Position numbers and translations under genes: made by a program. 25,713 bases of DNA, taken from positions 1 through 25,713 of the IMG/VR virus record IMGVR_UViG_3300034375_011227, one strand, 5' to 3'. Source of the stretch: a virus. Shown piece by piece: positions 1 through 25,713 of the stretch. Under the pieces are notes generated by a model. The model saw only the letters and a program-made list of their open reading frames with translations, ran no database searches and had not been told where the DNA came from. The first letter of the stretch is position 1, and each line of letters opens with the position of its first letter.

Positions 1-27
1 TAGCTTGTAAAGTGTCCCAGTAGTATG
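1..27 (+). repeat. Leader element copy 1 (5' end cut by window)
   Basis: First of five copies of a ~31-bp element placed directly before small genes. It begins TAGCTTGTAAAGTG and ends AGTAGTATG, with the last three bases forming the first start codon of the next gene. The first four bases of the element lie outside the window. It belongs to the G class: G at the three positions where copies 3 and 4 have C. Confidence 0.8.
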
Positions 28-207
28 ATGAACAACAACCAACAACTCTCCGCTTCAGTCTATCGCCAACTCTTCACTGATTCTGAGTGGGATGCTATTA
101 CTTCTGCACTGAAAGACTATGCTGATTATGGTGATGAGGAAGCAACGATTGCTGACTCGATTGATGCTAAAATCACCCGTATTTTCCAACTGACTGAGAA
201 CAACTGA
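25..207 (+). CDS. Small acidic protein of unknown function (60 aa)
   Basis: I do not recognise the family. The product is 60 residues, soluble in appearance, with no membrane segment. It has an acidic middle (DYADYGDEEATIADSIDA, about 34-51) and a helix-like stretch before it (DSEWDAITSALKDY, about 19-32). Two in-frame ATG codons open the gene (25 and 28), and the first sits on the last bases of leader copy 1. There is no Shine-Dalgarno sequence, as with every gene that follows a leader copy. The next gene starts one base after this stop (TGAAATG), so the two are probably translated as a pair. Small acidic proteins of this sort are common in the non-structural regions of cyanophages, where some act on host functions; that role is only inference here. 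Confidence 0.7.
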   Translation: MMNNNQQLSASVYRQLFTDSEWDAITSALKDYADYGDEEATIADSIDAKITRIFQLTENN

Positions 208-208
208 A

Positions 209-388
209 ATGGCAATGAACAATCCTTACGTCGCAAATCTGATTGAAATGGGTTATGATGAAGCTGACTGTCAAATGGTAGCATCAGCAGGCATTAAAAA
301 GACTTTTCCTTGTAACATTCACGGACGAGTTTTTAATACTGAAACCGAATACAAAGAAGCACTTGCTGATTATATCAACGGATTCTAA
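209..388 (+). CDS. Small protein of unknown function with C-x2-HG motif (59 aa)
   Basis: The ORF runs ATG to TAA and gives 59 residues, starting MAMNNPYVANLIEMGYDEAD and ending EALADYINGF. The start lies one base after the previous stop, which suggests translational coupling, and there is no separate ribosome binding site. Visible features are two Cys (about 21 and 35) and a CNIHG motif at about 35-39, followed by a helix-like NTETEYKEALADYING tail. With only one CxxH pair, a zinc site is not supported. I recall proteins with a similar C..HG..F and EALADY tail in cyanophages, but I know of no function. The fit between two genes and a leader element downstream makes the ORF likely to be real despite its size. 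Confidence 0.65.
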   Translation: MAMNNPYVANLIEMGYDEADCQMVASAGIKKTFPCNIHGRVFNTETEYKEALADYINGF

Positions 389-393
389 TGCTA

Positions 394-424
394 ACTGTAG
401 CTTGTAAAGTGTTGTAGTAGTATG
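394..424 (+). repeat. Leader element copy 2
   Basis: This complete 31-bp copy starts ACTGTAGCTTGTAAAG and ends in TAGTAGTATG. It starts five bases after the preceding stop codon and ends on the next ATG, so it makes up nearly the whole intergenic space. It is G class, with TGTAG rather than CCCAG before the final TAGT. Confidence 0.85.
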
Positions 425-667
425 AACAACTTCACCTCTCCTGATACTGGCAAAGTTTATACTATTGTCACCACAATTTCCGAACGCGGTGCATGGGATA
501 GTCAAGGAAACTATGCTCCTATTCCTGTCACTCAGCATAGCATTTATGATGGTGATAAAATGGTTCAATTTGCCTTTGATGAGCAACACATTGCAACACA
601 GGTTAAGCATTACGAAATGCCTGGATTTGATGATGTCAAAGGTATCATGTCCTCACGTTTCGATTGA
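422..667 (+). CDS. Small protein of unknown function (81 aa)
   Basis: This 81-residue product starts MNNFTSPDTGKVYTIVTT and ends GFDDVKGIMSSRFD. Alternating polar and hydrophobic residues over about 11-55 suggest a small beta-sheet protein; there is no membrane segment or signal peptide. The start is the ATG that ends leader copy 2, with no Shine-Dalgarno sequence. Two other ORFs cover the same bases, one in another forward frame (465-671) and one on the reverse strand (284-610). I treat both as shadows because this frame alone joins cleanly to leader elements on both sides. The family is unknown to me. Confidence 0.7.
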   Translation: MNNFTSPDTGKVYTIVTTISERGAWDSQGNYAPIPVTQHSIYDGDKMVQFAFDEQHIATQVKHYEMPGFDDVKGIMSSRFD

Positions 668-670
668 CTA

Positions 671-701
671 ACTGTAGCTCCTAAACTGTCCCACTAGTAT
701 G
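671..701 (+). repeat. Leader element copy 3
   Basis: This complete copy starts ACTGTAGCTCCTAAACTG and ends CCCACTAGTATG. It begins three bases after the preceding stop and ends on an ATG. It is C class: relative to copies 1, 2 and 5, the same three positions change together from G to C. Confidence 0.85.
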
Positions 702-890
702 ATGATGACTGAAACGACTGAAATGTTCTGTACCGCACTGCAATCCCTGCCACAATTCATTGAAGAAATGGATGCTGATTGGGGTATGGTTTATGACTTC
801 ATGGAAGCACAAGTTGGACAACTGACTAATGTTCAATGGGATGAAGTTGAGAAGGTTTACAACCCCTACCTCAACGATTATCGCTACTGA
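699..890 (+). CDS. Small acidic protein of unknown function (63 aa)
   Basis: This 63-residue product starts with three in-frame ATG codons (MMMTETTEMF) directly on leader copy 3. It is acidic and aromatic, probably helical, with stretches such as QFIEEMDADWGMVYDFMEA (about 19-37) and QWDEVEKVYNPYLNDY (about 46-61). No Shine-Dalgarno sequence is present. There is a weak resemblance to the first gene of the window (an acidic EWD or QWD helix followed by a tyrosine), which is too slight to claim common descent. Family and function are unknown. Confidence 0.7.
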   Translation: MMMTETTEMFCTALQSLPQFIEEMDADWGMVYDFMEAQVGQLTNVQWDEVEKVYNPYLNDYRY

Positions 891-898
891 TTAACCCA

Positions 899-929
899 AC
901 TGTAGCTCCTAAACTGTCCCACTAGTATA
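899..929 (+). repeat. Leader element copy 4
   Basis: This copy is identical to copy 3 apart from TATAA in place of TATGA at its end, so it has lost the built-in ATG. The gene start lies 17 bases further on. It shows that the element is conserved even when its last bases are not a start codon, which argues for a role in transcription or RNA rather than simply being the beginning of the coding sequence. Confidence 0.85.
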
Positions 930-945
930 AGCACAACTCAAACAA

Positions 946-1293
946 ATGCGACTCATCGAAAAGCAAATGAATGATGCCATTTCTAACAATCAGAACTGGC
1001 AAAAAGACAACACTGCTGTAGTCTTTAATCCTGAAACTAATGAGTCTACTGTATTTCTTCATAACAACAAGATTGCAGTAGTAGGTGAAGACTTTGTTCA
1101 AATCTTTGATGGTGGTTATCAATCAAATACTACTAAGTCTCGTCTCAATGCTATACTAAAGGTTCATGCAATTCAAGGTGAAACTGTATATCAAAGAGCA
1201 GGTAAATGGTTCGTTGATAAGTTCATTGGACAGGCAGGAACTTCATCAGTTTACAATACCTTTGACTTCACAAATGGTTTCACCTTCGCATAA
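946..1293 (+). CDS. Conserved phage protein of unknown function with TTKSRLNA motif (115 aa)
   Basis: This 115-residue protein has a likely helical N-terminus (MRLIEKQMNDAIS) and then a beta-rich body. The segment about 22-50 reads as a strand-turn-strand with NTAVVFNPETNESTVFLH followed by NNKIAVVGEDFVQ. At about 60-69 it has SNTTKSRLNAIL, a motif I remember from a widespread family of small phage and cyanophage proteins with no known role. The C-terminal part (QRAGKWFVDKFIG, about 82-94) fits the same family. The ATG is 16 bases after leader copy 4, without a Shine-Dalgarno sequence. Confidence in the gene is high; its function is unknown. Confidence 0.8.
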   Translation: MRLIEKQMNDAISNNQNWQKDNTAVVFNPETNESTVFLHNNKIAVVGEDFVQIFDGGYQSNTTKSRLNAILKVHAIQGETVYQRAGKWFVDKFIGQAGTSSVYNTFDFTNGFTFA

Positions 1294-1331
1294 ACAAGTC
1301 ATGCTCTGTCTAACGACGTTCGCATAATTAA

Positions 1332-1472
1332 ATGTCAAGAAAGAACATTAAGAAAGTGAAACTCATTGGTATTATCTTCATTGTTTCGTTTATTCTTTTC
1401 CCTGGCGTTCGTTACAACACTGGCGAAGCATTTCACTTGACTGGTGACTTGATTCAACGAACAACACGCTAA
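1332..1472 (+). CDS. Small single-pass membrane protein (46 aa)
   Basis: The ORF gives 46 residues: a basic start (MSRKNIKKVK), one hydrophobic segment (LIGIIFIVSFILFPGV, about 11-26) and a short polar C-terminus. By the positive-inside rule the N-terminus should face the cytoplasm. A secretory signal is also possible, since the hydrophobic stretch ends near FPGV, but there is no clear cleavage box. The gene has no leader copy and no strong Shine-Dalgarno sequence, and it is the last gene before the terminator at 1489-1513. Candidates are a host-membrane effector or a lysis accessory; neither is supported beyond topology. Confidence 0.65.
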   Translation: MSRKNIKKVKLIGIIFIVSFILFPGVRYNTGEAFHLTGDLIQRTTR

Positions 1473-1488
1473 GTAAGTATAGGATAGA

Positions 1489-1513
1489 GGCACTCCTTAC
1501 GGGTGCCTTTTTT
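1489..1513 (+). terminator. Rho-independent terminator closing the small-gene block
   Basis: A seven-pair stem, GGCACTC with GGGTGCC (one T-G pair), surrounds a five-base loop (CTTAC) and is followed at once by six T residues. It lies 17 bases after the last stop codon and has all the parts of an intrinsic terminator. Confidence 0.9.
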
Positions 1514-1599
1514 AATGGAATTATACCAAAATAAGGTTAAAAAGTATAATAAATGGTTAAAAAAGCCTTTTCTAAATTAAGCTAAGTGATTTTAGATAC

Positions 1600-1649
1600 T
1601 GATATTAATTGTTATTAATCTGGGATATTGATACGAATTAATATCAATA
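1600..1649. repeat. Overlapping inverted repeats able to form alternative hairpins
   Basis: TGATATTAATT (1600-1610) is the exact reverse complement of AATTAATATCA (1636-1646). The second arm also overlaps a different perfect hairpin, TATTGATA (1626-1633) with TATCAATA (1642-1649) around an 8-base loop. The two structures share bases 1642-1646, so they exclude each other in single-stranded DNA or RNA. Confidence 0.7.
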
Positions 1650-1666
1650 ATACCCCTGTGATTGTG

Positions 1667-1802
1667 CTTTTAAATGTCTATGAGTGCCGATACTTATGTG
1701 CTTTTAAATGTCTAGTAAGGTGATGATTAAGCCCCTTTTAAATGTCTATGAGTGTCGATACTTATGTGCTTTTAAATGTACTGATACCTCGCAGTCTTTG
1801 CC
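1667..1802. repeat. Four-unit array with exact 34-bp period
   Basis: CTTTTAAATGT begins at 1667, 1701, 1735 and 1769, that is, every 34 bp exactly. Copies 1 to 3 continue with CTA. Copies 1 and 3 also share the rest of the unit (TATGAGTG, then C or T, then CGATACTTATGTG), which makes a 45-bp direct repeat (1667-1711 and 1735-1779) with one mismatch. Units 2 and 4 have unrelated filler. The core is AT-rich and the period is a little over three helical turns, as expected for protein-binding iterons or repeated operators. Confidence 0.85.
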
Positions 1803-1889
1803 CGCAAGCTATCACACTCGCACCGAAATGTCAAGAACCCCCGCGTTCTCAAATCCCCACAATCACCCTCATAAAATATAAGCACATCT

Positions 1890-1897
1890 CATAAATA
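1890..1897 (+). promoter_or_regulatory. Possible T4-type late promoter box
   Basis: The bases CATAAATA fit the NATAAATA pattern of T4-family late promoters. The box lies 20 bp before the start of the -35 of a sigma70 promoter serving the same gene. Such short AT-rich boxes arise by chance, so this is tentative. Confidence 0.35.
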
Positions 1898-1909
1898 CGC
1901 AGAAGGACG

Positions 1910-1938
1910 TTGACAGTTTCCCTCTGTTATTCTATACT
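1910..1938 (+). promoter_or_regulatory. Sigma70-type promoter (TTGACA, 17 bp, TATACT)
   Basis: A perfect -35 (TTGACA, 1910-1915) and a five-of-six -10 (TATACT, 1933-1938) are separated by the optimal 17 bp. A Shine-Dalgarno sequence and start codon follow within 30 bp. It should be read by the host housekeeping sigma factor early in infection. Confidence 0.85.
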
Positions 1939-1967
1939 AGGACAGTATCACTCAGGGAGTCTCACAA

Positions 1968-2141
1968 ATGCCGACAGCGTATCAACAAGCGCAGAAGCAG
2001 CGTTATAGAATCACACTAGAGATTGAAGCACTTGCAGACTTTAATCCACATCAAATTAACTGGGAAGAGTTATTCGATTTGCAGGGTAATGAGTCTTGTG
2101 ATTCTTATATTGAAGACTTGTCAAATCCTGTGAGATGGTAG
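1968..2141 (+). CDS. Small protein of unknown function (57 aa)
   Basis: The ORF gives 57 residues, starting MPTAYQQAQKQRYRITLEIE and ending SYIEDLSNPVRW. A basic, glutamine-rich helix (about 1-24) is followed by an acidic half (NWEELFDLQ, about 31-39). The start is well supported: AGGGAG at 1954-1959 lies eight bases before the ATG, and a near-consensus sigma70 promoter lies just upstream. This is the first gene after the control region and is probably expressed early. The layout (promoter, ribosome site, short ORF) makes it credible although I do not recognise the family. Confidence 0.75.
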   Translation: MPTAYQQAQKQRYRITLEIEALADFNPHQINWEELFDLQGNESCDSYIEDLSNPVRW

Positions 2142-2167
2142 TACTTAAGGAGCAGTGAGTAGTGCTT

Positions 2168-2198
2168 ACTGTAGCCTGTAAAGTGTCGTAGTAGTGTA
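2168..2198 (+). repeat. Leader element copy 5
   Basis: This copy starts ACTGTAGCCTGTAAAGTG and ends GTAGTAGTGTAA. It is G class. It lies more than 1.2 kb from copy 4 and on the far side of a terminator. Like copy 4 it lacks the terminal ATG, and the next gene starts 16 bases after it. Confidence 0.8.
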
Positions 2199-2214
2199 AG
2201 AACGAACTCACTAC

Positions 2215-2469
2215 ATGACTGCTACTTTCCAAACCAATCTCACCGACACTACCTATAACGGGTGGACGAATTATGAGACTTGGAATGTTGCTCTGTGGAT
2301 CGACAATGAAGAGGGTTTGTATAAATTTGCCCGTGAGTGTGGTGATTATCAAACGTTTGTAAATTATCTCTATGAGTATTATGGTTCCACTGAAACTGGT
2401 GACGGTGTGAAATGGAATGATCCTAAAGTTAATGTGATTGAGATTAACTCTGAGGTGTTCGATTTCTAG
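2215..2469 (+). CDS. Conserved protein of unknown function with GWTNYETWNVALWIDN motif (84 aa)
   Basis: The 84-residue product carries a strongly patterned core, GWTNYETWNVALWIDNEEG (about 16-34). I remember this motif from a domain of unknown function found in many phages and cyanobacteria, where the WTNYETWNVALW run is nearly invariant. The rest is acidic and aromatic (YQTFVNYLYEYYG, about 45-57) and ends SEVFDF. There is no membrane segment. It starts 16 bases after leader copy 5 and has no Shine-Dalgarno sequence. A reverse-strand ORF across the same region (2056-2514) is a shadow. The role is unknown; confidence that it is a gene is high because of the conserved motif. Confidence 0.85.
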   Translation: MTATFQTNLTDTTYNGWTNYETWNVALWIDNEEGLYKFARECGDYQTFVNYLYEYYGSTETGDGVKWNDPKVNVIEINSEVFDF

Positions 2470-2483
2470 TCTTAAGTAACACG

Positions 2484-2502
2484 TACTCATGCCGTATGAG
2501 TA
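2484..2502. promoter_or_regulatory. Operator-like palindrome touching a possible -10 box
   Basis: TACTCAT (2484-2490) and ATGAGTA (2496-2502) form a perfect seven-base inverted repeat around GCCGT. The right arm runs into TATAAA (2501-2506), a fair -10 box about 40 bp before the next start codon. No T-run follows, so it is not a terminator. A dimeric repressor site or an RNA hairpin is possible; no good -35 accompanies the -10. Confidence 0.45.
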
Positions 2503-2545
2503 TAAACTAGGCACCGTTTCTAACTAACACTTTCCCGTCTAAATC

Positions 2546-2686
2546 ATGTCCAAGTCCGTGATGCTTTCTCTGCTGTCTAAGGGTAACACTGGCAGTGAGA
2601 TTCTGTCCATCCTCGATACTCTTATCGACGACAATCAGCAGTCTTCTGAGTATAACGAACCGACTCTTAATCCTATCGAGTTCTGA
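2546..2686 (+). CDS. Small conserved protein of unknown function (46 aa)
   Basis: The ORF gives 46 residues, beginning MSKSVMLSLLSKGNTGSEIL and ending NEPTLNPIEF. I recall very similar short proteins (MSKSVMLS..., then GNTG.EILSILD) in marine Synechococcus and their phages. The N-terminal ~30 residues look amphipathic and helical around a GNTG turn; the C-terminus is acidic and flexible. There is no Shine-Dalgarno sequence. A reverse ORF over the same bases is a shadow. If the remembered host versions are right, this may be a gene shared between phage and host, but no function is known to me. Confidence 0.65.
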   Translation: MSKSVMLSLLSKGNTGSEILSILDTLIDDNQQSSEYNEPTLNPIEF

Positions 2687-2708
2687 TAACATAGTGGGGG
2701 CTCAGTGG

Positions 2709-2738
2709 TTGACACTTAGTCCCCTTATGTGTTAGACT
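2709..2738 (+). promoter_or_regulatory. Sigma70-type promoter (TTGACA, 18 bp, TAGACT)
   Basis: A perfect -35 (2709-2714) stands 18 bp from TAGACT (2733-2738). The spacer carries an imperfect inverted repeat (TGACAC with GTGTTA), which may be an operator. It lies in the gap after the 46-residue gene and should drive the genes from 2837 on. Confidence 0.55.
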
Positions 2739-2752
2739 GGCAGTGTCGTGAA

Positions 2753-2783
2753 TTGACAGTGTATTTGCGGCGGTTCGTTATAG
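2753..2783 (+). promoter_or_regulatory. Second possible sigma70-type promoter
   Basis: A second perfect TTGACA (2753-2758) has TTATAG (2778-2783) 19 bp downstream. The spacing is long and the -10 is weak, so this is less certain than the promoter 44 bp upstream. Confidence 0.35.
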
Positions 2784-2836
2784 GCGCCTGCGGGCGTTGC
2801 GTATATAAAAAACCCAAACTACCCTAACCTACAGAG

Positions 2837-3025
2837 GTGACAAAACGCGAGCACTATATCACTCTCAAAAAATTTTTCCGGAGTATGAGAAAGCGTCCCT
2901 ATTGGAATTTCTGGAAGGTTGTCTTTGCGGGATGGTTAATACGACATCCTGGTAAGGTTATCCGCCCCCTTGGAGCCATACTTGGAATTATGATTGTGGT
3001 AATATATAATGCACTTACAAATTAA
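2837..3025 (+). CDS. Small basic membrane protein (62 aa, GTG start)
   Basis: The product is 62 residues. The first ~30 are strongly basic and aromatic (ITLKKFFRSMRKRPYWNFWK, about 8-27), and the C-terminus has a hydrophobic segment (PLGAILGIMIVVIYNAL, about 44-60). It is probably a single-pass protein with the basic part in the cytoplasm. The start is uncertain. GTG at 2837 has only AGAG touching it. The first in-frame ATG, at 2885, would remove the first 16 residues and has GGAG too close to be useful. I kept the longer form because the basic segment is continuous from residue 3. The family is not recognised. Confidence 0.6.
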   Translation: MTKREHYITLKKFFRSMRKRPYWNFWKVVFAGWLIRHPGKVIRPLGAILGIMIVVIYNALTN

Positions 3026-3060
3026 AAGAAGGAAAAAAAATCCCGGAGGTAAAAAAACCA

Positions 3061-3252
3061 ATGGAAAAGGTTTATCACATCTATGCAAAGGAAAAGTGTT
3101 TATTTCATTCGGTGAAGGAAGAAGACTTTCATGCAACATGGAGCACCTTAAGGAATATGGTTGGTTTAATGAAGACTGATTATAATGTTGAGGATTTGTC
3201 ATATGAAGAACTGACAATTAACAAAGACACTATCTTGAACTCATCGCATTGA
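3061..3252 (+). CDS. Conserved cyanophage protein of unknown function (63 aa)
   Basis: This 63-residue product starts MEKVYHIYAKEKCLFHSVKE and includes TWSTLRNMVGLMKTDYNVEDLSYEEL in two pieces (about 26-39 and 40-51). I remember many cyanophage proteins with the same plan (KVYHIYA, K.CL, then W..L, then LSYEEL), all without a known function. It looks like a compact beta-strand-plus-helix protein. The start is well supported: GGAGGT lies ten bases before the ATG. The stop codon TGA forms part of the -35 box of the next gene's promoter. Confidence 0.8.
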   Translation: MEKVYHIYAKEKCLFHSVKEEDFHATWSTLRNMVGLMKTDYNVEDLSYEELTINKDTILNSSH

Positions 3253-3277
3253 CATTGCATATATAACCTGTTAAAAT
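3249..3277 (+). promoter_or_regulatory. Sigma70-type promoter (TTGACA, 17 bp, TAAAAT)
   Basis: A perfect -35 (3249-3254) overlaps the stop codon of the upstream gene. It is followed after 17 bp by TAAAAT (3272-3277), five of six to consensus. The predicted start of transcription is about 15 bp before the glycosyltransferase ATG. Confidence 0.8.
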
Positions 3278-3299
3278 TGAACTGAAGTTTCTAAGACTT

Positions 3300-4067
3300 A
3301 TGGCAAAAGGATTTACTGTAAAAACTGTTGCACCCAAGACGAGTACTGAGGATTGGGATTATGATGCAATTAAAGAAAGAATGAAAGGAAAGAGTATTGT
3401 TTTCTGTCTTCCTGGACGTGGATGCTCTTTTATTTTTCTGAAGAACTTTGTACAACTTTGTTTTGACTTAGTTCAGAATGGAATGAGTATTCAGATTAGT
3501 CAAGATTACTCTTCAATGGTTAACTTTGCACGTTGTAAGTGTCTTGGTGCAAATGTCCTTCGTGGGCCTAAGCAAATTCCTTGGGATGGTAAACTACAAT
3601 ATGATTATCAACTTTGGATTGACTCGGATATTGTCTTTGACTCTAACAAGTTCTGGCAACTCTGTGATATGGCTCTGAGTGAAGATGGTACAGAACGTGA
3701 GATTACTGCTGGTTGGTATGCAACAGAAGATGGACGCACAACTTCTGTCGCACACTGGTTAGAAGAAGATGATTTCCGCAAGAATGGTGGAGTCATGAAC
3801 CACGAAACTGTGGATTCTATCAGCAAGCGTAAGAAACCATTCACTGTAGATTACACAGGTTTTGGATGGGTGTTGATTAAGAAGGGTGTTTTTGAGAATC
3901 TTGAATATCCTTGGTTTGCTCCGAAGATGCAAGTCTTTGAATCTGGGAATGTTCAGGACATGTGCGGAGAAGATGTATCATTCTGTCTTGATGCAAAGGA
4001 AGAGGGCTTTGAGATCTGGTGCGATCCTCGTATCAGAGTTGGACATGAGAAAACTCGTATTATTTGA
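3300..4067 (+). CDS. Glycosyltransferase, GT-A fold, family 2-like
   Basis: This 255-residue protein probably transfers a sugar from a nucleotide-sugar donor. The Rossmann-like start (KSIVFCLPGRGCSFIFLKNF, about 31-50) is followed by SSMVNFARCKCLGA (71-84). The metal- and nucleotide-binding DXD motif is in LWIDSDIVF (105-113, Asp108 and Asp110). The acidic acceptor-side motif is CGEDVSFCLDAKEEGF (222-237), followed by WCDPRIRVGH (240-249), whose His249 is a usual late metal ligand. There is no membrane segment or signal, so it should act in the cytoplasm. Targets might be virion proteins, phage DNA or host surface sugars; the sequence does not say which. It has its own sigma70-type promoter and no Shine-Dalgarno sequence, and lies between early-type small genes and the late block. 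Confidence 0.85.
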   Translation: MAKGFTVKTVAPKTSTEDWDYDAIKERMKGKSIVFCLPGRGCSFIFLKNFVQLCFDLVQNGMSIQISQDYSSMVNFARCKCLGANVLRGPKQIPWDGKLQYDYQLWIDSDIVFDSNKFWQLCDMALSEDGTEREITAGWYATEDGRTTSVAHWLEEDDFRKNGGVMNHETVDSISKRKKPFTVDYTGFGWVLIKKGVFENLEYPWFAPKMQVFESGNVQDMCGEDVSFCLDAKEEGFEIWCDPRIRVGHEKTRII

Positions 4068-4085
4068 TTAAGGAGATTATTGAAG

Positions 4086-4226
4086 ATGGCTAAAGGTATG
4101 ATGAAGGGGGGTGGTTATGTCCCCGGAAAACCTAAGAAGACTCGCCAAGGGTGCTCGATGAATACACTGTATTCAGCTACTTCTCGTAATAAGGCAAAAA
4201 AGAAATATCGTGGACAAGGTAAATAG
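4086..4226 (+). CDS. Small, highly basic conserved cyanophage protein (46 aa)
   Basis: The ORF encodes 46 residues starting MAKGMMKGGGYVPGKPKKTR and ending KAKKKYRGQGK. Lys and Arg make up about a third of it, with no acidic residue. It reads as a flexible glycine-rich N-terminus, a central QGCSMNTLYSATSRN stretch with one Cys, and a basic tail, like small nucleic-acid-binding or ribosomal-type proteins. I recall close relatives in many cyanomyoviruses, with the CS.NT.YSATSRN core conserved. The start is firm: AAGGAG (4070-4075) stands ten bases before the ATG. Possible roles are DNA packing in the virion or RNA binding; both are inference. It probably shares a transcript with the glycosyltransferase, whose stop is 18 bases upstream. 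Confidence 0.8.
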   Translation: MAKGMMKGGGYVPGKPKKTRQGCSMNTLYSATSRNKAKKKYRGQGK

Positions 4227-4244
4227 TACAGAATTCAAATCTGT

Positions 4245-4976
4245 ATGAGTTGTTTAATCACTAATCTACCATCAATTGAAGTATGGGTTCGTAAGGAATA
4301 TCTTACGGATCATCAAAGTGGATGGGGTGAATTTGTTAAGGGCGTTTGGGTTTCGGCTAAGTCGATTCCTGGACGCGCTTTTTATTTTGAGACATACTTA
4401 CCAGAGTATGCTGCAATGTACGATAAACTGCCCATCAGTGCCTTTGTGGCTCGTCCTCAGACACCTGAACCTGATATGAACCTACCTAACCTACAATTCT
4501 GGAATTGTATGGATTATGGAGTCGTATCAATTCATAAGCAATTTATTGGGAGCATGGATTTTGAGTGCTATACAAGAGATTATGGCATTCAAAAGGGCGC
4601 TTATATTTGTACGATTGATAACTATCACCAAGATATAGATACGATTGACTGCTATACTGCAGAAAATCCTGCTGAACATAAGTCACATAACCTAATTGAG
4701 CTTGATAATGGACAGTATGCGCTGTATCCCAATAACAGATTACGTATATTTGATAATAGTTTGACACCTGTTGAACCAAAAATGCCTGATTTTAAGGTAT
4801 CAACACAGTATTATCAAGTTGAAAATGGGTTTGATCGTCTTGGAATGGGTAGAGAGGACGAATATTTCTGGAAAACTGCCAAAGAACGGGATAGCAACCC
4901 CGTAAAAAGTTCTGTTTTAACCAATTTAGAGGACGAAACAGATGGCAAACAACCCGAATCCGGACAGGAATGTTGA
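4245..4976 (+). CDS. Conserved cyanophage protein of unknown function (243 aa)
   Basis: The 243-residue protein has a well-ordered N-terminal two thirds and a polar, charged C-terminus (about 205-243, ending ETDGKQPESGQEC). Recognisable pieces are GVWVSAKSIPGRAFYFETYL (about 33-52), YDKLPISAFVARP (59-71), LQFWNCMDYGVVSIHKQFI (82-100) and an acidic, tyrosine-rich stretch (about 108-140). I recall a cyanophage family with the same GRA.YFET, YDKLP.SAF and LQ.W.C..Y blocks, coded close to the baseplate genes, and I know of no function. There is no membrane segment. No Shine-Dalgarno sequence is clear at the ATG. The last 35 bases overlap the next gene. Its position just before gene 25 suggests, but does not show, a virion or assembly role. 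Confidence 0.75.
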   Translation: MSCLITNLPSIEVWVRKEYLTDHQSGWGEFVKGVWVSAKSIPGRAFYFETYLPEYAAMYDKLPISAFVARPQTPEPDMNLPNLQFWNCMDYGVVSIHKQFIGSMDFECYTRDYGIQKGAYICTIDNYHQDIDTIDCYTAENPAEHKSHNLIELDNGQYALYPNNRLRIFDNSLTPVEPKMPDFKVSTQYYQVENGFDRLGMGREDEYFWKTAKERDSNPVKSSVLTNLEDETDGKQPESGQEC

Positions 4977-5190
4977 TTATATGAGAGAAACATGGGGAAC
5001 GACTAGTTTAATTACGGATTATTGGAGTAAACCACAAGGCAAAATGCTCCGTGAGATTGCAAATGATGATTTGACACCAAAAAAACATGATTTTCATGTT
5101 CAAAATGATATTCACGAAAAAATTCGTAATGATGATGACTATGATGACTGGGAATATGGTACTGAACCCATCCCACTATCTGAATTTTAG
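4942..5190 (+). CDS. Small acidic conserved protein of unknown function (82 aa)
   Basis: This 82-residue product starts MANNPNPDRNVDYMRETWGT and ends EYGTEPIPLSEF. It is rich in Asp and Asn, with a strongly acidic run near 63-71 (NDDDYDDWE), and is probably largely flexible. Its start lies 35 bases inside the preceding gene in another frame, and AGAGGA (4928-4933) gives a well-placed ribosome site eight bases before the ATG, so the overlap is probably real and allows coupled translation. It ends two bases before the late promoter of gene 25. The family is familiar from cyanophages only as a hypothetical protein. Confidence 0.75.
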   Translation: MANNPNPDRNVDYMRETWGTTSLITDYWSKPQGKMLREIANDDLTPKKHDFHVQNDIHEKIRNDDDYDDWEYGTEPIPLSEF

Positions 5191-5192
5191 TG

Positions 5193-5199
5193 CTAAATA
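5193..5199 (+). promoter_or_regulatory. Late promoter box CTAAATA
   Basis: CTAAATA is the late-promoter -10 form typical of T4-like cyanophages, corresponding to T4 TATAAATA. It sits in the 29-base gap between the 82-residue gene and gene 25, with the ATG 21 bases after it. It would be read late by the phage sigma (gp55 type) with its co-activators and should drive the baseplate block. Confidence 0.75.
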
Positions 5200-5219
5200 A
5201 GGTAGAATTGTAGTATTAA

Positions 5220-5621
5220 ATGCCAGCTGAGCGCATTAGTAAAGCATTTAAGGACGTTTCTATGTCCTTTCAGGTAAGTCCTCTTACCTATGATATAATT
5301 GCGCTCAAAAATGAAACTGCAATCGCTCGATCCATTCGTAATCTTGTGCTTACGGATAGGGGAGAGCGATTTTTTAACAATGATTTAGGTTCAAGAGTGA
5401 ATAGTATTCTGTTTGAATCTCTTGATGAGATTTCTGCATCGTCCGCAAAGGATGAAATTGAGAATACTATCAATTTATTTGAACCAAGAGTTAATTTAAT
5501 CTCTGTTGATGTCGAACCCAACTATGATTCAAATGAACTTAATGTTACCATTCGATACCGTATTGTTGGGATTGATGCACAACCACAACAATTGTCATTT
5601 GCATTACAGCCAACACGATAA
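5220..5621 (+). CDS. 25: Baseplate wedge subunit gp25
   Basis: This 133-residue protein is close in length to T4 gp25 (132) and belongs to the GPW/gp25 family, which also includes the sheath-anchoring TssE/gp25-like subunits of contractile systems. Key marks are an N-terminal region before about 30, AIARSIRNLVLTDRGERFF (35-52), LGSRV (56-60), the diagnostic EPR motif (Glu88-Arg90 in LFEPRVNL) and the following strands ISVDVEP (94-100) and VTIRYRIVG (109-117). In T4, gp25 sits at the wedge core with gp6, gp7 and gp53 and starts sheath assembly. The start is the first in-frame ATG after the late promoter; no clear Shine-Dalgarno sequence exists. The stop overlaps the start of gene 6 (TAATG), so the two are translationally coupled. 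Confidence 0.95.
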   Translation: MPAERISKAFKDVSMSFQVSPLTYDIIALKNETAIARSIRNLVLTDRGERFFNNDLGSRVNSILFESLDEISASSAKDEIENTINLFEPRVNLISVDVEPNYDSNELNVTIRYRIVGIDAQPQQLSFALQPTR

Positions 5622-7627
5622 TGCCACTAGTTAACTTTGCAAATCTAGACTTCGATCAGATAAAGACATCGATTAAGGATTATCTTAGAACCAACTCAAA
5701 TTTCACTGACTATGATTTTGAGGGTTCTAACTTATCCGCAATCATTGATGTGCTTGCATATAATACGTATATCACCTCATACAATGCCAACATGGTATCA
5801 AATGAGGTGTTTATTGATAGCGCAACTCTCAGGGAGAATGTAGTCTCTCTTGCGCGTAATATTGGATATGTACCAAGATCAAAAAGATCAGCAAGAGCAA
5901 ATATATCTTTCTTTGTAGACGTATCGGGATATACAACAAAACCAGAGACTGTCATCCTTAATAAAGGCTCTGTAACCTCTACAAATGTCTTTGGTAATGA
6001 AAACTATACTTTTTCTCTGTTAGATGATGTTACTGTTCCTGTTTTAGATGACATTGCATCATTTGACAACATTGATGTTTATGAAGGAACTTATATAACA
6101 ACAAATTTCACCCTTGATTCGCTTACCCCAAATCAAAGGTTTATTCTTCCAAACTCAAATATTGACACATCAACGATTAGAGTTACTGTAAAACCAAACC
6201 AGTTCTCTGATATCAGTAGAAAGTATAGACAAGCGGATAGTTTATTTGGTGTTACTTCAGAATCACCTGTATTCTGGGTTCAAGAGATTGAAGATGAAAG
6301 ATATGAATTAATCTTTGGTGATGGTGTTTTTGGTAAGAAGTTAGAGGCACCAAATTATATTGAAGTATCTTATCTGGTGAATAATGGTGAGGATGGAAAT
6401 AACTTCTCACAATTCCAATTCATCGGTAAGTTATCATCATCAAGAGAAGCAGTTGTAGTTAATTCTGGAATCTCACTGATTACCACAAATACCACATCTT
6501 TCGGTGGTTCGGACATTGAAGGAATTGATTCTGTTAAAAAGTATGCATCAAGAATCTATGCATCACAGAATAGAGCAGTTACCGCAGCAGATTATGAAGC
6601 ATTAGTTCCTTCAGTATATCCAGAAACTGAATCAATCTCTGTATTTGGCGGTGAAGAGTTAAGTCCACCACAGTTTGGTAAAGTTTATATTAGTATCAAA
6701 CCAGTTAATGGTGCATACTTATCAAACTTAATTAAGGATAATATCAAGAGAGATTTAAAACAATATTCTGTTGCAGGAATTGTTCCTGAGATTATTGATT
6801 TAAAATATCTCTATATTGAGCCAAGCATCAACGTATACTATAACAATAACCTGGCTAAGTCTGCAAACGCCGTTACAAGCGTTGTAAACACTAATGTGGA
6901 GAGATATGCCGATTCAAGTGAATTAAACAAATTTGGAGCAAGATTCAAGTATAGTAAGTTCTTGAAGATGATTGATGATAGTAGTGATGCTATCACTTCA
7001 AACATCACTACAGTTGTCATGAGAAGGGATTTGAGAGTGGCGTTAAATAGTTTTGCTGAATATGAAATTTGTTTTGGTAATAGATTTTATATCAAAAACC
7101 ATGGACATTCTCCAGCATATGGAGCTGGGTATAACATTAAATCCTCTGGATTTAGTGTAAGTGGAATACCTGGAATAGTTTATCTTTCAGATACTCCAAG
7201 CATGGGACTTGAAACTGGTGTTGTTAATTTGTTTAGATTGGATTCGCCATCACAACCAGTAATTGTGAGAAGAAATGTTGGTACAATTGACTACATTAAA
7301 GGTGAAATTAAACTCAACCCAATTAATATAACATCAACAATATTGAATAGAGGTTTCCCTCTTATTGAAATTTCAGCGGTGCCTTATTCAAATGATATTA
7401 TTGGATTGCAAGATCTTTATTTGCAACTAGATATTAATAACACATCGATTAATTCTATTTCGGATAGGATTTCTTCTGGTAATGATATTTCTGGTTCGAA
7501 CTATATCGTATCTTCAAGTTATGCAAATGGAAGTTTAGTTCGCGGAAGAGTTGTTACAAGAACCAATGGTTCTACAACTTCCACAACCACACAGGCAACG
7601 AGCGCAACATTTTCTTCAAACTATTAA
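5621..7627 (+). CDS. 6: Baseplate wedge subunit gp6
   Basis: At 668 residues it matches T4 gp6 (660). The N-terminus carries TDYDFEGSNLSAIIDVLAYN (29-48), almost the same as the T4 YDFEGSRL...LAYNT block, then RENVVSLARNIGYVPRSK (71-88). The middle has FGDGVFGKKLEAP (about 231-243). The baseplate J-like core follows, with YASRIYASQNRAVTAADYEAL (about 308-328, split as YASRIYASQNR and AVTAADYEAL), VYISIKPVNGAYL (about 352-364) and YSVAGIVPEI (about 382-391). In T4 two gp6 chains and one gp7 form the wedge heterotrimer, and gp6 rings close the hexagonal baseplate around the hub. The C-terminal 25 residues are a Ser/Thr-rich tail that looks flexible. It is coupled to gene 25, with no Shine-Dalgarno sequence of its own. 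Confidence 0.95.
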   Translation: MPLVNFANLDFDQIKTSIKDYLRTNSNFTDYDFEGSNLSAIIDVLAYNTYITSYNANMVSNEVFIDSATLRENVVSLARNIGYVPRSKRSARANISFFVDVSGYTTKPETVILNKGSVTSTNVFGNENYTFSLLDDVTVPVLDDIASFDNIDVYEGTYITTNFTLDSLTPNQRFILPNSNIDTSTIRVTVKPNQFSDISRKYRQADSLFGVTSESPVFWVQEIEDERYELIFGDGVFGKKLEAPNYIEVSYLVNNGEDGNNFSQFQFIGKLSSSREAVVVNSGISLITTNTTSFGGSDIEGIDSVKKYASRIYASQNRAVTAADYEALVPSVYPETESISVFGGEELSPPQFGKVYISIKPVNGAYLSNLIKDNIKRDLKQYSVAGIVPEIIDLKYLYIEPSINVYYNNNLAKSANAVTSVVNTNVERYADSSELNKFGARFKYSKFLKMIDDSSDAITSNITTVVMRRDLRVALNSFAEYEICFGNRFYIKNHGHSPAYGAGYNIKSSGFSVSGIPGIVYLSDTPSMGLETGVVNLFRLDSPSQPVIVRRNVGTIDYIKGEIKLNPINITSTILNRGFPLIEISAVPYSNDIIGLQDLYLQLDINNTSINSISDRISSGNDISGSNYIVSSSYANGSLVRGRVVTRTNGSTTSTTTQATSATFSSNY

Positions 7628-7636
7628 TGTCGTAAG

Positions 7637-10600
7637 ATGATATCAACAGATTTAAAAAGAGTTCAGGTTCAAGATATTGTAGAAAATCAACTCCCTGCAT
7701 TTGCTAGGGAAGATTTTCCCTTAATTGTAGAATTTTTAAAGCAATACTACATTTCACAGGAATATCCTGGTGCTTCTGTTGATTTAATTCAAAATATAGA
7801 TCAGTATTTAAAACTTGAGACATTAACCAACAATACAAGTTCAACATTATTGGCTAGTGATATATCATTCTCCGATACTACTATTGAAGTAGGATTTGAT
7901 ATTTCGTCTAATATTTTTGGAACATATCAATTTCCAGAAAAATATGGATTAATCCAGATTGATGATGAGATTATTCTTTATACTGGAAAAACTAGAAATT
8001 CTTTCACTGGATGTGTAAGAGGATTTAGTGGAGTAAAATCTTATAGAAACTTAGATTCCTCAGATAAACTTACTTTCTCTGAATCTGAGATTGCAGAGCA
8101 TACTCAAGGAGCAGAGATTGTAAACTTAAGTGCTCTTCTTTTTGAAGAATTTCTTACTAAAATTAAATATCAATTTTCTCCAGGGTTCCAAAACAGAGAG
8201 ATTGATTCTGATGTAAATCAAAGACTGTTTATATCAAAATCCAAAGACTTTTATAAAACAAAAGGAACTGATGATTCTTTCAGAATTCTTTTTGGTGCTC
8301 TGTATGGAGAAGATGTAGAAGTCATTAAACCCAAAGACTTTTTATTCAGACCATCTGATGCACAGTATCGAGTCACCAAAGATTTAGTTGTTGAAGCGAT
8401 TTCTGGCGATCCATCAACTTTAAAAAATCAAACTTTATTCCAAGATGCATATGATTCATATGATATACAAAAGTCATATGCTTCTATCACAGATGTTGAA
8501 AAATTAATCTACGGAGATAAAAGTTTTTATAAACTAAGTGTTGACTTCGATTACTCAAAAGATATTACATTTGATGGTAGTATTCTTGGAAATTTCTCCG
8601 TTCACCCCAAAACTAGAATTGTCAATCAAGTCTCTGCTGGTTCTTCAGTTATTGATGTTGATTCTACAGTTGGATTCCCAGAAACTGGAGAGCTCGTTGT
8701 AACTTATTCTACAGGAACTTCAGGCACATTAAGTTATACCTCAAAGTCAATAAACCAGTTCTTTGGTGTTGGTTTAGCAAATACAACAACTGTAGGAACT
8801 GCGTCCGAAACTACAATTAATTCTGAATCAGATATCAGATTAAATGCTTATGCTTATGCATATGTTGGAGTTGGGACTGCAAACAGAGTTGATATGAGAG
8901 TTGGTTCTGTTCTTTCAGAGCCAGTTATTGATGCAGATACTTACTACTTCTCCAAAAATGATACCGCGAAAATTAAATCTCTTGGAATCACAACTTCTAG
9001 CCCCAAAACTGATTCTTGGATATACAATATTCCAAACAAATTTGATGTAGAAAATGTAACTATATCAGACTCTTCTGTTCCCTCTTATGTGGTAAGAACT
9101 TACTCTAAAAATAACTTTAGAGTTGGTGATTCAATTACTATTACAGACACTGCTTCTGTAACAAATGGTGCAACTGTAACTGGAGTTATTGATGAATATA
9201 GTTTTATTATTGCCGGACAAGGAGCATTAAGCGGTTCTGTATTCTCTGTTCAAAGAGGCATTCTAAAACCAAAAGTAGATTCTACACTATCACAATACTC
9301 TTACATAGAAAAGTATTATGCCAATGTGCAGAATACTTATGTAAAATTCAATCAAGATTTACTTGTAGCATCTGCATCCTTCCCCAATTATTATAATCAA
9401 CCTTTAGATTTCTATGATAGAAAAGTTGTTCTAAATGGAGAATACAATGGAGATACCTTTACTGTATCTGGAGTAAATGATCACGGATATCAAACTGGCG
9501 ATACCGTTTATTATGATAAGTATGTAACTCAAGATCCTGAGTTTGGATTTGAAATTACTAGCGGTTTTGATATCAGAGAAGGAGTTTACTATGTAAGGAG
9601 ATTAAGTTCATCACAATTCAAACTTGCAAGTAGTCAAGCAAATCTCTATAATGAAAGTTATGTTTCTATATCTGGTATTGTAACGTCAAATACTTTACAA
9701 TATAAAGATTTCCGCAACAAAGAACTTGAGCATCAAAATTTACTGAGAGAAATAAAAGCACCAAACAATGAGAGTGGAATTTATGAAACCGAACCAGGAA
9801 AAACTGGTATTCTCATTAATGGTGTAGAAGTATTAAACTATAAATCTGAGAATGTTGTTTATTATGGTTCATTAGACAATATTACCGTATCCGCTAAAGG
9901 AAATGGATATGATGTAATTAATCCTCCAGGTTTTAATATCACCGATGATGTTGGAACTGGTGCTACTGCAGTATGTGCAGTAAAAGGTTCCTTACAAAGA
10001 ATTGAAATTATAGATTCGGGTTTTGATTATGTTTCTAAACCAATTATCACCATAACTGGTGGAAACGGAACTGGTGCAAAGGCTAGCGTAAACACTAAGT
10101 TTGTTGAGCACACAGTATCTTTCAACTCAACATCAACTTCTGGAGAAGTTTCTCTCACAGATAATACGATTGGATTTGCAACTTATCATAAGTTTAGAAA
10201 TAATGAGAGAGTAATTTATAAGACTGATGGGCAAACTGCAATAACAGGATTATCTGCAGATTCTCAATATTATGTTGAGACTGTTGATGCATCTACTGTT
10301 AAACTTTACAATACTGAAGGAGACGCTATATCTGGACTGAATACGGTATCACTCACTTCATTTGGTGTTGGTGTTCATAGAATTCAGTCTTTTGATAAAA
10401 AGCAAATTATTTCAAATATTGTAGTTGATAGTTCTGGTTTTGATTATGAGAACAAGGAAAGAAGTGTTTCTGTCACTGGAATCAACACAGCGTTAAATCA
10501 AGTAAGAATTGCAAGTCACGGATATAATTCTGGTGAGATTATTAAGTATTCTACATCTGGAACTGCAGTTGATGGAATAACTGAAGACACCTCTTACTAT

Positions 10601-13600
10601 GTTACTGTTATAGATGAAGATAACTTCAAGTTATCTGCAGTTGGTTTAGGAACTACAACAAAATCATTCTATTATGACACCAAACAATACATCAATTTAA
10701 CTTCAACTGGCTCTGGAACTCATACATTCAATTATGAGCCAATTAGCGTTAATGTTAATGGGAAGATTGGTGTTGCGACTTTTAGTGGGCAAGACTTTAA
10801 CGCAGTCATTCAACCAGTCTTTAGAGGAGAAATTGATTCTGTTCAAGTAACTGATGGTGGAGTTGGTTATGGCGCATCAACTATCATTGGATATAACAGA
10901 CAACCACTACTTACAGTTTCTAGTGGTTCTGGAGCAGAATTGCTGCCAATCGTCTATAATGGACAAATTATTGAAGTTCTTGTAACAAACCAAGGAAATG
11001 GTTATAATTCTCCACCAGATTTGGTTGTAAATGGAACTGGCAATTATGCAAAACTTACTCCAGTTTTAAATAGTGGCAGAATTGTTGAAGTTAAAATTGA
11101 AAGTCCTGGAAGTGGTTATGAAGAAAAGACAACATCAATTGATATCATTGCCAGTGGTTCTGGTGCAATATTTAATGCAGAAATTCAAAAATGGACAGTT
11201 AACCTTTTTGAGAAGTATTTCAATGTTATTTCTAGTGATGATGGTATTTTAGCGAATTCTACAAATGAAGATTTTGGTATTCAATATACCAATCTGTATG
11301 CTCCAAGAAAACTGAGAGAATCCATTTACGGTAAGAGTCAGGATAATCAAGTCAAATATGGAATTTTTGATCTTCAAAAAATAAGTGAAAATGAAGTGGC
11401 ATCTCAATACCACTCACCAATCATTGGTTGGGCATATGATGGAAATCCAATTTATGGCCCATATGGATATTCAACCAAATCTGGTGGAACTATTAGGGCG
11501 ATGGAGTCTGGATATGAGAGGATTGAAAAATCAAATCGCCCATCTCAGTTTGACTTGGGATTCTTTGTTGAAGATTATGAGTTTACTGGTAATGGAGATC
11601 TTGATGAGCACAATGGACGTTTTTGCGTAACTCCAGATTATCCAAATGGAACTTATGCATATTTTGCTACAATTAATCCAGGTGCTATAGAAAGTTCTGG
11701 CCCATTTGCAAAATATAAAATACCAGTTTTCCCATATTTAATTGGAAATACGTATAAGTCAAAACCAAATGAATTTAACTTTAAGTCAGCATCAAACCAA
11801 GTTTCTTATGACTTGAATTCGTCGGAGTGGTTTAGAAATACAACTCCATATTTCTTGAATGAAGACACTGCTCAGTATAACTTCTTATATCAACCAAATA
11901 AAGTAAGAACACAATCTGTCAATATTACCAATGTATCAACTGGTTCTATTAATAATATTGGAATTCTTACAGGAGGAACTGGTTATCAAGTAAATGATAA
12001 GATTGAATTTGAATCTTCATCTGGACAACAACCAGCAAAGGCAAAAGTTACTAGAATCGGCGGAAAAGTAGTAACAAATATTAGTGTTGCTTCTTCTATA
12101 ATTTCTAATTTAGAAATAGTTCCATATGATGCAACTGGTTCATATGTTGCATTTGCAAACTCCCCTCACAATTTTAATAATTCTGATTTAGTATCACTTT
12201 CTGGATTTAATACTTCTATCAACAGTCTCCAGAGAAGTTTTACAGTTGGTGTATCCACTGAAAGATTCAGTTTGAACACGGGTGTTGGAACTGCAGGAGT
12301 AACAGGAATTGTTACCTACTTTGAAGTTGCTGGCCAACTTAGAAATGAACTTCTTGCGGTAAGAGAAAATGATATTCTTCAAATTGAAGATGAAAAAGTA
12401 AAAGTATTGAATATTGATATTAAGAATTCTAGAATTAGAGTTCTTAGATCGGTAGAAGGAACTGTTTCTGCTGCTCATACAGCAACTACATTATTGAGTG
12501 AAGTATCTAGAAAGTTCACAATTGATTCTTTACCAGAAAATAGAGTAACATTCAACTACAATAGAGAATTATATTTTAATCCAGTTGAAGCACTTGGAAT
12601 AGGAACTTTGTCTGGAGTTGGAATTGGAACAACAATTTCATTCGCAAATCCAGGAGCAGGACTGACTCAGATATTCATTCCTACTAGAACGATTTATCTT
12701 CCAAGTCATGAATTGAATACTGGAGATTTAGTATCATATAATAACAATGATGGACTCTCCATTGAAGTATTATCTGGAGTAACTACTTTTAGAATCGCAA
12801 ATGATACTCCTCTGTATGTTGCAAAAGTATCCAACGATTTAATTGGTATATCTACATTTAAGGTTGGACTCGGTAGCACTGGAACATTTGTTGGTATTGC
12901 AAGTACAACAGCAACCAGTGGGTTACTTTATTTGACTGGTATTGGAACTGGAACAAATCACAGTTTTACAACTGTCAATTCAAATGTTGTTACATGTGAA
13001 GCAACTAAGAATATCGTTACTGTAGCGACGGCTTCCACTCATGGATTATCCTTGAAGGACAATATTAATATTGATGTCGTTCCTGGAATTACAACTACAA
13101 TCACTGTTCAGTATGATGATTACAACAGAAGAATAGTCTTCAATCCAAAATCATTTGTATCTGGTGATGTTGACGTTTCAGAAAATACAATCACTATTAA
13201 TAATCATGGATTTAATAGTGGAGATAAAGTTATTCATACTTCAACGTCTCCATCTGGTGGACTGGAAGATGAGAAAATTTATTATGTTATTAGATATACA
13301 AAAGATAGAATCAAACTTTGCAACAGCAGATACCAATCGCTAAGTTTTAATCCAGAAGTTGTTGATATTTCATCAGCTTCATCCGGAACTATTTCTGCAA
13401 TCAACCCAGCAATTAATGCATATAGAGGAAACACTGTCAAGTTTGATTTGTCAGATTCTTCATTATCATCTCTGAGTGGTTCTACTCTGTATTCAGCATT
13501 TGATATGAATCTCTACACTGATAGAGAACTTACAAGTGTATTTGAATCCAGCAGAAATTCTAGTGCTTTTGAGGTAACTAAAATAGGAACAGTTGGTATC

Positions 13601-16600
13601 AGCACAAATGCTTCTCTGTCTTTAGTTGTTAATAATACTATTCCAGAAAAATTATACTACAAGTTTACTGTAGTAAATCCAAGTTTTGTTTCAAGCACAA
13701 AACAAGAAATTATAATTGATACTGAAGTTTCCGGAAGCAATGAAATTAATGTTGTCAAGAGTTTGTATTCTGGTTCTTTCTCAGTAACCGGACTTGAAAC
13801 AACTGCTACTTTCACTTACAACTTACCTGAAGTTCCAGAAAGAGATTCTTACTCTTCCACAAATTCAACTACATCTTATACCACCAACTCAACAACAGCG
13901 TATGGTGCCATAAGTGATGTTCAAATCACATACAAAGGTTCTGGGTATAAGGATGTAGTTGGCATATCTACAATCGTTGGGGTTTCAACTAATGCAGATA
14001 GAAATGGGGCTATTTTGGAACCATCTAGCACATCAATTGGTAGAATACTTTCTAGTGAAATTGATGGAATTGGTTTTGATTATCCTACCGATAAAACACT
14101 AAGACCCGTCATCAATCCTCCAGAAATTCTTCAAATTGAACCACTTTCTTCATTCAGAGAAATTGGTATCAGTTCTGCCGGAAACAATTATTCATTAGCA
14201 CCAAATCTGGTTGTTATTGATGGATTTACTGGAAAACAAGTCTCCGATGTTGACTTAAGATATGAGCTTGGTGATACAAAAGTAACTATTCTAAAAAATA
14301 CTTTTGGTATTTACAACACTACACCAAAAATTATTCCAACCAATAATACAAATGGAATAAGAATTAATAACATAAGTTACGATTCTTCAACCAAGGAAGT
14401 TACTGTTGGACTGAATACGTCTTTTAGCGACTCAGCACCACTATCTGTTGGAGACAAAGTATTAATTGAAAATATCAGCGTCGGTGTTGGTAGCACTGGA
14501 TATGGATACAACTCATCTAATTACGGATATTCACTCTTCACTCTTTCTAAGGTTTATATTCCTCTGGGTGGAAGTGTTGGAATTGTTACTTATAGTTTAG
14601 ATGGATATCTGCCCGAAGGAAAATATCCAGGTAATTTTAGTGCGCTAGAATCATATGGCAAAATTATTCCACAAAAAGATTTCCCAGTCTTTGATGTCAA
14701 ATTCAAGAAAAATAACTTCATTCTTGGAGAAGAAGTTAAATCTAGTGGTAATGTTGGTAAAGTAGAAAGTTGGAATAATGAAATTGAAATATTAAAAGTT
14801 TCCAGTGCAAATGAGTTTAATGTTGATGATTTAGTAATTGGACAAACTTCAAAAACTCAAGGAAATATTAAGAAAAAAATTGACTTTAATGCAGAGATTA
14901 AATTATCCTCTTCGTCGATTGTCAAGAAAGGATGGAATAGAGAAACTGGATTCTTAAACTTCAATACAGAAAGAATTCCAGATAATAATTACTATCAAAA
15001 CTTCTCATATTCACTCAAATCCAAAATTTCTCTTGAAACCTGGGATGATGCAGTAAGTTCTCTGAACCATACTTCAGGCTTCCTAAAGTTCAGCGATTTA
15101 ATAGTTGAATCTCAAGATGCAGCGTTCCAAGGTGTTTATTCAGACTATCAAGGAAGCACTGTGGATGTTATAGCAGATATTTCCAGGTTCATTGATTTAA
15201 ATTGCTACCCTTATTTTGATATTGTTACTGAAAATGCACTTAATGGTGACTTTGGAACTATTTCTGATGAAATTTATTTCAGCACAAGAGTTTTAACTGA
15301 CTATTTTGAATCTTTTGGAAACAGAGTATTAACAATTGATGATATTAGTACTCAATTTAATGATACCCCAAGAACAGAAAGATTCTCCGTTGTCAATAAA
15401 TTTAATATCAATCAAAGAGTCAAGAAAATCTTTACCCTTGCAAGTGATAGAAGATTTACAGGTGAAAGACAAGCATTATTTGTCACCATACTCCACAATA
15501 AATCTCAAGCATTCATTGGACAATATGGTAGGGTTGAAACTGTTTTAGATCTTGGTGGATATGACTTTACAATATCGGGAGATGAGGGTTACCTATTATT
15601 CTACCCCACAAAATATGCAGTAAACAATTACAACGTAACTCTTGTAAATTTTGATATTGATAATACTGTTGCTGGAATTGGATCAACAGCTCTTGGCGAT
15701 ACTGCTGTTATTTCTTCTTCTAAGGTTGAGTCAGTATCATCATCTACAGACGTTGTTTCTATTGCATCAACATATAGAACTTCCAAGATTATTCTAGAAA
15801 TTGATGCAGACAATGGAGTTTTAGAATATGATGAATTGAACGTCATTCATGATGGAACAGATGTTGAGTTGTTAGAATATGGACAACTGACAACTAATCC
15901 TTTAGATGAAACTGGAAATTCAGGCCTTGGAACATATAGTGCTTCTATTTCTGGTGGAAATGTAAATATTGCATTTAATCCTATTGCAGGTATTGCATGT
16001 ACTGTTAATGCCATTACAGTTTCTCTTGCAAGCACAATTAGTGCTGGTACTGGAAGTACTATTCACATTGGAACTGATGATGGATCTGATATTTGTCATA
16101 TCGAAAGCAAAACCACTTACATTTCTGCTTCTGGTTCTCCAGGAATAAATACGATTTCAACTTACTCTTCATCACTTAGTGCTGCTTACTATATTGTAAG
16201 TATTGAAGACACTACAAATAATAGATATGAGATGTCAGAATTGATATCTATTGCAAATGGTGGCAGTAATGTTTACCTGACAGAATATGGAAATGTAACA
16301 ACTGCTGTTGGACTTGGAACAATTGGAGTAGGAGTTAATGATAGTGGCGATGTAAACCTACACTATACTCCAATTGCAGGAATTGATATTCAGGTTAGAG
16401 TTTTCCAAATGTCTCTGCATTTAATTGATGCTGACGATGATAGGGCTGGAGAACTTGATTTAAATAATGCCTCAATTACTGCTGGTTATGGTTTCTATGA
16501 AGGAACTGATATTGATATCAAACGAGCATTTGAATTGAGACACAAAGGAAGAGAAATTTTCCTCAGAAACTTTGATGGAAGTGATTCTGATGTTGTTGAT

Positions 16601-19600
16601 GTTACAGAAAATACAATTTTACTTCCAGAACACTTCTTTGTAACTGGAGAAGAGTTGGTTTACTCTTATGGTAGTGATGAAACTTCAATTGGAATTACAA
16701 CAACATCTGTTTATGCGATTAAGATTAACGATCAAAAGATTAAATTGGCTGCAAGTGCTGCTGATGCACTGAACACCACTCCTGTTCCTATTGATATAAC
16801 TGGTGTTGGTGTTGGAACTTTCCATACATTAACTGCAAAAAATCAAAATACAAAATGTTTAGTTGCGATTGATAATTATATTCAATCTCCAATTGTTTCA
16901 ACTTCTGTAACAACTGGACTGTCTACAAATGCCACTAGATCGGCGGCAGTTTTAGGTTTTACTGGAATTACTTCATTCTTTGGGGGTGATTTAATTCAAA
17001 TTAATGATGAAATTATGAAGATTAATACTGTTGGTTATGGCGGAAGTGCAACTGATATTCTTGTCGATCGTGGATGGATGGGAACTGGCATTGCAACCCA
17101 TGCACAAAATTCCTTAGTTACTAAAATTGTAGGTAATTACAATATTGTTGACAATACAATCAACTTTATAACTGCACCTAAAGGTGCAATTCCAATTAGC
17201 AGCACAACAAATGCTCCTGATGAAAGAGATTGGACTGGAATTACCACATTCTCCACTTTCCAAGGAAGGGTATTTACAAGATCTGGAATAGAAAATTCTT
17301 CTGCTGAATCATACGAAACAAACTATATTTTTGATGACATTTCACAAGAATTTGATGCGACTGAAAAAACATTTACATTAAAATCAGATAAAAATAACGT
17401 CACGGGATTTAGTACAAATAATGCAGCGATATTAATCAACGGCATTTTCCAAGGCCCAACTGGACAATTGTCAGTAGAGCAGGATTATTCATTGAATGAG
17501 TCTACTGGTATTACTAGCATTACTTTTACTGGTACTGCAACTTCTATTGCATACGATCCAAATAATGCATCAATTCCTGTTGGAGGAATTATTGTTTCTG
17601 TTGGTTCTACTGGTGGTTTTGGTTATCAACCTCTTGTTTCGGCAGGAGGAACAGCGGTGGTTTCTATTGCTGGAACCATCTCTTCCGTAAGCATTGGCAA
17701 TAGCGGTTCTGGATATCGTTCTGGTTCTCAGACTGTTAATGTTGGAGTTACTACCCAAAACACTGGAACACCTTCCATTGAGAATATTGGAACAGCAACA
17801 ATCAGTGGTGGACATATTGTTAGCGTTACAATTACAAATCCTGGTACTGGATATACTTCTTCAAATCCACCAATTGTAATTTTTGATGCCCCACTCTCAT
17901 ATTCAAATATCCCTCTTGTTTATAGTGACGATTCTGCTTCTGGATTTGGAACAGAGGCAACTGTTAATATCGTGGTTGGCCAAGGTTCTAGTGTTATTGA
18001 TTTTGAAATTCAAAATTCTGGATATCGTTATAGCCAAAGTCAAATTTTGACTGTTCCCATCGGAGGAGCAACAGGAATTCCTACTGATACAACAAAAGTA
18101 TTTGAAGAATTCCAAATTACAATTGAAAGAACTGAATCCGATAAGTTTACTGGATGGCATTTTGGAGAACTTTTGGTTCTTGATAAAATTGAAAATCAAT
18201 TTAATGGAACTAAAAAATCATTCACATTAAAAAATAATTCTTCTCCAATCACTATTAGAGCAGCAAAAGGTTCTTCTATTGATGTTCAGTCAACATTGCT
18301 CGTTTTCCTGAATGATATTCTTCAAGTCCCAGGTGAAGGTTACTTATTTGTTGGTGGCAGCACCTTAGTGTTCTCAGAGGCACCTAAGGGTCCATCTGCT
18401 GATGGTTCATTTGATGGAGATACTTGTAAAATTCTCTTCTATAAGGGAAGTGGTGATGTTGATGTAGTTTTCCGCGATTTACTAGAAACTGTCAAAAAAG
18501 GAGATACTCTCCAAATTGACGGTGAGGATGTTAGGTTGGTTGAAGAAATTATTTCCTCTGATACTGTTGGAACAAATGGCTATAATGGAGCGGGGATTGA
18601 TGAAGATCCAAATAATCAAAGAGTCGTTACTTGGTGTAAGCAAACATCTGATAAAATTGTTAATGGACAGATTGTAAGTAAAGCAAGAGTATTAAATGCT
18701 GCTCTTGTAAATCCAACCACTAATATTATTCAACCAGTTGGTGTTGGTTCTACTATTGCTTATGTTGAAAGTGTAAGAACTTTCTTCAATTCTGAAAAAG
18801 AAAACAATACTACCCGTAATACTCAGAACATTGTGTTAACCTCACAAGATTCAATTGTTGGGGCTTCAGCAACCGCCGTTGTTTCTGTTGCTGGAACAAT
18901 CACTTCAATAGTTATTTCTGATGGTGGCGTTGGATATACAACTGCACCAACAGTAACTATTGCAAATCCTGTTGGATACGGAACAACTGCAAGAGCAACG
19001 GCAACTGCAACTCTTACTGGTGATTCTGTCTCTTCAATTACAGTTTCTACTCCAGGAACTGCATACACAAATACAAACCCACCTGTTGTTCTTATTGAGA
19101 TTCCACAAACCATTTATGAAAATAACACTTCAGATTCTTACACTGGAGATTTTGGCATTATCGTTGGTGTAACATCTACATCTGTTGGCGTTGCATCTAC
19201 TGGATTTGTTCTTGATTTGTTTATTCCAATTAATTCTTACTTGAGAGATACTACCATTGTTAGCACTGCTACAACCATTAGTGGTATCCAAACTGGCGAT
19301 TATTTCGTTGTCAAAGATAGTAATGTTGGAAGTGGAGTTACTTCTCTTTATCAAGACAATACTGTTCTGGGAATTACTACACAATTCTTGGATTGTGTAT
19401 ATGAAGTGGCTGCCGTTTCAACTGCAACAACATCTGTTGCTGGTGTTGGTGTTACTTACATTAGACGAGTAACCGTTAGTGTTAGTGATTTGGGTAATAT
19501 TTCTGGAATCGGAGCAACCGAATTCTATGGAGAGTATTCGTGGGGAATGGTTGACTTGGGAGCCAGAACCTCACCACAGACATTTAATTCATATACTTCG

Positions 19601-19675
19601 AATGGTTCTGCTGGAATTTCAACATCGGCAACCTTGACTAGAGTACAACCTTTGAAATTGTCTGATTATAGTTAA
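7637..19675 (+). CDS. 7: Giant gp7-like baseplate wedge protein (4012 aa)
   Basis: A single uninterrupted frame of 4012 codons, about four times T4 gp7 (1032). A gp7 signature lies at the N-terminus: FPLIVEFLKQYYIS (27-40) and SKDFYKTKGTDDSFRILFGA (202-221) with LYGEDVEV (222-229), matching SYDFYSTKG...FLFKVLYNEEVEI in the C-terminal third of T4 gp7. The rest is a Ser/Thr/Gly/Asn-rich mosaic. G(S/T)GY strand modules lie near 749-816, 1066-1184, 1439-1472, 2092-2115, 3315-3420 and 3755-3824. HG(F/Y)..G(D/E) modules ending YYV..(V/I)D...(F/V)KL lie near 490, 613, 847, 957, 1507, 1689, 1854 and 2995. DDE...RG..G modules are near 106, 1575 and 3116. LVFLN..LQ-type modules are near 2566, 3231 and 3514. 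A YHYH domain spans about 1255-1385. The start 9 bases after gene 6 is the first ATG; no Shine-Dalgarno sequence. It probably links the wedge core to peripheral, fibre-like structures. Confidence 0.85.
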   Translation: MISTDLKRVQVQDIVENQLPAFAREDFPLIVEFLKQYYISQEYPGASVDLIQNIDQYLKLETLTNNTSSTLLASDISFSDTTIEVGFDISSNIFGTYQFPEKYGLIQIDDEIILYTGKTRNSFTGCVRGFSGVKSYRNLDSSDKLTFSESEIAEHTQGAEIVNLSALLFEEFLTKIKYQFSPGFQNREIDSDVNQRLFISKSKDFYKTKGTDDSFRILFGALYGEDVEVIKPKDFLFRPSDAQYRVTKDLVVEAISGDPSTLKNQTLFQDAYDSYDIQKSYASITDVEKLIYGDKSFYKLSVDFDYSKDITFDGSILGNFSVHPKTRIVNQVSAGSSVIDVDSTVGFPETGELVVTYSTGTSGTLSYTSKSINQFFGVGLANTTTVGTASETTINSESDIRLNAYAYAYVGVGTANRVDMRVGSVLSEPVIDADTYYFSKNDTAKIKSLGITTSSPKTDSWIYNIPNKFDVENVTISDSSVPSYVVRTYSKNNFRVGDSITITDTASVTNGATVTGVIDEYSFIIAGQGALSGSVFSVQRGILKPKVDSTLSQYSYIEKYYANVQNTYVKFNQDLLVASASFPNYYNQPLDFYDRKVVLNGEYNGDTFTVSGVNDHGYQTGDTVYYDKYVTQDPEFGFEITSGFDIREGVYYVRRLSSSQFKLASSQANLYNESYVSISGIVTSNTLQYKDFRNKELEHQNLLREIKAPNNESGIYETEPGKTGILINGVEVLNYKSENVVYYGSLDNITVSAKGNGYDVINPPGFNITDDVGTGATAVCAVKGSLQRIEIIDSGFDYVSKPIITITGGNGTGAKASVNTKFVEHTVSFNSTSTSGEVSLTDNTIGFATYHKFRNNERVIYKTDGQTAITGLSADSQYYVETVDASTVKLYNTEGDAISGLNTVSLTSFGVGVHRIQSFDKKQIISNIVVDSSGFDYENKERSVSVTGINTALNQVRIASHGYNSGEIIKYSTSGTAVDGITEDTSYYVTVIDEDNFKLSAVGLGTTTKSFYYDTKQYINLTSTGSGTHTFNYEPISVNVNGKIGVATFSGQDFNAVIQPVFRGEIDSVQVTDGGVGYGASTIIGYNRQPLLTVSSGSGAELLPIVYNGQIIEVLVTNQGNGYNSPPDLVVNGTGNYAKLTPVLNSGRIVEVKIESPGSGYEEKTTSIDIIASGSGAIFNAEIQKWTVNLFEKYFNVISSDDGILANSTNEDFGIQYTNLYAPRKLRESIYGKSQDNQVKYGIFDLQKISENEVASQYHSPIIGWAYDGNPIYGPYGYSTKSGGTIRAMESGYERIEKSNRPSQFDLGFFVEDYEFTGNGDLDEHNGRFCVTPDYPNGTYAYFATINPGAIESSGPFAKYKIPVFPYLIGNTYKSKPNEFNFKSASNQVSYDLNSSEWFRNTTPYFLNEDTAQYNFLYQPNKVRTQSVNITNVSTGSINNIGILTGGTGYQVNDKIEFESSSGQQPAKAKVTRIGGKVVTNISVASSIISNLEIVPYDATGSYVAFANSPHNFNNSDLVSLSGFNTSINSLQRSFTVGVSTERFSLNTGVGTAGVTGIVTYFEVAGQLRNELLAVRENDILQIEDEKVKVLNIDIKNSRIRVLRSVEGTVSAAHTATTLLSEVSRKFTIDSLPENRVTFNYNRELYFNPVEALGIGTLSGVGIGTTISFANPGAGLTQIFIPTRTIYLPSHELNTGDLVSYNNNDGLSIEVLSGVTTFRIANDTPLYVAKVSNDLIGISTFKVGLGSTGTFVGIASTTATSGLLYLTGIGTGTNHSFTTVNSNVVTCEATKNIVTVATASTHGLSLKDNINIDVVPGITTTITVQYDDYNRRIVFNPKSFVSGDVDVSENTITINNHGFNSGDKVIHTSTSPSGGLEDEKIYYVIRYTKDRIKLCNSRYQSLSFNPEVVDISSASSGTISAINPAINAYRGNTVKFDLSDSSLSSLSGSTLYSAFDMNLYTDRELTSVFESSRNSSAFEVTKIGTVGISTNASLSLVVNNTIPEKLYYKFTVVNPSFVSSTKQEIIIDTEVSGSNEINVVKSLYSGSFSVTGLETTATFTYNLPEVPERDSYSSTNSTTSYTTNSTTAYGAISDVQITYKGSGYKDVVGISTIVGVSTNADRNGAILEPSSTSIGRILSSEIDGIGFDYPTDKTLRPVINPPEILQIEPLSSFREIGISSAGNNYSLAPNLVVIDGFTGKQVSDVDLRYELGDTKVTILKNTFGIYNTTPKIIPTNNTNGIRINNISYDSSTKEVTVGLNTSFSDSAPLSVGDKVLIENISVGVGSTGYGYNSSNYGYSLFTLSKVYIPLGGSVGIVTYSLDGYLPEGKYPGNFSALESYGKIIPQKDFPVFDVKFKKNNFILGEEVKSSGNVGKVESWNNEIEILKVSSANEFNVDDLVIGQTSKTQGNIKKKIDFNAEIKLSSSSIVKKGWNRETGFLNFNTERIPDNNYYQNFSYSLKSKISLETWDDAVSSLNHTSGFLKFSDLIVESQDAAFQGVYSDYQGSTVDVIADISRFIDLNCYPYFDIVTENALNGDFGTISDEIYFSTRVLTDYFESFGNRVLTIDDISTQFNDTPRTERFSVVNKFNINQRVKKIFTLASDRRFTGERQALFVTILHNKSQAFIGQYGRVETVLDLGGYDFTISGDEGYLLFYPTKYAVNNYNVTLVNFDIDNTVAGIGSTALGDTAVISSSKVESVSSSTDVVSIASTYRTSKIILEIDADNGVLEYDELNVIHDGTDVELLEYGQLTTNPLDETGNSGLGTYSASISGGNVNIAFNPIAGIACTVNAITVSLASTISAGTGSTIHIGTDDGSDICHIESKTTYISASGSPGINTISTYSSSLSAAYYIVSIEDTTNNRYEMSELISIANGGSNVYLTEYGNVTTAVGLGTIGVGVNDSGDVNLHYTPIAGIDIQVRVFQMSLHLIDADDDRAGELDLNNASITAGYGFYEGTDIDIKRAFELRHKGREIFLRNFDGSDSDVVDVTENTILLPEHFFVTGEELVYSYGSDETSIGITTTSVYAIKINDQKIKLAASAADALNTTPVPIDITGVGVGTFHTLTAKNQNTKCLVAIDNYIQSPIVSTSVTTGLSTNATRSAAVLGFTGITSFFGGDLIQINDEIMKINTVGYGGSATDILVDRGWMGTGIATHAQNSLVTKIVGNYNIVDNTINFITAPKGAIPISSTTNAPDERDWTGITTFSTFQGRVFTRSGIENSSAESYETNYIFDDISQEFDATEKTFTLKSDKNNVTGFSTNNAAILINGIFQGPTGQLSVEQDYSLNESTGITSITFTGTATSIAYDPNNASIPVGGIIVSVGSTGGFGYQPLVSAGGTAVVSIAGTISSVSIGNSGSGYRSGSQTVNVGVTTQNTGTPSIENIGTATISGGHIVSVTITNPGTGYTSSNPPIVIFDAPLSYSNIPLVYSDDSASGFGTEATVNIVVGQGSSVIDFEIQNSGYRYSQSQILTVPIGGATGIPTDTTKVFEEFQITIERTESDKFTGWHFGELLVLDKIENQFNGTKKSFTLKNNSSPITIRAAKGSSIDVQSTLLVFLNDILQVPGEGYLFVGGSTLVFSEAPKGPSADGSFDGDTCKILFYKGSGDVDVVFRDLLETVKKGDTLQIDGEDVRLVEEIISSDTVGTNGYNGAGIDEDPNNQRVVTWCKQTSDKIVNGQIVSKARVLNAALVNPTTNIIQPVGVGSTIAYVESVRTFFNSEKENNTTRNTQNIVLTSQDSIVGASATAVVSVAGTITSIVISDGGVGYTTAPTVTIANPVGYGTTARATATATLTGDSVSSITVSTPGTAYTNTNPPVVLIEIPQTIYENNTSDSYTGDFGIIVGVTSTSVGVASTGFVLDLFIPINSYLRDTTIVSTATTISGIQTGDYFVVKDSNVGSGVTSLYQDNTVLGITTQFLDCVYEVAAVSTATTSVAGVGVTYIRRVTVSVSDLGNISGIGATEFYGEYSWGMVDLGARTSPQTFNSYTSNGSAGISTSATLTRVQPLKLSDYS
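11399..11791 (+). other. YHYH-type domain inside the gp7-like protein
   Basis: Residues about 1255-1385 contain QYHSPIIGWAYDGNPIYGPY (1257-1276), then DEHNGRFCVTPDYPNGTYAY (1323-1342) and a closing Pro-Tyr-Leu-Ile-Gly segment (about 1368-1372). This is the order seen in YHYH-family proteins: a Tyr-His pair, G.A.DG.PIYGPYG, then NGR and P..P.GTY.Y. The first block reads YHSP rather than YHYH. The family's biochemical role is not established; the conserved His and Asp residues suggest metal or carbohydrate contact, which is inference. Confidence 0.75.
15779..16425 (+). repeat. Tandem duplicated module inside the gp7-like protein
   Basis: Residues about 2715-2800 and 2841-2930 share a layout: (I/V).(I/S)(I/E)D followed by N, an E.(D/S)EL strand, ..(G/N)(T/G)(D/S).V.L.EYG.(L/V)TT, a G(L/I)G segment, then NPIAGI.C.V or TPIAGIDIQV. 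For instance, VELLEYGQLTT in the first matches VYLTEYGNVTT in the second, and FNPIAGI matches YTPIAGI. It looks like an old internal duplication, diverged beyond easy recognition in the DNA. Confidence 0.75.
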
Positions 19676-19686
19676 ATAAATAAATA
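19672..19686 (+). promoter_or_regulatory. Possible late promoter with overlapping ATAAATA boxes
   Basis: The short gap before gene 8 contains TTAAATA (19672-19678), ATAAATA (19676-19682) and ATAAATA (19680-19686), overlapping one another and the stop codon of the gp7-like gene. Each fits the T4-family late -10 pattern. The gene 8 ATG is 14 bases downstream. A late promoter restarting transcription after a 12-kb gene is plausible, but the AT-richness of the area weakens the case. Confidence 0.5.
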
Positions 19687-19700
19687 AAAACCATTTAGAA

Positions 19701-21254
19701 ATGTCAGCAATTATAACTGATCAACTTCGTATATTGAATGCGAAAGAATTCGTTGCTAGTGTGGCTTCCACTAGCAACTCTTATTATAGTTTTGTTGGAT
19801 TACCTAATGCAACTGAAGTAAGTTCTACATGGGACACGGATCCACCAGATCCTAGAGATAATTTTGATGAGGAGAACAATTATTGGGACACAATGGTTGC
19901 TCTCAAAAAAATTAATGAATCAGATATTAAACAAGTTGTTAGAAAGGTAACTTGGCAATCTGGTGTCACCTATGACATGTATAGGCATGACATTAAAGCA
20001 ACAAATCCATCAAGACCTTCAAATGCAATTAGTTTATATGATGCAAACTATTACGTAGTCAATTCTGACTATAGAGTTTATATTTGTCTTCAAAATGGAA
20101 CCAATCCAGAAAATCCATCTGGAAAAGCATCACTTGATGAACCAACGTTCACTGACTTAGAACCAAGAGAAGCAGGAACAAGTGGTGATGGATATTTATG
20201 GAAATATCTTTATACTATTAGCCCAAGTGATATTACTAAGTTTGATTCTACAAACTTTATGCCAGTTCCCGCTAACTGGGAAACCAGCACTACTAATGCA
20301 TCAGTTAGAACCAATGCATCAACTAGCGGACAACTCAAAATTGTAACAATTACTAATAGGGGAGTTGGAGTTGGAACTGCAGGAAGGACATATACAAGAA
20401 TTCCAATTAAAGGTGATGGAACTGGAGCGGAAGCAACAGTTGTAATCAATAGCAACTCAAAAGTTGAATCTATTACAATTTCATCAGGTGGTTCTGGATA
20501 CACTTATGGAACCGTAGATCTTGCTGGCGGTGGAGCTCCAACTGGTTCCACAAGTCCTGTATTTAATGTTATTATTCCTCCTCAAGGTGGACATGGTGCA
20601 GACATTTACAGAGAACTTGGCGCAAGAAATACATTAATCTATTCTAGAATTGAGAATGATACCGAAAATCCAGATTTTATAACTGGAAACCAAATTTCCA
20701 GAATTGGAATCATTCGGAATCCAAATGCATACAATTCCACAGAAAATCTTTCTCTAGATAAAGCAAGTGCGGTTTATGCTCTCAAATTAACAGGTACTGG
20801 ATACAGTTCAACTACATTTGACGCAGACGCATTTGTTACACAAACAGTCGGAGTTGGTTCAACTGCAGTCGGCAGAGTTATTTCTTATGATGCTACGACG
20901 GGTATATTGAAGTATTGGCAAGATAGATCACTTGCAGGATTCAATACTGATGGAACGCAAAATACCTCACCCACATATGGATTTAGGTTGCAACGTTTTA
21001 CCGCAACTCCTGGTTCTGGTGGTTCTATAAACATTCTTGGTGGTTCTACAACTTTGGCAATTCAGACATCCTTCACAGGTGTCTCAACCGTAATAAATAG
21101 TAGGACATATTACCTTGGCCAATCATTTACGCAAGGAGTTGCTCAACCAGAAGTTGAAAAATATTCTGGAAATATTATTTACGTAGATAATCGTCCATCG
21201 ATCACAAGATCAATAAATCAAAAAGAAGATATCAAAGTCATTTTGCAGTTCTAA
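19701..21254 (+). CDS. 8: Baseplate wedge subunit gp8, enlarged
   Basis: This 517-residue protein is a counterpart of T4 gp8 (334). Shared marks are ILNAKEFVASV near the start, NYYVVNSDYRVYICL (116-130), GDGYLWKYLYTISP (162-175, T4 GDGYVWEYLFEIPP), QISRIGIIRNP (331-341, T4 QISIITNP) and the C-terminus YSGNIIYVDNRPSITRSINQ (488-507) then EDIKVILQF, matching T4 SGEMIYMENRPP...EEINILFTF. Between them lie extra segments absent from T4 as I recall it. One is a G.GTGAEA and SGGSGYTYGTVDL module (about 211-293) like those in the preceding giant protein; another is a beta-rich insertion (about 360-475). In T4, gp8 is a dimer in the wedge, joined to gp7 and gp10. No Shine-Dalgarno sequence; the start is the first ATG after the AT-rich late-promoter-like boxes. 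Confidence 0.92.
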   Translation: MSAIITDQLRILNAKEFVASVASTSNSYYSFVGLPNATEVSSTWDTDPPDPRDNFDEENNYWDTMVALKKINESDIKQVVRKVTWQSGVTYDMYRHDIKATNPSRPSNAISLYDANYYVVNSDYRVYICLQNGTNPENPSGKASLDEPTFTDLEPREAGTSGDGYLWKYLYTISPSDITKFDSTNFMPVPANWETSTTNASVRTNASTSGQLKIVTITNRGVGVGTAGRTYTRIPIKGDGTGAEATVVINSNSKVESITISSGGSGYTYGTVDLAGGGAPTGSTSPVFNVIIPPQGGHGADIYRELGARNTLIYSRIENDTENPDFITGNQISRIGIIRNPNAYNSTENLSLDKASAVYALKLTGTGYSSTTFDADAFVTQTVGVGSTAVGRVISYDATTGILKYWQDRSLAGFNTDGTQNTSPTYGFRLQRFTATPGSGGSINILGGSTTLAIQTSFTGVSTVINSRTYYLGQSFTQGVAQPEVEKYSGNIIYVDNRPSITRSINQKEDIKVILQF

Positions 21255-21260
21255 AGAATT

Positions 21261-24200
21261 ATGTCTCAGGAAACGAATCTCAACGTAGCACCATATTTTG
21301 ACGATTTTGATGCAAATAATGACTATTATAAAGTATTATTCAAACCAGGGTACCCTGTTCAGGCAAGAGAATTAACTACTCTTCAGTCAATATTACAAAA
21401 CCAAATTGAAAAATTTGGACAGCACTTTTTTAAAGAGGGTGCAAAGGTTATTCCTGGAAATACTGCATATATTGCACAATATCCTGCAATTCAGATAGAA
21501 AACAGTTATCTTGGAATTCCAGTTTCTGACTATATCAATCAACTTATTGGTGCAAAAATTACTGGACAAACATCTGGAGTAACTGCAGTCGTAAATAAAG
21601 TTATTCTTTCAGATGAGTCCGAAAGAGGAAATACTACTCTTTATATAAGTTATCTTGGTTCAAATTCGTCAGATAATTCTACTGTCCAGTTCTCGAATGG
21701 TGAGAATTTAACCTCTAACGTTACAATTTCATCAGCAAACACTATCGTCGCTGTTGGAGAACCATTTGCAACCACCATAGCGACAGATTCGAATGCTATT
21801 GGTTCTGCATTTTCTATCTCAAATGGAATTTATTTTTGTAGAGGACAATTTTTAAATGTAAGTGATGAGACTATTATTCTTGATCAGTATTCAGATACTC
21901 CAAGTTACAGAATAGGACTTTTACTCACTGAAGAGATTGTTAATGCTGATATTGATCCATCACTAAATGATAATTCTAAGGGATTTAATAACTATTCTGC
22001 TCCAGGAGCAGATAGATTAAAAATTACATCATCTCTGTTTAAAAAAGAACTGACTGATTTTGATGACAATGGATTTATTGAACTTGCCACAATTAATAAT
22101 GGTGTTTTAAGATCTCAAAATAAAACAACTGAATACAATGTTATTGAGAGTGAATTAGCAAGAAGAACATATGCAGAATCTGGAGATTACTATGTAACTC
22201 CTTTTGATTTAACAGTCAAAGAATCTTTAAATGACAATATTGGCAATAGAGGCGTATTTAATGCCAACCAACAAACTTATGGAGGTTCAAGTCCTTCTGA
22301 AGATTTAGCATTATATCAAGTTTCGCCAGGAAAAGCCTTTGTTAAGGGGTATGAAGTTGAAACTATTAGTCCAACATTTTTGGATGTTCCAAAAACAAGA
22401 ACTCTTAAAGTATTAAACAATCAAGCAGTCAATTATCAAACTGGATCTACTCTTAAACTCAATAGAGTTTATGGTTCACCAACTATTGGAATCGGAAACA
22501 CTTATATTCTCAGTTTAAGAGACTCTAGAGTTGGCGAAACTCAAACCAATTCTCCTGGAAAAGAAATTGGTTTAGCTAGAGTTTATGATTTCAAATTAGA
22601 ATCTGGCTCATACAACGCCGCTAATTTAAATTTAAATGAGTGGAACATTTCTTTGTATGATGTTCAGACATTCTCTGAAATCACTTTAAACGAACCAATC
22701 ACACTGTCTACTCCAACCTTTGTTAAGGGCAAGTATAGTGGTGCGACTGCTTTCTTAAGTACATCAGTAACAGCATCAACAGGACTTACATTATATGATA
22801 GAAAGGGTGACTTTATAAAGAATGAACCATTTATTTTTAATGGTATCGAAAATACTAGAGTTGCGACTGCAGTAACGACTTATGGAATTTCTGATGTTAA
22901 GTCTGTTGCAGCCGCGGCAGGAGTAGGAGCAACATTTACTGCAGATACAATTCAATCCGATTTACTTAATGTTGGCGTATCTTCGATTGGAGCAGTTGAT
23001 GGTGCTACTGGAATTAGTGTAATTTCTAGCACAAATCCACAATTCCCAGGAAAAATTAAAGTTGGAAATATTCTCAAATTCAGCAATCAAACATCATCAG
23101 ATCCAGTCCTTGCTTCTGTTGTTAGTGTTGGTTCGTCACTCATTTCTGTAAGTGGAGTCACAACCGTAACTGGTATTTGTGATGGAAAACTTCCAGCATC
23201 TGCATTATCAGTTTCTGATTTAAAAGTTGTAGCAACAAAACTTGAAGGTTCTGTAGATAATTCTTTCTATACAAAACTTCCAAAAGATAATATTGCAGAA
23301 GTTGATTTAACAGACGCATCTTTGACAATCAGAAAGTCATATTCTGTTAATATTTCTGGAAATCAATTATCTGTGGCAGTCAGTGCTGGGGAAAATGAAA
23401 CTTTCTTGCCATTTGAACCAGAAAGATATGAATTAATCAAAAAAGATGGTACGATTGAAGTTTTAACTTCTGACAAACTATCTTTCAATGCATCTTCAAC
23501 TCAACTGCAGATTTATAATCTGAGTTCTGGTAATGACGATGCCACTCTGGTTGCAACTTTAACCAAGATTAAACCAAAATCTAAGATTAAACTAAAGAAT
23601 AGAGTTAATAGTATAGTCGTAGATAAATCAAAACTTGAGGCATCTGGAATTGGCGCAACAACTCTAAATGATGGACTTTCATATGGCAATTATGCGTATG
23701 GAACTAGGGTTCAAGACGAAAAAATCTCTTTGAATGTTCCAGATGTTGTAAACATTCATGGAATTTTTGAATCGGTAGATACTTCTAATGCATCTGCACC
23801 AACTTTCATACTTTCTTCGATTACAGGCCCAACTGGAAAAACTTCCGATATTATAATTGGAGAAAAAATCACTGGAAGAGATACTGGAGCAGTTGCAATC
23901 TGTGCGGAGAGATTAACAGATTCCAAGATAGCATTCATTGGCAAAAATAATAAAAACTTTAGAGAAGGTGAAGTTGTAGTATTTGCAGAATCCAATATTC
24001 AAGCAATCATTACAACAATTGATACGCCAAGTATCAATGTATCTTCAAATTATTCATTTGCTAGCGGACAAAATTCTGCTTTCTATGACTATGGTTATAT
24101 TTCTAAGAAATCTAACGTAAAAGCACCAAATAGAAAACTGAAAGTTTACTTTGAAAGTGGTTATTACCAATCAACAGATGATGGCGATATTACAACAGTA

Positions 24201-25713
24201 AACTCATATGATGCATTTGATTATGCTAATGATATTCAAACAGTAAATTATGTAAGAAACACTGATATTATTGACATCAGACCTAGAGTTTCTTCTTATA
24301 CAGTTTCAGAAAATTCAAGATCTCCATTTGAATTTTATGGAAGAACCTTTACTGGTTCTGGAGATTCTGCTGCTAATATTCTGGCATCAAATGAGTCTAT
24401 TGTCACAAACTTCTCATTCTATCTTGGAAGAATTGACAGAGTTTATTTGACTAAGGACGGCAAGTTCCAAATTAAGTATGGAACACCAGCAGAAAAACCA
24501 GAAAAGCCTGTTTCTATTGACGATTCACTGGAAATTGCAACAGTTTCGTTGCCTCCATATCTCTATGATGTATCACAAGCATCTATTAGTTTCTTGGATC
24601 ACAAGAGATATAGAATGGTTGACATCAAGAATCTTGAAAATAGAATCAGATCTCTTGAGTATTACACTTCATTGTCTCTTCTTGAAGCAAATACTTCAAA
24701 CTTGTTCATTCCAGATTCAACCGGACTCAATAGATTCAAATCTGGATTCTTTGTTGACAACTTCACATCATTCTTAGCACAAGAAGAAAGTGCTAGATTT
24801 AACAATAGTATTGACATTGCCAATAAGGTATTGAGACCTCAGCATCACACCGATTCTATCGATTTAATTGCTGGCCCAGTTCAAAATGTAGATCCAAACG
24901 CAGATATTTCTTTCACAACTCCAGAAGGTTCAAATATTACCAAAACTGGTGATGTTATTACACTTGATTACACCGAAATTGAGTGGTTAAAGCAAACTTT
25001 TGCTACTAGAACAGAAAGTGTAACCCCCTTCATCATCAGTTTCTGGGAAGGTTCTATGGAACTTACCCCAACCACCGATACTTGGATTGATACTGCAAGA
25101 TTGCAACCAAAGATTATTAATGTTGAAGGTAATTATGCACAAACTCTTGAGATTGCATCTAGAACTCTTGACGTGGATCCACAAACTGGTTTTGCACCAA
25201 CAATTTGGAACTCTTGGGAAACAAATTGGACTGGCCAGGAAATAATTGAATCTACAAGAACAAGAACGGAAACAACAAGAAGAAGAACTACTAATGTTAT
25301 TCAAGATACATTACGTGAAGTTAGAAACACTGGTGTAGAAACTAGAACTGGAATACGTTCAATTGTTACAGAGCAGTTTGATAATACTTCTACTGGAGAT
25401 AGAGTTGTAAGCAGAAACTTGATTTCATTCATGAGATCAAGAAATGTTCAATTTATCTCCAAGAGAATAAAACCATCTACCCAGATGTATGCTTTCTTTG
25501 ATGGTGTTGATGTCACGAAATATTGTGTTCCAAAACTTCTTGAAATCAATATGATTTCTGGTGTTTTTGAGGTTGGAGAAACTGTTATTGGAAGAACAAG
25601 GCCAATTGGTTCTCTTCCTTTAGATACTAGAAATACTGACGCTAGAATTACCTTTAGAGTTGCTACATCAAACCATAAAGAAGGCCCATACAATTCACCT
25701 ACCACAAGATTTG
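21261..25713 (+). CDS. DUF4815-type virion structural protein (partial, window ends inside)
   Basis: An open frame runs from ATG 21261, six bases after gene 8, to the window end (1484 codons, no stop). The start MSQETNLNVAPYFDDFDANN, then YYKVLFKPGYPVQARELTTL (about 21-40) and LQNQIEKFGQHFFKEGA (about 44-60), is the hallmark opening of DUF4815 phage proteins. Later marks are YQVSPGKAFVKGYEVETI (about 352-369), a beta-rich middle, a helical HKRYRMVDIKNLENRIRSLE segment (about 1114-1133), TPTTDTWIDTARLQP (about 1271-1285), an Arg/Thr-rich coiled segment (about 1329-1375) and KPSTQMYAFFDGVDVTKYC (about 1404-1422). In cyanophages such proteins are virion or tail/baseplate components; the exact T4 counterpart is unclear, and position after gene 8 is where T4 has 9 and 10. 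No Shine-Dalgarno sequence. The C-terminus is missing. Confidence 0.85.
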   Translation, partial: MSQETNLNVAPYFDDFDANNDYYKVLFKPGYPVQARELTTLQSILQNQIEKFGQHFFKEGAKVIPGNTAYIAQYPAIQIENSYLGIPVSDYINQLIGAKITGQTSGVTAVVNKVILSDESERGNTTLYISYLGSNSSDNSTVQFSNGENLTSNVTISSANTIVAVGEPFATTIATDSNAIGSAFSISNGIYFCRGQFLNVSDETIILDQYSDTPSYRIGLLLTEEIVNADIDPSLNDNSKGFNNYSAPGADRLKITSSLFKKELTDFDDNGFIELATINNGVLRSQNKTTEYNVIESELARRTYAESGDYYVTPFDLTVKESLNDNIGNRGVFNANQQTYGGSSPSEDLALYQVSPGKAFVKGYEVETISPTFLDVPKTRTLKVLNNQAVNYQTGSTLKLNRVYGSPTIGIGNTYILSLRDSRVGETQTNSPGKEIGLARVYDFKLESGSYNAANLNLNEWNISLYDVQTFSEITLNEPITLSTPTFVKGKYSGATAFLSTSVTASTGLTLYDRKGDFIKNEPFIFNGIENTRVATAVTTYGISDVKSVAAAAGVGATFTADTIQSDLLNVGVSSIGAVDGATGISVISSTNPQFPGKIKVGNILKFSNQTSSDPVLASVVSVGSSLISVSGVTTVTGICDGKLPASALSVSDLKVVATKLEGSVDNSFYTKLPKDNIAEVDLTDASLTIRKSYSVNISGNQLSVAVSAGENETFLPFEPERYELIKKDGTIEVLTSDKLSFNASSTQLQIYNLSSGNDDATLVATLTKIKPKSKIKLKNRVNSIVVDKSKLEASGIGATTLNDGLSYGNYAYGTRVQDEKISLNVPDVVNIHGIFESVDTSNASAPTFILSSITGPTGKTSDIIIGEKITGRDTGAVAICAERLTDSKIAFIGKNNKNFREGEVVVFAESNIQAIITTIDTPSINVSSNYSFASGQNSAFYDYGYISKKSNVKAPNRKLKVYFESGYYQSTDDGDITTVNSYDAFDYANDIQTVNYVRNTDIIDIRPRVSSYTVSENSRSPFEFYGRTFTGSGDSAANILASNESIVTNFSFYLGRIDRVYLTKDGKFQIKYGTPAEKPEKPVSIDDSLEIATVSLPPYLYDVSQASISFLDHKRYRMVDIKNLENRIRSLEYYTSLSLLEANTSNLFIPDSTGLNRFKSGFFVDNFTSFLAQEESARFNNSIDIANKVLRPQHHTDSIDLIAGPVQNVDPNADISFTTPEGSNITKTGDVITLDYTEIEWLKQTFATRTESVTPFIISFWEGSMELTPTTDTWIDTARLQPKIINVEGNYAQTLEIASRTLDVDPQTGFAPTIWNSWETNWTGQEIIESTRTRTETTRRRTTNVIQDTLREVRNTGVETRTGIRSIVTEQFDNTSTGDRVVSRNLISFMRSRNVQFISKRIKPSTQMYAFFDGVDVTKYCVPKLLEINMISGVFEVGETVIGRTRPIGSLPLDTRNTDARITFRVATSNHKEGPYNSPTTRF

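Follow-up and report, generated by a model that had tools for sequence, protein, structure and literature searches.

The tandem array in this viral DNA probably makes up the iterons of a replication origin in T4-like cyanophages, placed and oriented like oriE of phage T4, and in some of these viruses the host's DnaA apparently helps to start copying. Both proposals come from sequence comparison, in which the array appears as a member of a conserved element carried by many viruses of ocean cyanobacteria. It was noticed in an IMG/VR viral contig of 25,713 bases, analyzed over its full length and called the window here, which at the DNA level best matches T4-like cyanophages from the sea, among them S-SM2, Bellamy, and SynMITS9220M01. 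T4-like cyanophages are among the most abundant viruses of the sea, and their replication start has been known only as a single prediction for phage Syn9. The locus provides a precise, single-copy, testable origin candidate in the cultured phages S-SM2, S-SKS1, S-PM2, and Syn9, and it suggests that phages may draw on a host initiator even when they encode their own replisome. The iteron origin as a kind is already known. A conserved, oriE-placed version bearing DnaA boxes was not found for T4-like cyanophages in the literature searched, which also yielded no paper linking cyanophages with both a DnaA box and a replication origin, and none on iterons in cyanophages (most subscription journals lay outside the scope of these searches).

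The array consists of four exact copies of CTTTTAAATGT, with starts at 1667, 1701, 1735, and 1769 and spacings of 34, 34, and 34 bp, just as the sequence-only reading had described it. Elsewhere in the 25.7 kb, allowing up to one mismatch, the core has a single further match, at 21849. Tandem Repeats Finder places the array at 1663-1779 with a period of 34 and a score of 142, the top-scoring array of the window, and in 2,000 dinucleotide shuffles of the region an 11-mer with at least three copies never arose. Units 1 and 3 had been called nearly identical and units 2 and 4 alike in the core only, which agrees with 98% identity over 45 nt between the stretches of units 1-2 and units 3-4, versus 67% for the stretch from unit 2; two of the units have the look of a recent duplication. 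The surrounding stretch, 1473-1967, holds no convincing gene and includes AT-rich inverted repeats beside the array, again as first described. Its features, with the gene to its right, are as follows.

1489 to 1513, plus strand: hairpin and T run resembling an intrinsic terminator, closing the upstream small-gene cluster (read from sequence)
1508 to 1652, no strand assigned: AT-rich stretch, candidate unwinding region (80% AT; the AT-richest 145 bp of the window)
1597 to 1649, no strand assigned: AT-rich inverted-repeat boxes of the ATTGATACGAATTAATATCAAT type (arms 1597-1619 and 1627-1649)
1667 to 1677, plus strand: iteron core 1, CTTTTAAATGT (direct match)
1701 to 1711, plus strand: iteron core 2 (direct match)
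1735 to 1745, plus strand: iteron core 3 (direct match)
1769 to 1779, plus strand: iteron core 4 (direct match), nearest to the leftward promoter, at -196 from the start codon of the 57-aa gene, the most conserved register in relatives
1806 to 1834, minus strand: leftward sigma70-like promoter (-35 TTGACA at 1829-1834, 17-nt spacer, -10 TAGCTT at 1806-1811)
1890 to 1897, plus strand: CATAAATA, which fits the cyanomyovirus late-promoter motif NATAAATA (PMC2984593)
1910 to 1938, plus strand: rightward early sigma70-type promoter, TTGACA-17-TATACT (11 of 12 consensus bases)
1968 to 2141, plus strand: conserved 57-aa gene, phrog_12516, function unknown, the usual but not constant right neighbor

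The hairpin at 1489-1513 was not listed by a consensus scan; a G/C hairpin with a T run stands at the matching position in S-SM2, Bellamy, and SynMITS9220M01. On composition, the AT-rich stretch at 1508-1652 provides the array with an adjoining AT-rich region, and its unwinding is predicted. No initiator was recognized by PHROGs among the neighboring gene products. The window's gp25 and gp6 lie at 5220 and 5621. The possibility that the array cores are themselves late promoters was considered and rejected, since the cores read TAAATG(T), with a G where NATAAATA has its final A.

The window's intergenic stretch gave no blastn matches among phage records, and relatives were therefore reached through the flanking proteins, with the 115-aa product at 946 and the 57-aa product at 1968 as queries and up to 80 viral-contig loci taken for each; cyanophage records were also read at the matching place. 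The compared set comprised 64 distinct stretches upstream of the 57-aa gene, which share descent, so that counts made on them measure conservation rather than independent origins. In this set the TAAATG cores tend to sit near positions -196, -230, -263, and -297, counted from the start of the 57-aa gene, in a fixed register with a dominant period of 33 to 34 bp. Core pairs 32 to 35 bp apart numbered 35 in 58 regions, against 0.18 in dinucleotide shuffles. Because the core pattern had been picked after the sequences were viewed, a motif-free self-match test was added; it found a significant repeat in 17 of 59 regions, with a lag of 32 to 35 in 12 of those 17 and a lag of 68, or twice 34, in the window.

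Relatives carry from one to about six iterons, usually 33 to 34 bp apart, and the sequence of the units drifts while the spacing is kept. A search of viral contigs found exact paired copies of CTTTTAAATGT in three; the exact core is peculiar to the window, and it is the drifted core that is general. Sought at the matching place in related phages, as had been proposed, the array recurs at the same register, and the periodic core persists in relatives with conserved flanks rather than being lost from them. A functionless tandem duplication, a simple repeat expansion in an intergenic gap, would account for the variable copy number and for the two window units that look recently duplicated. It is nevertheless very improbable, given that even divergent phages keep the array in register with the promoters and that the same core occurs in the arrays of many relatives.

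Other repeats occur in and around these loci. The dispersed repeat CTGTAGCnnnTAAAnTGTnnnAnTAGTRT is found in the window at 395-423, 672-700, 900-928, and 2169-2197, with a variant at 1-29, shortly before the start codons of small ORFs; its four matches at up to two mismatches compare with none in 100 shuffles, and it may be a promoter or leader cassette of early small genes. Around 2760-2860 the window has a non-coding block, GCGGGCGT...ACTACCCTAACCTACAGAGGTGACAA, that has counterparts at about the same position in S-SM2, Bellamy, and SynMITS9220M01 and partial ones in P-SSM2 and Syn9. To the right of the element, S-SRM01 (L180, 1210-1450) carries several copies of ATCTCGACGAG, near the rightward promoter and within the ORF that comes next, and S-SKS1 (L333) has one copy there too. 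On the same side, S-8S55 (L007, 1480-1640) and S-CAM9 (L332) have a GC-rich stretch with repeated CCTGCGCGG within an intergenic region of about 1 kb.

Between the array and the rightward early promoter sits a conserved leftward promoter, which points through the iterons into the AT-rich stretch. A conserved AAATGTCAA at -142 from the 57-aa start is its -35 box, TTGACA read on the minus strand. This hexamer is perfect in 60 of the 64 stretches, where a spacer of 17 or 18 nt separates it from a -10 such as TAGACT, TAGAAT, TATGCT, or TATAAT; the window's own -10, TAGCTT, is a weak variant. Across the 22 representatives left after thinning, the -35 averages 1.88 bits of information, compared with 1.39 for the -10 and 0.99 for the spacer. 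Downstream of this promoter, the leftward strand of the window has no convincing gene. One alternative is that the promoter makes a small regulatory RNA in which the repeats, lying in the 5' part, act as RNA. The repeats would indeed fall in the transcribed part of a leftward RNA, and S-PM2 makes an antisense RNA, CfrI, elsewhere (PMC2984593). However, the region has no Rfam match, and folding is unremarkable, the leftward RNA of the window doing no better than shuffles (z of -0.7) and that of the relative locus L141 reaching a z of -1.8. Units that drift while keeping their spacing also suit a DNA-bound protein better, and we consider the RNA explanation improbable.

To the left of the iterons, relatives differ in what may be described as a swappable box module, which occurs as TGTGGAWAA boxes, as boxes containing TTGAGAAT, as TTATGC/GCATAA boxes, or as AT-rich palindromes like those of the window. 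The position of the window's palindromes is where many relatives have host-type DnaA boxes (TTTTCCACA/TTATCCACA), about 21 bp apart. The form TTTTCCACA, which reads TGTGGAAAA on the other strand, is the DnaA box of cyanobacteria (PMC4674748, PMC3480399). In 54 regions we counted 48 such boxes, versus 2 for the reversed pattern; permuting the pattern 500 times gave a mean of 0.39 and a maximum of 36, the permutation with 36 matches presumably hitting the boxes' own repeat or another local one. Spacing between boxes in these regions is 20 to 22 or 42 to 43 bp. Across 17 genomes (3.47 Mb, 85 boxes), nine pairs of boxes are closer than 60 bp, compared with 0.12 expected, and all nine lie at the locus upstream of gp25, in S-SM2, P-TIM68, S-SKS1, S-PM2, and Syn9.

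Judged from sequence, S-SKS1 is the clearest case of DnaA boxes, iterons, and leftward promoter together, with boxes at 151414, 151435, and 151456, then a 22-bp array of 4.7 perfect copies, and then the promoter. P-TIM68 departs from this order, its DnaA pair being found on the right side of the modeled promoter and iteron (R1, below) instead of the left. The window has no DnaA box near the array even at one mismatch, the nearest being at 2042, and boxes are likewise absent from many relatives. The sequence-only reading had seen in the even spacing a helically phased protein array. This holds loosely: the iteron spacings of 33 to 34 bp, the 22 bp of S-SKS1, and the 20 to 22 bp between DnaA boxes are all near multiples of 11, but the window's own 34 bp corresponds to 3.24 turns at 10.5 bp per turn. 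Values of 33, 22, and 21 bp in relatives come closer to whole turns, and helical phasing is plausible.

Several further observations concern the boxes. A module with an 11-bp period (GGTGTATCTGG GGTGTCTTCGG AGTTACTTTGC) replaces the DnaA boxes in many relatives. At 19177-19333 of S-PM2 (L336, 2678-2834), tRNA-Asn and tRNA-Leu of the RefSeq record overlie the DnaA-box cluster; ARAGORN finds no tRNA in that locus between 2000 and 3400, and the RefSeq tRNA coordinates may be shifted. The inverted pair TTWTCCACA-N5-TGTGGAWAA was tried as a marker across all viral contigs and dropped as not specific enough alone. A correlation between box position and iteron number (rho of -0.74) was given no weight, since the cores were counted between box and promoter and the relation is partly built in.

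Where it is found, the element also has one convincing site per genome. R1, a sequence-only model built on the leftward promoter together with the first iteron, was run against the genomes of 17 cyanophages and of T4, several of the phages being in the training set or close to it. It matched 12 of the 17 cyanophages, 11 of them exactly once, with a second, weak and partial match (E of 0.013) in S-SM2 and no match in T4; S-8S55, P-TIM68, S-B05, S-CAM9, S-SKS1, S-SCSM2R, and Sf-FS3 had not contributed to the model. Every best match precedes the gp25-gp6 block and is antisense to it, at a distance of roughly 1 to 8 kb from the conserved block that leads to these genes. S-B05 and S-SKS1 carry this entire block in inverted orientation, and there the match has turned with it. 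The element does not simply follow the 57-aa gene, because in S-B05 and S-CAM9 that gene is elsewhere in the genome and the element is still near gp25. Switching the filters off adds weak partial matches in S-PM2, Syn9, and Sf-CH5, which alone are unconvincing; in Syn9 a DnaA pair at 52565/52589 accompanies the weak match upstream of gp25. Evenly spaced repeats also occur in centromere-like and packaging (pac) sites, and a partition-like site had been among the functions first suggested. No ParA/ParB-like gene was recognized among the tested neighbors, though, the terminase genes are not adjacent (about 31 to 37 kb away in S-SM2), and partition would be of little use to a lytic phage; that suggestion found no support, and a partition or packaging site is extremely improbable.

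The main rival explains much of the same evidence. As a transcription control region, the locus would use iterons and boxes as operators for host or phage regulators of divergent early promoters, with no replication start; the leftward promoter would yield a non-coding or antisense RNA, and the rightward one would serve the operon of the 57-aa gene. The most strongly conserved parts are in fact the two divergent sigma70-like promoters and the late-type motif, and a protein bound to the first iteron, immediately downstream of the leftward start, would block that promoter. The box module varies from relative to relative, which is common for regulator sites. DnaA itself doubles as a transcription factor, and its boxes can be transcriptional sites. 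Against a purely regulatory role, the leftward transcript has no recognizable gene in the window, DnaA-box clusters are restricted to the locus in five phages, the rightward neighbor gene changes while the element stays, and AT-rich flank, boxes, and iterons together form the usual layout of an iteron origin. We regard a control region as rather unlikely, if still a serious competitor. Of the three functions originally offered, origin, repressor array, and partition-like site, the origin is best supported, in view of the clustered DnaA boxes, the AT-rich DNA alongside, the gene-less leftward promoter, and the T4-oriE-like placement, and an operator array stands as its rival.

By analogy, AT-rich DNA, initiator-type boxes, iterons, and a gene-less promoter occurring once per genome make up the layout of an iteron origin. 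From what is observed here, namely architecture, conservation, single-copy occurrence, position, orientation, and the clustering of DnaA-box sequences, we infer a course of events that would include DnaA binding, leftward transcription, unwinding, priming, and initiation. The proposed origin would read, from left to right, AT-rich unwinding stretch, box module, iterons, leftward early promoter, and rightward early promoter. Early in infection an initiator would load, host DnaA where boxes exist and otherwise another protein, and a second, iteron-binding protein would load on the region too. Host RNA polymerase would then send a leftward transcript through the iterons into the AT-rich stretch, and this RNA or the opened bubble could prime leftward DNA synthesis, as proposed for T4 oriE. 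GC skew, which had been suggested as a check, gave no support for an origin, with no step or minimum at the locus in the three complete genomes of S-SM2, Bellamy, and SynMITS9220M01. A broader and more tentative hypothesis, which we hold to be possible but short of probable, is that T4-like cyanophages, despite a full T4-type replisome, recruit host DnaA to a single-copy, oriE-placed iteron origin whose box module (DnaA boxes, several palindrome types, or 11-bp repeats) can be swapped from one related phage to another, with no change in the iteron register or the antisense primer promoter.

Among known systems, oriE of T4 offers the closest parallel. It lies upstream of gene 6, with a primer RNA on the minus strand, opposite to gene 6 (T4 record note); the cyanophage element is also upstream of the gene 6 baseplate block with a promoter antisense to gene 6, a likeness of position and orientation only. 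T4 oriE depends on an early promoter, and its iterons are evenly spaced direct repeats without an established role (PMC3016281). The cyanophage promoter, TTGACA-17-TAnnnT leftward, is likewise of an early, not MotA-dependent type, and evenly spaced direct repeats are present in both. Middle-promoter origins of the MotA-dependent oriF/oriG type are not expected here, because cyanomyoviruses lack motA and asiA (PMC2984593). Unlike those of T4, however, the cyanophage repeats are non-coding, with a spacing of 33 to 34 bp. At T4 oriE just one tandem family was found, which has a 24-bp unit, lies inside gene 5, and encodes VxGxxxxx octapeptides (T4 79402-79569; L182 1903-2070), and the T4 "iterons" may be a coding by-product of gp5. 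Homology between them and the cyanophage array was rejected on the grounds that they are a coding repeat of gp5 and that T4 has no R1 match. The 57-aa protein gave no BLASTP alignment with T4 RepEA or RepEB.

Iteron plasmid origins such as R6K gamma, P1 oriR, and RK2 oriV combine an AT-rich stretch, DnaA boxes, and tandem iterons. The same parts stand side by side in some of the cyanophages, as in S-SKS1 with its perfect 22-bp array next to three DnaA boxes, but no adjacent Rep initiator gene was recognized, most cyanophage units have a 33 to 34 bp spacing and a drifting sequence, a T4-type replisome is encoded by the phage itself, and the window has no DnaA box. With cyanobacterial chromosomal oriC the locus shares the DnaA-box sequence TTTTCCACA (PMC4674748, PMC3480399), whereas the phages have two or three boxes about 21 bp apart beside non-DnaA iterons and a leftward promoter, and their locus is not beside dnaN and has no GC-skew signal. 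The nearest precedent among cyanophages is Syn9, for which, according to the citing paper, a single theta origin was predicted (Weigele et al. 2007, as cited in PMC2984593); the element described here is likewise a single predicted origin in a T4-like cyanophage.
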